64,000 bases of DNA from positions 806,001 through 870,000 of the forward strand of contig NZ_UEFQ01000013.1 in assembly GCF_900489465.1 (NCBI RefSeq). The letters run 5' to 3'. The notes beneath the pieces are model-generated. The model saw only the letters and a program-made list of their open reading frames with translations, was not told the origin of the DNA and did no database searches. Origin of the DNA: Aequorivita sp. CIP111184 (GTDB lineage: Bacteria > Bacteroidota > Bacteroidia > Flavobacteriales > Flavobacteriaceae). Below, in pieces: positions 1 to 64,000 of the stretch (position 1 is the first letter of the stretch; each line of letters starts with the position of its first letter). Position numbers and translations under genes: made by a program.

Positions 1-1431
1 GTTCAAAACAGTTTTGATTTTCTGAAAGAATTTTCTGAAAATAAAATTATTTATGGCGTCAATACAGGCTTCGGCCCAATGGCGCAGTATAAAATTAAGG
101 ATGATGAGCGCATCCAGTTGCAGTATAATCTTATTCGCAGCCACTCTTCTGGGACTGGAAACCCAATTCCTGCACAATATGTTCGCGCGGCGATGCTTGC
201 AAGACTTAATACTTTGAGCCTTGGCAATAGCGGCGTGCATCCTTCGGTTATTAAATTAATGGGAGAGTTGCTTAACAGAAATATTATTCCACTTATTTAT
301 GAACACGGTGGCGTGGGTGCCAGTGGCGATTTGGTGCAGCTTGCCCATTTGGCTTTAGTGCTAATTGGCGAAGGTGAAGTTTTTTATAAGGGGGATCGAA
401 AAAATACGGAAGAAGTTTTCAAAATGGAAAATCTTCAACCCATAAAAGTAGAACTTCGCGAAGGTTTGGCTTTGATGAATGGAACCTCAGTAATGACGGG
501 TATTGGCGTAGTAAATGTGCTTTACACAAAACGCATTATGGATTGGATGATTAAAGCATCTTCTGCTATAAATGAAATTGTAAAAGCGTATGATGATCAC
601 CTTTCCTTTGAACTGAACCAAACCAAAAAACACAACGGACAGCGCCAAATTGCTAAAATGATGCGCGAACATTTAAAGGACAGTAGCTTGACGCGTAAGC
701 GTGAGCATCATTTATACAATGGGAATGTAAACGATGAGATTTTTGTAGAAAAAGTACAGGAATACTATTCGTTGCGTTGTGTTCCTCAAATTTTGGGACC
801 TGTTTTGGACACGCTCAATTCTGTTGAAAAAATACTGATTGAAGAAGTAAATTCCGCTAACGATAATCCAATTGTAGATGTTGAAAAACGCAATGTCTAT
901 CACGGTGGAAATTTCCACGGCGATTATGTTTCCTTGGAAATGGATAAGCTGAAAATAGTAGTTGCTAAAATGACGATGCTTTCCGAGCGTCAATTGAATT
1001 ATTTGCTCAATTCTAAACTTAACGACATATTGCCTCCGTTCGTAAATCTTGGTAAATTAGGATTGAATTTTGGAATGCAGGGCGTGCAATTCACCGCAAC
1101 TTCAACCACTGCCGAAAGCCAAATGCTTAGTAATCCAATGTATGTGCACAGTATTCCCAACAACAACGACAATCAGGATATTGTAAGTATGGGAACTAAT
1201 GCGGCATTGATTACAAAAAAAGTGATTGAAAATTCTTTTGAAGTAGTTGCAATAGAACTCATAACCATTATTCAGGCTATTGAATATTTAAAAGTACAAG
1301 ATCAGGTCTCTTCTGAAACTAAAAAAATGTACGATGAAATCCGCGCGATTGTACCTGTTTTTAAGGAAGATGTAGTTATGTATCCATACGTAAACAAGGT
1401 GAAAGATTTTTTGATGGATTCTGTAAAATAA
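1..1431 (+). CDS. Tyrosine (aromatic amino acid) ammonia-lyase, 5'-truncated
   Basis: Deaminates an aromatic amino acid, most likely tyrosine to 4-coumarate, supplying the aryl starter of a flexirubin-type pigment. The frame is open from base 1, so the start lies outside the window; about 30 N-terminal residues are missing compared with the ~500-residue flavobacterial enzymes. Visible marks are the N-terminal YGVNTGFGPM segment, the Ala-Ser-Gly triad in GGVGASGDLVQLAHLAL that cyclises to the MIO cofactor, and NDNQDIVSMG near the C-terminus. The substrate-selecting pair reads Ser-His (IRSHSSGTG), which is typical of histidine ammonia-lyases. From memory, the Flavobacterium johnsoniae tyrosine ammonia-lyase shares this pair and much of the surrounding sequence. 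The pigment-cluster context favours tyrosine; histidine cannot be excluded from sequence alone. Confidence 0.9.
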   Translation, partial: VQNSFDFLKEFSENKIIYGVNTGFGPMAQYKIKDDERIQLQYNLIRSHSSGTGNPIPAQYVRAAMLARLNTLSLGNSGVHPSVIKLMGELLNRNIIPLIYEHGGVGASGDLVQLAHLALVLIGEGEVFYKGDRKNTEEVFKMENLQPIKVELREGLALMNGTSVMTGIGVVNVLYTKRIMDWMIKASSAINEIVKAYDDHLSFELNQTKKHNGQRQIAKMMREHLKDSSLTRKREHHLYNGNVNDEIFVEKVQEYYSLRCVPQILGPVLDTLNSVEKILIEEVNSANDNPIVDVEKRNVYHGGNFHGDYVSLEMDKLKIVVAKMTMLSERQLNYLLNSKLNDILPPFVNLGKLGLNFGMQGVQFTATSTTAESQMLSNPMYVHSIPNNNDNQDIVSMGTNAALITKKVIENSFEVVAIELITIIQAIEYLKVQDQVSSETKKMYDEIRAIVPVFKEDVVMYPYVNKVKDFLMDSVK

Positions 1432-1491
1432 CTGCGGGATATATTCCAAAATTGTTTATTTTAACTTCAACTAACTTAAATTGATACTATT

Positions 1492-2625
1492 ATGAAAACA
1501 ATTTTTTCTTCCGTACTTATTTTTTTATTAGGAATAACTGCATTTTCCGCTCAGGAACTGGCTTTGGTTCGCGACAATGACCTCTTCGGATATATTAATA
1601 AATCTGGAGAATACGTTATTCAACCCCAATTTGAAAAGGCAGATAGTTTTTCTGGCAAGATGGCTGCTGCAATGAAAGACAAAAAATGGGGTTTTATAAA
1701 TACTTCCGGTGAATGGGCAATCCAGCCCGAATATGACCGAGTGAAAGAATTTAATTCCGGCTATGCTTTGGTAATGCAAAACGACCAATGGAAATACATA
1801 AACACAAAAGGCGAGACCTTAGATACACCCGCAAGAGATAAATATTATGATTTTGATAACGGGGTAGCTATAATCCGCGATGGTGATAAAATTGGTTTAA
1901 TGGATACAAGCGGAAAATCTATTTTAGAACCAAAATATGATGAAATAAAAAAGTTTAACAACGGTCATGCAAAATTCAAGAATGGTGAAACTTGGGGCTT
2001 ATTAAATACAAAAGGTGAAGTTGTTGTTCCAGCAGACTATAATGAAATTGGTGATTTCAGTAAAAATGGAATTTGGGCAAGAAAAGGGGAAAGCTTTGGA
2101 GTGCTTATTAATGGAACTTTTAAACCAATTAGTGGTGTAGATAAAATTTGGGATTTTACCAATGATTCTCCATTAACCTATGCTCGAAGTAATAAAATGA
2201 TGGGTTTCATCAATGGAAAAGGCGAATGGGTAATACAGCCAGCTTATGATAAAGTACGTGCTTTTAATGCAGGGCTTGCGCCAGTTAATCAAGGCAAGGA
2301 ATGGGGATATATTAATGAAAAGGGAGAAAAGGCTATCGATATAAAATATAGGGATGCCGAAATATTTTCTGACAATGGTTTAGCTCCCGTAAAGGAGAAA
2401 AAACTTTGGGGTTTTGTTGATAAAACAGGCAAGTTGGTAATCCCTATGGAATATGATATTTCAATAGGAATGTTTGGGTTTCTACAAAGTGGATCCGATA
2501 AAGGTTTTATTGATGGTCTTGCCCGGGTAAAGAAAAACAAAGAGTGGGGTTTTATAGATGAAAAAGGGAATGTAGTTGGCAAATGGCACCAAAATGCGGA
2601 GGCTTTTGTGAATACTTCAAAATAG
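1492..2625 (+). CDS. Exported WG-repeat protein
   Basis: The 377-residue protein begins with a signal peptide (hydrophobic residues 4-19, cleavage near SAQ). The rest is about nine copies of a 35-40 residue WG repeat: W/FGFIN, then a short G-E/K turn, then VIQP-x-Y-D. WG-repeat proteins are common in Bacteroidota. Their role is mostly unknown, though binding of partner proteins or surface molecules is suspected. It sits between the ammonia-lyase and the ketoreductase of the pigment cluster, with gaps of about 60 bases on each side, unlike the tight packing of the biosynthetic genes. It may therefore be a passenger. No catalytic motif is visible. Confidence 0.8.
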   Translation: MKTIFSSVLIFLLGITAFSAQELALVRDNDLFGYINKSGEYVIQPQFEKADSFSGKMAAAMKDKKWGFINTSGEWAIQPEYDRVKEFNSGYALVMQNDQWKYINTKGETLDTPARDKYYDFDNGVAIIRDGDKIGLMDTSGKSILEPKYDEIKKFNNGHAKFKNGETWGLLNTKGEVVVPADYNEIGDFSKNGIWARKGESFGVLINGTFKPISGVDKIWDFTNDSPLTYARSNKMMGFINGKGEWVIQPAYDKVRAFNAGLAPVNQGKEWGYINEKGEKAIDIKYRDAEIFSDNGLAPVKEKKLWGFVDKTGKLVIPMEYDISIGMFGFLQSGSDKGFIDGLARVKKNKEWGFIDEKGNVVGKWHQNAEAFVNTSK

Positions 2626-2647
2626 AAATAAGAGTAGAAAAACGAGA

Positions 2648-2667
2648 AAAGACAACGTTTTGTCTTT
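2648..2667 (+). terminator. Weak hairpin after the WG-repeat gene
   Basis: An 8-bp perfect stem (AAAGACAA / TTGTCTTT) closes a CGTT loop between the WG-repeat gene and the ketoreductase. There is no long T-run after it, so at most it is a weak terminator or a processing/stability element. Confidence 0.3.
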
Positions 2668-2682
2668 GCTAGAAAAAATTAA

Positions 2683-3435
2683 ATGGAAGAGAAAAAAGCG
2701 AAACAGAAATACGCATTAGTAACGGGAGGCTCTCGTGGTATTGGCCGCGCAGTTTGTATTCAACTTGCGAAAGATTTGGAATACAGCCTTCTTATAAATT
2801 ACAACGGTAATAAAGAAGCTGCCCAACAAACTTTGAAGGATGTGGAAGCTCTTGGCGGTAAAGGCGAAATAATACAGTTTGACGTTACCAATGCTGAAGC
2901 TGTTAATAAGGCATTTGACGTATGGCATGAAGCTAATAAAGACGCTATCATTGAGGTAATTATAAACAATGCAGGGATTACCAAAGACGGCTTATTTATG
3001 TGGATGAAACCCGAAGATTGGCACAGTGTTATAAACACCAGTTTAAATGGGTTTTACAACGTTACCAATGCATTGATTCAAAAATTATTGGTAAATAAGT
3101 ACGGAAGAGTTATAAATATGGTTTCGGTTTCTGGTTTGAAAGGAACTCCGGGACAAGTAAACTATTCCGCAGCAAAAGGCGCAGTTATTGGCGCTACAAA
3201 AGCGTTAGCGCAAGAAGTTGCAAAACGGAATATAACAGTAAATGCAGTAGCGCCAGGTTTTATAAAAAGTGATATGACTGCTGAACTTGATGAAAAAGAG
3301 CTTAAAAAAATGATTCCAGCTAACCGTTTCGGCGAAGCTGAAGAAGTGGCGCATGTAGTTAGTTTTTTGGCTTCTTCAAAATCTTCCTATATTACCGGAG
3401 AAGTGATTAATATTAATGGAGGAATTTATTCCTAA
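2683..3435 (+). CDS. 3-oxoacyl-ACP reductase, FabG type
   Basis: Short-chain dehydrogenase of 250 residues, the usual FabG length. It shows the NADPH-binding VTGGSRGIGRAV near residues 14-25, NNAG near residue 95, and the catalytic Tyr-x3-Lys in NYSAAKGA near residue 160. It would reduce the beta-keto group after each ketosynthase round on the carrier protein. It is followed 12 bases later by a ketosynthase, an ACP and an acyltransferase, so it is read as the cluster's own ketoreductase and not the housekeeping fabG. Confidence 0.9.
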   Translation: MEEKKAKQKYALVTGGSRGIGRAVCIQLAKDLEYSLLINYNGNKEAAQQTLKDVEALGGKGEIIQFDVTNAEAVNKAFDVWHEANKDAIIEVIINNAGITKDGLFMWMKPEDWHSVINTSLNGFYNVTNALIQKLLVNKYGRVINMVSVSGLKGTPGQVNYSAAKGAVIGATKALAQEVAKRNITVNAVAPGFIKSDMTAELDEKELKKMIPANRFGEAEEVAHVVSFLASSKSSYITGEVININGGIYS

Positions 3436-3447
3436 ATTGACAAAGAA

Positions 3448-4668
3448 GTGAGAAGAGTAGTAATAACTGGAATGGGCATTTATTCCTGCATTGGCAAAAA
3501 CTTGCAGGAGGTGAAAGAGTCCTTGTACAATGGGAAATCTGGAATTATTTCCGACGAAAAAAGAAAAGAATTCGGGTATCGCTCTAGTTTAACAGGCTGG
3601 GTGGAGGAACCAAATTTGAAAGAAATGCTCACCAGAAGAGAGCGAGTAAGTTTAGGCGAAGAAGGTGCATTTGCCTATACGGCAACCATTGAAGCATTAA
3701 GAAATGCTAAAATAGACCAGCAATTTCTCGATGAAAACGAAGTAGGCATTCTTTACGGAAACGATAGTACTGCAAAATCCGTAATAGAATCTGTAGATAA
3801 AATTCGGGAAAAGAAAGATACCACACTCGTTGGTTCAGGCGCAATTTTTAAAGCAATGAACTCATCTGTTACGATGAATCTTTCAACTATTTTTAAGTTA
3901 AGAGGAATAAATTTTACGATTAGCGCCGCTTGCGCTAGTGGTTCACACTCCATTGGAATGGCTTATTTTTTAATAAAAAATGGGCTGCAGGATTGTATCA
4001 TTTCAGGAGGAGCTCAAGAAATAAATGAACTCGCAATGGGTAGTTTTGATGGTCTTGGCGTGTTTTCAACACATGCAGATCCAGCAAAAGCATGCCGTCC
4101 TTTTGATAAAGACCGTGATGGCTTGGTGCCAAGTGGCGGCGCGGCTACTTTGGTTATTGAAAGCTACGAAAGTGCCGTAAAACGAGGTGCGCCAATTTTA
4201 GGTGAAATTATAGGCTACGGTTTTTCTTCAAACGGCGAGCATATTTCAACTCCAAACGTTGACGGCCCAGCCCGAGCAATGAAAATGGCACTGGATCAAG
4301 CAAATATTAAAGCCTCTGAAATAGATTATGTAAATGCCCATGCAACCTCGACACCTGTTGGAGATGCTAATGAAGCACATGCAATTACAGAAGTATTTGG
4401 AGAAAATGGCCCATATGTAAGCTCCACAAAATCTATGACAGGACATGAGTGCTGGATGGCAGGGGCTAGTGAAGTTATTTATTCCATGCTGATGATGGAA
4501 CATTCCTTCATAGCGCCAAATATAAACCTTGAAACACCAGACGAAGCTGCTTCAAAATTAAACCTTGTTAACAAAACGTTAAATAGAAAAATTGATGTAT
4601 TTTTGTCGAATTCTTTTGGATTTGGGGGAACCAATTCCGCATTAATTATTAAAAAGTGCACATATTAA
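3448..4668 (+). CDS. Beta-ketoacyl-ACP synthase (FabF-like KS), first copy
   Basis: Condensing enzyme of 406 residues with an intact Cys162 (SAACASGSH), His298 (VNAHATST) and His333 (MTGHECW), so catalytically competent. It is expected to extend the aryl-polyene chain by decarboxylative condensation with malonyl-ACP. The start is a GTG 12 bases after the ketoreductase stop, giving the canonical MRRVVITGMG N-terminus. It is one of three full ketosynthases in the cluster, and sequence alone does not say which rounds each performs. Confidence 0.9.
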   Translation: MRRVVITGMGIYSCIGKNLQEVKESLYNGKSGIISDEKRKEFGYRSSLTGWVEEPNLKEMLTRRERVSLGEEGAFAYTATIEALRNAKIDQQFLDENEVGILYGNDSTAKSVIESVDKIREKKDTTLVGSGAIFKAMNSSVTMNLSTIFKLRGINFTISAACASGSHSIGMAYFLIKNGLQDCIISGGAQEINELAMGSFDGLGVFSTHADPAKACRPFDKDRDGLVPSGGAATLVIESYESAVKRGAPILGEIIGYGFSSNGEHISTPNVDGPARAMKMALDQANIKASEIDYVNAHATSTPVGDANEAHAITEVFGENGPYVSSTKSMTGHECWMAGASEVIYSMLMMEHSFIAPNINLETPDEAASKLNLVNKTLNRKIDVFLSNSFGFGGTNSALIIKKCTY

Positions 4669-4670
4669 AA

Positions 4671-4913
4671 ATGAATAAAGAAGTTATAGTTGAGAAGATA
4701 AACTACTTTTTGGTAGATGAGTTTGAGGTAGAAAGTGAAGACATTGAACCAAGAGCCAATTTAAAAGAGACTTTAGAGTTGGATAGCTTGGACTTTGTAG
4801 ACTTGGTTGTTGCCATTGAGGCCAATTTTGGCGTGAAATTGACTGGTGAAGATTTCATTAATGTTATAACACTTCAAGATTTTTATGATCTAATTGAAAA
4901 GAAAGTCGCCTAA
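4671..4913 (+). CDS. Acyl carrier protein, first copy
   Basis: Small acidic protein of 80 residues with the phosphopantetheine site ELDSLDF (Ser43). It carries the growing acyl chain. An upstream GTG at 4656 would extend it into the ketosynthase end; the ATG just after the ketosynthase stop gives a normal ACP length and is preferred. It is one of two ACPs in the cluster; the other has a DSIDALEL site, so the two may serve different branches. Confidence 0.88.
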   Translation: MNKEVIVEKINYFLVDEFEVESEDIEPRANLKETLELDSLDFVDLVVAIEANFGVKLTGEDFINVITLQDFYDLIEKKVA

Positions 4914-4930
4914 AATTGCAATACTAATCT

Positions 4931-5812
4931 ATGGCAGGTGAATGGGAAGGCAAAAGCAAAGGAACCGTTTTAGGATATAAAATCTTTATATTCTTTATCA
5001 GAAAATTAGGTGTTCGCGCCGCTTATGGACTGCTTTATTTTGTAGCTCTCTATTATGTTTTTTTTGCTGGAAAAAGCACACGTTCCATCTACTATTATTT
5101 TAAAAAAAGACTCCAATACCCTTCTTTTAAAAGTTTTTTCAGCATTTATAAAAGCTACTATACATTTGGAAAAACTATTATTGATAAGGCCGCCATTTCT
5201 TCAGGTCTTAAAAATCAGTTTACCTATGAATGTGACGGAGTGGAAAACATCATTGAACTTCTCGATAAAAAACAGGGTGGGATTATGATTAGCGCCCACG
5301 TTGGTAATTTTGAGATTGCCGAATTTTTTTTCGAGGAAATTGATACTCGTTCACAGATAAGCCTTATTACTACAGACGCCGAACATCAAAACATAAAGGA
5401 GTACATGGAGAAAGTAACAGTGCGTTCCAAAGTGAAATTTATTTTGGTGAAGGACGATATGTCGCATATATTTGAAATAAACAACGCATTAACTAATGGC
5501 GAATTGGTATGTTTTACTGGTGATAGATATATGAAAGGCCAAAAAGTATTGTCTGAATCGTTGATGGGAAAAGAAGCAAATTTTCCCGCTGGGCCCTTTT
5601 TATTGGCAAGCAGGTTGAACGTTCCGGTTTTGTTTGTCTATGTAATGAAAGAAACAAACAAGCATTATCATCTATATGCCCGGCAAGCGGAAGTAAAAAA
5701 CCGCGATGCACAAGGCCTACTAAAAAAATACACTGAAAGCGTGGAATGGATGTTGAAAAAGTATCCACTTCAATGGTTTAACTATTTTGATTTTTGGGAT
5801 ACAAACGATTAA
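4931..5812 (+). CDS. LpxL/HtrB-family lysophospholipid-type acyltransferase
   Basis: Protein of 293 residues with an N-terminal membrane segment (about residues 30-48) and the family active-site motif His-x4-Glu in SAHVGNFEIAEFF. LpxL-family enzymes move acyl chains from ACP to a lipid acceptor at the inner membrane. Homologues are regular members of aryl-polyene and flexirubin clusters. Here it follows an ACP gene by 17 bases, so a cluster-specific acceptor is likelier than lipid A. Its true acceptor cannot be read from the sequence. Confidence 0.8.
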   Translation: MAGEWEGKSKGTVLGYKIFIFFIRKLGVRAAYGLLYFVALYYVFFAGKSTRSIYYYFKKRLQYPSFKSFFSIYKSYYTFGKTIIDKAAISSGLKNQFTYECDGVENIIELLDKKQGGIMISAHVGNFEIAEFFFEEIDTRSQISLITTDAEHQNIKEYMEKVTVRSKVKFILVKDDMSHIFEINNALTNGELVCFTGDRYMKGQKVLSESLMGKEANFPAGPFLLASRLNVPVLFVYVMKETNKHYHLYARQAEVKNRDAQGLLKKYTESVEWMLKKYPLQWFNYFDFWDTND

Positions 5813-5815
5813 GAA

Positions 5816-6733
5816 ATGAAGGAAGTACTAATAATATACTATTCGCAAACCGGACAGCTTTTTGATATTCTGAAGAATATATCTTCCACAATTTCAGATG
5901 AAAACGTGAATATTTCTTATTATGAAATTCTTCCGAAGAAAAAATTCCCTTTTCCCTGGAAGCAAGAAGAATTTTACGGAGCCTTTCCCGAAACCTTTCT
6001 TCAAATTCCCACGCCATTAGAAGTTATTCCTACTGAAATTATCCAGAAAAAATATGATTTGGTTATTTTGGGATTTACTACCTGGTATTTAACACCATCC
6101 ATACCAGTCAATTCATTTTTAAAATCTGAAGACGCAAAGACATTACTTGCTAATACACCAGTTGTAACAGTTTCAGCCAGCAGAAATATGTGGATAATGG
6201 CGCAGGAAAAAGTAAAAAAATTGCTGGTGGCAAACAATGCAAAATTGGTTGGGAATATTGCTTTGGTAGATAGAAATCTGAACCATATAAGCGTAATAAC
6301 AATCGTGCATTGGCTGATGGGTGGAAAGAAAACCAAAATGTTAGGAGTCTTCCCAAAACCTGGTGTTTCTGATAATGATATTAAAGCGTCTTCGCGTTTT
6401 GGAACTCCCATTAAAGAGGCTTTGCTTCAAAATGAATACTCAAGCCTGCAACAAAATCTTTTATCTGTTGGCGCAGTAAAAGTAGATCCTTCACTAATTG
6501 CCACAGATATTCGGGGGAATGTTGTTTTCACAAAATGGGCCAGCCATTTAATTAAAAAAGATGGCGAAGAAAGAAAGAAATGGCTCGTTTATTTTAAATA
6601 TTATTTGTTATTTGCAATATGGCTTATAGCCCCAATTGTATTTGTTGTATTTTTACTCACTTATTTTCCAATGTACCGTAAAATACAACGAAATAAAGCC
6701 TATTATTCATCAGTTGCATTAAAGCAAGATTAA
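5816..6733 (+). CDS. darA: Dialkylresorcinol condensing enzyme DarA-like
   Basis: The 305-residue protein opens with a flavodoxin-like fold (EVLIIYYSQTGQ, a phosphate-binding loop; then LVILGFTTWYLTP). It closes with one membrane helix at about residues 262-285. DarA and DarB together join two beta-keto chains into the resorcinol ring of flexirubins. The stop and the DarB start overlap by one base (TAATG), supporting coordinated synthesis. The call rests on this pairing and on memory of the family; the fold alone would only say flavodoxin-like membrane protein. Confidence 0.8.
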   Translation: MKEVLIIYYSQTGQLFDILKNISSTISDENVNISYYEILPKKKFPFPWKQEEFYGAFPETFLQIPTPLEVIPTEIIQKKYDLVILGFTTWYLTPSIPVNSFLKSEDAKTLLANTPVVTVSASRNMWIMAQEKVKKLLVANNAKLVGNIALVDRNLNHISVITIVHWLMGGKKTKMLGVFPKPGVSDNDIKASSRFGTPIKEALLQNEYSSLQQNLLSVGAVKVDPSLIATDIRGNVVFTKWASHLIKKDGEERKKWLVYFKYYLLFAIWLIAPIVFVVFLLTYFPMYRKIQRNKAYYSSVALKQD

Positions 6734-7866
6734 TGAAGAACGTATATATTACAAGGATTGCGAAGTTTTTGCCCAATGAGCCAGTTGAAAATGAGGCGAT
6801 GGAGGAAAAGCTAGGAATCATCAACGGGAAAACCTCAAAGGCCCGCCGAATTATCCTTCGAAACAACCAAATAAAAACACGTTATTACGCTATTGATAAA
6901 GATGGAAACGTAACTCATAATAACGCGCAACTTACCGCTAAAGCCGTTGAAGAATTATGTGATGAAACTTTCAATAAAAACGAAATTGAATTGCTCTCTT
7001 GTGGCACTTCCAGCCCAGACCAGATTTTGCCAAGCCACGCGGCTATGGTTCACGGTTTTTTAAAGAATGGAAATCTTGAAGTAAATTCTCCATCTGGAGC
7101 TTGTTGTAGTGGAATGAACGCTTTAAAATATGGCTATATGGCCATAAAATCTGAACAAGTGAAAAATGCTGTTTGCACAGGTTCCGAGCGTACTTCTTCT
7201 TGGATGAAGTCAGATATTTTTGAAGATGAAGTAGCGCATTTACAAGAAATAGAAGAGCATCCCATTCTTGCTTTTAACAAAGAATTTTTACGTTGGATGC
7301 TTTCTGACGGGGCGGGCGCATTTCTTTTGGAAAGTGAACCGAACGGAAAAACACCATTGAAAATTGAATGGATGGAAGGTTACAGTTATGCCTTTGAACT
7401 TGATACTTGTATGTATGCTGGCGGTGATAAATTGGAAGATGGAAGTCTAAAGCCGTGGAGCGAATATCCCGCAGATGTTTGGGGAAAAAAATCACTTTTT
7501 GCAATGAAGCAGGATGTGAAATTGTTGGGTGATAACATCCTTCAAAAAGGTGTTGCCAGTATGAAGTTGGCCATGGAAAAGCACAACATCACCGAAGACG
7601 ATATAGATTATTATTTGCCACATATATCTTCCTATTATTTTAAGGAAAATCTTTACAACGAAATTGAAAATCAAGGCCTTCATTTGCCTTGGGAAAAATG
7701 GTTTTTGAATCTTCAAAAAGTTGGAAATGTGGGTGCTGGTTCTATCTATCTTATGTTAGAAGAATTGGTGCATTCCGGGAATCTTAAAAAAGGGGATAGA
7801 ATTTTTCTTCAAGTTCCCGAAAGTGCCCGCTTCGCATATTCATATGCATATTTGACAGTAGTTTAA
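6733..7866 (+). CDS. darB: Dialkylresorcinol ketosynthase DarB (KAS III-like)
   Basis: Protein of 377 residues of the FabH/KAS III type, with Cys125 (SGACCSGMNALKYG), His297 (YLPHISSYYF) and Asn332 (VGNVGAGSIY), the full Cys-His-Asn triad. DarB condenses two acyl thioesters into a 1,3-diketo intermediate that DarA converts to the ring. This gives the non-polyene half of a flexirubin. It overlaps darA by one base and abuts the following hotdog gene directly. Confidence 0.88.
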   Translation: MKNVYITRIAKFLPNEPVENEAMEEKLGIINGKTSKARRIILRNNQIKTRYYAIDKDGNVTHNNAQLTAKAVEELCDETFNKNEIELLSCGTSSPDQILPSHAAMVHGFLKNGNLEVNSPSGACCSGMNALKYGYMAIKSEQVKNAVCTGSERTSSWMKSDIFEDEVAHLQEIEEHPILAFNKEFLRWMLSDGAGAFLLESEPNGKTPLKIEWMEGYSYAFELDTCMYAGGDKLEDGSLKPWSEYPADVWGKKSLFAMKQDVKLLGDNILQKGVASMKLAMEKHNITEDDIDYYLPHISSYYFKENLYNEIENQGLHLPWEKWFLNLQKVGNVGAGSIYLMLEELVHSGNLKKGDRIFLQVPESARFAYSYAYLTVV

Positions 7867-8304
7867 ATGGAGGTATTCACCGAAAAAATAACGGATAAAA
7901 ATTTTATCGGAAGATTAATTCCACAGAAAGCACCGTTTGTAATGGTGGACAAACTGCTTCATTTTGAAGAAAATAAAGTGGTTGCAGGCTTAACTGTTTC
8001 CCAAGAAAATATTTTTATCCAAAACAATAAATTTACTGGTCCTGGCTTGATTGAGCATATGGCGCAAACGGTTGCGCTTTATACAGGCTACCAATTTTTT
8101 TTGAAAAAAGAAGATGCCCCAACAGGCTACATTGGCGCCATTAAAAAGGCAGAAATTTTTGAACTTCCTGCCGTTGGGAAAGAACTTAAAACAACGGTAC
8201 TAATTCTACACGATATTATGGGCGTTACTTTGGTAACAGCCGAAACTGAGTGCGATGGAAAAGTAATCGCTTCCAGCGAAATGAAAACCGTATTAGCAAA
8301 TTAG
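7867..8304 (+). CDS. Hotdog-fold dehydratase-like protein, Glu-only (first)
   Basis: A 145-residue single hotdog domain similar to 3-hydroxyacyl-ACP dehydratases (RLIPQKAPFVMVDKLL near residues 16-31; LIEHMAQTVALYTGYQFF near 61-78). The central-helix Glu63 of FabZ-type enzymes is present, but the usual catalytic His-Phe-Pro stretch reads QNNKFTGPG, so the His is absent. It has no gap to darB. It probably forms a dimer with another hotdog protein of the cluster; alone it should be inactive or a partner subunit. It resembles the ApeP-type proteins of aryl-polyene clusters. Confidence 0.78.
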   Translation: MEVFTEKITDKNFIGRLIPQKAPFVMVDKLLHFEENKVVAGLTVSQENIFIQNNKFTGPGLIEHMAQTVALYTGYQFFLKKEDAPTGYIGAIKKAEIFELPAVGKELKTTVLILHDIMGVTLVTAETECDGKVIASSEMKTVLAN

Positions 8305-8306
8305 GA

Positions 8307-8765
8307 ATGAAGGCAATGGATGTTTCAAGTTTAGACATTTCCAACTTTCTTCCGCATCGCAAGCCGATGCTAATGGTTACTTCGGTACTTGAAATTGACG
8401 ACAATTCGGTTTCAACACAATTTTATATTTCTGAAAAATGTGTCTTTTTAAAAGAAGAAAAGCTTTCAGAAACTGGGCTTATTGAAAATGCTGCTCAAGC
8501 TGCATCTGCAGTTGTGGGACAAAGTTTTTTTGAAAAAGACGACTTGGAAGGAACTGGCAACAAACTTGTTGGCTACATAAGCGCAATTAAAAAGGTTGAG
8601 ATTTTTGAACTTCCAAAGGTTGGTGAAACAATTATTACAAAAGCAAAACTTCTTTCAAGATATGATACAGGCGAAATGACAATGTGTAGCCTCGAAACTC
8701 AAACATTTCTCTCAGAAAAATTAATTGTATCTTCTACCATGAATTTTTTAATCCATGAGGTCTGA
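8307..8765 (+). CDS. Hotdog-fold dehydratase-like protein, Glu-only (second)
   Basis: Protein of 152 residues with the FabZ-like entry segment FLPHRKPMLMVTSVLE (about residues 14-29) and LIENAAQAASAVVGQSFF (Glu60). As in its neighbour, the HFP catalytic His is missing (FLKEEKLSETG). Start: an ATG two bases after the previous stop is preferred over an upstream GTG at 8250 that runs inside the neighbour; ATG 8316 is also possible. The adjacent pair look like diverged duplicates and may form a heterodimer. Confidence 0.75.
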   Translation: MKAMDVSSLDISNFLPHRKPMLMVTSVLEIDDNSVSTQFYISEKCVFLKEEKLSETGLIENAAQAASAVVGQSFFEKDDLEGTGNKLVGYISAIKKVEIFELPKVGETIITKAKLLSRYDTGEMTMCSLETQTFLSEKLIVSSTMNFLIHEV

Positions 8766-8767
8766 TT

Positions 8768-9169
8768 ATGAAGAAAAAAGAAGTGCCACAAGACAAAAGC
8801 AATTTGGAATCTGCAAATTTCCGTGAACTCTGTTACGCGGTTGACGAGAACGGAGAATACACAACAGAAAACAGTACAGGCTGGGAACCAAAAACTGTAG
8901 CGTTAAACAATGCAATTGACGATATTAACGAACGGATTGATGAAGCGAAAGCCCGAGTAATGAAAGGCGAAACCAGCCCCATTGAATATTACATGGAACT
9001 ACACAAAATGGACGTTGGCATTTTGGCGAGCTACGTTGGGTTTTGGCAATGGAAAGTGAAAAGACATTTTAAACCATCTACTTTTAAAAAATTGAACAGT
9101 AAAACTTTGAATAAATACGCTGAGGTTTTTGAGATTTCAGTTGAAGAACTTCAGAATATTTCAAAATAA
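8768..9169 (+). CDS. Unrecognised 133-residue protein coupled to the BtrH-like gene
   Basis: No family is recognised. The protein is hydrophilic and soluble, with a helical middle (IDDINERIDEAKARVMKGE, about residues 57-75) and a C-terminal stretch (KTLNKYAEVFEISVEELQNI) that resembles the last helices of a Cro/XRE-like helix-turn-helix. Gln-Trp-Lys and Lys-rich patches lie just before it. It starts two bases after the dehydratase-like gene and its stop overlaps the next start (TAATG), so it is likely made in step with the BtrH-like enzyme. It could be a partner protein or a small regulator. Confidence 0.65.
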   Translation: MKKKEVPQDKSNLESANFRELCYAVDENGEYTTENSTGWEPKTVALNNAIDDINERIDEAKARVMKGETSPIEYYMELHKMDVGILASYVGFWQWKVKRHFKPSTFKKLNSKTLNKYAEVFEISVEELQNISK

Positions 9170-10164
9170 TGGAAATAAACTTTACCCACCACCAATCTGC
9201 CCACTGCGAAAATGGAGTGGTTTCGAACCTAATGAAACACAACGGTTTCAGCGTGAGCGAGCCTATGGTTTTTGGTATTGGCAGCGGCTTGTTGTTTTGT
9301 TATATTCCGTTGCTAAAGGTAAATCATGCTCCTGTGATTACGTATCGCGCAATGCCTGGACATATTTTTAAAAAGTTCGCAAAGCGCACAGGCGTAAAAA
9401 TGAAACGTGAAAAATTTAGCAATCCAAAAGACGCTAAAACACGTTTGGATGAAAATCTTGAAAAGAATAATCCTGTTGGACTACAAGTTGGTATTTACAA
9501 CTTAGTTTATTTTCCGGATGAATACCGTTTTCATTTCAATGCTCACAATATGGTTGTTTATGGGAAGCAAGACAATCGTTATTTAATCAGTGATCCGGTA
9601 ATGGAAAACGTGACTTCCCTTTCAGAAAAAGAATTGGAAAAAGTGCGTTTTGCAAAAGGCGCTTTTGCACCTAAAGGGCATATGTATTATCCAATTTCGT
9701 TTCCCGAGAAACTGGAACTTGAAAAAGCAATCGTAAAAGGAATTAAAGATACCTGCAAAGCAATGCTAGCACCAGTTTCTTTTGTTGGCGTAAAAGGAAT
9801 TCATAAAATAGCGGGTTTAATCAGAAAATGGCCGAAGAAAAAAGGAATTAAAACCGCAAATCATTATTTGGGACAAGTGGTGCGAATGCAAGAAGAAATA
9901 GGCACAGGCGGTGGAGGTTTTCGATATATTTATGCTGCATTTTTACAGGAATCTGGGAAATTGCTTGGTAACGAAAAATTGATTGAACTGTCAAAAGAAA
10001 TGACAGAAATTGGCGATTTATGGCGAGATTTCGCCCTTGAAGCATCGCGTATTTATAAAAACCGTAGTGCTCAAACTGACAGCTACAATAAAGTCGCTGA
10101 CCAATTGGACCATATTGCCGATTTGGAAAAAGTGTTCTTTAAGAAGCTAAAAAAGGCAATTTAA
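9169..10164 (+). CDS. BtrH-like acyltransferase candidate (papain-like N-domain, DUF4872-type C-domain)
   Basis: Protein of 331 residues. The N-terminal half resembles butirosin BtrH, which transfers an acyl group from ACP to an aminoglycoside. A plausible Cys-His-Asp triad is visible: Cys13 (SAHCENGVVSN), His126 (FHFNAHNMVVYG) and Asp142 (LISDPV). The C-terminal half (about 185-331) is helical, as in the DUF4872 part of that family. It lies between the dehydratases and an ABC exporter. An ACP-dependent acyl transfer here could build the ester between the polyene acid and the dialkylresorcinol; this is inference. A cysteine protease role is the alternative. Confidence 0.72.
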   Translation: MEINFTHHQSAHCENGVVSNLMKHNGFSVSEPMVFGIGSGLLFCYIPLLKVNHAPVITYRAMPGHIFKKFAKRTGVKMKREKFSNPKDAKTRLDENLEKNNPVGLQVGIYNLVYFPDEYRFHFNAHNMVVYGKQDNRYLISDPVMENVTSLSEKELEKVRFAKGAFAPKGHMYYPISFPEKLELEKAIVKGIKDTCKAMLAPVSFVGVKGIHKIAGLIRKWPKKKGIKTANHYLGQVVRMQEEIGTGGGGFRYIYAAFLQESGKLLGNEKLIELSKEMTEIGDLWRDFALEASRIYKNRSAQTDSYNKVADQLDHIADLEKVFFKKLKKAI

Positions 10165-10192
10165 AAAGTTCCCTTTGGGGATTTAGGGGACA

Positions 10193-10936
10193 ATGATAGA
10201 AATAAACCAACTTTCAAAAAAATACAAAGGCGCCGAATTCTTTTCGGTAAAAGACCTTAATTTGAAAGTTGAAGATGGTGAAATTTACGGCCTGCTCGGT
10301 CCAAACGGCGCTGGAAAAACCACGCTGATTTCAATGTTAACTTCTTTGCTGAAACCTACTTCAGGCTCCTTCACAATTAACGGTTTGAATTTTAAGGAAA
10401 ACAAAAATCAATTAAAACAATTGATTGGCATTGTGCCGCAGGAATATGCATTGTATCCAACGCTTACAGCGTATGAGAACTTACAATACTTTGGAAGTAT
10501 GTATGGAATTAAAGGTGAAATCCTTAAAAAATCCATCAATGAGCATCTCGAGGTAATGGGGCTTTCAAAATTTGCCCATAAAAAAATAGATACTTTTTCC
10601 GGAGGAATGAAACGCCGCATAAATTTGATTGCTGGAATACTTCACCAACCCAAAGTGTTGTTTTTGGACGAGCCCACTGTTGGCGTAGATGTACAATCAA
10701 AAAACGTAATAATTGATTATTTAAAATTGCTAAATACGCAAGGAACTACAATTGTTTATACTTCACACCATTTGAACGAAGCGGAATTTTTCTGCACCCA
10801 TGTAGCCATAATTGACAATGGCGAAATTATTGTAAAAGGCATTCCTTCCGAATTGATAAAAAACCAAGCCGGCGCCCACAATCTTGAAGATGTATTTTTA
10901 GCACAAACTGGTAAAGCACTTCGCGATCATGCATAA
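10193..10936 (+). CDS. ABC transporter ATP-binding protein
   Basis: Protein of 247 residues with Walker A GPNGAGKTT (about residue 36), signature FSGGMKRR (about 139) and Walker B VLFLDEPTVGVD (about 158), followed by the switch His in YTSHHLNEAE. It energises the ABC-2-type permease encoded immediately downstream, whose start overlaps its last eight bases. The pair is probably an exporter of the pigment, a precursor or a toxic intermediate. The subtype (drug/lipid exporter DrrA/CcmA-like) does not fix the substrate. Confidence 0.9.
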   Translation: MIEINQLSKKYKGAEFFSVKDLNLKVEDGEIYGLLGPNGAGKTTLISMLTSLLKPTSGSFTINGLNFKENKNQLKQLIGIVPQEYALYPTLTAYENLQYFGSMYGIKGEILKKSINEHLEVMGLSKFAHKKIDTFSGGMKRRINLIAGILHQPKVLFLDEPTVGVDVQSKNVIIDYLKLLNTQGTTIVYTSHHLNEAEFFCTHVAIIDNGEIIVKGIPSELIKNQAGAHNLEDVFLAQTGKALRDHA

Positions 10937-12197
10937 ACTTTGGGCCTCCACATATAAAGAAATGCTTTTGCTGGTGCGTGATTTGGGCGGAATAGCAATT
11001 CTTTTTATAATGCCAGTTTTATTACTGATTGTGATTACTTTGGTTCAGGACAGTACCTTCAAAACCATCAGTGACATTAAAATCCCTGTGCTTTTGGTGG
11101 ATAATGACAATGGCGAAGTTTCAAAAAATATTATTGAAAACCTTGCAGAATCCAACTCGTTTGAAATCATTCAGAAATCTTCTGAAGAAGAAGCAAAAGA
11201 AGCAGTTTTCTCTGGAAAATATCAGCTTGCAATAGTAATTCCCGAAAACCTTTCAGCCTCACTTCAGAAGAAAGTTGACCAAAATGTAGAAGGAATTTTA
11301 TCAAAATTTGGACTGGAAGAAGATACTTTGAATATTACAAAAGAAGTTATTTCGCAAAAGGAAGTCCGTTTGTATTTTGATCCCGCAACACAAGTTAGTT
11401 TCAAATCTTCGGTAAAGAACGGTATCGAGAAAATGATTTCAAAAATTGAAACACAAAGCATTTACAAAACTTTTCAAACGGAATTGGACGAAGAAGATTC
11501 AGAACCAATTTTCGACACTGAAAACTTTATTGCTTTCAAAGAAATTCTTCCTACAAAAAACAACGAGGAAATCATTCCAAACTCAGCCCAGCACAACGTT
11601 CCAGCGTGGACGCTGTTTGCTATTTTCTTTATTATTGTTCCACTTTCCATCAATTTGGTAAAGGAAAAAAATCAAGGCACGTTTGTGCGTTTACGCACTA
11701 ATCCAGTAAGTTACGCAACCGTTTTGGGCGGAAAAACAATTGTTTATTTGGGTGTTTGTTTAATACAATTTACGTTGATGTTGCTTGTTGGAATTTATCT
11801 TTTTCCAGCTATAGGTCTTCCGGGAGTTGATGTTTCAGGGAAATTGCCAATGCTTTATATTGTTGCGCTTTTCTCCGGTTTGGCTGCAATAGGCTTGGGA
11901 TTACTTATGGGAACCATTGCAAAAACACAGGAACAAGCAGCTCCGTTTGGAGCCACGTCGGTTGTTATTTTGGCTGCGCTTGGTGGGGTTTGGGTCCCCG
12001 TTTTTGTAATGCCGAAGTTTATGCAATTAGTTTCCAAAATTTCCCCGATGAATTGGGGTTTGGAAGCATTCTACGATGTATTTTTAAGAAATGTGGGATT
12101 TGCTAAAATCCTTCCCGAAATTTCGTTATTATTGTTGTTCTTCCTCACAACAATCATAATTGCAATAATTTATAATAGAAAAAAGAATGCCGTCTGA
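10929..12197 (+). CDS. ABC-2 type transporter permease
   Basis: Protein of 422 residues with the YhfK/YbhR-type layout: one N-terminal helix (about 20-40), a large extracytoplasmic domain (about 45-230), then five or so helices to the C-terminus (LFAIFFIIVPLSINLV, the LMLLVGIYLF and ALFSGLAAIGLGLLMG segments, a helix near 340-360 and a last one at 400-417). It forms the exporter with the preceding ATPase and overlaps the following thioesterase gene by 11 bases. Confidence 0.88.
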   Translation: MHKLWASTYKEMLLLVRDLGGIAILFIMPVLLLIVITLVQDSTFKTISDIKIPVLLVDNDNGEVSKNIIENLAESNSFEIIQKSSEEEAKEAVFSGKYQLAIVIPENLSASLQKKVDQNVEGILSKFGLEEDTLNITKEVISQKEVRLYFDPATQVSFKSSVKNGIEKMISKIETQSIYKTFQTELDEEDSEPIFDTENFIAFKEILPTKNNEEIIPNSAQHNVPAWTLFAIFFIIVPLSINLVKEKNQGTFVRLRTNPVSYATVLGGKTIVYLGVCLIQFTLMLLVGIYLFPAIGLPGVDVSGKLPMLYIVALFSGLAAIGLGLLMGTIAKTQEQAAPFGATSVVILAALGGVWVPVFVMPKFMQLVSKISPMNWGLEAFYDVFLRNVGFAKILPEISLLLLFFLTTIIIAIIYNRKKNAV

Positions 12198-12615
12198 CAC
12201 TAAAAATGAAATAAGCTTTACTTCTGAAATCCGCGTTCGTTTTACAGAAACCGATCCCTTGGGAATTGTATGGCACGGCAATTATATCCAGTATTTTGAA
12301 GATGGCCGCGAGGCTTTTGGAAGAGAGCACGGTATTTCCTATTTAGAACAGAAAGCGAATGGATATACTTCTCCAATTGTAAAATCTACGTGCGAACATA
12401 AGCTACCGTTGCGTTATGGAGATGTGGCAACTATTAAGACCAACTTTATAAATTCTCCAGCTGCGAAAATGATTTTTCGATATCGAATATTTGATCCAAA
12501 AGGAAGACTTACCTGTTTGGGCGAAACCATCCAGGTTTTTTTGAATGAAGAAGGGGAACTTTCGTTAACGCCTCCAGAATTTTTCGCAAATTGGAAAGAG
12601 AAAATGGGTCTTTAA
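12187..12615 (+). CDS. Acyl-ACP/acyl-CoA thioesterase, 4HBT hotdog family
   Basis: A 142-residue hotdog protein with the YbgC/4-hydroxybenzoyl-CoA thioesterase signature FTETDPLGIVWHGNYIQYFEDGREAF (given here as positions 19-44; key residues Asp23, His29, Asn31 and Tyr32). Within the cluster it could release the finished chain or edit stalled carrier proteins. It overlaps the permease end and is followed three bases later by a ketosynthase. Confidence 0.85.
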   Translation: MPSDTKNEISFTSEIRVRFTETDPLGIVWHGNYIQYFEDGREAFGREHGISYLEQKANGYTSPIVKSTCEHKLPLRYGDVATIKTNFINSPAAKMIFRYRIFDPKGRLTCLGETIQVFLNEEGELSLTPPEFFANWKEKMGL

Positions 12616-12618
12616 AGA

Positions 12619-13776
12619 ATGGCAAAGACATATCTTTCATATAATAATATTCATAGCAACTTAGGTTTTAACAGCGAAACGGTTGTTGAAAATATTTCAA
12701 AAGGTTTATCGGGGCTTGATAGATATGAAGATGCTTCGCTGTTGCCTGGACCCTTTTGTGCTTCCCTAATTTCTTCCGAAAAAATAGAGGACGAATTTAA
12801 TAAAATTGGAGATGCTTCAAAATTCACGAAGCTGGAGCAAATGATGATTCTCTCTCTAAAAAAAGTTGTTGATCCTTCAAATATTCCTTTAAATGAAAAA
12901 GTAGGTTTAATAATTTCAACTACAAAAGGGAATATAGATGTACTTGAAAAAGAAAGTGAATTTCCTAAAAATCGTGCTTATTTGAGCGAATTGGGAAAAA
13001 TAATTCAAAATTTCTTCGGTTTTAAAAATGAGTCAATTGTGCTTTCAAACGCATGCGTTTCTGGCGTTATGGCTATTTCTGTTGCAAAACGATTTATTTC
13101 TGAAGGAAAATATGATAACGTATTTATTGCCAGCGGCGATTTGGTAACGAAATTCATCCTTTCCGGTTTCAATTCGTTTCAGGCTTTATCAGCAGAGCCC
13201 TGCAAGCCTTATGATAAATATAGGGTTGGTATTAATCTAGGTGAAGTTTCTGCGAGTGTTTTGGTTACTTCTTCAAAAGAAGGTCTTCCTGCAGAAGCGG
13301 TGGAAATTTTAGGCGATGCATCCAGAAATGATGCAAATCATATTTCTGGTCCATCGCGAACAGGCGAAGGACTTTTCCGCAGTGTAAAGGCTGCGCTAAA
13401 TGAAGCAAATATAACTTCTGCAGAAATCGATTATATTTCTGCACATGGCACCGCAACTCCTTTTAATGATGAAATGGAAGCCATTGCTTTCAGTAGATTG
13501 GGAATGGAACTTGTTCCATTAAATAGTTTAAAAGGATTTTTTGGTCATACCTTGGGAGCTTCAGGCTTGTTGGAAACCATTGTGGGAATGCATTCTATGG
13601 AAAAAAATATACTTTTTTCATCCAAAGGATTTACCGAACTTGGCGTTTCAAAACATATAAATATCATCAAAGGCAATACGCCAAAAATGTTAAAAGTTTT
13701 CCTTAAAACTGCCTCTGGTTTTGGTGGATGTAACACGGCGGTGATTTTCAAAAAAACAACAACTAACCAACCATAA
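12619..13776 (+). CDS. Beta-ketoacyl-ACP synthase, second copy
   Basis: Protein of 385 residues with Cys146 (SNACVSGVMA), His276 (ISAHGTATPF) and His310 (FFGHTLGASG), an intact condensing triad. The N-terminus is atypical: it lacks the usual VVITGMG strand and starts with KTYLSYNNIHSN, marking a diverged, cluster-specific lineage. It may be devoted to initiation from the aryl starter or to particular chain lengths. It is separated by three bases from the thioesterase and abuts the methyltransferase. Confidence 0.87.
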   Translation: MAKTYLSYNNIHSNLGFNSETVVENISKGLSGLDRYEDASLLPGPFCASLISSEKIEDEFNKIGDASKFTKLEQMMILSLKKVVDPSNIPLNEKVGLIISTTKGNIDVLEKESEFPKNRAYLSELGKIIQNFFGFKNESIVLSNACVSGVMAISVAKRFISEGKYDNVFIASGDLVTKFILSGFNSFQALSAEPCKPYDKYRVGINLGEVSASVLVTSSKEGLPAEAVEILGDASRNDANHISGPSRTGEGLFRSVKAALNEANITSAEIDYISAHGTATPFNDEMEAIAFSRLGMELVPLNSLKGFFGHTLGASGLLETIVGMHSMEKNILFSSKGFTELGVSKHINIIKGNTPKMLKVFLKTASGFGGCNTAVIFKKTTTNQP

Positions 13777-14844
13777 ATGCAACCAACCACTAAAAAAATG
13801 AATGCCATTGAGGCTTTGGAAGAAGCACACAGGATTGCTTTTGCACCCTTTGTTTTCCAAGCTTCGGTATCGCTCCGCAAACTTGGAATACTCGATTATA
13901 TTTTTGACCAACGGGACGATGGTGGCCCAACAGTTGATGAAATTTCCGAAAAACTTTCACTTAGTCCTTACGGCGTTGGTGTTTTGTTAGAAATTGCTGA
14001 AACATCAAATATTGTAAGTAAGAACGCAGAAAATAAATTTGAATTGACCAAAGTTGGCTATTTTTTGAATTATAATACCACTGCTAGTGTGAATCTAAAT
14101 TTCACCCATGATGTTTGCTACAAAGGTTTGTTTTATTTGAACGATTCCATCAAAACGGGAAAACCTGAAGGGTTGAAAGAATTGGGACAATGGAATACTA
14201 TTTACGAAGGCTTGTCTAAACTTAAACCTAACGAACAGAAATCCTGGTTTGATTTTGACCATCATTATTCTGACGGTATTTTTGAAGATGCCCTCGAAAA
14301 AATATTTGAAAGAAAACCAAAGACACTTTTTGATATTGGAGGTAACACCGGTAAATTTTCGGTAAAATGCTGTAACTTCAATGAAGATGTGGATGTGAAA
14401 ATCATCGATTTACCTGGCCAACTTAATATTGCATTGAAAAATGCAGCGAGCAATGGTTTTAAAGATAGAATTTCTGGCCACCCTATTGATTGGCTTTCTG
14501 AAAATCCGCAGATACCCGAGGGAGCAGACATAATTTGGATGTGTCAATTTTTAGACTGCTTTTCGGAAGATGAAATAGTGAAAGTACTAAGTACATGTGC
14601 AGAATCTATGGATGGGAATGCGGAATTGATTATTGTGGAAACCTTTACCGATAGACAGCATTTTAAATCGACACAATTTATTTTGGAAGCTACTTCGCTT
14701 TATTTTACAGTACTTGCCAACGGAAATAGTAAAATGTATCCGGCTAGTGTTTTTTTAAGGTTGATAGAAAAAGCAGGACTACAAATTCAGGAAGATATAA
14801 AACTGGGTGAGTACCACACAATGTTGGTTTGTAAAAAGAAGTAA
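13777..14844 (+). CDS. SAM-dependent O-methyltransferase, small-molecule type
   Basis: Protein of 355 residues with an N-terminal winged-helix dimerisation region (about 10-100; LGILDYIFDQ, VDEISEKLSLSPYGVGVLLEIAE). A C-terminal Rossmann domain has the SAM loop LFDIGGNTGKFS near residue 189 and IIDLPGQLNIA near 209. Proteins of this architecture methylate phenolic or polyketide hydroxyls or ring carbons; some flexirubins carry ring methylation. ATG 13777 abuts the upstream stop; ATG 13798 is an alternative start. Confidence 0.85.
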   Translation: MQPTTKKMNAIEALEEAHRIAFAPFVFQASVSLRKLGILDYIFDQRDDGGPTVDEISEKLSLSPYGVGVLLEIAETSNIVSKNAENKFELTKVGYFLNYNTTASVNLNFTHDVCYKGLFYLNDSIKTGKPEGLKELGQWNTIYEGLSKLKPNEQKSWFDFDHHYSDGIFEDALEKIFERKPKTLFDIGGNTGKFSVKCCNFNEDVDVKIIDLPGQLNIALKNAASNGFKDRISGHPIDWLSENPQIPEGADIIWMCQFLDCFSEDEIVKVLSTCAESMDGNAELIIVETFTDRQHFKSTQFILEATSLYFTVLANGNSKMYPASVFLRLIEKAGLQIQEDIKLGEYHTMLVCKKK

Positions 14845-14847
14845 AAA

Positions 14848-15465
14848 TTGACCAAAACATTTCACATAAAAAGCTATTCCCATATAAAGAATCAAACTGT
14901 TTCAGTAAACGGTCAAGCTATTTTTAGGGATGAAAATGAAGATTTTCCATTATTCATAAAAAATGCTTACAAGTTTTTAAAAACGGATTATCCCAAGTTT
15001 TTTAAAATGGATAACTTAAGCAAACTCGCTTTTTTGGCAGCAGATGTATTGTTGAAAAATGAAAACTTAAACGAAGAAGAAAACAACATTGCGCTCATAT
15101 TTTCAAACAAAGCTTCCAGTTTAGACACAGACCGTAAACATCAAGCGGCTATAGAGAATGAAGCTGAATACTTCCCTAGTCCGGCGGTTTTTGTATATAC
15201 TCTTCCAAATATTTGTTTGGGCGAGATAAGTATTAAACACAGGCTTTATTCTGAAAATAGTTTTTTTATCTTTGACCGCTTTAATGCAGAACATTTGCAA
15301 CTGTACACTAACAGTTTATTGCAAAGTGGAAAGGCTGAAAAAGTACTTTGTGGCTGGGTAGATTTTGATGACAACAGCTATGAAGCGTTTCTATATTTAG
15401 TTGAAAACGTAGGTAAAATTGAACACAACACGGAAGAAATAACCAGATTATACAACATATTATGA
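14848..15465 (+). CDS. Half-length ketosynthase-like protein without catalytic Cys (mini chain-length-factor candidate)
   Basis: Protein of 205 residues that aligns by eye with only the N-terminal half of a ketosynthase: SPAVFVYTLPNICLGEISIK (residues 111-130) matches the FabF stretch before the active site, and SLLQSGKAEKVLCGW matches the helix and strand after it. The active-site Cys position falls in FIFDRFNAEH, with no Cys, and the C-terminal half with both His is missing. Cys123 belongs to an upstream loop. It starts at a TTG three bases after the methyltransferase and overlaps the next ACP by four bases. It recalls the short ApeC-like partner of aryl-polyene ketosynthases. Confidence 0.7.
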   Translation: MTKTFHIKSYSHIKNQTVSVNGQAIFRDENEDFPLFIKNAYKFLKTDYPKFFKMDNLSKLAFLAADVLLKNENLNEEENNIALIFSNKASSLDTDRKHQAAIENEAEYFPSPAVFVYTLPNICLGEISIKHRLYSENSFFIFDRFNAEHLQLYTNSLLQSGKAEKVLCGWVDFDDNSYEAFLYLVENVGKIEHNTEEITRLYNIL

Positions 15466-15719
15466 GCGAATTGAAAGAAGAATTAAAAGCGAAAATCATT
15501 GAACAGTTAAATCTCGAAGACGTTTCAGTAGCTGAAATTGCAGACGACGATGCACTCTTTGGTGACGGCCTTGGCTTGGATTCCATTGATGCTTTGGAAC
15601 TTATCGTAATGCTGGACAAAGATTACGGCATCCGTTTGAGCGATCCAAAAGAAGGAAGAAAGATTTTTGAATCTGTACAAGTGATGGCAGATTATATTGA
15701 AGAGCACCGCACAAAGTAA
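15462..15719 (+). CDS. Acyl carrier protein, second copy
   Basis: Carrier protein of 85 residues with the attachment site GLGLDSIDALELIVML (Ser40). It overlaps the mini-ketosynthase gene (ATGA) and precedes a full ketosynthase, so these three likely work as one elongation unit. The helix II sequence differs clearly from the first ACP, which suggests the two discriminate between partner enzymes. Confidence 0.9.
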   Translation: MSELKEELKAKIIEQLNLEDVSVAEIADDDALFGDGLGLDSIDALELIVMLDKDYGIRLSDPKEGRKIFESVQVMADYIEEHRTK

Positions 15720-15737
15720 CTTCCGAAATAAAATTTT

Positions 15738-16940
15738 ATGGGCAAAGGCGTAGCCATAACCGGAATGGGTATTATTTCTGCCATTGGCAACAATGTGCTG
15801 GAAAATTATGACGCGCTTATAAATGGAAGAAAAGGTATCACCCGCGTTGAAAATATTGAAACTATTCAGCGAGACGAAATTATGGTTGGAGAAATTAAAT
15901 TCACGAATGATGAATTGATTGCCCGACTTAATCTTCCGCCAGAAAATAATTATTCCCGTACAGCAATGCTTGGTGCTATAGCTGCAAAAGAGGCTTTTAC
16001 AAATGCAGGAATAACCAACATCAAAAAATACAAAACAGGTATCGTTTCCGGAACCAGCGTTGGCGGAATGGATATGACTGAAAAATATTATTACGAATAT
16101 CTTACCGAAAAAGCGCCGCAAAAATATATTGAAAGTCATCACGCTGGCGATTCTACACAGAAAATCGCTGAACAATTAGGAATTGAAGAGAGCTTGGTAA
16201 CAACAATTAGTACCGCTTGTTCTTCCGCAGCAAATGCAATTATGCTTGGCGCGCGTTTGATTCAATCTGGAAAATTGGATAGAGTTTTGGTCGGCGGTGC
16301 AGATTGCCTTTCAAAATTTACAATCAACGGTTTTAAAACTTTAATGATTTTAAGCGATACTTACAACACTCCTTTTGATGAAAACCGAAAAGGATTGAAT
16401 CTTGGCGAGGCTGCAGCATTTCTGGTTTTAGAAAGTGATAAAGTTGTAAAAGCTGAAAACAAAAAAGTGCTAGCCTACGTAAAAGGCTACGGAAATGCCA
16501 ATGATGCCTTTCACCAAACTGCTTCTTCAGAAAATGGTGATGGCGCGACTTTAGCCATGGAAAAAGCATTGAAAATCGCAGGCTTAAATCCTTCGGAAAT
16601 TGATTATATAAATGCCCACGGCACCGCAACAGGCAATAACGATCTTTCAGAAGGCAGGGCGATACTTCGCGTTTTTGGAGCTAATCTGCCAGAATTCAGT
16701 TCAACAAAAGCATTTACCGGCCACACTTTGGCAGCGGCTGGAGCGATTGAAGCGGTTTATTCCGTTTTGGCACTTCAAAATAATGTGATTTTTCCAAACT
16801 TGAATTTTAAAACACCAATGAAGGAATTTTCCATGATTCCACAAACGGAATTAAAAGAAAAAGAATTGAACACGGTGCTTTCAAATTCACTTGGTTTTGG
16901 AGGGAATTGTTCTACAGTAATATTTTCAAAAGAAGCGTAA
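15738..16940 (+). CDS. Beta-ketoacyl-ACP synthase, third copy
   Basis: Protein of 400 residues with a canonical start (VAITGMGIISAIGNN) and intact Cys161 (STACSSAANA), His294 (NAHGTATGNN) and His329 (FTGHTLAAAG). It is flanked by two KS-like proteins that have lost their catalytic residues, so it is the best candidate for the catalytic subunit of a KS/chain-length-factor-type polyene synthase. Its stop overlaps the next start by one base. Confidence 0.9.
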   Translation: MGKGVAITGMGIISAIGNNVLENYDALINGRKGITRVENIETIQRDEIMVGEIKFTNDELIARLNLPPENNYSRTAMLGAIAAKEAFTNAGITNIKKYKTGIVSGTSVGGMDMTEKYYYEYLTEKAPQKYIESHHAGDSTQKIAEQLGIEESLVTTISTACSSAANAIMLGARLIQSGKLDRVLVGGADCLSKFTINGFKTLMILSDTYNTPFDENRKGLNLGEAAAFLVLESDKVVKAENKKVLAYVKGYGNANDAFHQTASSENGDGATLAMEKALKIAGLNPSEIDYINAHGTATGNNDLSEGRAILRVFGANLPEFSSTKAFTGHTLAAAGAIEAVYSVLALQNNVIFPNLNFKTPMKEFSMIPQTELKEKELNTVLSNSLGFGGNCSTVIFSKEA

Positions 16941-18001
16941 TGAAGAAGGTATATATAAATAGTATCGCTTCCATTTCACCTCAAAAAACTTTTGACAATA
17001 CTATTTTTTTGGATGAAATTACCGATTACAACGATACTGTAATATTTGCTGTCGATCCAGATTACAAACAATACATTCCGCCTGCCGCCGCTCGCCGAAT
17101 GGCAAAAGGAATAAAAATGGGCGTGGTTGCTTCCAAAATTGCAATGGAAGAAGCAGGAATAGAAACTGTGGATGCAATAATCACAGGAACCGGAATGGGT
17201 TGTATGATTGATTCCGAGAAATTTGTGAGTGCCATTATTGACAATAACGAGCAATATTTAACGCCAACATCTTTTATTCAAAGTACCCACAATACCGTTG
17301 CCGGGCAGGTTGCATTGGGAATGGAATGTAAAGCCTATAATTTCACATACGTACATTCGGCTATTTCGTTTGAATCTGCATTGTTGGACGCAAAAATGCA
17401 ACTCGAAAACGACGAAGCGCATCATATTTTGGTGGGCGGTGTTGAAGAATTGGGAGATCATACCACAAAAGTGCATCGGGTTGTTAATCACATAAAGCCA
17501 AAGCCTGTAACTATTTCAACGGTTTTAAACTCTAAAACGAAAGGCGCGGTTTTTAGCGAAGGAGCTAATTTCTTTGTAGTTTCCAATGAAAAAAAAGAAA
17601 GCTGCTATGCAGAATTGGTAGCTGTTGAAACTTTTAATACGCTTCAAAAAGAAAAAGTTTCTGAAACAATTGAAAGCTTTTTGACTGAAAACAATTTGAA
17701 AATTGAAGACATTGATGTAGTAGTTTTTGGAAACAACGGCGATGTTGATTTTGATACATATTACAATCAGCTTTCCGAAGGGAATTTAAGCAAAACCCAG
17801 CAGGTTTTTTACAAACATTTGGTTGGTGAAAACAATACTGTTTCCGCTTTTGGTGTTTGGTTGGGTTCGAAAATTTTAAAAACCCAAACAATTCCAGAAA
17901 TTGTAAAAATTAACGAAATCAAAATTCCAGAAATTAGAACGGTTCTTTGCTACAACCAATACCGTGGCCAAAATCACAGCCTTGTTTTACTAAAAAAATG
18001 A
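16940..18001 (+). CDS. Catalytically dead ketosynthase homologue (chain-length-factor-like)
   Basis: Protein of 353 residues with thiolase-fold ketosynthase features (VDAIITGTGMGCMIDSE near 77-93; HHILVGGVEELGDH near 160). The active-site Cys position is His139 (FTYVHSAISF). The two His positions fall in VVVFGNNGDV and KHLVGENNTV, with His missing and Glu at the second. All three catalytic residues are therefore replaced, as in chain-length factors of type II polyketide synthases. ATG 16940 (TAATG overlap) is preferred to an upstream TTG inside the third ketosynthase. It likely pairs with that enzyme; a direct structural role is the alternative. Confidence 0.78.
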   Translation: MKKVYINSIASISPQKTFDNTIFLDEITDYNDTVIFAVDPDYKQYIPPAAARRMAKGIKMGVVASKIAMEEAGIETVDAIITGTGMGCMIDSEKFVSAIIDNNEQYLTPTSFIQSTHNTVAGQVALGMECKAYNFTYVHSAISFESALLDAKMQLENDEAHHILVGGVEELGDHTTKVHRVVNHIKPKPVTISTVLNSKTKGAVFSEGANFFVVSNEKKESCYAELVAVETFNTLQKEKVSETIESFLTENNLKIEDIDVVVFGNNGDVDFDTYYNQLSEGNLSKTQQVFYKHLVGENNTVSAFGVWLGSKILKTQTIPEIVKINEIKIPEIRTVLCYNQYRGQNHSLVLLKK

Positions 18002-18774
18002 TGCGATTTTACACCATAAACGCGCTGGCTTTAGTAGTGTTTTTTGGGCTGATGCTCGCAGGTTTCTTTGGTGATATTCCAGCTTGGCTGTATGTACTGT
18101 TTGTTTTTATTTGGGTTTTGATTACTGCAATTGGATCGTTTCAAATTAAATTGAACTATCATTTTCAATCGTTAAATCACAATTACAAAACTTCAGAAAA
18201 CTGTATTTCAATCACTTTTGATGATGGGCCAAATCCAGAATTTACGCCAAAAGTTTTGTCGATTTTGAAAGAATACGGCGCAAAAGCTACTTTCTTTTTA
18301 ATAGGAGAGAATGCAGAAAGGTATCCTGAAATTGTCCGTCAAATTATTGAAGAAGGACATACAATCGGAAACCATTCCTATTCGCATTCTAAAAATTTCG
18401 GATTTTTTTCTGCGGAAAAAGTTACTGCTGAATTAAAAAAAACAAATTCAATATTGAAAGAAATTACTGGAGAGGATTTGAAACTTTTCCGCCCACCTTT
18501 TGGGGTGACAAACCCAAACATCAAAAAAGCTTTAAAAAACACCGAACATTTTTCAATTGGCTGGAGCAAACGTAGCCTGGATACGACAAATCTTTCCGAA
18601 GAAAAAATTTTAAAACGAATTACATCCAATTTGAAAAAGGGAGATATTATTTTGCTGCACGATAGCAGTGTAAAAACCATTGCCGTATTGGAACAGTTAT
18701 TGTTAACTTTGTCCTCGCACAAATTACAGTCGGTTCCAGTGGACCGCTTACTTGAAATTGAAGCCTATGCGTAA
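17998..18774 (+). CDS. Polysaccharide deacetylase (NodB family), membrane-anchored
   Basis: Protein of about 258 residues with two N-terminal membrane segments (about residues 5-24 and 28-47) and a NodB domain: SITFDDGPNP with the metal-binding Asp pair, GNHSYSH with two His, FRPPFG, and DIILLHD near the end. These enzymes remove N-acetyl groups from sugars at the membrane. Homologues recur in flexirubin clusters, where the substrate is not established. The start overlaps the preceding stop (ATGA); the next codon is also ATG. Confidence 0.82.
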   Translation: MMRFYTINALALVVFFGLMLAGFFGDIPAWLYVLFVFIWVLITAIGSFQIKLNYHFQSLNHNYKTSENCISITFDDGPNPEFTPKVLSILKEYGAKATFFLIGENAERYPEIVRQIIEEGHTIGNHSYSHSKNFGFFSAEKVTAELKKTNSILKEITGEDLKLFRPPFGVTNPNIKKALKNTEHFSIGWSKRSLDTTNLSEEKILKRITSNLKKGDIILLHDSSVKTIAVLEQLLLTLSSHKLQSVPVDRLLEIEAYA

Positions 18775-19396
18775 TTATTTTTTATTGCTTTTTTTTATTG
18801 TTATTGGTAGCTCAATTCAGGCGCAGGAAAATGCGATGAGTGCTTCAGAAATTACTTCTTTTAAAGAAAAGGTAATTGCCACAGCAAAAACGACCAAAAC
18901 TATCAAAACCGATTTTGTACAATACAAACACCTCGACTTTTTGGCGAATGATGTTAAAACTTCAGGGAAAATGGTTTTTAAAGCACCTAATTTGGTAAAA
19001 TGGGAATACACAAATCCCTATAAATACAGTGTGATTTTTAAGGAAGATCAATTGCTAATTAATGATGGCGGAACTAAAAGTAAAGTTGATATTGGTAACA
19101 GCAAACTCTTTAAAAAATTGAACCAACTTATCGTGAATAGCGTAAAAGGCAATATGTTCAATGATGCCGATTTTACTGTTTCTTTCTTTAAATCTTCAAA
19201 ATACAACAAAGCGGTTTTCATTCCAAAGGACAAGAAAATAGCGAGTTACATAGCGTCTTTTGAGTTACTTTTCAATAAAAATGATGCGCAGGTGTATGAA
19301 GTGAAAATGATAGAGCCGTCGCAGGACTTCACGCGAATTATTTTTAGTAATCGCGATTTAAACAACACAGTAGATGATTCGATTTTTAGCAATTAG
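18767..19396 (+). CDS. LolA-like periplasmic lipoprotein/lipid carrier
   Basis: Protein of 209 residues with a signal peptide (FLLLFFIVIGSSIQAQ) and a LolA-type fold. KTDFVQYKHLDFLANDVKTS is followed by GKMVFKAPNLVKWEYTNP, matching the F-x-Q and strongly conserved W-x-Y strand of the family. LolA carries hydrophobic cargo across the periplasm. A dedicated LolA-like carrier within aryl-polyene/flexirubin clusters is presumed to move the lipid-like pigment to the outer membrane. ATG 18767 starts inside the deacetylase end; the upstream TTG (18752) is less likely. Confidence 0.85.
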   Translation: MRNYFLLLFFIVIGSSIQAQENAMSASEITSFKEKVIATAKTTKTIKTDFVQYKHLDFLANDVKTSGKMVFKAPNLVKWEYTNPYKYSVIFKEDQLLINDGGTKSKVDIGNSKLFKKLNQLIVNSVKGNMFNDADFTVSFFKSSKYNKAVFIPKDKKIASYIASFELLFNKNDAQVYEVKMIEPSQDFTRIIFSNRDLNNTVDDSIFSN

Positions 19397-20000
19397 TTTT
19401 CTGTCAATTTTTGGATTGGCTTCGTGTTCCTTAAAGACTACGGAAGGATTACGGCAAGTGCATTTCAACAAAGTGGATGTTGAAAATCCTTATTTTTCGA
19501 ATTCAGAAATAGATTATGTTTACAAAGCAAAGATTGAAGTTTACAAAAAGAATTTAGGTGGTATATTGATTGTAAAAAAACTTGGACCTGAAAACCACCG
19601 TATTGTTTTTACAACCGAATTCGGAAGCAAACTATTTGATTTTCAGTTTGAAGGCGATACTTTTATAAAACATTTCATAGCAGAAGATTTAGATAAAAAA
19701 TTCATTGTAAATATCTTAAAAGATGATTTCAAAGTATTGGTTAACGAGAGCTCAAAGGTTTTAGAAGTTTATGAATCTAAAAATGAAAGAATTTACAAAA
19801 CACAAGCTGATAAAAACTTCAATTTTTATTTTTTGGAAGACAGGTCTGAAAAGCTTAAAAAAATTGTAAATACTACAAAAACAAAAGAGAAAGTGGAGAT
19901 TGATTTTATTTCTTCCGAAGATAATATTGCAGATATCATCGCTATAAAACACAATAATATCAAGTTAACCATAGATTTGGAAAAATTTAAAAAGGAATAA
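19374..20000 (+). CDS. Cluster-associated lipoprotein of unknown fold
   Basis: Protein of 208 residues with a lipoprotein signal (FLSIFGLASC, lipidated Cys18) and a beta-rich, lysine-rich remainder (EFGSKLFDFQFEGDTF, KFIVNILKDDFKVLVN). It overlaps the LolA-like gene by 23 bases, which suggests tight coupling. Aryl-polyene clusters often pair a LolA homologue with a lipoprotein (DUF3261 in gammaproteobacteria), so a LolB-like acceptor at the outer membrane is a fair guess. No family could be named from the sequence itself. Confidence 0.72.
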   Translation: MIRFLAISFLSIFGLASCSLKTTEGLRQVHFNKVDVENPYFSNSEIDYVYKAKIEVYKKNLGGILIVKKLGPENHRIVFTTEFGSKLFDFQFEGDTFIKHFIAEDLDKKFIVNILKDDFKVLVNESSKVLEVYESKNERIYKTQADKNFNFYFLEDRSEKLKKIVNTTKTKEKVEIDFISSEDNIADIIAIKHNNIKLTIDLEKFKKE

Positions 20001-20001
20001 T

Positions 20002-20370
20002 ATGCTTATCGAAGGATTATATAAAGTTACTGCAACCGAAAACACTTCCGAAGGGATTCTCTCAAAAGTACATTTAAACAAAGACCACGCTATTTTTAAA
20101 GGTCATTTTCCGGGAAACCCAGTGATGCCGGGTGTTTGTATGATTCAGATTATAAAGGAACTTACCGAAGAGGCAACAGGCAAAAATTTGTTTTTAGCCA
20201 TTTCTTCAAACATAAAATTTATGGCGATTATTAACCCTGAAAAAAATCCCGATTTGCAAATTGCTATTGATATAGCTCAAGAAAATGGCGAAGTAAAAGT
20301 GAAAAACGTAACTTCTTTTGAAAATACTGTAGCGTTGAAACTTAGCGCTACATTTAAAGTAATGGACTGA
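20002..20370 (+). CDS. FabZ-like hotdog protein with His but Gln in place of catalytic Glu
   Basis: A 122-residue hotdog protein with the classic FKGHFPGNPVMPGVCMIQII stretch. His35 is in the catalytic position. Fourteen residues later, where FabZ has Glu, it has Gln49; the spacing is that of E. coli FabZ (His54, Glu68). The two other hotdog proteins of the cluster have the opposite defect (Glu without His). FabZ sites form between two protomers, so a mixed dimer could rebuild a full site. Otherwise it may be a weak dehydratase. Confidence 0.82.
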   Translation: MLIEGLYKVTATENTSEGILSKVHLNKDHAIFKGHFPGNPVMPGVCMIQIIKELTEEATGKNLFLAISSNIKFMAIINPEKNPDLQIAIDIAQENGEVKVKNVTSFENTVALKLSATFKVMD

Positions 20371-20861
20371 TGAAATATTTATTATTTATCATTTTTTTTA
20401 TCTCTGTTGCTGGAATTGCACAAGACTTGAACGAGTGTCGTTCCGAATATCCAAAAGCAGTAGAAAGCTCTGAAATCGCGACTAAATTTTATGGAGATTT
20501 TGCAAAGGTAAACACCTCAAGCAAACCTGTTTTAGTGGCTTACAAAGGGGCTGTTTCAACATTGAAAGCAAAATTTGCTAAATCTAGAAGTGATAAAAAA
20601 GAATTTTTCAAAGAAGGCATTTCCATAATAGAAAGTGCTATAGTGGCTGAGCCTTCAAATATTGAAATTCATTACCTCCGTATGAGTGTACAAGAAAACT
20701 CTCCTCGGTTTCTAGGTTATCATAAAAATATTGAAGAGGACAAACAGTTTCTTTTAAAATATTACGTTTCCACTTCACCAAAAGAATTGAAAGAGGTGAT
20801 AAAGAATTTTATCTTACAGTCTGAGAACTTTGATATTGCTGAAAAACAGTCGATTAAGTAA
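20370..20861 (+). CDS. Exported protein of unknown function
   Basis: Protein of 163 residues with a signal peptide (YLLFIIFFISVAGIAQ). The mature part is helical (VAYKGAVSTLKAKFAKSRSD; FKEGISIIESAIVAEPSNIE) with the feel of one or two TPR-like helix pairs. A conserved-looking segment IHYLRMSVQENSPRFLGY follows. No family named. The start overlaps the previous stop by one base (TGATG), and about 160 bases without a clear promoter follow it. Confidence 0.65.
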   Translation: MKYLLFIIFFISVAGIAQDLNECRSEYPKAVESSEIATKFYGDFAKVNTSSKPVLVAYKGAVSTLKAKFAKSRSDKKEFFKEGISIIESAIVAEPSNIEIHYLRMSVQENSPRFLGYHKNIEEDKQFLLKYYVSTSPKELKEVIKNFILQSENFDIAEKQSIK

Positions 20862-21019
20862 TTAGCAAAATACAATAGCTTCTTTCCAAAATATATAGCT
20901 TTTTCAATTGAATTCAAATAAAACCGAATTCGATTAATAGTACTCTTGATTTTTTTATATTTTACCATTCCTTTAACATTTGTTCATCTTTTTAAACGAA
21001 CAATTTTAAGTCGCTGTAA

Positions 21020-22933
21020 ATGAGAAAGCTATTAATTCTGTTTTTGTTTTTCACCGGTATTTGTGTCGCTCAAAAAAATTCAGATCCTACTCCCGAAGAA
21101 ATAAATCAGGCAAAATTACTTAAAATTCAATATCCAAAAGATGATCTCGTGCTTTTGGAAAGCAAGGATTATATAACGTTTGATTTTAATAAAAATATTA
21201 GTCAAATTACTGTAGCACATAAAATTAGTGAAGAGATGTTAAATATTTCTTCACGAACAGATATTCAAAAACATATTTTTTATAGTGGTCAATCTGAAAT
21301 TAGCAACTTCGGTTTAAAATACAGAAATCAAAAAGCGGCATATTTTCCTATTAAAGATGAAGCTTACACCTCGGAAGGTTTTTTTTTCAATGATTCGCGA
21401 GTAAAATATGTGAATGTAGATTTTCCGGTGCAGGGTTATAAATATTATTTTGAAGCCACACAAAACATATTTGATGTAAAATATTTTACGTCGCTCTATT
21501 TTACGGATGTTTATCCAATTAGTAAAAAAGAAATCACTTTGGTCGTTCCAAGATGGCTAAATCTTGAAATCAAAGAAATGAATTTTGACGATTTCCAGAT
21601 TTCAAAAACCTCTATTTTTGATGAAGACAAGAATGCAGATATTATAACATATTCTGTTTCGAGTTTAGATGCTGTATATCAAGAAGAGCAATCTCCGGGT
21701 CCCAGTTACATTTATCCACATTTGTTGGTTTTGGCAAAATCATATACAAATGAAGGGCAGAGTTATACATTATTCAATGAAACAAAAGACTTATATAATT
21801 GGTACAAATCATTGGTTGATTCTATGAAAGATGATTCTTCCTTTTTAAAGGATAAAGTTGCGGAACTTACTGCAAATGCCAAAACCGATGAAGAAAAAAT
21901 AAAGAATATTTATTATTGGATACAGGACAATATTAGATACATCGCTTTTGAAGATGGCCTAGCTGGTTTTAAACCCGATGAATCGCAAAATGTGTTTAAA
22001 AAAAGATATGGAGACTGTAAAGGAATGGCGAATCTCACTAAGCAAATGTTGAAAGAGGCGGGCTTTGATGCTCGTTTAACTTGGCTTGGCACAAAGAGAA
22101 TTGCTTACGATTATTCAATCCCCTCCCTATCGGTAGACAACCATATGATTTGTACTGTTTTTAATAATAAGAAGAAAATATTTTTGGATGGTACCGAAAA
22201 ATTTAACCCCTATGGTGAATATGCAGAACGCATTCAGGGCAAGCAAGTAATGATCGAAAATGGAGATTCTTATATATTGGAAACTATTCCTGTAGTTACC
22301 CCAGACCTTAATAAAGAAACCCATGTTTTTAATGCAAAAATTAATAATAATGCTTTGGAAGGAGATGTTTCGCTTACCTATTCAGGCGAAAGTAGGGCTA
22401 CATTTCTATATGTCTTCAATAACTTAAGAACCGAAATGAAAAATGAAGCTTTAGAATATTATTTAAACCGTGCAGACAGAAATATGTTGGTTAATAATAT
22501 TAAAACTTCAGATTTGGAAAATCGTGATAATCAACTTTCCATAACTTATAATTTAAAGCAAGACAACGCTGTTTCTTCTTTTGATGATGAAATCTACATA
22601 AATCTGGATTATTATCAGGAATACGGCAAATGGCTTTTTAAAGAAAGAAATACAGATTATGAATTTGCACATAAAGAATACTTGTCTTCGGAAATAAACC
22701 TAGAACTTCCCAACGGTTACAAAGTAACAGAGTTGCCTAAAGGAATGGACGTAAACACCAAGAATTATAAAATATTCGTGGATTTTGAAATTACCGACAA
22801 CGTGCTCCATTATAAAAAACTCTTCGTTATGAAGAATGCCGTGGTAAGAAAGGCGAATTTTAAAGAATGGAACGAAACCATAAAGAATCTTCAATCCATT
22901 TACAATCAACAAATAATTCTTGTTAAAGACTAA
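21020..22933 (+). CDS. DUF3857/transglutaminase-like exported protein, catalytically complete
   Basis: Protein of 637 residues with a signal peptide (LLILFLFFTGICVAQ), an N-terminal beta-rich DUF3857 region (about 20-260) and a transglutaminase-like core (about 290-400). The core triad is visible: Cys in RYGDCKGMAN (about 333), His in VDNHMICTVF (about 374) and Asp in IFLDGTEKF (about 391). A beta-rich C-terminal part follows. Such proteins are periplasmic and common in Bacteroidota; the reaction (cross-linking, peptide cleavage or acyl transfer) is unknown. It is followed by a similar gene without the triad. Confidence 0.82.
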   Translation: MRKLLILFLFFTGICVAQKNSDPTPEEINQAKLLKIQYPKDDLVLLESKDYITFDFNKNISQITVAHKISEEMLNISSRTDIQKHIFYSGQSEISNFGLKYRNQKAAYFPIKDEAYTSEGFFFNDSRVKYVNVDFPVQGYKYYFEATQNIFDVKYFTSLYFTDVYPISKKEITLVVPRWLNLEIKEMNFDDFQISKTSIFDEDKNADIITYSVSSLDAVYQEEQSPGPSYIYPHLLVLAKSYTNEGQSYTLFNETKDLYNWYKSLVDSMKDDSSFLKDKVAELTANAKTDEEKIKNIYYWIQDNIRYIAFEDGLAGFKPDESQNVFKKRYGDCKGMANLTKQMLKEAGFDARLTWLGTKRIAYDYSIPSLSVDNHMICTVFNNKKKIFLDGTEKFNPYGEYAERIQGKQVMIENGDSYILETIPVVTPDLNKETHVFNAKINNNALEGDVSLTYSGESRATFLYVFNNLRTEMKNEALEYYLNRADRNMLVNNIKTSDLENRDNQLSITYNLKQDNAVSSFDDEIYINLDYYQEYGKWLFKERNTDYEFAHKEYLSSEINLELPNGYKVTELPKGMDVNTKNYKIFVDFEITDNVLHYKKLFVMKNAVVRKANFKEWNETIKNLQSIYNQQIILVKD

Positions 22934-22962
22934 ACCTTATTTTACCTAACCGCTCCTTTATT

Positions 22963-25146
22963 ATGAATAAAAATATTCTCAGCATTACATTTTTAGTGCT
23001 TTTCTCCATCACGACAATTGCACAATCAAAAAAAACCCTTGAAAAACAAGAAGAAATAAAAAACCTGGTTTGGAATGATAATGATCCCTACAAAAAGGCG
23101 ATGGATATCCCAGAAAACTGGAAAAAAGAATCTGCTGTGTTTCTTGTAAAAAACATTAAATATATCTACAACAGGCCTGGAAACAGCATTGAATATACTA
23201 AAATAGAAAGAGATCGGATAAAACTATTGGATCAAGCTGCTATTACAGAATATTCAGAATTAAAATATACTGAAGGAAATGTTTTTTATAGAGAAATGAG
23301 TAGGGTTACAAATACCTTTTTTTTAGGCGTAAAAGTTATTAAGCCTAATGGCGAAGAAATTGAAATAGATGTAAACCAAGAATCCGTTTCCAATAACGAA
23401 GAAAAGAAAATTGCAATCCCATCTTTGGAAAAAGGAGATATTATTGACTATTATTTTTATACAAATACTATTGTTGGAGAAAATGATCTTTACCAATATA
23501 AACCAGTGGAAAACACCATTGGAGACACCTATCCAATCGCCAAATTCGAGTTTTTATTGGAAACTGAAGATGATTTCTTTTTAAGCTTTAATACCTACAA
23601 CGGCGCGCCAAAACTTCAGCAAACAGTTGAGCCTACAAAAAAGGATAAAAAAAGAGTTTATTCCTTTAATGCCGAAAATGTAGAAAGAAACGATTTTCCA
23701 AGATGGTTCTTTCCTTTGGTGGAATTGCCTTCCTATAAATTTCAAGTGCTTTTTGCCCGCTCTGGAAAATATGAAAAGAGAGCCTATGCCTTTATTCCTG
23801 AAGATGTGAATACTGTAAAGACAAATGTTTCCAAAGAGGAAATTTTTAATCTTTATGAAGATAAATTTAAACCCTACGGCGATCTTGGTGATGTGGAACG
23901 TTTCTTAAAAAAGAAAAACTTTGCCACAAATGAAGAGAAGGTAAAAGAAGTATTCTATTACATACGCCACGCTTATTTCACAAACTATATTGAGGCATTT
24001 GTGATGGACGAATCAAACATAATGTACCCCTTTGAACTGTACGGGAAAAACCCAATAATATTCAATAAGGACGAAGAGTTTGTTCGTTTTTTTACTGCCT
24101 TTTTAAAAGATAATAAGATAGATTATGAAATTATAATCGGCACCCAACGATACAATGGTGATATAAAAGATTTACTCTTGGAAAGCAACATTAGTTTTAT
24201 TCTGAAAGTAAACACAGAAAACCCTGTTTATATAGAAAATTTCGACCCATACGCAACGCCCAACCAAATTTCACCATTACTTGAAAATACTAGTGCCTAT
24301 GCGCTAAAAGTTGTTGATAGAAAACATATTGAAGATATTGAAACCGTAAAATTGCCAACCTCTAATTATAAAGAAAACAATTCTACAGAGAAAACGAATT
24401 TGACGATTGCACCAGATTTTTCTGGTATCTCTATAAACAGATCATTTGAATACAATGGACAAACGAAGTTGGACGAACAAAAAAATATGCTGATGTATTA
24501 TGATTATGTCTACGAAGATCACGAAAAATATGAAACAGAACCCATTCTTGACAGAGTGAGAAACAAAAAGGACAAGGAAAAATATAAAAAGGAATACGCA
24601 GCATTACTTAAAAACTTGAAAGATAAACAGCAGGAGAAAATCAAAGAAAGAACCGCTGGCGAATACAGTTTGGAAATTGATAATTATTCTTTTAAAATTT
24701 CTAAAAACGGAAGATTTGGAAAGAAAGATTCTTTTGAATATACAGATGAATTTACAATTGATAACGATCTAATTAAAACTGCAGGGAAAAATTATATATT
24801 GGATTTAGGAAAAATGTTGGGAAGCCAAGTGGATTTAAGTAATAAAGAAAAGGGAAGGTCAAACAACATTTATATGAGCTATCCCAGATCCTATAACTAT
24901 CAGCTTACACTTAATATTCCAGATGGTTATTCAGTTTCAGGAATTGAAAACCTTAATAGCAATGTTGAAAACGAAACCGGTGGCTTTTTAAGTAAGGCTA
25001 CAATTAATGAGAACAAGCTTTTAATAGAAATTCAAAAATTCTATAAACACAATTACGAACCTAACGCCAATTGGAAAAAAATGGTTGCCTTTCTTGAGGC
25101 CGCTTCCCAGTTTACGCAAGCAAAAATTTTATTAAAGAAAGAATAG
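22963..25146 (+). CDS. DUF3857-type exported protein lacking the transglutaminase Cys
   Basis: Protein of 727 residues with a signal peptide (FLVLFSITTIAQ) and the same general plan as its upstream neighbour: a beta-rich N-terminal half (SLEKGDIIDYYFYTNT), a helical core starting EEKVKEVFYYIRHAYF, then a beta-rich end. In the core, the place of the Cys motif holds ELYGKNPIIFNKDEEF with no Cys, so a thiol reaction is unlikely. It probably arose as a paralogue that became a binding or scaffold protein. The gap to the upstream gene is 29 bases and to the downstream gene one. Confidence 0.75.
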   Translation: MNKNILSITFLVLFSITTIAQSKKTLEKQEEIKNLVWNDNDPYKKAMDIPENWKKESAVFLVKNIKYIYNRPGNSIEYTKIERDRIKLLDQAAITEYSELKYTEGNVFYREMSRVTNTFFLGVKVIKPNGEEIEIDVNQESVSNNEEKKIAIPSLEKGDIIDYYFYTNTIVGENDLYQYKPVENTIGDTYPIAKFEFLLETEDDFFLSFNTYNGAPKLQQTVEPTKKDKKRVYSFNAENVERNDFPRWFFPLVELPSYKFQVLFARSGKYEKRAYAFIPEDVNTVKTNVSKEEIFNLYEDKFKPYGDLGDVERFLKKKNFATNEEKVKEVFYYIRHAYFTNYIEAFVMDESNIMYPFELYGKNPIIFNKDEEFVRFFTAFLKDNKIDYEIIIGTQRYNGDIKDLLLESNISFILKVNTENPVYIENFDPYATPNQISPLLENTSAYALKVVDRKHIEDIETVKLPTSNYKENNSTEKTNLTIAPDFSGISINRSFEYNGQTKLDEQKNMLMYYDYVYEDHEKYETEPILDRVRNKKDKEKYKKEYAALLKNLKDKQQEKIKERTAGEYSLEIDNYSFKISKNGRFGKKDSFEYTDEFTIDNDLIKTAGKNYILDLGKMLGSQVDLSNKEKGRSNNIYMSYPRSYNYQLTLNIPDGYSVSGIENLNSNVENETGGFLSKATINENKLLIEIQKFYKHNYEPNANWKKMVAFLEAASQFTQAKILLKKE

Positions 25147-25147
25147 T

Positions 25148-25780
25148 ATGGTTATCAAATTTTGCTTCATCTTATTGATTTTAAATTTTTCAAGCACTTT
25201 TGCCCAAGACATTATTTACTTAAATGGAAAGAAAACGATTAATGCTAAGATAGTTGAAACGGACAATGAGAGTATTAAATATCTTCATAATCCTAACAGA
25301 CCTACGTTTACAGTTCCACGATCAGAAATAAAAGAAATAAATTTTGAAAATGGCGCAGTTGAAGTTTTTCGAAATGTCCCACCGCCATCATCGCTTTCAA
25401 TAGAGCAATTAAAGTCTAAAATATTAGAAAAAATAAACAGTTACACGTTTGATGCAAAAAGCACTACACGTCCGTATCGCGCTAGCTTTGAGGGGGATTA
25501 TTTAAAATTGTGGATAATGAGAAGCAGGGGTGATGAACCTTATTCAAAACCAATTTTATTCGATTTTTCACGAGCTTATGATTTTCAGGATATTTCTTAT
25601 CGCTCCAATGAAGCGTTCATAAATATATTTGTTGGTTTTCTTGATAAAAAAGGAAAAGTGGATAAAGTGAAATTAGTAATTCGGGTGCTTGAAAAAGAGC
25701 AAGCCGAAAAAATAGTGACTCTTCTTAAAACATATAATAGACTGCTGGCAGAAAAAAGTATTAGGATTGAGAAAAGCTAA
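25148..25780 (+). CDS. Exported SH3-like/beta-barrel protein of unknown function
   Basis: Protein of 210 residues with a signal peptide (LILLILNFSSTFAQ-like) followed by a small beta-barrel typical of Bacteroidota secreted proteins (DIIYLNGKKTINAKIVE, FTVPRSEIKEINFENG). A C-terminal alpha/beta part (about 90-200) ends in a long helix. No enzyme motif seen. It begins one base after the DUF3857 gene and closes this transcription block; a promoter follows before the glycosyltransferase. Confidence 0.68.
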   Translation: MVIKFCFILLILNFSSTFAQDIIYLNGKKTINAKIVETDNESIKYLHNPNRPTFTVPRSEIKEINFENGAVEVFRNVPPPSSLSIEQLKSKILEKINSYTFDAKSTTRPYRASFEGDYLKLWIMRSRGDEPYSKPILFDFSRAYDFQDISYRSNEAFINIFVGFLDKKGKVDKVKLVIRVLEKEQAEKIVTLLKTYNRLLAEKSIRIEKS

Positions 25781-25811
25781 TTTCTCTTCGTGTTTAAACA
25801 TTTGCCGAAAT

Positions 25812-25843
25812 TTTGAAACTTATAGTTGAAAAACATACTTTTG
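25812..25843 (+). promoter_or_regulatory. Bacteroidota-type promoter for the second half of the cluster
   Basis: A TTTG element ending at 25815 is followed, after 20 bases, by TACTTTTG (25836-25843), matching the Bacteroidota housekeeping consensus TTG-N17-23-TAnnTTTG. Transcription would start near 25850, leaving a leader of about 65 bases before the glycosyltransferase gene. It implies that genes from 25914 on can be expressed independently of those upstream. Confidence 0.65.
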
Positions 25844-25913
25844 CCCGAACTAGATTTGTATTTTTATAATTAATGCTACAGGTTTTTTCTCAGATTTTTG
25901 AAAATAACACTCA

Positions 25914-27107
25914 ATGGATCCAAAACTAATTTCAGAAAAATTCAAAACCCTGAAATGTTGTGTAATTATTCCTACCTATAATAATTACAAAACACTGCAA
26001 CAGGTTATTGAAGGCGTTTTGGTTTACACAGAAGATGTTATTATTGTAAACGACGGATCCACAGATTCCACATATGAAATATTGGGTCAGTTTCCGCAAA
26101 TCCAACAAATTCATCTTTCAGAAAACAAAGGCAAAGGCAGCGCGCTGCGGCAGGGGTTTAAGCACGTTGATAGTCTGGGCTATAATTATGCAATTACAAT
26201 TGACAGTGACGGACAGCATTTTCCTGAAGATATTCCAGCGTTTATTATAGCATTGGAAAACGAAACAAATAAAGAACTCCTGCTCATCGGCTCGCGGAAT
26301 ATGACCCAGCTTGGCGTTCCAAAAAAGAGCAGTTTTGGGAATAAATTTTCCAATTTTTGGTTTTGGGTAGAAACAGGAAAACGTTTGCAGGATACGCAAT
26401 CTGGCTTTCGGCTTTATCCACTTTTTGCGATGAAAAAACTGAAATTTTACACTAAAAAGTTTGAGTTTGAAATTGAAGCAATTGTAAAAGCAGCGTGGAG
26501 CGATATCGAAGTAAAAAACATCCCAATTCAGGTACATTACGAGTTGGAAGATCGCGTTTCACATTTTCGTCCTTTCAAAGATTTTACGCGGATTAGTATT
26601 TTAAATACGTGGTTTGTACTTGTTACCTTTATTTATATAATGCCCCGAAATCTTTTCAGAAAATTAAAAAAAAAAGGACTCAAACGGTTTATAATGGAGG
26701 ACTTTTTGGGAAGTGACGACTCTTCTGAAAAGAAAGCTTTTTCCATCGCACTGGGTGTTTTTATCGGACTCTCTCCAATTTGGGGATTTCACACAATAGT
26801 TGTAATCTTTTTGGCTTTGCTTTTAAATTTAAATAAAGTAATTGCCTTTGCTTTTTCAAATGTGAGTCTTCCTCCATTTATACCGTTAATACTTTATTTC
26901 AGTCTTAAATTGGGCAGCTGGCTTTTGGGTGAAAATTTTGTGCTATCCATGACAGAGATTGATCCAAGTTTGGAGCTGATGAAATATTTAAAATCCTATA
27001 TTGTCGGCAGTTTGGCGCTTTCGGTAACAGCGGCTGTAGCATGCGGAATTGTGGGCTACGTTTTCTTAACGTTGTTTGAACGGAAAAAGATTCTTGATAA
27101 TGGGTAA
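25914..27107 (+). CDS. Glycosyltransferase family 2 fused to a DUF2062 membrane domain
   Basis: Protein of 397 residues. Residues 10-235 form a GT-A domain: CVIIPTYNNYKTL, VNDGSTDSTYE, GKGSALRQGF and the metal-binding TIDSDGQHFPED, as in dolichyl-phosphate-mannose-synthase-like enzymes. Residues 255-395 form a DUF2062 unit with several membrane helices (SIALGVFIGLSPIWGFHT; FSNVSLPPFIPLI). Such GT2 genes recur in aryl-polyene/flexirubin clusters, with an unproven acceptor. The end overlaps the next gene by eight bases. Confidence 0.85.
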   Translation: MDPKLISEKFKTLKCCVIIPTYNNYKTLQQVIEGVLVYTEDVIIVNDGSTDSTYEILGQFPQIQQIHLSENKGKGSALRQGFKHVDSLGYNYAITIDSDGQHFPEDIPAFIIALENETNKELLLIGSRNMTQLGVPKKSSFGNKFSNFWFWVETGKRLQDTQSGFRLYPLFAMKKLKFYTKKFEFEIEAIVKAAWSDIEVKNIPIQVHYELEDRVSHFRPFKDFTRISILNTWFVLVTFIYIMPRNLFRKLKKKGLKRFIMEDFLGSDDSSEKKAFSIALGVFIGLSPIWGFHTIVVIFLALLLNLNKVIAFAFSNVSLPPFIPLILYFSLKLGSWLLGENFVLSMTEIDPSLELMKYLKSYIVGSLALSVTAAVACGIVGYVFLTLFERKKILDNG

Positions 27108-30100
27108 CTGGTTTTTCAAAACATATCAATTTTTATTGAAAAATAAAATAGCAAGTGCGTTTGCCTTGCTATTGTTGCTTTTTGGGCTTATGTTGTTGGT
27201 TTCCCAAATTCGTTTTGAAGAAGATATTTCGAAATTAATTCCAATAAATAGTGAAAATCAAGATCTTCAAAAAGTTCTTAAAACAGTAAATTTCACAGAT
27301 AAAATTATTGTAAACATCCATCGAGATGATACAACAACTGTAGATCAACTTACCCAATATGCCACGGAATTTGTGGATAGCCTGCAGGCTCATTCCGGAA
27401 AATATGTAAAAAATATTCGTGGAAAAGTAAATGATGACGATTTATTGAGAACAATGGATTTTGTTTACGAAAACCTTCCACTTTTTTTAGATAAAAAAGA
27501 TTACAAAAACATATCAGGAAAACTTCAAAAAGACAGTATTTCAGCTATCACGGAGGCTAATTACAGAACACTCATTTCTCCATCGGGCATTGTATCAAAA
27601 GATATTATTTTAAAAGATCCGTTGGGTTTTTCATTCATCGCATTAAAAAAATTACGGCAGCTCGGTGTTACAGACGACTTTGTTTTAAAGGATGGTTTTT
27701 TGGTGAGCAAAGACGAAAAAAACATTCTTCTTTTTATTACCCCCAAGTTTTCAAGTAGTGAAACGGCAAAAAACACCAAGTTTGCTGAAGAACTTCACGA
27801 GCTTCAAAATGCATTGAACCTAAAGTATTCTGGAAATGTTAGTAGTGAATATTTTGGAGCTGCGCTTATCGCAGTCGCCAATGCGCAGCAAATTAAAAGA
27901 GATATTCAGTTTACCGTTGGCATCGCGTTCTCGTTGCTTGTTTTAGTCTTCATTTTCTTCTATAGAAAACTTTACGTTCCTATAATTCTTTTCATTCCAA
28001 CACTATTCGGTGGTTTGTTGGCTGTTGCTTTGCTGTTTTTAATTCGCGAAGAAATCTCGGCTATTTCTTTGGGTATTGGTTCTGTTTTATTGGGCGTAAC
28101 GCTAGATTATTCCCTGCATATTTTAACTCATATCCGTAATAACGAAACACTAGAAGGTTTATACAAAGACGTTACAGAGCCTATTTTGATGAGTAGTCTT
28201 ACTACAGCTTTGGCATTTTTATGCCTGCTGTTTTTAGATTCGCAAGCCTTACAAGATTTGGGAATTTTTGCCGCAGTTAGCGTTTTAGGCGCTTCTGTTT
28301 TTGCACTTTTCTTTATTCCGTTGGTTTACAAAAATCCGCTTTCGCGGAAACAGCAAATCAACGTTTTGGACAAAGTAGCAGACTATCCTTTTCACAAAAA
28401 TAAATGGTTGCTTATTGGATTGGGATTGGTGTTGATTGTAAGCATTTTTACGTATCACAAAGTAGAATTCAACAAAGACATTTCAAAACTAAATTATGAA
28501 CCTGCGGAAATAAAAGCCGCAATGCAACATTTGGATGAACTAACGGATATTTCATCAAAATCAGTCTATTTGGCAACCTACGGAAAATCTGTTGAGGGGA
28601 CGCTGCAGCTGAATGATTCCATCCACGAAACTTTGCAATTGCTGAAAGAGGAGGGTAAAATAAGTAGTTTTAGTTCAATAGGCGCCTTAGTACATTCGCA
28701 AAAGGACCAACGAAAAAAAATCGCGCAATGGGAACAGTTTTGGACTGAAGCCAGAAAGGATAGCACAGAAAACAATTTGATTGAAAGTGGTGCGGAAAAA
28801 GGATTTAAACCTACCACATTCATCAAGTTTTATGCATTTTTGGATAACGATTTTAATACGCTGAAACCCGAAGATTACCAGCAAATTCCTTCTGTGCTTT
28901 TGGAAGATTACATAACAACAGAAGCAGATTTCACGACCATTACTACATTAATAAAACTAGAAGACGACAATGCCTCTGAAATAAAAAGCGCTTTTAAGAA
29001 AATTCCGAATACAATTGTAATTGACCGCCAAGAGATGAACGAGACTTTTCTGGGCAACCTTAAAAGTGATTTCAATAGCCTAATAGGATATTGCTTGATT
29101 GCAGTCCTTTTTATACTTTTCCTCTTCTTCCGTAGTTTTGCGCTTACGCTGGTTACGGCTGTTCCCATATTTATTACGTGGTTTTTAACGCTCGGAATTA
29201 TGGGGCTTTTTCACATTCAGTTTAATATTTTCAATATTATCATTTCCACATTTATCTTTGGTTTAGGCATAGATTACAGTATTTTTATGACCAAAGGTTT
29301 ACTAAAGGAATTGCGAACTGGCGAAAAAGTTATGGCAACCCACAAAACCTCGATTATGCTTTCGGTGTTGACAACGATTTTGGGCGTTGGAGTTTTAGTT
29401 TTTGCAAAACATCCTGCACTGTATTCCATCTCCATCGTTTCGATCATTGGTATTTTTTCAGCCATGTTTACGTCGTTTACTGTCCAGCCTTTGCTTTTTA
29501 AACTTTTTATTGGCAGCAATACAAAACGCCCTATAACACCGCGTATGTTCATTCATTCGCTATTTTCTTTCGGCTACTTCGGTTTGGGCGGGATTTGTCT
29601 ATCAATTTATAGCATCACTTTGATGCCGATATTGCCTATCAGCAAAAAAATTAAAATGGGTTGGTTTCATAAAGTGATTGCAAAATTTATGAAATCTGTA
29701 CTGTACACAAATCCTTTTGTGAAGAAAAAAGTAATTAATGAAACTGGAGAGAATTTCTCAAAACCAGCTGTCATTATAGCCAACCATACTTCTTTTCTTG
29801 ATATTTTGGCGGTTGGAATGTTACATCCAAAAATCTGTTTTTTAGTGAATGATTGGGTTTATAATTCGCCAGTCTTTGGAAAAGCCGTGCAGCGGGCAGA
29901 TTTTTATCCAGTTTCTAGCGGTATTGAAAACAGTTTAGGGCCACTTCAGAAAAAAATAGAACAAGGCTACTCGCTGATGGCATTTCCAGAGGGAACTCGT
30001 AGCAATAGCAATAAAATAAAACGTTTTCACAAAGGCGCATTTTATTTGGCAAATCAATTTAATTTGGACATTCTGCCAGTTTTAATTCATGGGAATAGTG

Positions 30101-30798
30101 AGGTAAATCCAAAGGGTAGCCCAATTATAAAAGACGGAAGTATTACGGTTAAAATTTTACCACGTATTAAGGCAAACGAAAATTATTTTGGTGAAAATCA
30201 TACCCAACAGGCAAAGAAAATAGGTGTCTATTTTAAAAGTGAATTTGTGAAACTTCGCGAAAAGATGGAAGGTCCGAAGTATTTCCACAGAATAATTTTG
30301 GAAGAATATCGCTATAAAGGCGATGAGATTTACAGAAAAGTAAAAAAGGATTTAAAGATAAACGCACCAAGTTATTTTGAAATCATCCGGCGCGTGAACA
30401 AAACTGGAATTATTGCTCACATTTCGGATGATTCAGGTCAGCTTGATTTTCTTTTGACCCTCGATGGTCCCGATCGAAAAATTTATAGTTTTATTGAAAA
30501 TGCCGAAACCCGAACAATACTTCAAAACAGTTACATTACCCAAAAATATGGAAGGCTTCATTTTGCAGAATCAATTCAAAACACATTGCCCCCAAACACT
30601 GAAACTTTGATTTTCAGTTCAGAAAAAATGGCTTCGGAAGTGATACAACAATTGCCTAATCTTTCTATAGAAACCATTGTTTTATTAAAAGAAACTATTT
30701 TAGGGCAAACCGAAAATATTAGTACCTTAGGCTATCAAAATGTGTACGGAAATACTAATATTAGTATCTTTAAACAATCGGGAAACCCAACAGAATGA
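27100..30798 (+). CDS. MMPL-family transporter fused to PlsC acyltransferase and a degenerate methyltransferase domain
   Basis: Protein of 1232 residues. Residues 1-840 are an RND/MMPL-type exporter with two halves (helices near 15-33, 270-440 and 645-830; VLLGVTLDYSLH and IFGLGIDYSIFMTKG mark the two central helices). Residues 870-1080 are a PlsC-type acyltransferase with ANHTSFLD (about 893) and FPEGTRS (about 961). The last 150 residues match the place of a class I methyltransferase, but the SAM loop reads AHISDDSGQLDF in place of a Gly-rich motif, so this part is probably inactive. It is probably a lipid or pigment exporter that also acylates. ATG 27100 is preferred to TTG 27076. Confidence 0.85.
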   Translation: MGNWFFKTYQFLLKNKIASAFALLLLLFGLMLLVSQIRFEEDISKLIPINSENQDLQKVLKTVNFTDKIIVNIHRDDTTTVDQLTQYATEFVDSLQAHSGKYVKNIRGKVNDDDLLRTMDFVYENLPLFLDKKDYKNISGKLQKDSISAITEANYRTLISPSGIVSKDIILKDPLGFSFIALKKLRQLGVTDDFVLKDGFLVSKDEKNILLFITPKFSSSETAKNTKFAEELHELQNALNLKYSGNVSSEYFGAALIAVANAQQIKRDIQFTVGIAFSLLVLVFIFFYRKLYVPIILFIPTLFGGLLAVALLFLIREEISAISLGIGSVLLGVTLDYSLHILTHIRNNETLEGLYKDVTEPILMSSLTTALAFLCLLFLDSQALQDLGIFAAVSVLGASVFALFFIPLVYKNPLSRKQQINVLDKVADYPFHKNKWLLIGLGLVLIVSIFTYHKVEFNKDISKLNYEPAEIKAAMQHLDELTDISSKSVYLATYGKSVEGTLQLNDSIHETLQLLKEEGKISSFSSIGALVHSQKDQRKKIAQWEQFWTEARKDSTENNLIESGAEKGFKPTTFIKFYAFLDNDFNTLKPEDYQQIPSVLLEDYITTEADFTTITTLIKLEDDNASEIKSAFKKIPNTIVIDRQEMNETFLGNLKSDFNSLIGYCLIAVLFILFLFFRSFALTLVTAVPIFITWFLTLGIMGLFHIQFNIFNIIISTFIFGLGIDYSIFMTKGLLKELRTGEKVMATHKTSIMLSVLTTILGVGVLVFAKHPALYSISIVSIIGIFSAMFTSFTVQPLLFKLFIGSNTKRPITPRMFIHSLFSFGYFGLGGICLSIYSITLMPILPISKKIKMGWFHKVIAKFMKSVLYTNPFVKKKVINETGENFSKPAVIIANHTSFLDILAVGMLHPKICFLVNDWVYNSPVFGKAVQRADFYPVSSGIENSLGPLQKKIEQGYSLMAFPEGTRSNSNKIKRFHKGAFYLANQFNLDILPVLIHGNSEVNPKGSPIIKDGSITVKILPRIKANENYFGENHTQQAKKIGVYFKSEFVKLREKMEGPKYFHRIILEEYRYKGDEIYRKVKKDLKINAPSYFEIIRRVNKTGIIAHISDDSGQLDFLLTLDGPDRKIYSFIENAETRTILQNSYITQKYGRLHFAESIQNTLPPNTETLIFSSEKMASEVIQQLPNLSIETIVLLKETILGQTENISTLGYQNVYGNTNISIFKQSGNPTE

Positions 30799-32333
30799 GT
30801 GAAAAATATGATGTAGTTATCATTGGTAGTGGACTTGGCGGACTTGTTTCTGCAATTATTCTTGCCAGGGAAGGTTATAGCGTTTGTGTGCTCGAAAAAA
30901 ATCAACAATTTGGCGGTAACCTGCAAACTTTTGTAAGAGATAAAACCATTTTTGATACAGGTGTTCACTACATTGGAGGCCTGTCTGAAGGTCAAAATTT
31001 GTACAAATATTTTAAGTATTTGGATATTTTGGACGATATCACTCTAAAAAAAATGGACGAGGATGGGTTTGACAGAATTACTTTTGACAACGACCCCAAG
31101 GAATATAGGCATGCCCAAGGGTACGAAAATTTCAAAAAAACACTACTTGAAGAATTTCCCGAAGAGGAAAAAGCAATCAATTTCTATTGCCAAAAAATGC
31201 AAGATACCTGCGGGTTTTTCCCACTTTACGGTTTAAAACTTGGAAAACCTTATTATGAAAACACCGCACTTTTTGAAATAAAAGCAAAGGAATTTATAGA
31301 TTCCATAACAGAAAACGAAAAGCTTCGCGCCGTATTGGGCGGCAGCAATTTGCTTTATGCTGGTGAAGGGGAGCGCACACCCTTTTATATGCATGCGCTT
31401 TCTGTAAATTCATACATTGAAAGTTCATATCGTTGCATCAACGGTGGAAGCCAAATAACAAAAGCACTATTGGCTCGATTTCGTGAAAAAGGAGGAAAAG
31501 CCTATAAACGCCACGAAGTAACAAAATTTGAAACAGAAAATGGATTGGTGACAGCCGTGCAAACTGCAAACGGAAAAACCATATACGGCGATATCTTTAT
31601 TTCAAACGTTGATCCAAAGATGACTTTGGATATGATAGGGCAGGATAATTTCAGAAAATCATATACCAGTCGCATCGAAAATATTGAAAGCACCGTTGCC
31701 GCTTTCAGTCTTTATCTGGTTTTAAAACCCAACTGCTTTAAATATTTGAACTATAATTATTACCATTTCAAAGATTATAAATCCATATGGAATGTCCATA
31801 ATTATACCCAGGAAAGTTGGCCCGAAGCCTATATGATTTCTATGGGAATTAAAAAGGATAAGGAGGAATATGGGGATAATATTACGGTGATGACTTATAT
31901 GCACTTTGACGAAGTTGCGCCTTGGGCAGATACTTTTAATACTGCTGCCCAAAAAAATGATCGCGGCCAAACCTACGAAGAATTTAAAGCCTACAAATCT
32001 GAAATAATCATCAAAGAATTAGAGAAAAAATTCCCGAATCTTCGTGATTGTATTGAATCTGTTTACTCTTCAACGCCTTTATCTTATCGCGATTATATTG
32101 GTTGTAATAAAGGTTCTATGTACGGCTATGTGAAGGATGCCAACAATCCTTTAAAATCTTTTGTTTCTCCTCGAACTAAAATCAAAAATCTGTATTTCAC
32201 GGGTCAAAGTTTAAATATGCACGGTATTTTGGGCGTTACCATAAGTGGTGTGGTTACTTGTTCGGAAATATTGGGTAGCGAATATTTGCTTAACAAAATA
32301 TTAGAAGCTACAAAAAAGGAAGAAATCACTTAA
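30795..32333 (+). CDS. Carotenoid-desaturase-like FAD-dependent oxidoreductase
   Basis: Protein of 512 residues with the dinucleotide-binding VVIIGSGLGGLVSA (about 6-19), then VLEKNQQFGGNLQTF, and a C-terminal FTGQSLNMHGILGVTISG typical of the phytoene desaturase/CrtO superfamily. In this cluster the likely roles are dehydrogenation or aromatisation during polyene or resorcinol formation. A retinol-saturase-like role is also compatible. The start overlaps the stop of the MMPL fusion (ATGA), so they are translated together. Confidence 0.83.
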   Translation: MSEKYDVVIIGSGLGGLVSAIILAREGYSVCVLEKNQQFGGNLQTFVRDKTIFDTGVHYIGGLSEGQNLYKYFKYLDILDDITLKKMDEDGFDRITFDNDPKEYRHAQGYENFKKTLLEEFPEEEKAINFYCQKMQDTCGFFPLYGLKLGKPYYENTALFEIKAKEFIDSITENEKLRAVLGGSNLLYAGEGERTPFYMHALSVNSYIESSYRCINGGSQITKALLARFREKGGKAYKRHEVTKFETENGLVTAVQTANGKTIYGDIFISNVDPKMTLDMIGQDNFRKSYTSRIENIESTVAAFSLYLVLKPNCFKYLNYNYYHFKDYKSIWNVHNYTQESWPEAYMISMGIKKDKEEYGDNITVMTYMHFDEVAPWADTFNTAAQKNDRGQTYEEFKAYKSEIIIKELEKKFPNLRDCIESVYSSTPLSYRDYIGCNKGSMYGYVKDANNPLKSFVSPRTKIKNLYFTGQSLNMHGILGVTISGVVTCSEILGSEYLLNKILEATKKEEIT

Positions 32334-32346
32334 TGACTTTGGAAAG

Positions 32347-33234
32347 ATGGAACATATTAAAACAACACCGGTAGAACGAGTTCAAAATATTTCAAAGAAA
32401 GATTTTATTGAAAATTATTATAAACCGCAAAAGCCCGTTCTTATTGAAGGTTTGACACAAAATTGGGAAGCTTTCCAAAAATGGAATTTGGATTATATTC
32501 AACAACACGCCGCAGATCAAATAGTGCCGCTTTACAATAACGAACCCACCAAAGGAAATCAAAACTCTGCCGAGCCTGCCACAAAGATGAAAATGGCAGA
32601 TTATATTGAATTGATAAAAACACAGCCAACAGATTTACGTATCTTTTTTTATGATTTAAAAGTAAAATTACCCGAACTTTTAAAGGATTTTGAATACCCA
32701 GACATTGGATTGAAATTTTTCAAAAGACTTCCAGTTCTTTTTTTCGGAGGTGAAGGTTCCAAAGTCTTGCCGCATTATGATATGGACTTGGCAGATTTGG
32801 TCCATTTTCACTTTCACGGCACAAAAAGCGTGATACTTTTTTCACCCAAACAAACAAAATATTTGTACAAAATTCCTTTTGCCGTACACAATTTGGAAAG
32901 CATAGATTTGGACAATCCTGATTTTGAAAAATATCCCGCACTACAATATCTAGAAGGTATTCACACTACTATGAAACACGGTGATGCGCTATATATGCCC
33001 AGCGGATATTGGCATTATATAAAATATTTGGACGGCGGTTTCTCCATGACGCTTCGTGCTTTTCCAAGACATTTGGGCCGTTTGGGGAACATGTTCTACA
33101 ATGTTTTTTTTATGCGAAATTTTGAAAACGTATTGAGGAAAACAATGGGCCAAAAATGGATTGATTATAAAGAAAACCGAACTTTTGAAAGAACAAACAA
33201 ACTAGTACAAAAACTGAAAAAACAAAGCAGTTAA
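32347..33234 (+). CDS. JmjC/cupin-like Fe(II) 2-oxoglutarate oxygenase candidate
   Basis: Protein of 295 residues with the JmjC-like layout. An N-terminal PVLIEGLTQNW segment (about 30-40) recalls the FIH/JMJD5 lead-in. The iron ligands are His143-x-Asp145 in LPHYDMDLAD and His223 in MPSGYWHYIKY. This HxD...H facial triad points to an oxygenase, perhaps hydroxylating the pigment skeleton or a protein partner. It lies 13 bases after the flavoenzyme and one base before the C45 gene, inside the operon. Confidence 0.78.
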   Translation: MEHIKTTPVERVQNISKKDFIENYYKPQKPVLIEGLTQNWEAFQKWNLDYIQQHAADQIVPLYNNEPTKGNQNSAEPATKMKMADYIELIKTQPTDLRIFFYDLKVKLPELLKDFEYPDIGLKFFKRLPVLFFGGEGSKVLPHYDMDLADLVHFHFHGTKSVILFSPKQTKYLYKIPFAVHNLESIDLDNPDFEKYPALQYLEGIHTTMKHGDALYMPSGYWHYIKYLDGGFSMTLRAFPRHLGRLGNMFYNVFFMRNFENVLRKTMGQKWIDYKENRTFERTNKLVQKLKKQSS

Positions 33235-33235
33235 A

Positions 33236-34897
33236 ATGAAGTATTTGCAACGGTTTTTTGCGTTTACATTTCTTATAGCTTTTTTGAACTCATGCGGAGT
33301 TTCAAAATCCCTTCACGATCGGCCCGATGTTAGTGGTTATGATGCAACAATCCCACAAAAAGTAAAAATAAACGATTCAACATTTGTCGCCGGAAACAAT
33401 TTTTTTCTAAAAAACAAAAAAGGCCAGTGGGAGCTTTACGTGGAAGGGAATCCACTGCAAATAGGTGAAATCACTGGAAGCTTAACACAGGATTTAATGC
33501 AAAAACAAGAAGCTATTTTCTTCAACAAAGTGGAAAATTTGGTGCCATCAAAAACGCAGCAATATTTACTTCGAAAGTTTTTGGCTTGGTATAACCGCAA
33601 AATGTACCTGCACATTCCGGAGGAATACAAAACTGAAATTTACGGTCTTTCACAGTTTTCTTCTTCAAATTTTAGTGAGATTGGGGAACCATATTTACGG
33701 TTACTTTATTTGCACGGTGCACACGATATAGGTCATGCGCTGCAGGACTTGATGCTTGTTGGCTGTTCTGCTTTTGCTGTTTGGGGCGATAAAACTGCCG
33801 ACGGTGAGTTGCTAATAGGAAGAAATTTCGACTTTTATGCGGGTGATGATTTTGCAAAAGAAAAAATAATAGCATTCGTAAACCCTTCCGAAGGCCACAA
33901 ATTTATGTCGGTCACTTGGGGAGGAATGATAGGTGTGGTTTCGGGAATGAACGATCAAGGTTTAACGGTAACTATCAATGCAGGAAAATCTGAAATCCCG
34001 TTTGTTGCAAAAACTCCTATTTCCATAGTAACCCGGGAAATCTTACAATACGCTTCAACCATTGAAGAAGCGGTTGCCATTGCCAGAAAACGCGAAGTTT
34101 TTGTTTCTGAAGCTATTTTTGTGGGAAGCGCGAAGGACAAAAAAGCTGCAATTATTGAAGTCGCGCCAGATAATTTTGGTGTTTATGAAGTTGAAAATAC
34201 AGACGAATTGATTTGTAGCAATCATTTTCAAAGTGAAACATACAAAAACGACGAACGAAATTTGAAATGGATTGCTGAAAGCCACTCAATGTATCGTTTT
34301 GAAAGAATGGAGGAATTGATTTCTGAAGAAGATAAACTGAATGTGCCTGATGCAGTTGCCGTTCTTCGCAATAAACAAGGATTAAACAATAAAGAAATTG
34401 GATTCGGAAACGAAAAGGCATTAAACCAATTACTGGCACACCATGGCATTGTATTTAAGCCCGAAAGCAGAAAAGTTTGGGTTTCATCAAATCCGTATCA
34501 GTTGGGAGAATTTGTGGAGTATGATTTGAATGATATTTTCAAAAATAGGGAAGGAAACCCTGCAAAAAAAACTATTTCAACCCAAAAAGGGAATGTGCCC
34601 GAAGATCCTTTTTTGCATTCCAAAGAATACAAAAACTATGAAGAATACCGAATTTTGGAGCGCAAGGTTGAAACTGCAATAGAAAACAAGGAAACTATTT
34701 CTGCCGAAACTCTTTCTGGGTTACAACAAAAAAATCCCGAGTATTGGAAGGCCTATTATTTAACAGGAAAGTATTACTTTGAAAAAAAGTATGATGCTGC
34801 TGCTAAAAAAGCTTTTGAAACAGCTTTGACTAAGGAAATTACAACAGTTCCAGACAAAGAAATTATCGCCCATTATTTAAAAAAATTAGGAGAATGA
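33236..34897 (+). CDS. C45-family Ntn hydrolase/acyltransferase, lipoprotein
   Basis: Protein of 553 residues with a lipoprotein signal (FLIAFLNSC, Cys20). Its domain resembles C45 acyl-CoA:6-aminopenicillanate acyltransferases: Cys177 in LMLVGCSAFAVWG, where autocleavage before the Cys would free the nucleophile, followed by LIGRNFDFYAG, GMIGVVSGMNDQGLTVTINAGK and NHFQSE. Residues about 455-553 add helical, TPR-like repeats (YWKAYYLTGKYYFEKKYDAA). It is secreted and lipid-anchored, so any acyl transfer or hydrolysis would occur outside the cytoplasm. It overlaps the ligase gene by four bases. Confidence 0.78.
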   Translation: MKYLQRFFAFTFLIAFLNSCGVSKSLHDRPDVSGYDATIPQKVKINDSTFVAGNNFFLKNKKGQWELYVEGNPLQIGEITGSLTQDLMQKQEAIFFNKVENLVPSKTQQYLLRKFLAWYNRKMYLHIPEEYKTEIYGLSQFSSSNFSEIGEPYLRLLYLHGAHDIGHALQDLMLVGCSAFAVWGDKTADGELLIGRNFDFYAGDDFAKEKIIAFVNPSEGHKFMSVTWGGMIGVVSGMNDQGLTVTINAGKSEIPFVAKTPISIVTREILQYASTIEEAVAIARKREVFVSEAIFVGSAKDKKAAIIEVAPDNFGVYEVENTDELICSNHFQSETYKNDERNLKWIAESHSMYRFERMEELISEEDKLNVPDAVAVLRNKQGLNNKEIGFGNEKALNQLLAHHGIVFKPESRKVWVSSNPYQLGEFVEYDLNDIFKNREGNPAKKTISTQKGNVPEDPFLHSKEYKNYEEYRILERKVETAIENKETISAETLSGLQQKNPEYWKAYYLTGKYYFEKKYDAAAKKAFETALTKEITTVPDKEIIAHYLKKLGE

Positions 34898-36183
34898 TTC
34901 CCGAAATAGAAAAAGCTTCAACGGCTGAAATAAAAACCTTTCAAGAAGAAAAACTAAAGGAAACGATCAAGTATTTAAATGAAAACTCTCCGTTTTATAA
35001 ACGCTTTTTCAAAGAGAATGGCATTCAGATATCGGAAATAAAAACTCTGGAAGACCTCCAGAAAATTCCTGTTACAACGAAGGATCATCTTCAAAAATTC
35101 AACAATGATTTTATCTGTGTTTCTAAATCTGAAATTATTGATTATGTAACTACCTCAGGCACGTTGGGCGATCCTGTTACATTTGCGTTAACAGATAAAG
35201 ATTTAGAGCGTTTGGCATATAACGAAGCAATTTCTTTTGCCTGTTGCGGTATTGGCAAAGAAGATACTTTGCAATTAATGACAACAATGGACCGCCGATT
35301 TATGGCTGGATTAGCATATTTTTTAGGGGCTAGAAAACTGGGCTCGGGCATTATTCGTGTTGGTTCTGGAATTCCGGAGCTTCAGTGGGATTCTATTTTG
35401 AAGTTCAAGCCAACCTATTTAATTACTGTCCCTTCTTTTCTTTTAAAATTGATTGAGTATGCACAGCAGCACGATATCGATTTAAAAAACACAGGAGTTA
35501 AAGCTGCTATTTGCATCGGAGAACCCATTCGTGAGCAAGATTTTTCATTGAACATTTTGGCGAAAAAGATTATAAAGGATTGGGATATTGAACTTTTTTC
35601 AACTTATGCTTCCACCGAAATGAGTACGGCTTTTAATGAATGTGAAATTCACAAAGGAGGCCACCACCATCCTGGACTTATAATTGCTGAAATTCTCGAT
35701 GAAAACAATATACCAGTTCCTGAAGGTGAGGTAGGCGAGTTGACCATAACAACTTTGGGTGTTGAAGCTATGCCATTACTCAGATTTAAAACTGGCGATA
35801 TGGTTCAAGCTTATACTTTACCTTGCAAATGCGGCAGAAACACTTTGCGCTTAGGCCCCGTGGTAGGTCGTAAAAAGCAAATGATTAAATATAAAGGAAC
35901 CACACTTTATCCGCCAGCGATGTATAATATTCTCAATGATTTTTCTGGAATAGAAAGCTATGTTATTGAGGTTTTTCACAATGAATTGGGTACCGATGAA
36001 ATACTGATAAAGATTGCTTCTTCAACTATTTCCGAAGAGTTATTACTAGAGATAAAAGATCATTTCCGCGCAAAATTACGTGTGGCGCCAAAAATTGAAT
36101 TTGCTTCTTCTCAAGATATAGAAGTAATTCGGTTCCCTCCATTAAGCAGAAAGCCTGTCGATTTGATTGATCGCAGGCTTTAG
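34894..36183 (+). CDS. PaaK-like adenylate-forming ligase (aryl acid activation)
   Basis: Protein of 429 residues of the phenylacetate-CoA ligase family: TTSGTLGDPVTF (P-loop, about 87-98), STYASTEMSTAFNECE (about 235-250), RFKTGDMVQAY with the conserved Asp, and the C-terminal KGTTLYPPAMYNIL with the catalytic Lys region. It also has a CKCG pair (about 312). It would activate 4-coumarate made by the ammonia-lyase as adenylate and pass it to CoA or ACP, starting polyene synthesis. The first and last genes of the visible cluster thus perform consecutive steps. Confidence 0.85.
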   Translation: MIPEIEKASTAEIKTFQEEKLKETIKYLNENSPFYKRFFKENGIQISEIKTLEDLQKIPVTTKDHLQKFNNDFICVSKSEIIDYVTTSGTLGDPVTFALTDKDLERLAYNEAISFACCGIGKEDTLQLMTTMDRRFMAGLAYFLGARKLGSGIIRVGSGIPELQWDSILKFKPTYLITVPSFLLKLIEYAQQHDIDLKNTGVKAAICIGEPIREQDFSLNILAKKIIKDWDIELFSTYASTEMSTAFNECEIHKGGHHHPGLIIAEILDENNIPVPEGEVGELTITTLGVEAMPLLRFKTGDMVQAYTLPCKCGRNTLRLGPVVGRKKQMIKYKGTTLYPPAMYNILNDFSGIESYVIEVFHNELGTDEILIKIASSTISEELLLEIKDHFRAKLRVAPKIEFASSQDIEVIRFPPLSRKPVDLIDRRL

Positions 36184-36200
36184 AAAAAAATATTTTTTTA
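36150..36200 (+). terminator. Terminator at the end of the pigment cluster
   Basis: An 8-bp stem AAAGCCTG / CAGGCTTT (36150-36157 and 36174-36181) with extra CGAT/ATCG pairing inside overlaps the stop codon of the ligase gene. It is followed by an A-run and a seven-T run. The A/T runs make it usable from both sides, which fits the convergent uspA-like gene ending at 36205. Confidence 0.65.
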
Positions 36201-36204
36201 GTGT

Positions 36205-37026
36205 TTAAATTTTAAAGGTTATCACAGGCATATTAGCGTGATTCACCATGTCTTCGCTGATGCTGCCATTAAAGAAATGCGAAATGCCTTTGCGGCCGTG
36301 CGTGCCCATTCCTATTAATTGTGCTTTAATCTGTTGTGCGAAATTGAGAATACCTTTTTCTACTGAAGTGTCGTTATAAATGTTAAGCGTGTAATTTTCA
36401 ACTCCCATGCCCCTAACGAAATTTTCCATAATGTTATGTGCTTGTGCTGAAGTTTTAAAATCTGCTGGAGTATTCACAAAGAGCAAGTGCATTTTAGCCC
36501 CTACTTTTTTAGCAAATTTTTGTGCTTTGTCTAATGATCCGCGGCCTTCTTCGGAAAAGTCGGTAGCGAAAACAAAATCATTTATATTGAATTCAGGGTG
36601 ATTATTCTTTATTACAAGTACGGGAATTTTGGAGGTCCGCACCACTTTTTCGGTATTACTACCCACAAACATTTCCTTAAAACCACTAGCGCCATTGGAG
36701 CCCATAACTATTAAATCTATGTTGTTTTTTTTGCAGGCCTCCTCAATATCTTCATAAATTTCATTGTGGCCTATTGCTTCATTTATTGCAGCTCCATCCA
36801 AATATGTACTTTTTCGAAGGTCGTTAAATCTTTTTTCGGCAAGTTTTATAAAGAAAAGGGACTCGGGAAGAGCTCCAGAATCTGATGATGAGGCAAGGTG
36901 AAGTGGCATTTCCATTGAATGGAGCACGTAAATTTCGCTATTGTGTTTTTTGGAGAGTTTTACGGCTACTTTTAATGCATTTTCTGCCTGTTCGGAAAAA
37001 TCTGTAGGGACGAGAATTCGTTTCAT
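36205..37026 (-). CDS. Universal stress protein, tandem UspA domains
   Basis: Protein of 273 residues made of two UspA domains (about 1-143 and 148-273). The first has KRILVPTDFSEQAENAL and VMGSNGASGFKEMFVGSNTEKVV, the ATP-binding G-x2-G-x9-G(S/T) pattern. The second has DFVFATDFSEEGRGSL and GMGTHGRKGISHFFNGSISEDMV. Likely a nucleotide-binding stress protein. It is monocistronic and faces the pigment cluster. Confidence 0.9.
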   Translation of the reverse strand: MKRILVPTDFSEQAENALKVAVKLSKKHNSEIYVLHSMEMPLHLASSSDSGALPESLFFIKLAEKRFNDLRKSTYLDGAAINEAIGHNEIYEDIEEACKKNNIDLIVMGSNGASGFKEMFVGSNTEKVVRTSKIPVLVIKNNHPEFNINDFVFATDFSEEGRGSLDKAQKFAKKVGAKMHLLFVNTPADFKTSAQAHNIMENFVRGMGVENYTLNIYNDTSVEKGILNFAQQIKAQLIGMGTHGRKGISHFFNGSISEDMVNHANMPVITFKI

Positions 37027-37067
37027 AAATTGATTGGTTATTTTTGTTTTATTGAACCATTAAATTA

Positions 37068-37075
37068 CAAAAATA
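37068..37075 (-). promoter_or_regulatory. Possible -7 element for the universal stress gene
   Basis: On the minus strand the sequence reads TATTTTTG, a match to TAnnTTTG, about 42 bases before the ATG. No TTG was found at the expected upstream distance, so the call is tentative. Confidence 0.35.
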
Positions 37076-37115
37076 AATCGTTTGAGCTTGGTTTTTATAA
37101 TATTAAAAAATGTAG

Positions 37116-37123
37116 TATATTTG
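37116..37123 (+). promoter_or_regulatory. -7 promoter element of the rimP-nusA-infB operon
   Basis: TATATTTG matches the Bacteroidota TAnnTTTG element. A TTG (37088-37090) lies 25 bases upstream, slightly beyond the usual 17-23. Transcription would start near 37130 and pass through the leader hairpin before rimP. Confidence 0.5.
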
Positions 37124-37148
37124 CACCGAATTTGATACGAAACTATCT

Positions 37149-37173
37149 GAGGGGACTAAAGTCCCCTCTTTTT
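37149..37173 (+). terminator. Leader terminator-like hairpin before rimP
   Basis: GAGGGGACT and AGTCCCCTC form a near-perfect GC-rich stem with a TAAA loop, followed by five T. It lies after the -7 element and only 10 bases before the rimP ATG, so it cannot end an upstream gene (that gene is divergent). An attenuator or ribosome-access switch for the operon is plausible. Confidence 0.6.
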
Positions 37174-37183
37174 ATAGCTTAAA

Positions 37184-37648
37184 ATGATGCGTGAAAAAGT
37201 AGCACAACTGCTGGAAAGTGCGCTAGACGAAAACAAATCAATGTTTTTGATCGACCTAAATATTTCTGAAGACAACCAAATACGGGTCATTCTGGACGGC
37301 GATAAAGGCGTTACGGTAGATGATTGTATTTCGGTTAGCCGAGCAATTGAACATAATTTGGACCGTGAGGAATATGATTTTTCTTTAGAGGTTATGTCGG
37401 CCGGAGCTTCAGAACCGTTGACATTACCACGGCAGTTCAAAAAAAATATTGGTAGAAACCTAAAGGTGAAAACCAAAAAAGAAGAGAAAATTGAAGGAGA
37501 ACTTATTTCCGCAGACGACGAAAGTTGTACTTTAACATGGTCTGCACGCGAGCCCAAACCAGTTGGTAAAGGAAAAGTGACCGTTCAAAAAGAGGTGACT
37601 CTGCCTTATAAAGATATAGTAGAAGCAAAAGTGATGATAACATTTTAA
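37184..37648 (+). CDS. rimP: Ribosome maturation factor RimP
   Basis: Protein of 154 residues, normal length. It has the RimP pattern: an N-terminal alpha/beta domain ([51 protein letters not shown]) and a C-terminal SH3-like part ([20 protein letters not shown]). It assists 30S subunit assembly. It stands in the conserved rimP-nusA-infB order, with 10 bases to nusA. Confidence 0.95.
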
Positions 37649-37658
37649 TTGGATTGAT

Positions 37659-38891
37659 ATGGAAAATTTAGCACTGATCGATTCTTTTTCGGAATTTAAA
37701 GACGATAAACAAATAGACAGAGTAACGCTAATGGCGATACTTGAAGACGTTTTCAGAAACGCTCTTAAAAAAAAATACGGAAGCGACGACAACTTTGATA
37801 TTATTGTGAACCCAGACAAGGGCGATCTTGAAATATGGAGAAACCGTATAGTTGTTGCAGATGGCGAAGTGGAAGACCCGAATGAGGAAATTTCATTGAG
37901 TGCCGCTCAAAAAATTGAGCCGGATTTTGAAATTGGAGAAGATGTTTCGGAAGAAGTAAAATTGATTGACCTTGGTCGTCGTTCAATTTTGGCGCTTCGC
38001 CAAAACCTTATTTCAAAAATACACGAACACGATAATACCATTATCTATAAGCAGTTCAAAGATCTTGAAGGTGAAATTTATACTGCGGAGGTGCATCACA
38101 TTCGTCATCGCGCCGTTATTCTTCTAGATGATGAAGGCAACGAGATAATTCTTCCTAAGGAAAAACAAATCCCTTCAGATTTTTTCAGAAAAGGTGATAA
38201 CGTTCGTGGAATTATTGAAAGCGTGGATTTGAAAGGAAACAAGCCTACAATTATAATGAGCCGCGCAGCACCTGTTTTTCTTGAAAAATTATTTGAACAG
38301 GAAATTCCAGAGGTTTTCGACGGTTTAATAACTGTTAAAAAAGTAGTTAGAATTCCAGGTGAAAAAGCAAAAGTAGCTGTAGACTCATATGATGATCGTA
38401 TTGATCCCGTTGGAGCTTGTGTTGGGATGAAAGGCTCTAGAATACACGGAATTGTTCGTGAACTTGGTAACGAGAATATAGACGTAATTAACTATACCAG
38501 CAACCTGACCTTATATATAACTAGGGCGCTTAGCCCTGCAAAGGTTACTTCGGTAAAAATTGATGAAGTTAAAAAACGCGCTGAGGTTATTCTTCGCCCA
38601 GAAGAAGTAAGTAAAGCAATTGGTCGCGGCGGGCACAACATTCGCTTGGCAGGACAATTAACGGGTTATGAAATAGATGTGCTTCGTGAAGGCGCAGAAG
38701 AAGATGTGGAATTAAGCGAATTCTCTGATGAAATAGAAGGATGGATAATTCAAGAATTTCATAAAATTGGCTTAGATACTGCTAAAAGTATACTGGAGCA
38801 TGACATCAACGATTTGGTAAAACGAACCGATTTGGAAGAAGAGACCATTCGTGATGTAATAAATATATTAAAAGAAGAATTTGAAGAGTAG
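37659..38891 (+). CDS. nusA: Transcription termination/antitermination factor NusA
   Basis: Protein of 410 residues with the N-terminal RNA polymerase-binding domain (about 1-125), an S1 domain (about 135-200) and two KH domains (GACVGMKGSRIHGIVREL near 252; IGRGGHNIRLAGQLTG near 325). It lacks the acidic C-terminal repeats of the E. coli protein, as is usual in Bacteroidota, and keeps a short tail. It modulates pausing and termination. Confidence 0.95.
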   Translation: MENLALIDSFSEFKDDKQIDRVTLMAILEDVFRNALKKKYGSDDNFDIIVNPDKGDLEIWRNRIVVADGEVEDPNEEISLSAAQKIEPDFEIGEDVSEEVKLIDLGRRSILALRQNLISKIHEHDNTIIYKQFKDLEGEIYTAEVHHIRHRAVILLDDEGNEIILPKEKQIPSDFFRKGDNVRGIIESVDLKGNKPTIIMSRAAPVFLEKLFEQEIPEVFDGLITVKKVVRIPGEKAKVAVDSYDDRIDPVGACVGMKGSRIHGIVRELGNENIDVINYTSNLTLYITRALSPAKVTSVKIDEVKKRAEVILRPEEVSKAIGRGGHNIRLAGQLTGYEIDVLREGAEEDVELSEFSDEIEGWIIQEFHKIGLDTAKSILEHDINDLVKRTDLEEETIRDVINILKEEFEE

Positions 38892-38951
38892 TTAAAACTT
38901 TAATTACTTTTATACAAATTTTTTAAAAAGACAAAATAGGAAAAAGCATTT

Positions 38952-41750
38952 ATGGCTGAAGTAAAAACAAAAAGACTAAGTCAGGTATTACGTGAGTTCA
39001 ACATCTCGTTGGATCGTGCCGTGGAATTTTTAAGTGCCAAAGGGTTCGATGTGGACGCAAGTCCCAACACCAAAATAACGGGTGATGAGTACGAAGTTCT
39101 TTTTGAAGAGTTTGAAACCGACAAGAGTAAAAAAGTAGCTTCCAAAGAAGTAGGTGAAGAAAAGCGCAAAGAAAAGGAAGAATTCCGTTTGGAGCGTGAA
39201 CGTGAGCTTGAAGAAAAGAATAAAAAGGAAGAAGCTTCCCGTGTTATAAGAGCGGAGGCTAAACTAGAGGGGCCAAAACAGGTTGGTAAAATTGACCTCG
39301 ATGCTGGAAAAGCTAAAAAAGAAGCGCCAAAACCTGAAGTGCCAAAAGCTGAAGAAAAACCAGTTGAGGCTAAAGAGGTTAAGGAAGCCAAAAAAGAAGA
39401 AAAACCTGAAAAGCCTGAAGTTGTAGCTGAACAGCCTAAAGCTGAAAAGGTTGAAGAAAAACCGAAAGAAAAACCTGTAGTTCCCATCCCTGCTGCTCCT
39501 GTTAAAGAGGAAAAGGTTGAGAAACCTGTTGAAAAAGTTCAGGAAACTCCTGTTGCAAAGGAAGAAGTTAAGGAAGAAAAACCAAAAGATTCAGATACGG
39601 TTACAACCCAGTATCGTAAACTTGACGGTCCAAACTTTACAGGTCAAAAAATTGACCTTTCGCAGTTTAAAAAACCTGAAAAGAAAAAAGAGGTTAAAGC
39701 TGACGATAAAAAAGCCCAAAAAGGCAAAAGACGCCGTATAAGTAAAGAGGCACCTAAAACTGGTGCTGCAGGCGGTGGAAGTAACTTTAAAGATAATCGT
39801 GGCCCTGCTCGAAAAGGACGTAGCAATACACCAAAAGAAGAGCCAAGCGAAGAAGAAGTACAAAAGCAAGTGCGCGAAACCTTGGAAAAACTTCAAGGAA
39901 AATCCTCTAAAGGAAAAGGCGCAAAATACCGACGTGAGAAACGAGATACACACCGTCAAAAATCTGAGGACGATCTAGCACAACAAGAAGCAGATAGCAA
40001 ATTTATAAAAGTTACCGAGTTTGTTACAGCCAGTGAAATGGCAACAATGATGGATGTTCCAGTAACCAAAATTATCTCAGCCTGTATGTCATTGGGAATG
40101 ATGGTAACAATGAACCAACGTCTAGATGCTGAAACATTAAGTATAGTTGCTGAAGAATTTGGTTATGAAGTAGAATTTGTAACTGCTGATATTGGCGATT
40201 CAGTCGATCAAAAAATTGATGCGGCAGAAGATCTTGAGCCACGTGCTCCTATTGTTACTGTAATGGGTCACGTTGACCACGGTAAAACATCTCTTTTGGA
40301 TTATATCCGTAAAGAAAACGTTATTGCGGGAGAATCTGGTGGTATTACCCAGCATATTGGTGCTTATGGTGTAGAATTGGATGGTGGCCAAAAAATAGCA
40401 TTTCTTGATACTCCTGGTCACGAAGCATTTACTGCAATGCGTGCCCGTGGAGCGCAGGTTACTGACCTTGCAATTATTGTAGTTGCAGCAGATGATGCCA
40501 TAATGCCACAAACTAAGGAAGCCATTAGCCACGCACAAGCGGCAGGTGTTCCAATAGTTTTTGCCATAAATAAGATTGATAAACAAGGAGCAAATCCTGA
40601 AAAAATAAAAGAAGGACTTGCTCAAATGAACCTTTTGGTAGAAGATTGGGGCGGAAAAATACAGTCCCATGATATCTCAGCAAAAACTGGAGAGGGTGTA
40701 AAAGAATTACTTGAAAAAGTATTGCTTGAAGCTGAATTGCTTGAGCTTACGGCAAACCCAAATCGTCAGGCATATGGTACTGTTGTGGAAGCATTCCTCG
40801 GCAAAGGTCGTGGCTATGTTTCAACTGTATTGGTACAGGGCGGGACCCTAAAAGTTGGAGATTATCTTCTTGCTGGCCAACACAGCGGAAAGGTTAAAGC
40901 AATGCAAGATGAACGCGGTAACAACGTTAAGGAAGCGGGACCATCAACCCCAGTTTCTGTTCTTGGTTTGGATGGAGCGCCACAAGCAGGTGATAAATTC
41001 AACGTATTTGACGATGAACGCGAAGCAAAAACAATTGCTACAAAACGTACACAACTTCAGCGTGAGCAGTCTGTGAGAACACAACGACACATTACACTTG
41101 ATGAAATTGGAAGACGTATCGCTCTTGGAGACTTTAAGGAATTGAATATTATTCTTAAAGGGGATGTCGATGGCTCTGTAGAAGCTTTAACAGATTCATT
41201 CCAGAAATTATCTACTGAAGAAATTCAAGTAAATATAATTCACAAAGCAGTTGGTCCAATTACTGAAAGTGATGTTTTGTTGGCTTCGGCTTCAGATGCA
41301 ATCATTATCGGTTTCAACGTTCGTCCAATGGGTAACGCACGCCAGATTGCAGATAAGGAAGAAATAGATATCCGAACTTATTCAATCATCTACGACGCAA
41401 TAAACGACGTAAAAGATGCAATGGAAGGAATGCTTTCTCCTGAGATGAAAGAAGAAATTACCGGTACAGCTGAAATTCGCGAAACTTTCAAAATTTCGAA
41501 AGTTGGTACTATTGCAGGATGTATGGTGACAAGCGGAAAAATATTCCGAAACTCTGGAATCCGTTTAATTCGAGAAGGAGTCGTTGTTTATACTGGAGAA
41601 CTTGCTTCATTGAAACGTTTTAAAGATGACGTGAAAGAAGTCGCAAAAGGATACGATTGCGGTATTCAAGTTAAAAACTATAACGACATCTATGAGAACG
41701 ATGTTATTGAAGCGTTCCAAGAAGTTATGATTAAGAAAAAACTGAAATAA
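38952..41750 (+). CDS. infB: Translation initiation factor IF-2
   Basis: Protein of 932 residues. Residues about 1-50 form an IF2N-type domain ([20 protein letters not shown]). Residues about 60-330 are a long Lys/Glu/Pro-rich low-complexity linker. The GTPase domain has [14 protein letters not shown] (G1, about 437), DTPGHEAF (G3) and NKIDK (G4), and domains II-IV follow. It brings initiator tRNA to the 30S subunit. Intrinsic terminator just after the stop. Confidence 0.96.
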
Positions 41751-41771
41751 TTCAGTAATAAATAAACTTTT

Positions 41772-41808
41772 AAGCGACCTGAAAATCATTTTTTCAGGTC
41801 GCTTTTTA
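41772..41808 (+). terminator. Intrinsic terminator after infB
   Basis: A 14-bp perfect stem, AAGCGACCTGAAAA / TTTTCAGGTCGCTT, with a five-base loop is followed by a T-rich tail, 22 bases after the infB stop. It closes the rimP-nusA-infB operon. Confidence 0.9.
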
Positions 41809-41810
41809 TT

Positions 41811-42582
41811 TAAGCAGAACTGGAAATTCTCTATAGGAGAGTAACCTCAAATTTTTTGGATGTCCATTAGAATGAATTTCTGGATAAACATTTCTTTTAA
41901 AAAATGTTTCTTTTTTACACTTCTTCTTTTTTCAGAATTTACAAACATAAAGACTGTTTTCTAAATTATGAGTTCAAGCAAAACGAAATAATCGATTCTG
42001 ATTAAACGTATGCCGAATTACGAAAAATCATTCCCGATAGCTCGAAACCAGTTATTAAAATTGTTTATGACAACTATAAGAATCTGCTTTAGCTCAATGA
42101 TGAAAGACTTCATCGAATGAAATTTTAAATGGAACTTACCGAAAAGGATTGCATTTATAATGATGATTTAGCTTTATTCTTTTAAAGGGTTTTAATAGCA
42201 GAAAGAAGAGCTTAAAGTTGAAGGTAACGACAATTGATACGGAAAGGTTGAAACTATTTTTAACCGAGTAATATTGACCTAAATATGCTTTACCGTTAAA
42301 TATGGTTTTGGTTGCAGATTTTCTATTGTCAAAGTTTTTTGCCAGCTTATCCTATTTTGCAGAAGTTGAATAGAGCGCTATTCAGGCAATTCGCGGATAA
42401 GCTTCTTAAACTAACTTTAAATATGCTGCATCAAACAGTGCTGAATGGTCTTTTATTGCGTGTAAGCTATTATTTAGAGTAAGATATGGTTAAGGTTAGG
42501 TTTGATCTAAATTGCAAATCGAGTGCGTTTAAACTAAAAAAAGCGCTGCTTTTAGAGCGAAAACGCTTAAAATTATAATTCC
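41811..42582 (+). other. Gene-free stretch with eroded coding sequence
   Basis: About 770 bases with no intact ORF of useful size. In one frame, 42012-42210 reads as protein-like sequence (ELRKIIPDSSKPVIKIVYDN; then MELTEKDCIYNDDLALFF and RVLIAERRA) broken by only three stops. Another open run of about 60 codons lies at 42298-42480 in the same frame. This looks like a decayed gene, but no family is recognised and chance in AT-rich DNA is possible. A weak hairpin (AAACATTT / AAATGTTT) at 41886-41909 is followed by a T-run. Confidence 0.3.
42540..42575 (-). terminator. Possible terminator of the SPOR-domain gene
   Basis: Just past the minus-strand SPOR gene, the minus strand carries AAGCG and CGCTT arms around an 18-base GC-containing loop, followed by a run of T. 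The stem is short, so the call is weak. Confidence 0.35.
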
Positions 42583-42978
42583 TTATTTTCTTCTTTCCGG
42601 CTTTAATATAAATGCCGCTGAAAAGCTTTTTTGAATTTCAATCAATGCCCTTTCTGCTTCGATTCGCGAGGAAAAATTTCCTGCCCAAACCTTATAATTC
42701 GGTGTTTCGTATTCAATAGAAGCAGGCCAGTTACCGTAGCTTCCCTTGTATTTTCTGAGTGTTTGGTTTGCTTTGTCCAACTCGCCATAATACAATTGTA
42801 TGGTATAGCCGTCTGAAAGTTTATTTTCCTTTTCAAGATTTTTTTTTAGCTCCAGTAATTGAGTGATTTTTGGATCTTGGTTAACGGTTAAAGTTGCAGT
42901 TTGCGCAAGAGTCTTACCAGAAATAGAAATAATTAAAATACTGGCTATAAAAAGTTTGAACACATTTTGGCTATTCAT
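42583..42978 (-). CDS. Exported SPOR-domain protein
   Basis: Protein of about 131 residues from the MNSQNVFKLF start, which gives a clean signal peptide (LFIASILIISISGKTLAQ); the ATG 21 bases earlier would put a polar extension in front. After a coiled segment (ITQLLELKKNLEKENKLSDG), the C-terminal 75 residues match a SPOR domain (YTIQLYYGELDKANQTL, YKVWAGNFSSRIEAERAL). SPOR domains bind denuded septal peptidoglycan, suggesting a role at the division site or cell envelope. It is a lone gene. Confidence 0.8.
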   Translation of the reverse strand: MNSQNVFKLFIASILIISISGKTLAQTATLTVNQDPKITQLLELKKNLEKENKLSDGYTIQLYYGELDKANQTLRKYKGSYGNWPASIEYETPNYKVWAGNFSSRIEAERALIEIQKSFSAAFILKPERRK

Positions 42979-43102
42979 ATAAATAAATCTTTGGTGCAAA
43001 TGTAAAACTTAATAACTTGAGGAGGCACAAAATTATTATTTAGAACAAATATAAATTAATAGTTAACACTTTGTTTGCATTTTCAAAATCGACTTTATAA
43101 TG

Positions 43103-43110
43103 TACTTTTG
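43103..43110 (+). promoter_or_regulatory. -7 promoter element of the act-cox operon
   Basis: TACTTTTG fits TAnnTTTG, with TTTG at 43074-43077 (25 bases upstream). A start near 43117 would leave a leader of about 85 bases before actA. Confidence 0.5.
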
Positions 43111-43202
43111 TGCCTTTATTTGTGGTACAGAATCAACATAAAGATTTAAGTTATTCGTAACTAATTCTGTTCCAAACTATCGACCATAATTTAACCATTA
43201 GT

Positions 43203-44537
43203 ATGAAAAAGGTGAATTTTATACATCTACGCTCAAAATTGCCGCTTCTACTGTTAGTGTTTTTACTAACTTTTTCAACTACCATATATTCTCAGGATAC
43301 CCCTGCTGATGTAGCTTCTGCTGCTGAAGCTGTTGCGGCTCCAGCCGATGCTGGTGGAGATGTAGCTGCAGGCGAATCTTTATTTAAGGCAAACTGTGCC
43401 GCATGTCACAAACTGGATGCGAAGGCAGTTGGGCCAGCTCTGCGTAATGTTGCAGATAAATATGATAGAGATTGGCTTTACAAATGGATTCATAACAGTT
43501 CTGCGCTTATTGCTTCAGGTGATCCAACTGCTGTAAAAATCTTTGAAGAGAACAATAAAACTGTAATGACGGCTTTTCCTGCGCTTTCAGAAACAGATAT
43601 TGATAATATTCTTGCTTATACCAGTCAGCCAAAAGCTGAACCTACTGCAGCTGTTGCGGCTCCAGCAGATGGTGGTGGTCAAAATACAGGAGGTGGTGTT
43701 TCAAATAGTTTGGTTTTAGGTGCTTTGGCACTTATCTTCTTATTGTTAGTGATAATGCTTTTCTTGGTGACAAACACTTTGAAAAGAATTGCTGAGGCAA
43801 ACGGAGTGGTTTATGAAGAAAAAGAAAAGCGTACTCCAATTTGGAAAGCTTTTGTTCAAAACCAGTTTTTGGTTTTGGTGTTTTCAATCTTCTTAATCCT
43901 TGCTGCTGGTTATTTTGCTTATGGCTATATGATGCAAGTTGGCGTTGACCAAGGATATGCTCCTGTTCAACCAATTCATTATTCACATAAAATTCACGCT
44001 GGAGATAATCAGATAGATTGTAACTATTGCCACAGTTCTGCAAGAAAAAGTAAACATTCTGGAATACCTTCTTTGAATGTTTGTATGAACTGTCACAAAA
44101 ATATTGCAGAAGTTGCTCCAGAAACCGCTACTCCTGAATACTCAAAAGAATTTTACGATGGTGAGATCGCCAAGCTATACAAAGCTGTAGGTTGGGATGC
44201 TGCCAATCAGCAGTATACTGGAAAAACTGAACCTGTAAAATGGGTTCGTATCCACAACCTGCCTGATTTCGTATATTTCAACCACTCACAGCACGTTACG
44301 GTTGCTGGTGTTGCATGTCAAACTTGCCACGGTGAGATTCAGACAATGGAGGTTGTTGAACAATTCGCCCCACTTACTATGGGTTGGTGTATCAATTGCC
44401 ATAGAACGACTAATGTGAATTTGGAAAATAATGAATATTACGCCAAAATACACGAGGAGCTTTCAAAAAAGTATGGAGTTGAAAAGTTGACAATCGCCGA
44501 AATGGGCGGATTGGAATGTGGCAAATGTCACTATTAA
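43203..44537 (+). CDS. actA: Alternative complex III cytochrome c subunit ActA, six haem motifs
   Basis: Protein of 444 residues with a signal peptide (LLLLVFLLTFSTTIYSQ). It has an N-terminal monohaem cytochrome c domain (CAACH at about 65, distal Met in KTVMTAFPAL), an Ala/Gly/Pro linker, two membrane helices (about 165-190 and 220-245), and a C-terminal multihaem domain with CNYCH, CMNCH, CQTCH, CINCH and CGKCH. It passes electrons from quinol oxidation to the oxidase. The extra monohaem domain in front of the pentahaem part is the notable feature. First gene of the operon. Confidence 0.9.
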   Translation: MKKVNFIHLRSKLPLLLLVFLLTFSTTIYSQDTPADVASAAEAVAAPADAGGDVAAGESLFKANCAACHKLDAKAVGPALRNVADKYDRDWLYKWIHNSSALIASGDPTAVKIFEENNKTVMTAFPALSETDIDNILAYTSQPKAEPTAAVAAPADGGGQNTGGGVSNSLVLGALALIFLLLVIMLFLVTNTLKRIAEANGVVYEEKEKRTPIWKAFVQNQFLVLVFSIFLILAAGYFAYGYMMQVGVDQGYAPVQPIHYSHKIHAGDNQIDCNYCHSSARKSKHSGIPSLNVCMNCHKNIAEVAPETATPEYSKEFYDGEIAKLYKAVGWDAANQQYTGKTEPVKWVRIHNLPDFVYFNHSQHVTVAGVACQTCHGEIQTMEVVEQFAPLTMGWCINCHRTTNVNLENNEYYAKIHEELSKKYGVEKLTIAEMGGLECGKCHY

Positions 44538-44567
44538 TTAATTAAAAGGATTATTACATATACTAAT

Positions 44568-47500
44568 ATGGCATCAAACAAGAAATACTGGAAAAGTGTT
44601 GAAGAGCTGAACGAAGACAGCCCAATAGTGAAGGCACTACAGGACAATGAGTTTGTAACCGAAATACCAACGGACGAATTTCTTGGCAATAAGTCGGCGT
44701 TGGAGTCTTCTTCAACCACGCGTCGTGATTTCTTAAAATATGTGGGCTTTACTACAGCTGCTGCAACTTTGGCAGCATGTGAAGGACCAGTAGTGAAATC
44801 AATTCCATATGTGGTTCAACCGGACGAGATAGTTCCTGGAATTGCAAACTATTACGCCTCAACAATGGCTGATGGTTTTGATTTTGCTAATATTTTGGTG
44901 AAAACACGTGAAGGCCGTCCGATTAAAATTGAAAGAAACGATTTAGCAGTGAATGGCGGAAGTGTAAATGCAAGAGTGCATGCTTCAGTTCTATCATTGT
45001 ATGATAAAAATAGATTGACCGGCCCAATGGTGGACGGTGCTGAAGTTAGCTGGCCAGAGTTTGATACTGCCGTTGCGCAGAAGATGAATGAAATGGTTGG
45101 GAAAGATGTTGTTTTGCTTACGCAAACCTTCGCAAGCCCATCTACTTCAAAATTGATTTCTGAATTTACTTCAAAATATCCTAACATCCGCCACGTTGTT
45201 TATGACACCGTTTCTTGTTCAGGAGCTTTAGATGCTTTTCAGAATAAATACGGAACTCGCGCTTTACCAGATTACGATTTTTCAAAAGCTGAAGTAATTG
45301 TTTCTGTGGGTGCAGATTTCTTGGGAGATTGGCAAGGTGGAAGCTATAGCAAAGGATACGCGCAAGGACGTGTTCCTAAAAACGGAAAGATGTCTCGCCA
45401 CATTCAATTTGAGGCTAACCTTACTTTAACAGGAGCAAAAGCTGATAAACGTGTTCGTGCAACCCCTTCACAACAATTAGAGATTTTAAAAGCTTTGACG
45501 GGCGGAAGTGCTTCAGGCTTACCAGAAAATATTGCTGATGCTGTAAACAAAGCAAAAGCACAACTACAAAAAACAGGAGGCAAAGCGTTATTGATAACTA
45601 GTTTGCCAGATTTAGCTTCCCAAACCATGGCTTTAAATTTTAATGCAGGCAGTGAAGCTATTGATGTTAATAAGCCATTACTTACAAGACAAGGTAGCAA
45701 TACTGAAGTAATGAACGTTATTAATGGTGTTGTTTCAGGAAGTGTTAAAGGTCTAATCACAGTAGGTGTAGACCCTGTGTATTCCTTCCCTAATAGTAAA
45801 GAATTTACAGAGGGCTACAAAAAACTTGAAATGACTCTTGCATTTGCAATGAAGCAAGATGCAACTGCGTCCCTTGCAAAAATGGTTGCTGCAACACCTC
45901 ATTACCTAGAATCTTGGGGCGATGCACAAATAAAGAAAGGTACTTATAGCCTTGCGCAACCAACTATCCGTCCTTTATTTAATACGCGTCAATTTCAAGA
46001 CAGTATTTTGCAATGGACAGGCAATTCAAAAAAATATTATGATTATATAAAAGAGAACTGGACTACTTCCATGTTGGCAGGTGGTTCTTGGAACCAAGCC
46101 CTTCACGATGGTTTTATTGCCAGCGATGTTGAAATGGTAATGGAGGAAGTAAACTCTGCTGCCGAAGGAACTGGGATGATGGAAGAAAGTACTTCCAATG
46201 GAGCACTTTCAGCATTTATGCAAGAAGGTGGTTATGATCTTACTTTATATACTTCAACAGGTTTAGGAGATGGTCAACAAGCCAACAACCCTTGGTTACA
46301 AGAATTTCCAGATCCAATAACCAGAGCTTCTTGGGATAACTACCTTACAGTTTCGGCAGCAGATGCTGAAGCATTAGATCTTGAGAATACACATGTTTCC
46401 AACGGAGCTTTAAATGGAAGCTATGTAAATGTGAAAATGGGGAATGTGGTAGTTGAAAATATACCTGTAATAATCCAACCAGGACAGGCAAAAGGTTCTG
46501 TTGGTTTAGCTTTGGGTTATGGAAATACTGCTGTTGGCATTCAAAAAGAAATGCAGACGGGTGTAAATGCGTACCCACTTTATCAAAACTTCTCTAACAT
46601 TCAAAAAGTTTCTATTGAAAAAGCTAGTGGAATGCACGAATTTGCTTGTGTGCAGTTGCAAAGCACAATGGCGGGTCGAAGCGATGATATTATAAAGGAA
46701 ACTACGCTTGAAATTTTCAATACTAAAGATAAAGAATATTGGAATTCTGTTCCGGTGACAGATTATGACCATAATGAAATTTCAGTTCGTGATAAAAAGG
46801 CAGATATTTGGAGCCCGTTTGACGAAACTGTAGGACCTCACTTTAATCTTTCCATAGACTTAAATGCTTGTACTGGTTGTGGCGCTTGTGTAATAGCTTG
46901 TCACGCTGAAAACAACGTTCCTGTAGTTGGTAAAGAGGAAGTTAGAAAATTTAGAGATATGCACTGGCTGCGTATTGATAGATACTATTCTGCTGGCGAA
47001 TCTTTCAAAGAAGAAATTGAAACTCTTGAAAACCTTCCTGCTTTTGATAGTTATAAAGTAGTAGAAGTTCCAGCTTATGAAAATCCAGAGGTTGCATTTC
47101 AACCTGTAATGTGTCAGCACTGTAATCACGCACCTTGTGAGACTGTTTGTCCGGTTGCTGCTACCTCACACGGGCGTCAAGGTCAAAACCAAATGGCTTA
47201 TAACCGTTGTGTGGGTACTCGTTACTGCGCAAACAACTGTCCTTATAAAGTACGTCGTTTCAACTGGTTTTTATACAATGAAAATGATGAGTTTGATTAC
47301 AACATGAATAATGACCTAGGTAGAATGGTACTGAATCCAGATGTTGTAGTTCGTTCTCGAGGGGTTATGGAAAAATGTTCCATGTGTATCCAATTGACCC
47401 AAAAAACCATCCTTGATGCCAAGAGAGATGGAAGAGCAATTAAAGATGGTGAATTCCATACTGCTTGTTCTAGCGCTTGTGAAACTGGAGCGATGGTATT

Positions 47501-47636
47501 TGGAGATGTTAATGATAAAGAATCTGAAGTAGCGAAAATGAAGGAAGATAAACGTATGTATCACCTTTTGGAAAATGTAGGTACCAAACCTAATGTGTTT
47601 TACCACGCGATGATAAAGAATACAACGGAAGTATAA
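44568..47636 (+). CDS. actB: Alternative complex III molybdopterin-like/iron-sulfur subunit ActB
   Basis: Protein of 1022 residues. A twin-arginine signal sits unusually deep (TRRDFLKYVGF, Arg52-Arg53) and is followed by a lipobox ATLAAC (Cys71). The middle (about 75-740) is a molybdopterin-oxidoreductase-like domain that in this family lacks the cofactor. The end (about 755-1000) is a ferredoxin-like domain with four Cys clusters: CTGCGACVIAC, CQHCNHAPCETVC, CVGTRYCANNC and CSMC with CSSAC. It transfers electrons from quinol to the haems of ActA. Confidence 0.93.
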   Translation: MASNKKYWKSVEELNEDSPIVKALQDNEFVTEIPTDEFLGNKSALESSSTTRRDFLKYVGFTTAAATLAACEGPVVKSIPYVVQPDEIVPGIANYYASTMADGFDFANILVKTREGRPIKIERNDLAVNGGSVNARVHASVLSLYDKNRLTGPMVDGAEVSWPEFDTAVAQKMNEMVGKDVVLLTQTFASPSTSKLISEFTSKYPNIRHVVYDTVSCSGALDAFQNKYGTRALPDYDFSKAEVIVSVGADFLGDWQGGSYSKGYAQGRVPKNGKMSRHIQFEANLTLTGAKADKRVRATPSQQLEILKALTGGSASGLPENIADAVNKAKAQLQKTGGKALLITSLPDLASQTMALNFNAGSEAIDVNKPLLTRQGSNTEVMNVINGVVSGSVKGLITVGVDPVYSFPNSKEFTEGYKKLEMTLAFAMKQDATASLAKMVAATPHYLESWGDAQIKKGTYSLAQPTIRPLFNTRQFQDSILQWTGNSKKYYDYIKENWTTSMLAGGSWNQALHDGFIASDVEMVMEEVNSAAEGTGMMEESTSNGALSAFMQEGGYDLTLYTSTGLGDGQQANNPWLQEFPDPITRASWDNYLTVSAADAEALDLENTHVSNGALNGSYVNVKMGNVVVENIPVIIQPGQAKGSVGLALGYGNTAVGIQKEMQTGVNAYPLYQNFSNIQKVSIEKASGMHEFACVQLQSTMAGRSDDIIKETTLEIFNTKDKEYWNSVPVTDYDHNEISVRDKKADIWSPFDETVGPHFNLSIDLNACTGCGACVIACHAENNVPVVGKEEVRKFRDMHWLRIDRYYSAGESFKEEIETLENLPAFDSYKVVEVPAYENPEVAFQPVMCQHCNHAPCETVCPVAATSHGRQGQNQMAYNRCVGTRYCANNCPYKVRRFNWFLYNENDEFDYNMNNDLGRMVLNPDVVVRSRGVMEKCSMCIQLTQKTILDAKRDGRAIKDGEFHTACSSACETGAMVFGDVNDKESEVAKMKEDKRMYHLLENVGTKPNVFYHAMIKNTTEV

Positions 47637-47673
47637 AAATTTTAGTCAAGAACCAATTATTTAAGAATTAAAT

Positions 47674-49473
47674 ATGTCGTCACACTACGAAGCACCTATA
47701 AGAGAGCCGTTAGTTCTGGGAGAAAAGTCCTATCATGACATCAGTGTAGATGTAGGAGCTCCAGTTTTAGGAAAGGCCAATAAATCTTGGTGGATTGTTT
47801 TTACCATTGCCCTTGTCGCATTTTTGTGGGGATTGGGTTGTATCATTTATACAGTCTCAACCGGAATCGGGGTTTGGGGATTGAACAAAACCATTGGATG
47901 GGCTTGGGATATCACAAACTTTGTATGGTGGGTAGGTATTGGACACGCCGGAACACTTATTTCTGCGGTATTATTACTTTTCCGTCAGAAATGGAGAATG
48001 GCCGTTAACCGTTCTGCGGAAGCGATGACTATTTTCGCTGTAGTACAAGCAGGATTGTTTCCTATTATCCACATGGGACGTCCTTGGTTGGCATATTGGG
48101 TACTTCCAATTCCAAACCAGTTCGGATCGCTTTGGGTAAACTTCAACTCACCGCTACTTTGGGATGTGTTCGCAATTTCAACATACCTTTCTGTATCGCT
48201 GGTTTTCTGGTGGACAGGATTGCTACCTGATTTTGCTATGATTCGCGACAGAACAACAAGTCCATTTCAGAAAAAAATGTACGGAATCCTTAGTTTTGGA
48301 TGGAGCGGTCGTGTGAAAGACTGGCAACGTTTTGAAGAAGTTTCACTTGTTTTGGCAGGTTTGGCTACGCCTTTGGTACTTTCTGTACACACAATTGTAT
48401 CCTTTGACTTTGCTACTTCGGTAGTTCCGGGATGGCACAGTACCATTTTCCCTCCTTACTTTGTGGCGGGTGCAATCTTTTCTGGATTTGCAATGGTGCA
48501 AACGCTACTTATTATTATGCGTAAAGTATCAAACCTTGAAGCTTATATAACCGTGCTTCATATTGAATATATGAATAAGGTAATATTGCTGACTGGAGGT
48601 ATTGTAACAGTTGCATATCTTACTGAATATTTCATTGGTTGGTACTCTGGTGTACCATATGAAAACTATACATACCTTTCTTTTGGTGCGGCAACCGGAC
48701 CATACTGGTGGGCGTTTTGGGCCTTGATTATCTGTAACCTTATTGTCCCCCTTTCTCTTTGGGTTAAATCCTTAAGAAGAAATATTATGTGGACTTTCTT
48801 TGTTGCACTTATAATTAACATCGGGATGTGGTTTGAGCGTTTTGATATAATTGTAGTGGATTTAAGTAAAGACAGATTGACTTCTTCTTGGACCATGTTC
48901 CAGCCTACATTTGTAGATATCGGAACGTTTATGGGAACTATTGGATTCTTCTTTGTGCTTTTTCTTCTTTATGCTCGTACATTCCCAGTAATTGCGCAGG
49001 CAGAAGTAAAAACAATTTTGAAATCTTCTGGAGAATCTTTTAAAAGATTGCGTGCTCAACACGGTGATGACCATAGTCACCTACAAACTGTAGAGGAGTA
49101 TCCAGCAGATGCTGGCCCTTCAGCTAATGTGGAAGGAAAGCATTTTGATAGCGCTTTTGATGAGACGAATGAAGATGTAGAAAATAATGATATTAATTTT
49201 GAAGCTAATCGAGGTAAAATAGACAACCTGCTTTCCAGTGTTGGTACATTCGATCCTGCCCTTCAAAAACAAGACAATTTGAAAAAAATTAATGGAGTTG
49301 GACCGGTTATGGAACAAAAACTTCACCAATTGGGAATTTTCACTTTTGAACAGGTGAGTAGAATGACCGATCGCGAATATGATTTATTAGACGAGATAAT
49401 TAGTGATTTCCCAGGAAGAGCTAAACGCGACGATTGGGCAGGACAGGCACTAATGCTAAAAAACAACAACTAG
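47674..49473 (+). CDS. actC: Alternative complex III membrane subunit ActC (NrfD-like) with C-terminal helix-hairpin-helix extension
   Basis: Protein of 599 residues. Residues about 35-460 form an NrfD/PsrC-type ten-helix quinol-binding membrane subunit (for example WWVGIGHAGTLISAVLLLFR, MGRPWLAYWVLPIPNQFGSL). A hydrophilic tail follows, acidic at about 470-530, then a compact domain (LKKINGVGPVMEQKLHQLGI, about 535-599) of the helix-hairpin-helix type seen in DNA-binding and some respiratory proteins. Plain ActC proteins end near residue 470, so the tail is an addition. It follows actB by 37 bases. Confidence 0.9.
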   Translation: MSSHYEAPIREPLVLGEKSYHDISVDVGAPVLGKANKSWWIVFTIALVAFLWGLGCIIYTVSTGIGVWGLNKTIGWAWDITNFVWWVGIGHAGTLISAVLLLFRQKWRMAVNRSAEAMTIFAVVQAGLFPIIHMGRPWLAYWVLPIPNQFGSLWVNFNSPLLWDVFAISTYLSVSLVFWWTGLLPDFAMIRDRTTSPFQKKMYGILSFGWSGRVKDWQRFEEVSLVLAGLATPLVLSVHTIVSFDFATSVVPGWHSTIFPPYFVAGAIFSGFAMVQTLLIIMRKVSNLEAYITVLHIEYMNKVILLTGGIVTVAYLTEYFIGWYSGVPYENYTYLSFGAATGPYWWAFWALIICNLIVPLSLWVKSLRRNIMWTFFVALIINIGMWFERFDIIVVDLSKDRLTSSWTMFQPTFVDIGTFMGTIGFFFVLFLLYARTFPVIAQAEVKTILKSSGESFKRLRAQHGDDHSHLQTVEEYPADAGPSANVEGKHFDSAFDETNEDVENNDINFEANRGKIDNLLSSVGTFDPALQKQDNLKKINGVGPVMEQKLHQLGIFTFEQVSRMTDREYDLLDEIISDFPGRAKRDDWAGQALMLKNNN

Positions 49474-49475
49474 TT

Positions 49476-50012
49476 ATGGCTTCAAAAAAGATACACGCTA
49501 TTTATACAGATGATGACCTGTTGTTGCAGGCCGTTAAGCAGACCCGTGAAGCAAATTATCATATATCTGAAGTTTTCACGCCTTTCCCAGTACATGGTTT
49601 GGACCATGCTGTGGGATTAGCGCCAACACGTATTGCCATCACTTCATTCATCTATGGATTAATAGGTTTAAGTGTTGCCGTGTTGATGATGAATTATATG
49701 ATGATTCAAGATTGGCCTCAAAATATTGGGGGTAAGCCAAGTTTCACATACTATCAAAATATGCCGGCATTCATTCCTATCATGTTTGAGCTTACCGTAT
49801 TTTTTGCAGCTCACTTGATGGTTGTAACATTTTATATGAGAAGTAAGATTTGGCCTTTTAAAAAAGCTGAAAATCCTGATGTTCGTACAACAGATGACCA
49901 TTTTTTAGTGGAAATAGATGTAGAGAACCACGATGTTGAAAAGCTTACTAAATTTTTATATGATACGGGCGCATCGGAGATTAGTTTAATTGAAAACGAG
50001 CAAGACCATTAA
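49476..50012 (+). CDS. actD: Alternative complex III subunit ActD (DUF3341)
   Basis: Protein of 178 residues with a soluble N-terminal part (KIHAIYTDDDLLLQAVKQTR, ISEVFTPFPVHGLDHAVGL) and two membrane helices (about 48-68 and 92-112), the standard DUF3341 plan. The soluble N-terminus caps the complex in known structures. ATG 49476 sits two bases after actC; the longer frame from 49434 runs into the actC end and is not preferred. Confidence 0.92.
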   Translation: MASKKIHAIYTDDDLLLQAVKQTREANYHISEVFTPFPVHGLDHAVGLAPTRIAITSFIYGLIGLSVAVLMMNYMMIQDWPQNIGGKPSFTYYQNMPAFIPIMFELTVFFAAHLMVVTFYMRSKIWPFKKAENPDVRTTDDHFLVEIDVENHDVEKLTKFLYDTGASEISLIENEQDH

Positions 50013-50013
50013 T

Positions 50014-50676
50014 ATGAAGACACTTATAAACATAGGAATTGCCATTATTGCATCTGCAACCTTGGTTTCTTGTTTTAACGATAAAAAACCGAACTATCAG
50101 TATTTTCCAAACATGTATGCCCCAGTAGGCTATGAAACTTATGGAGAGTATGGTGTATTCCCAAATCAACAGGAAGCAATGACTCCGCCTGAGCATACCG
50201 TGCCACGTGGATTTACACCTTATGATTATGAAAATACTACTCAAGGATTGGAACTTGCGAAAGCAGAGTTAAAAAATCCTTACGAAGTAACTGAAAAAAA
50301 TTTAGCGGTAGGTAATCAATTATATACTATATATTGTGCCGTATGTCATGGAGACAAAGGTGATGGGAAAGGAATATTGGCAACACGCGAAAAGTTTTTG
50401 GGGATTCCTAGTTATGCAGATCCAGGACGTAATATTGTGCCAGGAGGTATATATCATGTAGAAAACTATGGACTAAATGCAATGGGCTCGTATGCTTCAC
50501 AAACCAATGAAAAGGAAAGATGGCAAATTGCTATGCATGTAATGGATCTTAAAGCAGCACTTAACGGAGAACCAAGTTTTTTGGAAACTAACCAAGCTGG
50601 CGCAAAAACAGATACTACAAAAGTTGAAATGGAGCCCGCAGGAGGTAATACTGCTTCAGAATTGGAACCTAAATAA
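50014..50676 (+). CDS. actE: Alternative complex III monohaem cytochrome c subunit ActE, lipoprotein
   Basis: Protein of 220 residues with a lipoprotein signal (ASATLVSC) and one haem motif, CAVCHGDKGDGKG, about residue 105; a distal Met lies in AMGSYASQ or MHVMDL. It shuttles electrons between ActA and the oxidase or a soluble carrier. ATG 50014 is used since it gives a proper signal; an upstream ATG at 49990 adds a polar stretch that overlaps actD. Confidence 0.9.
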   Translation: MKTLINIGIAIIASATLVSCFNDKKPNYQYFPNMYAPVGYETYGEYGVFPNQQEAMTPPEHTVPRGFTPYDYENTTQGLELAKAELKNPYEVTEKNLAVGNQLYTIYCAVCHGDKGDGKGILATREKFLGIPSYADPGRNIVPGGIYHVENYGLNAMGSYASQTNEKERWQIAMHVMDLKAALNGEPSFLETNQAGAKTDTTKVEMEPAGGNTASELEPK

Positions 50677-50702
50677 AGATTTAAAAGAGAATAGCTAAAG
50701 AT

Positions 50703-52079
50703 ATGTACACGCTACCAAGAAATTTAAAACTGTTTTCTATTGTTCTTATAGTCCTAGGGCTTGCAGGAATAATCTTCGGGTTTTTAACCACACCGAAAAC
50801 TATAGACGATGTAAAAGAGATAATGGCCGAACAAGAAGGTCATCACGGCGAAGAACATGCTGTTGTAACCCACGGTGAAGAGAATACTGCAAATTTTGTG
50901 GATGAAGCTCGTGGACAAGAAGGATATTCTGATGCAGCCATGGAGCATGCAACAGATTTAAAACCTGAAGGTCATGGAGTAGCTTCTCACGAAGAACATG
51001 TACTGCACCAATTACAAACACGACCTTGGTCCGCAACCTTTGTTGCTGCATTTTTCTTTATGATGATTGCTTTGGGGGCTTTGGTTTTTTACGCTATTCA
51101 ATATGCTTCGTCTGCAGGATGGTCTCCAGTTCTTTATAGAATTATAGAAGGTATTACCTCCTATTTGTTGCCCGGCTCTGTAATAGTATTTTTAATAGTA
51201 GTTTTTGCTGGAACACATTTTTATCCTTGGCAAAATCACGAATTGGTGGCTGATGATAAAATTCTTCAGGGTAAAGCTGGCTATTTAAATTTTCCATTCT
51301 TTTTAATACGAGCTGTTATCTATATTCTGGGTTGGAACTTGTACCGCTATTTTTCAAGAAAAAACTCATTGGCACAAGCAGAAGCAAATAATTATGAACC
51401 TCACAGAAAAAACTTTAAGGCGTCTGTGTTCTTCTTGATTTTCTTCCTTCTTACTGAAGCTACTATGTCTTGGGATTGGTTTATGTCCATGACGCCGCAC
51501 TGGTACAGCACACTATTTGCTTGGTATATTTTTGCAAGTATGTTTGTTTCAGCAATTACCGTAATTGCTCTCGTTACCATTCACTTAAAGAACATGGGGC
51601 TGGTACCTTTTGTGAGTGATAAGCACTTGCACGATTTGGCAAAATTTATGTTTGCTTTCAGTATTTTCTGGACCTATTTATGGTTCGGTCAATTTATGTT
51701 AATTTGGTACGCAAACATTCCAGAAGAAGTAACATATTTTATCATTAGAATACAAGAATATAAAGTGTTGTTTTTCGGAATGCTTATCCTTAATTTTGTA
51801 ATGCCAATTTTAGTGTTGATGAATAGCGACTATAAGAGAATTCCTTGGTTCGTTGTTATAGCAGCCGTATTTATTTTGGTAGGACACTATATAGACATTT
51901 TCCTTTTGGTAATGCCATCAACGGTGGGTCACAATTGGAGTTTTGGAATTCCGGAAATAGCAGCGTTTTTGTTCTTTATGGGATTGTTTATTTTTATTGT
52001 TGGAACAGGACTCGGCAAAGTTTCTTTAAGGCCGAAAAATGATCCGTATATTAAAGAAAGTGAAAACTACCATTTTTAA
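50703..52079 (+). CDS. actF: Alternative complex III membrane subunit ActF (NrfD-like)
   Basis: Protein of 458 residues: one N-terminal helix (about 10-28), a His/Glu-rich periplasmic or cytoplasmic loop (about 40-110) and nine or so further helices, the second quinone-type membrane subunit of the complex. Motifs: FLLTEATMSWDWFMSMTPHWYS region (about 243-264) and FWTYLWFGQFMLIWYANIPE region (about 322-341). It lies 26 bases after actE and 28 before coxB. Confidence 0.9.
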   Translation: MYTLPRNLKLFSIVLIVLGLAGIIFGFLTTPKTIDDVKEIMAEQEGHHGEEHAVVTHGEENTANFVDEARGQEGYSDAAMEHATDLKPEGHGVASHEEHVLHQLQTRPWSATFVAAFFFMMIALGALVFYAIQYASSAGWSPVLYRIIEGITSYLLPGSVIVFLIVVFAGTHFYPWQNHELVADDKILQGKAGYLNFPFFLIRAVIYILGWNLYRYFSRKNSLAQAEANNYEPHRKNFKASVFFLIFFLLTEATMSWDWFMSMTPHWYSTLFAWYIFASMFVSAITVIALVTIHLKNMGLVPFVSDKHLHDLAKFMFAFSIFWTYLWFGQFMLIWYANIPEEVTYFIIRIQEYKVLFFGMLILNFVMPILVLMNSDYKRIPWFVVIAAVFILVGHYIDIFLLVMPSTVGHNWSFGIPEIAAFLFFMGLFIFIVGTGLGKVSLRPKNDPYIKESENYHF

Positions 52080-52107
52080 TCATTTAGTTTAAAGAAGATA
52101 TTATAAG

Positions 52108-53169
52108 ATGACCGCATTTTTAGTTATACTAGTAATCATCCTTTTTGGAATTTCTGTTTGGCAAATGAACAGAATATTCCAACTGGCAAAGGTTAAGCCA
52201 TCAACACATTCTGAAATAGCATCAGATAAGGACAATAACATGAACGGTTATTTGATGATGGGCTTTCTCGCCTTTATGTATATTTTAACGATTGTTACTT
52301 TCTGGCTTTGGGGAGATGTTCTTTTACCCGAATCAGGATCAGAGCATGGAGCCAGAATAGATAATCTGATGTTAATTTCGATGATTGTTATTTTCTTCGT
52401 CGGAATTCTTACGCAGTGGTTGTTGCACTATTTTGCCTTTGTTTACAGAGGAAATAAAACCAAAAGAGCAACTTTCTATGCAGATAATGATAAGTTGGAA
52501 TTTATTTGGACTATTATTCCTGTAATTGTTCTGGCAGGGCTTATTATTTATGGCCTTTTTACTTGGACAGATATTATGAACGTTGATAAGGACGATGACC
52601 CTCTGGTTGTTGAACTTTATGCACAGCAGTTTAACTGGAAGGCACGCTACGGCGGAAACGACAATACACTCGGGGAAGCGAATGTTCGTTTAATTGAAGG
52701 TATTAACCAATTAGGAGTTGACCCTGCAGATCCGAACGGACAGGATGACAAAGTAGTTACTGAATTACATTTGCCTGTAGGTAGAAAGGTTTTATTCAAA
52801 ATGCGCTCACAAGATGTTCTTCACTCAGCATTTATGCCACACTTTAGAGCACAGATGAATTGTGTTCCAGGAATGATTACTCAATTTGCTTTTACCCCCA
52901 CAATAACTACTGTAGAAATGAGGCAAAATGATAAAGTAGTTGAAAAAGTGGCGCGAATAAATAAAATTAGAACCGATAAAAATATTGCACTTACTGCCGC
53001 GGGTCAAGAAACTTTAGACCCGTATGAGTTTGATTACTTGCTTCTGTGTAACAAAATTTGTGGAGTTAGTCACTATAACATGCAGATGAAGATTATAGTA
53101 GAATCAGAAGAAGATTATAAAGCCTGGTTGGCAGAACAGCCCACCTTGGCAGAACAACTTAGCAAATAA
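52108..53169 (+). CDS. coxB: Cytochrome c oxidase subunit II
   Basis: Protein of 353 residues with an N-terminal helix, two further membrane helices (about 50-70 and 90-112, then 134-155), and a CuA domain. CuA ligands are His in VLHSAFMPHFR, then CNKICGVSHYNM with Cys-x3-Cys, His and Met. It has no CxxCH, so the oxidase is of aa3 and not caa3 type. Electrons must therefore arrive from the haems of ActA or ActE, fitting a complex III-oxidase supercomplex. Confidence 0.93.
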   Translation: MTAFLVILVIILFGISVWQMNRIFQLAKVKPSTHSEIASDKDNNMNGYLMMGFLAFMYILTIVTFWLWGDVLLPESGSEHGARIDNLMLISMIVIFFVGILTQWLLHYFAFVYRGNKTKRATFYADNDKLEFIWTIIPVIVLAGLIIYGLFTWTDIMNVDKDDDPLVVELYAQQFNWKARYGGNDNTLGEANVRLIEGINQLGVDPADPNGQDDKVVTELHLPVGRKVLFKMRSQDVLHSAFMPHFRAQMNCVPGMITQFAFTPTITTVEMRQNDKVVEKVARINKIRTDKNIALTAAGQETLDPYEFDYLLLCNKICGVSHYNMQMKIIVESEEDYKAWLAEQPTLAEQLSK

Positions 53170-53196
53170 AATAAATAAAATTTAGCTTAAAAAGAT

Positions 53197-55026
53197 ATGT
53201 CAGCACACGCACAGGTCCACGCAGTAGAAGATCACCACGACGATCACGGGCATCATCATAAAGAAACATTTGTAACTAAATATATCTTTAGCCAAGATCA
53301 TAAAATGATCTCTAAACAATACCTAATTACAGGTTTGTTCATGGGTATTATTGGTATATTAATGTCTTTATTGTTCAGGTTACAATTAGCCTGGCCAGAC
53401 CATAAATTCACTATTTTTGAAATATTCTTGGGAAAATGGGCGCCAGATGGTGTTATGGATCCTAGTATTTATCTTGCATTGGTAACAATTCATGGTACCA
53501 TAATGGTATTCTTTGTATTGACGGCTGGGTTGAGCGGAACATTCAGTAACCTTTTGATCCCCCTACAAATTGGAGCACGTGATATGGCTTCCGGTTTCTT
53601 GAACATGGTTTCTTATTGGCTATTCTTCCTTTCTAGCATAATAATGTTATTTTCATTGTTTGTTGAAGCTGGACCAGCATCAGCTGGGTGGACAATTTAT
53701 CCTCCATTGAGTGCTTTGCCGCAGGCTATCCCTGGTTCGGGTGCAGGTATGACTCTTTGGTTAACATCTATTGCAATTTTCATTGCTTCGTCATTATTGG
53801 GATCACTTAACTATATAGTTACTGTTATAAACCTTCGAACAAAAGGTATGTCCATGACGCGTCTGCCATTAACAATTTGGGCCTTTTTCGTAACAGCAAT
53901 TATTGGTGTTGTTTCTTTTCCAGTATTGTTTTCAGCAGCATTAATGTTAATAATGGATAGAAGTTTTGGTACTTCTTTCTTCCTTTCAGATATTTATATT
54001 GCTGGTGAAGTATTGCACCATCAAGGTGGTTCTCCAGTATTATTTGAACACCTATTTTGGTTCTTAGGCCACCCTGAAGTTTACATTGTAATTCTTCCTG
54101 CAATGGGTATTGTTTCTGAAGTAATGGCAACAAACTCCCGAAAACCAATATTTGGATATCGAGCAATGGTCGCATCCATTCTCGCTATTGCATTCCTTTC
54201 AACAATTGTTTGGGGTCACCACATGTTTATTTCAGGGATGAATCCATTCTTGGGGTCAGTATTTACCTTTACAACATTGTTGATTGCTATTCCTTCAGCA
54301 GTAAAAGCTTTTAACTGGATCACGACACTTTGGAAAGGAAATCTGCAGATGAACACTGCAATGTTATTCTCCATAGCTTTTGTTTCTACATTTATTACAG
54401 GTGGTTTAACAGGTATTATTCTTGGGGACAGTGCTCTTGATATTAACGTACACGATACGTATTTCGTTGTTGCTCACTTCCACTTAGTAATGGGTATTTC
54501 TGCACTTTACGGATTGTTAGCAGGAGTTTACCATTGGTTCCCGAAGATGTTCCAAGGTAGAATGATGAACAAAAAACTTGGTTATATTCACTTTTGGGTA
54601 ACAGCCATTGGCGCCTACGGAATTTTCTTCCCAATGCACTTTGTCGGTATGGCAGGTTTGCCACGTAGATATTATACAAATACAAACTTTCCTTATTTTG
54701 ATGATTTGGCAGATATAAACGTTGTGATGACCATTTTCGCAATAATTACTATTAGTGTTCAAGTAGTATTTTTATACAACTTTTTCCACTCTATTTTCTA
54801 CGGAAAAAAAGGTCCGAAAAACCCTTGGAATGCCACAACATTAGAATGGACTTCCGAAATAAAGCACATCCACGGAAACTGGGATGGTCCTATTCCACAC
54901 GTGTACCGTTGGTCTTACGATTATAGTAAACTCAATAAAGATGAAACAGATTACGTGATTCCTGGACAGGATTTTATTCCCCAGAACGTCCCGCTTCAAG
55001 ATAATGAAGACGAGATGGACCACTAA
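53197..55026 (+). CDS. coxA: Cytochrome c oxidase subunit I
   Basis: Protein of 609 residues with twelve or more membrane helices. The haem/copper ligands are visible: HGTIMVFFVLTAG (low-spin haem), WFLGHPEVYIVILP with CuB His and the cross-linked Tyr, WGHHMF (two CuB His), and VVAHFHLVMG (haem a3 and a His). A His-rich N-terminus (HAVEDHHDDHGHHHKE) may bind metal. The K-channel EVYI and D-channel-type residues indicate an A-type oxidase. Subunits III and IV are not in this operon. Confidence 0.95.
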   Translation: MSAHAQVHAVEDHHDDHGHHHKETFVTKYIFSQDHKMISKQYLITGLFMGIIGILMSLLFRLQLAWPDHKFTIFEIFLGKWAPDGVMDPSIYLALVTIHGTIMVFFVLTAGLSGTFSNLLIPLQIGARDMASGFLNMVSYWLFFLSSIIMLFSLFVEAGPASAGWTIYPPLSALPQAIPGSGAGMTLWLTSIAIFIASSLLGSLNYIVTVINLRTKGMSMTRLPLTIWAFFVTAIIGVVSFPVLFSAALMLIMDRSFGTSFFLSDIYIAGEVLHHQGGSPVLFEHLFWFLGHPEVYIVILPAMGIVSEVMATNSRKPIFGYRAMVASILAIAFLSTIVWGHHMFISGMNPFLGSVFTFTTLLIAIPSAVKAFNWITTLWKGNLQMNTAMLFSIAFVSTFITGGLTGIILGDSALDINVHDTYFVVAHFHLVMGISALYGLLAGVYHWFPKMFQGRMMNKKLGYIHFWVTAIGAYGIFFPMHFVGMAGLPRRYYTNTNFPYFDDLADINVVMTIFAIITISVQVVFLYNFFHSIFYGKKGPKNPWNATTLEWTSEIKHIHGNWDGPIPHVYRWSYDYSKLNKDETDYVIPGQDFIPQNVPLQDNEDEMDH

Positions 55027-55046
55027 TCTTTTTTGAAAACATAAAA

Positions 55047-55080
55047 TTAAAAAGCCTTTCAATTTTGAAAGGCTTTTTTT
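55047..55080 (+). terminator. Intrinsic terminator after coxA
   Basis: AAAGCCTTTCAA and TTGAAAGGCTTT form a 12-bp perfect inverted repeat with a TT centre, followed by T-rich sequence, beginning about 20 bases after the coxA stop. It ends the act-cox operon. Confidence 0.9.
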
Positions 55081-55093
55081 ATGCAAAGAAATC

Positions 55094-55110
55094 CGTAGTA
55101 CTACGTAGTA
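55094..55110. promoter_or_regulatory. Overlapping perfect palindromes, operator-like
   Basis: CGTAGTACTACG (55094-55105) and TACTACGTAGTA (55099-55110) are two overlapping 12-base perfect palindromes. The half-sites TAC/GTA are of the kind bound by NarL/LuxR-type regulators. The site lies about 20-30 bases before a -7-like TATCTTTA (55131-55138). Confidence 0.45.
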
Positions 55111-55139
55111 AAATTTTCGACACTTTGCATTATCTTTAC

Positions 55140-55220
55140 ACTATTGAGTTAATAATATGTAGGAAGTGAGGAATCTACTGTTTATTCAAAAGCCATACTG
55201 AAAAGTATGGCTTTGTTTTT
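55140..55220 (+). ncRNA. Candidate small RNA upstream of ruvB
   Basis: Between the coxA terminator and ruvB lie an operator-like palindrome, a -7-like element (TATCTTTA), about 45 bases without an ORF, and a strong hairpin followed by T-run. This is the layout of a short, independently transcribed RNA of about 75 bases. The sequence is not recognised as a named RNA family. Confidence 0.35.
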
Positions 55221-55221
55221 T
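55189..55221 (+). terminator. Second strong hairpin terminator between coxA and ruvB
   Basis: AAAGCCATACT and AGTATGGCTTT form an 11-bp perfect stem closed by GAAA (a GNRA loop), then GTTTTTT. It is not needed to end coxA, which already has a terminator 110 bases earlier. Confidence 0.85.
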
Positions 55222-55243
55222 AAAGTAGCTTCCAAAGGATTGC

Positions 55244-55251
55244 TATATTTG
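55244..55251 (+). promoter_or_regulatory. -7 promoter element of ruvB
   Basis: TATATTTG, a full match to TAnnTTTG, ends four bases before the ruvB ATG. A start a few bases further would produce an mRNA with essentially no leader. No TTG at the exact expected distance was found. Confidence 0.5.
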
Positions 55252-55255
55252 TGTT

Positions 55256-56278
55256 ATGAACGAACACCTCGATCCCACCGGAGAAAACCTCTCGCCACAG
55301 GAACTGGATATTGAAAAAAAACTCCGTCCTCTCAGTTTTGAGGATTTTACGGGACAGGATCAGGCTTTGGAAAATCTTCAAATCTTTGTGCAGGCAGCAA
55401 ATTTGCGTAGTGAAGCATTGGATCACACTTTGTTTCACGGACCTCCTGGGTTGGGAAAAACAACCCTTGCATATATTCTTGCAAACGAGCTTAATGTAAA
55501 TATTAGAGTTACTTCGGGACCAGTTCTAGACAAACCGGGAGATCTTGCTGGATTACTTACTAACCTTGAAGAGCGAGATGTTTTGTTTATTGACGAAATC
55601 CACCGATTGAGCCCAATTGTTGAAGAATACCTGTATTCTGCAATGGAAGATTATAAAATTGACATTATGATTGAATCTGGACCAAATGCACGTTCGGTTC
55701 AAATAAATTTAAACCCTTTTACGCTCATCGGCGCTACTACACGTTCTGGTTTATTAACCGCACCTATGCGTGCTAGATTCGGAATTTCTTCCAGATTACA
55801 ATATTACACCACAGAATTACTGACCACAATTTTGCAACGTAGTGCAGGTATATTAAACGTGCCTATTTCAATGGAAGCCGCAATTGAAATTGCTGGACGA
55901 AGTAGGGGAACACCCCGAATTGCAAATGCACTTTTACGCAGAATCCGTGATTTTGCTCAAATAAAAGGAAATGGTAAAATTGATGTCCAAATTGCAAAAT
56001 TTGGGTTAGACGCTTTACACGTTGACGCCCATGGCTTAGATGAAATGGATAACAGAATTCTATTAACAATAATTGAAAAGTTCAAAGGTGGCCCCGTTGG
56101 AATCTCTACAATAGCTACGGCGGTTTCTGAAAGTCCCGAAACCATTGAGGAAGTTTATGAGCCATTTTTGATTCAACAAGGATTTATTATGCGTACGCCT
56201 CGTGGCCGTGAAGTAACAGAAGCTGCCTACAAACATCTTGGCAAGTTAAAAGGCCCTTCCCAAGGCGGATTGTTTTAA
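55256..56278 (+). CDS. ruvB: Holliday junction branch migration helicase RuvB
   Basis: Protein of 340 residues, normal length. Walker [15 protein letters not shown] (about 61), Walker [13 protein letters not shown] (about 110), [18 protein letters not shown] (sensor I and RuvB-specific region), and a C-terminal winged helix ([17 protein letters not shown]). It drives branch migration with RuvA, encoded 4.7 kb downstream. Confidence 0.96.
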
Positions 56279-56287
56279 AATAATACT

Positions 56288-57619
56288 ATGGAAACAAAAA
56301 AAATTCCATCTGTTTCTGCTTTTCGGTTTTTGGTACATTCAACCCAAATCCTTAAAAATCCATTGCCTTTTCACCATAAAAACTTTGAAACCAAAGGTGA
56401 TACCTTTCGGTTAAAATTAGGTTTTGGAAATTCGGTTATTTTTTCACGTGATGCTGGTTTTGCGCAATATGCACTTCAAAAAAATCATAGAAATTATAAA
56501 AAATCACCAATCCAAACTCGAGATCTCTCAAAATATGTGGGTTTTGGATTGTTAACTTCTGAAGGAGAACTTTGGCAAAAACAACGCAAATTAATTCAGC
56601 CAGCTTTTCATAAAAAACAATTGATAAATCTATTAGACACAATTGATGCAGCTATTAAAACGGAACTGCTGAAAATTGAAACAGATAAACCAATAGATAT
56701 TTTCCCTGTTTTTAATGATTTGGCTTTTCAAACAGTGGTGAAATCACTTTTCAGTAGTGCGGTTGATCAAAATGAAATAAACAAACTTCAGCAAATAACG
56801 GAATCTGCGCAGCAAATGTTGGTGAAAGAGTTGCGTCAACCCTATTTGGGATGGTGGTTTAAATTAAGCGGACAAATAAAAAAACATATAGCAGAAACTG
56901 AAGAAGCACGTACAATTTTGAAAAGACTCGTTAATCAAAGAAGAAATTCTGGCAAACGTGAAGATGATTTATTAGATATGCTTTTGGATGCGCGCTATGA
57001 AGATGGTAGCGCTATGGAAGAAGGTCAGTTGATTGACGAAATTTTAATTCTTTTTACGGCAGGTCACGAAACCACATCAAACGCACTGACTTTTACTTGT
57101 GAGTTGCTAGCCCGAAATCCTATAATTCAAGAAAAACTTCATGCTGAAATAACCGAAGCAAAAGAGGAATCAGAAACTTTAATGGACTTTATAAAAAATT
57201 GTCCTTTCACTAAAAACGTTATTGAAGAATCGCTTCGGTTGTATCCTCCAGCCTATTTTATTGATCGTGTGAATATTGAGGAAGATGAATTTAATGGAAT
57301 GAAAATTCCGAAAAATTCAAGTTTGCTTTTTTCCTTGTTGGAAATTCATACAAATCCTGAAAACTGGGACGAACCACAAAAGTTTAAACCCGAACGTTTT
57401 TCAGAAGTTAATTCCAGCCATTTTTCTGGACAATATTTTCCTTTTGGCGCCGGTCCTAGAATGTGCATTGGCAATAATTTTGCGATGTATGAAATGGTTT
57501 TGGCTATTGCAGAAATTATGTGGAAATATAAAATTTCTGAAAAGAAAACACCAATTGAAATCAAACCATTAATTACCCTTAAGCCAAAAAATGCTATTTT
57601 AAAATTCAATTTAAGATAA
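56288..57619 (+). CDS. Cytochrome P450
   Basis: Protein of 443 residues with all core P450 marks: the I-helix [10 protein letters not shown] (about 258), ExxR in EESLRLYPP (about 315), and the haem-binding [17 protein letters not shown] (Cys about 394). It is soluble, with no N-terminal anchor visible. The substrate is unknown; fatty acids or sterol-like or pigment molecules are all possible. It starts 10 bases after ruvB and ends five before queG, so it is likely co-transcribed with these housekeeping genes. Confidence 0.9.
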
Positions 57620-57623
57620 TTGG

Positions 57624-58550
57624 GTGATTCAGAATTCTTCAAAATATTCGCAATTAATAAAAGCCGAGGCAAAACGACTTGGTTTTATTTCCTGCGGAAT
57701 AAGCAAAGCTGAATTTCTGGAGCAAGAAGCACCGCGTCTTGAAAATTGGCTCAACAATAATATGCATGGTGAAACGGCCTATATGGAAAACCATTTCGAC
57801 AAAAGGTTGGATCCCACATTACTTGTTCCAGATTCCAAAAGTGTTATTTCTTTATTGCTGAATTATTTTCCTTCGGAAATGCAAACTTCAGAAACCTATA
57901 AAATTTCAAAATATGCTTATGGCGCCGATTATCATTTCGTCATAAAAGAAAAACTGAAGCAATTAATGGATTTCATTTCTGCAGAAATTGGCGATGTGCA
58001 CGGTCGGGCGTTTGTAGATTCTGCGCCGGTTTTAGACAAGGCTTGGGCCGCAAAAAGCGGTTTGGGATGGATTGGCAAGCACAGCAATTTACTCACCAAG
58101 CAATTGGGTTCTTTCTATTTTATTGCTGAATTAATTGTTGATTTAGATTTGGAGTATGACACGCCCGTAACAGACCACTGCGGAAGTTGCACTGCCTGCA
58201 TAGACGCTTGCCCCACCAATGCAATTGTTGGAGATAAAGTTGTAGACGGCAGTAAATGTATTTCCTATTTTACGATTGAACTGAAAAATGAAATCCCAAT
58301 ATCTCAAAAAGGTAATTTTAAAGATTGGATGTTTGGTTGTGATATTTGTCAAGATGTTTGCCCGTGGAACCGTTTCAGTAAACCGCACAACGAACCACTT
58401 TTTAATCCAAATCCTGAAATGCTCTCAATGTCCAAAAAAGATTGGGAAGAAATAACCGAAGAAGTTTTTCAGAAAATATTTAAGAACAGTGCAGTGAAAC
58501 GCACAAAATTTTCTGGATTGACGCGCAATATAAACTTCCTGAAAGATTAA
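57624..58550 (+). CDS. queG: Epoxyqueuosine reductase QueG
   Basis: Protein of 308 residues with the family plan: a cobalamin-binding N-terminal domain and two [4Fe-4S] clusters formed by [16 protein letters not shown] and [28 protein letters not shown] and [12 protein letters not shown] match the catalytic and cofactor regions. It performs the final step in queuosine tRNA modification. The start is a GTG four bases after the P450 stop. Confidence 0.94.
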
Positions 58551-58559
58551 CCATTAAAA

Positions 58560-58590
58560 TTGCTTCCTTTCGGTTAACCGAGTAACTTTG
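58560..58590 (+). promoter_or_regulatory. Bacteroidota-type promoter of maeB
   Basis: TTG (58560-58562), then 20 bases, then TAACTTTG (58583-58590): an exact fit to TTG-N17-23-TAnnTTTG. Transcription would start near 58597, giving a leader of about 15 bases. Confidence 0.7.
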
Positions 58591-58611
58591 TAAATTACAA
58601 AATTGAAACTT

Positions 58612-60894
58612 ATGAGCAAGCAAAGCAAACGTCGCGAGGCCTTACTATATCACGCAAAACCAAGACCTGGTAAAATCCAGGTGGTTCCAACAAAAAGTTA
58701 TTCAACACAACGGGATCTTTCCTTGGCATATTCACCCGGTGTTGCAGATCCTTGTCTTGAAATTGAAAAGGAAGTCAATAATGTGTATAAGTACACAAAT
58801 AAAGGAAACCTTGTAGCTGTAATTTCAAACGGAACTGCGGTTTTGGGATTGGGAAATATTGGTCCCGAAGCCTCCAAGCCTGTGATGGAGGGTAAGGCGT
58901 TACTTTTCAAAATTTTTGCAGATATTGATGTTTTCGATATTGAAATAGGTACAGAAAACATTGATGAATTCATAGCAACTGTAAAAAACATTGCACCAAC
59001 TTTTGGCGGAATTAATCTTGAAGATATAAAAGCCCCCGAAGCTTTTGAAATTGAAAGAAGGTTGAAGGAAGAGCTTAACATTCCTGTGATGCATGATGAC
59101 CAACATGGAACCGCAATCATTTCGGCGGCTGCATTACTCAATGCCTTGGAAATTTCAGAAAAAAAGATTGAAAATGTTTCAATAGTTATTAGTGGTGCTG
59201 GCGCTGCGGCGGTTTCGTGTACGCGACTTTATAAAGCTTTTGGCGCAAAGCCCGAAAATATCGTAATGCTTGACAGCAAAGGTGTTATTCGCAAAGATCG
59301 CGAAAGTCTTACAGATGAAAAAGCAGAATTTGCTTCGCATCGTAAAATTGATACGTTGCAAGAAGCAATGAAAGATGCCGACGTTTTTGTTGGTCTTTCT
59401 GTTAAAAATATTGTTACGCCAGAAATGCTCTTGAGCATGGCTCCCAATCCAATTGTGTTCGCAATGGCCAATCCCGACCCAGAGATTGAATATGATTTGG
59501 CTGTTAAAACGCGCAAAGATATCATTATGGCTACAGGGCGTAGCGATCATCCTAATCAAGTGAACAATGTACTAGGGTTTCCGTTTATTTTCCGCGGAGC
59601 GTTAGATGTTCGAGCAACTAAAATTAACGAAGCCATGAAAATGGCCGCTGTAAAAGCATTGGCAGATTTGGCTAAAGAACCCGTACCAGAACAAGTAAAT
59701 ATTGCCTACGGTGAAACGAAACTTACCTTTGGAAAGGAATACATCATCCCAAAACCTTTTGATCCACGTTTGATTGCCACCGTTCCACCCGCAGTTGCGA
59801 AGGCCGCAATGGAAAGTGGAGTAGCTACAACAGATATTACAGACTGGGAAAAATATCAGGATGAGCTTTATGAGCGAATGGGTAGCGATAACAAAATTGT
59901 TCGCCTATTGGTAAATCGCGCGAAATTAAATCCGAAACGAATTGTTTTCGCTGAGGCAGATCATTTGGATGTGTTGAAAGCTGCACAGATTGTTCATGAA
60001 GAAGGTATTGGTATACCGGTTTTATTGGGCAGAAAGGAAATTATTCTTGAGCTGATGGAGCAAATTGACTTTGATGCTGAACTAGAAATCATTGATCCAA
60101 AAAGTGACGAACATTCTGATAAACTTCAGCATTACGCCCGAAAACTTTGGGAGAAACGCAGACGAAGCGGCATTTCACTTTATACAGCGGAAAAACTGAT
60201 AAGAGAACGCAATTACTTTGCTGGAATGATGTTGAGCGAAGGCGATGTGGACTGTATGATCTCAGGTTATTCGCGATCCTATCCTTCCGTAGTAGTTCCG
60301 GTTTTTGAAACTGTTGGTAGATTTGAAGGAGTAACGAAAGTTGCAACAACAAACTTGATGCTTACCAAAAGAGGGCCGTTGTTTTTTTCAGATACATCCA
60401 TAAATATTGACCCCACTGCTAAAGAGCTTGCGAAGATTGCCCAAATGACGAATTACACAATGAAAATGTTCGGATTACAACCTGTGATTGCAATGATTAG
60501 TTACGCTAACTTTGGTTCTTCTAAAGATCCGCACGCGGCAAAAGTGCGCGAGGCTGTGGACTTGCTTCACAAAAGTAATCCAGATATGATTGTTGATGGC
60601 GAACTTCAGGCAGATTTCGCTTTAAATCCAGAATTGCTTCAAAAGAAATTTCCATTTTCAAAACTGGCAGGAAAAAAAGTGAACGCACTTATTTTTCCGA
60701 ACCTCGATTCTGCCAATAGTAATTATAAATTGTTGAAAGAACTGAACGGTGTGGAATCTATTGGCCCAATAATGTTGGGAATGAGAAAACCTGTGCATAT
60801 TCTGCAGTTGGGCGCTAGCGTTGAGGAAATGGTAAATATGAGTGCCGTGGCGGTTGTAGATGCACAGCAGAAGGAGAAGCGCGTGCGGGATTAA
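58612..60894 (+). CDS. maeB: NADP-dependent malic enzyme with phosphotransacetylase-like C-domain
   Basis: Protein of 760 residues. Residues about 1-430 form a malic enzyme (SLAYSPGVADPCLEI, MHDDQHGTAIISAAALLNAL, nucleotide loop VVISGAGAAAVSC, FAMANPDPEI). Residues about 435-760 form a phosphotransacetylase-like domain (PKRIVFAEADHLDVLKAA, DCMISGYSRS) that in such fusions is regulatory. It converts malate to pyruvate with NADP reduction. ATG 58612 (MSKQSKRREALLYH) is preferred to TTG 58603. Confidence 0.94.
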   Translation: MSKQSKRREALLYHAKPRPGKIQVVPTKSYSTQRDLSLAYSPGVADPCLEIEKEVNNVYKYTNKGNLVAVISNGTAVLGLGNIGPEASKPVMEGKALLFKIFADIDVFDIEIGTENIDEFIATVKNIAPTFGGINLEDIKAPEAFEIERRLKEELNIPVMHDDQHGTAIISAAALLNALEISEKKIENVSIVISGAGAAAVSCTRLYKAFGAKPENIVMLDSKGVIRKDRESLTDEKAEFASHRKIDTLQEAMKDADVFVGLSVKNIVTPEMLLSMAPNPIVFAMANPDPEIEYDLAVKTRKDIIMATGRSDHPNQVNNVLGFPFIFRGALDVRATKINEAMKMAAVKALADLAKEPVPEQVNIAYGETKLTFGKEYIIPKPFDPRLIATVPPAVAKAAMESGVATTDITDWEKYQDELYERMGSDNKIVRLLVNRAKLNPKRIVFAEADHLDVLKAAQIVHEEGIGIPVLLGRKEIILELMEQIDFDAELEIIDPKSDEHSDKLQHYARKLWEKRRRSGISLYTAEKLIRERNYFAGMMLSEGDVDCMISGYSRSYPSVVVPVFETVGRFEGVTKVATTNLMLTKRGPLFFSDTSINIDPTAKELAKIAQMTNYTMKMFGLQPVIAMISYANFGSSKDPHAAKVREAVDLLHKSNPDMIVDGELQADFALNPELLQKKFPFSKLAGKKVNALIFPNLDSANSNYKLLKELNGVESIGPIMLGMRKPVHILQLGASVEEMVNMSAVAVVDAQQKEKRVRD

Positions 60895-60968
60895 GGAAGC
60901 AAGTAATTGCTCAGAATCTTACCAAATATTTTCACAAAAACCCCAATGGCAGTTGTAAATAATTATAC

Positions 60969-60976
60969 TATATTTG
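60969..60976 (+). promoter_or_regulatory. -7 promoter element before ruvA
   Basis: TATATTTG matches TAnnTTTG, 23 bases before the ruvA ATG. The expected TTG was not found at 17-23 bases upstream (one lies 13 bases away). Confidence 0.4.
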
Positions 60977-60999
60977 AGCCTTTAAGTTTTTGTTAACAT

Positions 61000-61581
61000 A
61001 TGATAACCCATATACAGGGCAGACTGGTTGAAAAAAACCCGACAGATGTAGTGATAGATTGCAATGGAGTAGGGTACTTTATCAATATTTCCTTGCACAC
61101 ATTTTCCGAAATCCCCTCCGGTGAAAATGTTAAATTGTTTACTCATTTACTCGTTAGGGAAGATGCCCATATTTTATATGGATTTTCTAGTGTTGCAGAA
61201 CGTGAAATATTTAGGTTGTTGATTAGCGTTTCCGGAGTGGGGGCGAGTATCGCAAGAACGATGCTTTCATCTTTGGCGCCAGAACAGGTTTTGGATGCAA
61301 TTTCATTGAACGATATTACAACAATCCAATCAGTAAAGGGAATAGGGGCCAAAACTGCGCAACGTGTGGTTCTGGATTTAAAAGATAAGATTTTAAAAGT
61401 ATACGGTTTGTCGTCTATTTCTTCCGGAACAAGCAATACGAACAAAAATGAAGCGTTATCTGCTTTGGAGACATTAGGTTTTAACAGAAAATTGGCAGAA
61501 AAAGTCTGTGATAAAATTGTTAATGAAAATTCTCAGGCTTCGGTTGAAATGATTATTAAGCAAGCTTTAAAAAATTTGTAA
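61000..61581 (+). CDS. ruvA: Holliday junction branch migration protein RuvA
   Basis: Protein of 193 residues, normal length. N-terminal OB fold (MITHIQGRLVEKNPTDVVID), two helix-hairpin-helix motifs (LLISVSGVGASIARTMLSSL; IQSVKGIGAKTAQRVVLDLK), and the C-terminal RuvB-contacting domain (KNEALSALETLGFNRKLAEK). It targets RuvB to four-way junctions. Confidence 0.95.
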   Translation: MITHIQGRLVEKNPTDVVIDCNGVGYFINISLHTFSEIPSGENVKLFTHLLVREDAHILYGFSSVAEREIFRLLISVSGVGASIARTMLSSLAPEQVLDAISLNDITTIQSVKGIGAKTAQRVVLDLKDKILKVYGLSSISSGTSNTNKNEALSALETLGFNRKLAEKVCDKIVNENSQASVEMIIKQALKNL

Positions 61582-61584
61582 AAT

Positions 61585-64000
61585 TTGAAGGCAAAAAATT
61601 ACGTTTACAAGGGTGGCTTTTTCAAGCTTTTAGCAATAGTAAGTTTCATTTTCGTCAGCAATGCTTCGCGGGCGCAGGACACAACTGTAGTTGGCAGTGA
61701 GATGGGAAGGATGGATCTTCCCACGCCCGTTAGCATTCAGGATTTATATACGTATGATCCTATAACTGACAGATATATCTATACCCAAACCTTGGGTGGC
61801 TTTAATATCTCATATCCAATAATTCTTACTCCTCAGGAATATCAGAGACTTATTCAAGAGGAGCAGATGAAGGCATATTTCAAAGAAAAAATTGATGCTA
61901 CCGATGGTAGAAAAGAAGGTTCTGAGGAACAACAAAAAAACTTGCTTCCAACTTTTTATGTGAATTCAAACTTCTTTGAATCCATTTTTGGCGGTAACAC
62001 CATTGAAGTAATCCCGCAAGGTTCTGTAGAAATGGATCTTGGTTTACTGTATACAAAACAGGATAATCCACAATTTTCTCCACGAAACAGAAGCAATTTC
62101 TCTTTTGATTTTGACCAAAGAATCAGTTTAAGTCTTTTAGCAAAAGTGGGAACAAGACTTCAAGTTACGGCAAATTACGATACTGAAAGCACCTTTGATT
62201 TCCAAAACCAAATAAAGCTAGAATACACTCCAACGGAAGACGACATCATTCAAAAAATTGAAGTTGGTAACGTGAGTATGCCGTTGAACAGTTCTTTAAT
62301 TCAAGGAGCGCAAAGTCTTTTTGGGGTAAAAACACAACTTCAGTTTGGAAAAACCACAATCACGGGAGTTTTCTCTGAACAAAAATCTGAAACGCGCACA
62401 GTTAGTGCCGAAGGTGGTGCGACCATTACAGATTTTGAACTTTTCGCTTTAGATTATGACGATAACCGTCACTTCTTTTTAGGGCATTATTTTAGGGACA
62501 ATTACGACCGTTCTTTACAACAATATCCTTTCATAAACAGTAACGTGCAGATTACCCGAATGGAAGTTTGGATAACAAACCGTACAAGTCGCACCGAAAA
62601 CGTACGCAATATTGTGGCTTTGCAGGATATAGGTGAATCTGATCCATTAAATGTGGGATTGAATTTGCCGCCGGGAGGTTTTATAAACGCCAGCAGAAAT
62701 GCCTATCCTGATAACGGAAATAACGATTTTAATCCTTTTGGGATTGACCGAGCAGGAGTTCAAACAATTCTTAATTCTGCTATTCGTGATGTTGCAACTG
62801 TTCGTCAAGGTTTTACTGGCGTGCAGGTGAGCGAAGGCGTAGATTATGTAACGCTGGAAAATGCAAGAAGATTGGATTCGGGAGAGTATTCGCTTAACTC
62901 CCAATTGGGTTACATTTCCTTAAATCAAAAATTGAATAACGATGAAGTTTTAGCTGTTTCATACCAATTTACCGTAAACGGAAAAGTCTATCAAGTGGGA
63001 GAATTTTCAAATGACGGAGTAGAAGCAAACGGAGGAATGCAGCCTGGTGGTGGAAACCCACCACCTGGAGAGGAAGGTGGCCTAGCGCAAAACCTAGTTG
63101 TAAAACTTTTGAAGAGCAGTATTACCAATGTGCAAGAGCCAATTTGGGATTTGATGATGAAAAACATCTATCCAATTGGTGCGTATCAACTTGAAAAAGA
63201 CGATTTCAAACTGAACATTCTTTATACAGATCCTTCTCCGCTAAACTATATTAAGGAAGCACAAGCATCTGTTGGCCATCCAGCCGCAGATTTGCCGGAT
63301 GATGTAAAGGACCAAATTCTTCTAAAAGTTTTCAATCTGGACAGACTGAACTTCAATAATGACCCCCAACAGGGCGGTGACGGTTTCTTTGATTTTCTTC
63401 CGGGGATAACGGTTGATGCACAGAACGGCCGAATTATTTTCACAACGGTTGAACCATTTGGAAAAAATTTATTCGACAAATTAAACGTTCCCGCAGTGCC
63501 AGCTACCTATAGCATGCCCGATACATATAACGCCAACCAAGACAAATACGTTTTTAGAACGCTTTATACCGGAACAAAAACACAGGCAGAACAACAGGAA
63601 AGCGAGAAAAATAAATTTCAGTTAAAGGGAAGTTACAAATCTACTGGCGCTGATGGAATTGCTATTGGGGCGTTCAACATTCCACAAGGATCGGTTACCG
63701 TAACTGCTGGAGGAAGAACGTTGGTTGAAGGTGTAGATTATACCGTTAACTATCAACTTGGACGGGTGCAAATTTTGGATCCTTCTTTACTTAACAGCAA
63801 TATTCCTATTTCCGTAAGCACAGAAAACAATTCACTTTTTGGACAACAGAGCAAGCGCTTTACAGGTTTAAACGTGGAGCACAAATTCAGCGATAAATTT
63901 CTGGTTGGTGCAACCTATTTAAATCTGAATGAACGTCCATTGACGCAAAAATCCTCTTATGGAGCTGAGCCAATTAACAACACTATTTTTGGAGTAAATG
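61585..64000 (+). CDS. sprA: Type 9 secretion/gliding motility protein SprA, 3'-truncated
   Basis: The frame is open to the window end, giving about 805 residues of a protein that is about 2400 long in the family. From a TTG three bases after ruvA, it has a signal peptide (LLAIVSFIFVSNASRAQ), then SprA-type sequence: FYVNSNFFESIFGGNTIEVI, QGSVEMDLGLLYTKQDNP, FDFDQRISLSLLAKVGTRLQ, YDTESTFDFQNQIKLEY and QTQLQFGKTTITGVFSEQKS-like strands. SprA is the giant outer-membrane barrel through which type 9 cargo leaves. The ruvA-sprA order is conserved in flavobacteria. An alternative later start would lose the signal peptide. Confidence 0.92.
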   Translation, partial: MKAKNYVYKGGFFKLLAIVSFIFVSNASRAQDTTVVGSEMGRMDLPTPVSIQDLYTYDPITDRYIYTQTLGGFNISYPIILTPQEYQRLIQEEQMKAYFKEKIDATDGRKEGSEEQQKNLLPTFYVNSNFFESIFGGNTIEVIPQGSVEMDLGLLYTKQDNPQFSPRNRSNFSFDFDQRISLSLLAKVGTRLQVTANYDTESTFDFQNQIKLEYTPTEDDIIQKIEVGNVSMPLNSSLIQGAQSLFGVKTQLQFGKTTITGVFSEQKSETRTVSAEGGATITDFELFALDYDDNRHFFLGHYFRDNYDRSLQQYPFINSNVQITRMEVWITNRTSRTENVRNIVALQDIGESDPLNVGLNLPPGGFINASRNAYPDNGNNDFNPFGIDRAGVQTILNSAIRDVATVRQGFTGVQVSEGVDYVTLENARRLDSGEYSLNSQLGYISLNQKLNNDEVLAVSYQFTVNGKVYQVGEFSNDGVEANGGMQPGGGNPPPGEEGGLAQNLVVKLLKSSITNVQEPIWDLMMKNIYPIGAYQLEKDDFKLNILYTDPSPLNYIKEAQASVGHPAADLPDDVKDQILLKVFNLDRLNFNNDPQQGGDGFFDFLPGITVDAQNGRIIFTTVEPFGKNLFDKLNVPAVPATYSMPDTYNANQDKYVFRTLYTGTKTQAEQQESEKNKFQLKGSYKSTGADGIAIGAFNIPQGSVTVTAGGRTLVEGVDYTVNYQLGRVQILDPSLLNSNIPISVSTENNSLFGQQSKRFTGLNVEHKFSDKFLVGATYLNLNERPLTQKSSYGAEPINNTIFGVN

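Follow-up and report, generated by a model that had tools for sequence, protein, structure and literature searches.

Flexirubins serve as chemotaxonomic markers for Bacteroidota, and the gene cluster described here raises the question of which enzyme forms the ester that joins their two halves, a polyenoyl chain and a dialkylresorcinol. In the literature searched, much of it available in part and with preprints and most subscription papers outside it, this enzyme is only guessed at (FlxW, a 'ligase-like enzyme' suggested for the joining step; PMC3992019), and the ester step is nowhere assigned to a BtrH-like protein. Using a combination of family profiles, structure prediction and comparative genomics, we propose that DarH, encoded in the window (the whole 64,000-nt stretch of DNA analysed), joins the two halves, a reading to which we give a rough probability of 0.72. 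The proposal builds on an intact gene, its domains and invariant residues, a confident model, the fold match and co-occurrence with the dialkylresorcinol (DAR) genes.

Related pathways, as far as the accessible parts of the papers describe them, offer a frame for this question. The darA and darB genes of Chitinophaga pinensis gave a resorcinol in a heterologous host (PMC3992019), Azoarcus DAR proteins, which ones unnamed, gave DAR in E. coli (PMC3949708), and free dialkylresorcinol in P. chlororaphis is ascribed to darABC with two regulators (PMC6403133). Because DarA and DarB are reported to suffice, DarH was rejected as a resorcinol-forming enzyme. Azoarcus BH72 makes a polyene–resorcinol hybrid whose ester was predicted from MS, and its cluster, in the order darA, darB, darD, darE, ABC ATPase, two toxin–antitoxin-like genes, ABC permease, ACP and KS, lists darE as a 'BtrH-like peptidase' (PMC3949708). 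That order is like the window's DAR cluster, and we liken DarE to DarH by order and description alone; the Azoarcus gene called 'darH' encodes a PilT-domain protein and is not the DarH discussed here (PMC3949708).

Table 1. Principal features of the flexirubin-type cluster, in positions of the 64,000-nt window.
Feature	Position	Strand	Remarks
LPLAT (Lip_A_acyltrans), HtrB/LPLAT-like	4931..5812	+	Main rival acyltransferase
DarA, dialkylresorcinol aromatase/condensing protein	5816..6733	+	Named from the literature and from its position beside DarB
DarB, dialkylresorcinol-forming ketosynthase	6733..7866	+	NF053539, 671.7 bits (cut-off 550)
DarG	8768..9169	+	NCBIfam NF053545/NF053536; N-terminal part plus XRE/lambda-repressor-like C-terminal fold
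DarH	9169..10164	+	BtrH_N (aa 12-143) plus helical DUF4872 (aa 154-327); proposed polyenoyl-ACP:dialkylresorcinol O-acyltransferase
ABC transporter ATPase, DAR operon	10193..10936	+	Called in 33/33 LPLAT-less loci
ABC-2 permease, DAR operon	10929..12197	+	Match in 23/23 DarH genomes, 0/5 others tested
ACP2	15462..15719	+	Candidate polyenoyl carrier; homologue called in 31/33 LPLAT-less loci
Polyene ketosynthase (KS3) and CLF-like partner	15738..18001	+	Aryl-polyene module
MMPL exporter with C-terminal PlsC-type acyltransferase domain	27076..30798	+	Rival
AAT/C45-type acyltransferase-like protein	33236..34897	+	Rival

Several of the gene names in Table 1 are labels taken from family matches, position and recall. 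DarA has no Pfam match and a weak NCBIfam match to flavodoxin, and adjoins DarB in related loci. The cluster also contains an ammonia-lyase-like gene, FabG, ketosynthases, two ACPs, two FabZ-like dehydratases, a thioesterase, a methyltransferase, LolA2/LolB2 and an AMP-ligase, and in it the Dar set and the LPLAT/C45/PlsC set are mixed. The sequence-only reading had placed DarH centrally among these genes, and it is indeed surrounded by Dar genes, ACPs, ketosynthases and the ABC transporter. Two further members of the cluster are a 205-aa protein (14848-15465) with no Pfam or NCBIfam match, homologues of which adjoin ACP2/KS3 both in Dar clusters and in the Dar-less cluster of genome G118, and a WG-repeat protein (1492-2625) present in 67/80 named loci.

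The darH gene is an intact open reading frame of 331 codons with no internal stops, and the first base of its ATG is the last base of the TAA stop of darG; the reverse complement of the region is full of stops in the one frame translated. Pfam BtrH_N (E 2.6e-52, profile 1–134 of 134) and then DUF4872 (E 7.1e-64, full profile) span the whole protein in the expected order, and the protein is a clear member of NCBIfam NF053550, 'BtrH-related acyltransferase DarH' (514.7 bits, cut-off 300). While the name of this model (DarH_acyl) says acyltransferase, we saw no substrate, acceptor or test stated with it; since the family has already been named by NCBI, the novelty lies in the reaction and its evidence rather than in the protein. 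Cys13, His126 and Asp142, which had been read as a putative triad, stand at those positions and are invariant in 165/165 distinct DarH proteins (170 proteins in the alignment), as well as in all four distant paralogues aligned with them, three of which are 25–29% identical to DarH. By eye there is no obvious signal peptide, and DarH is plausibly cytoplasmic.

The AlphaFold model of DarH is confident (pLDDT 90.1), and its best structural matches over most of the chain are CtaG, AziU3 and CcbD. Together with the domain and family matches this bears out the BtrH-like papain fold that was read from the sequence: a papain-like core and a C-terminal helical domain (DUF4872) share one chain, as in transferases of the BtrH/CcbD/CtaG type, and the Cys-His-Asp/Glu catalytic residues of that type are conserved in the alignment, which suggests that the three residues may assemble into a triad. 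We rejected DarH as a plain C39 peptidase, since the match over most of its chain lies elsewhere. In the parts of the sources available, CcbD and CtaG are presented as transferases that depend on a carrier protein, and BtrH (butirosin) as an ACP:aminoglycoside acyltransferase; the Pfam BtrH_N domain is common to BtrH and DarH. The lincosamide condensing enzymes CcbD and LmbD, about 12% identical to DarH, form an amide with an amino sugar and use a Cys-His-Glu triad, whereas DarH has Cys-His-Asp and is proposed to form a phenolic ester; CtaG (closthioamide) N-acylates a carrier-bound amine, whereas the acceptor proposed for DarH is a free phenol. BtrH presumably acylates its aminoglycoside as an amide, unlike the ester proposed here, and we take AziU3/AziU2 (azinomycin) to act in aziridine formation, not acyl transfer. 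At the sequence level, phmmer of DarH against PDB sequences gave no credible match, a 19-row DarH profile picked up for the most part designed helical bundles, with weak stretches of AziU3 at E about 0.2, and a BtrH structure was absent among the PDB matches listed. Of the basic positions that may correspond to a carrier-protein docking patch, R286 and R299 are kept in 165/165 proteins and K297 in 163/165 (R in the other two), but R294 in only 125/165, their register against Arg312-324 of CcbD being an estimate from the aligned end points; the four distant paralogues have K, N or T at 286 and K at 299.

Among 296 Bacteroidota genomes (sample 1), DarH exceeds its family cut-off in 23, and DarB reaches at least 518 bits in exactly those 23. 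A further genome, G238, has a 499-bit DarB-like gene, lacks DarH and shows no DarA homologue within the surrounding 20 kb. Both it and G017 (519 bits) were counted as DarB genomes though below the family cut-off, so that DarH accompanies DarB in 23/24. Left out as DAR-type DarB were G276, G254 and the second G182 copy (380–405 bits, 617–675 aa). Over the two samples, the same was done with G219, whose match is split into pieces of 162 and 88 bits, and with G634, which has a partial match of 298 bits. The polyene CLF (at least 140 bits; next best 36) occurs in the 23 DarH genomes plus G118 and G238. The G118 polyene cluster holds LPLAT, thioesterase, MMPL and C45; no Dar genes or ABC pair were called in it, and searches of the whole G118 genome gave no DarG, DarH or permease. 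DarH is thus absent from both polyene clusters seen without DarA (G118, G238). In a 28-genome comparison (the 23 plus G118, G238, G158, G254 and G276), the ABC permease is linked to DarH in 21/23, with only unlinked 33–34% matches in G017 and G269, and G158 carries a weaker DarH-like protein (152 bits) with neither DAR-type DarB nor polyene CLF. Fisher tests on these 2x2 counts ignore shared ancestry, and we give their p-values no weight.

Could one of the other acyltransferases of the cluster, LPLAT, the MMPL-fused PlsC or AAT/C45, make the ester while DarH does something else? All three are acyltransferase-like, all are present in flavobacterial clusters such as that of the window, each is found in 22/23 DarH genomes of sample 1, and the E. 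coli polyene acyltransferases ApeD/ApeJ have been proposed, in the accessible part of the source, to link the polyene to an anchor in the envelope (PMC8253772). Nevertheless, LPLAT and C45 also occur in the two DarH-less polyene genomes (2/2) and MMPL-PlsC in one of them, and one DarH genome of sample 1, G099, lacks all three and retains DarA/B/G/H, the ABC transporter and the polyene synthase genes. We therefore consider this explanation unlikely, a view that the second sample bears on further. In the G118 polyene cluster the MMPL protein is 812 aa long, and a search of that genome turned up no PlsC part. The same distribution of C45 touches on FlxW of C. pinensis, whose role in joining the halves was raised in print as a possibility, in the part of the paper available without experiment (PMC3992019). 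By gene order, its counterpart in the window could be the cupin or AAT/C45, the latter being in both DarH-less polyene genomes, and we find joining by FlxW extremely improbable.

Sample 2 comprises 350 genomes of the order of G099. DarH exceeds the cut-off in 68 of them, all with DarB (67 over its cut-off; in G619 a contig end truncates the gene, which we scored as present), and 68 of the 69 DarB genomes carry DarH. The exception, G338, has a DarA-DarB pair with DarB over the cut-off, and no polyene or DarG/H homologue in about 58 kb of sequence retrieved around the pair. Sixteen genomes with 376–399-bit matches in 624–641-aa frames were not counted as having DAR-type DarB, and 31 with sub-threshold DarH matches (28 at 165–195 bits, three weaker) were taken as DarH-less. 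LPLAT is present in 34/68 DarH genomes and missing from the other 34; within g28, the genus of G099, it occurs in 8/42, and 34/42 retain DarH without it.

These 34 g28 genomes (33 fetched DarH loci and G099) form the LPLAT-less set, with gene labels at the fetched loci from BLAST to window proteins and, for unnamed ORFs at G099, from Pfam. Calls for DarG, DarH and the two ABC genes were obtained at 33/33 of the fetched loci and for DarA at 32/33 (one cut by a contig end), and an ACP closes the DAR operon at 31/33. No LPLAT, C45, MMPL or thioesterase homologue was called at these 33 loci, the whole-genome search for C45 and MMPL-PlsC in g28 covering G099 only. Polyene synthase genes are linked in 29/34 genomes, namely at 27/33 loci, in G099 and in G323, where they lie about 22–25 kb from the DarH locus; four genomes (G590, G363, G346 and G467) have none within about 30 kb of it, and in G354 the DarH stretch ends at a contig edge without including them. 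The left side of the G099 locus encodes, by Pfam, phosphopantetheinyl-transferase-like, ACP-like, ketosynthase, FabA-like, enoyl-reductase-like and KduI proteins; the right side encodes another phosphopantetheinyl-transferase-like protein and, farther out, two proteins of the alpha/beta-hydrolase fold. The genes of the latter lie just beyond the ligase gene and have a clear homologue at 1/33 other loci and weak ones at a second, most stretches ending earlier. In the conserved part of the LPLAT-less locus, DarH is the only acyltransferase candidate found. Two other genomes, G607 and G588, each have two clusters on separate contigs: one combines DarA-DarB-DarG-DarH-ABC-ACP with polyene genes, and the other is a further polyene cluster that includes LPLAT, thioesterase, GT and MMPL and gave no Dar gene call over the 20 kb read. 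LPLAT is not always apart from DarH, however, and lies within the same 20-kb stretch in G305 and G584. Overall, as far as polyene genes were surveyed (genome-wide in sample 1, around the loci in sample 2), DarH is found with resorcinol and nearly always polyene genes, and it is absent from the few cases seen with one module alone (G118 and G238; G338 and L195, a plasmid locus).

That DarH tracks DarB almost perfectly (23/24 and 68/69) would also fit a role within the resorcinol half, in which it supplies or edits acyl or beta-ketoacyl chains for DarB. We regard such a role as very improbable given the DAR obtained heterologously from C. pinensis darA and darB and from the Azoarcus proteins, and given that G338 and L195 hold DarA-DarB without DarG/DarH in the stretch read.

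Distant DarB-like genes have surroundings of their own. In L195, a Streptomyces plasmid, DarB-like and 27%-identical DarA-like genes stand beside ACP, FabF, FabG and P450 genes, with DarG and DarH absent within the 19 kb read. When plasmids were searched, DarH matched 64 records and DarB 8, all of them distant relatives, and four of each were opened; tblastn found no DarH or DarG homologue in the stretch read at the four DarB-like loci. DarB-like ketosynthases in 617–675-aa frames occur in G254 (L102), G276 (L101), G182 (L103) and 16 sample 2 genomes, and no DarA, DarG or DarH homologue was found at L101, L102 or L103. At L193, L194 and L091 a TetR-like regulator (annotated in the first two, by eye in the third) adjoins an StlD/DarB-like ketosynthase, with no DarA or DarH homologue in the stretch.

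For DarH-like proteins, the fold alone does not imply an acyl-ACP substrate, since BtrH_N/DUF4872 proteins are found also far from annotated ACP or pigment genes. The plasmid genes of this kind at L188, L190 and L191 lie directly downstream of a GyrI-like, TetR or MerR gene, which they overlap by 4–13 bases, with no annotated ACP nearby; at the fourth locus, L189, the gene follows kynU. A distinct distant group at 152–195 bits comprises L024-L027, 28 sample 2 genomes and a second copy in G359; the triad residues are kept in the four of sample 1, whose loci have no cluster homologues directly adjoining. In the DarH contig search, the best 80 of at least 540 relatives are all Bacteroidota records.

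The constant upstream partner of DarH is DarG, which is found in 23/23 DarH genomes and 0/5 others tested and adjoins DarH in 80/80 named loci and 33/33 LPLAT-less loci. As DarG is distributed just like DarH, and the ABC permease almost so, co-occurrence alone can neither single out DarH nor exclude an export module. In such a module DarH would act with the ABC transporter in export or processing, in the manner of the C39 domains in peptidase-containing exporters, releasing the pigment or passing it on for transport as a hydrolase or transacylase. We judge this quite unlikely: in G269 and G017 DarH is apart from the transporter yet still adjoins DarG, and most of its chain matches biosynthetic transferases. 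The C-terminal part of DarG (about aa 67–133) is predicted, from a model and its fold match, to adopt an XRE/lambda-repressor-like fold, in which W95, K98, R99 and H100 are invariant in 24 aligned sequences. Tentatively, DarG and DarH could form a two-protein O-acyltransferase in which DarG is an obligate partner, its XRE fold co-opted for biosynthesis, for example for ACP docking; this is possible but less likely than not.

Returning to DarH as the joining enzyme, we consider it the best candidate because each half is seemingly made without it, because it is present where the resorcinol genes are and nearly always with polyene genes where checked, because its fold and residues match those of carrier-protein-dependent transferases, and because the competing acyltransferases go with the polyene module and can be absent. 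The sequence-only reading had named DarH a candidate ester synthase; comparative genomics and the fold match lend that proposal support, with the chemistry drawn by analogy. We suggest a ping-pong mechanism as described for CcbD, in which the completed aryl-polyene, held as a thioester on an ACP (probably ACP2), would dock on DarH. With His126 and Asp142 activating it, Cys13 would accept the polyenoyl group to give an acyl-Cys intermediate, which a phenolic hydroxyl of the DarA/DarB dialkylresorcinol would attack, releasing the putative ester. DarG might serve DarH as a docking or stability subunit, or else as a cluster-specific regulator, and the ABC transporter may carry the ester out of the cytoplasm.

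By comparing loci across the two samples, our study narrows the ester question to one gene pair, DarG/DarH, and nature offers its own tests in genomes with DarH but no LPLAT and in genomes with two separate polyene clusters. The reaction of DarH would be a new variant, forming a phenolic ester rather than an amide; if the proposal is true, it would extend transferases of the BtrH/CcbD/CtaG type from amide to phenolic ester formation and provide a tool for coupling polyketides to phenols. The two-protein reading of DarG and DarH would mean that polyene clusters have two interchangeable ends, DarG/DarH/ABC leading to resorcinol, or LPLAT/TE/MMPL leading to another anchor, perhaps a lipid.
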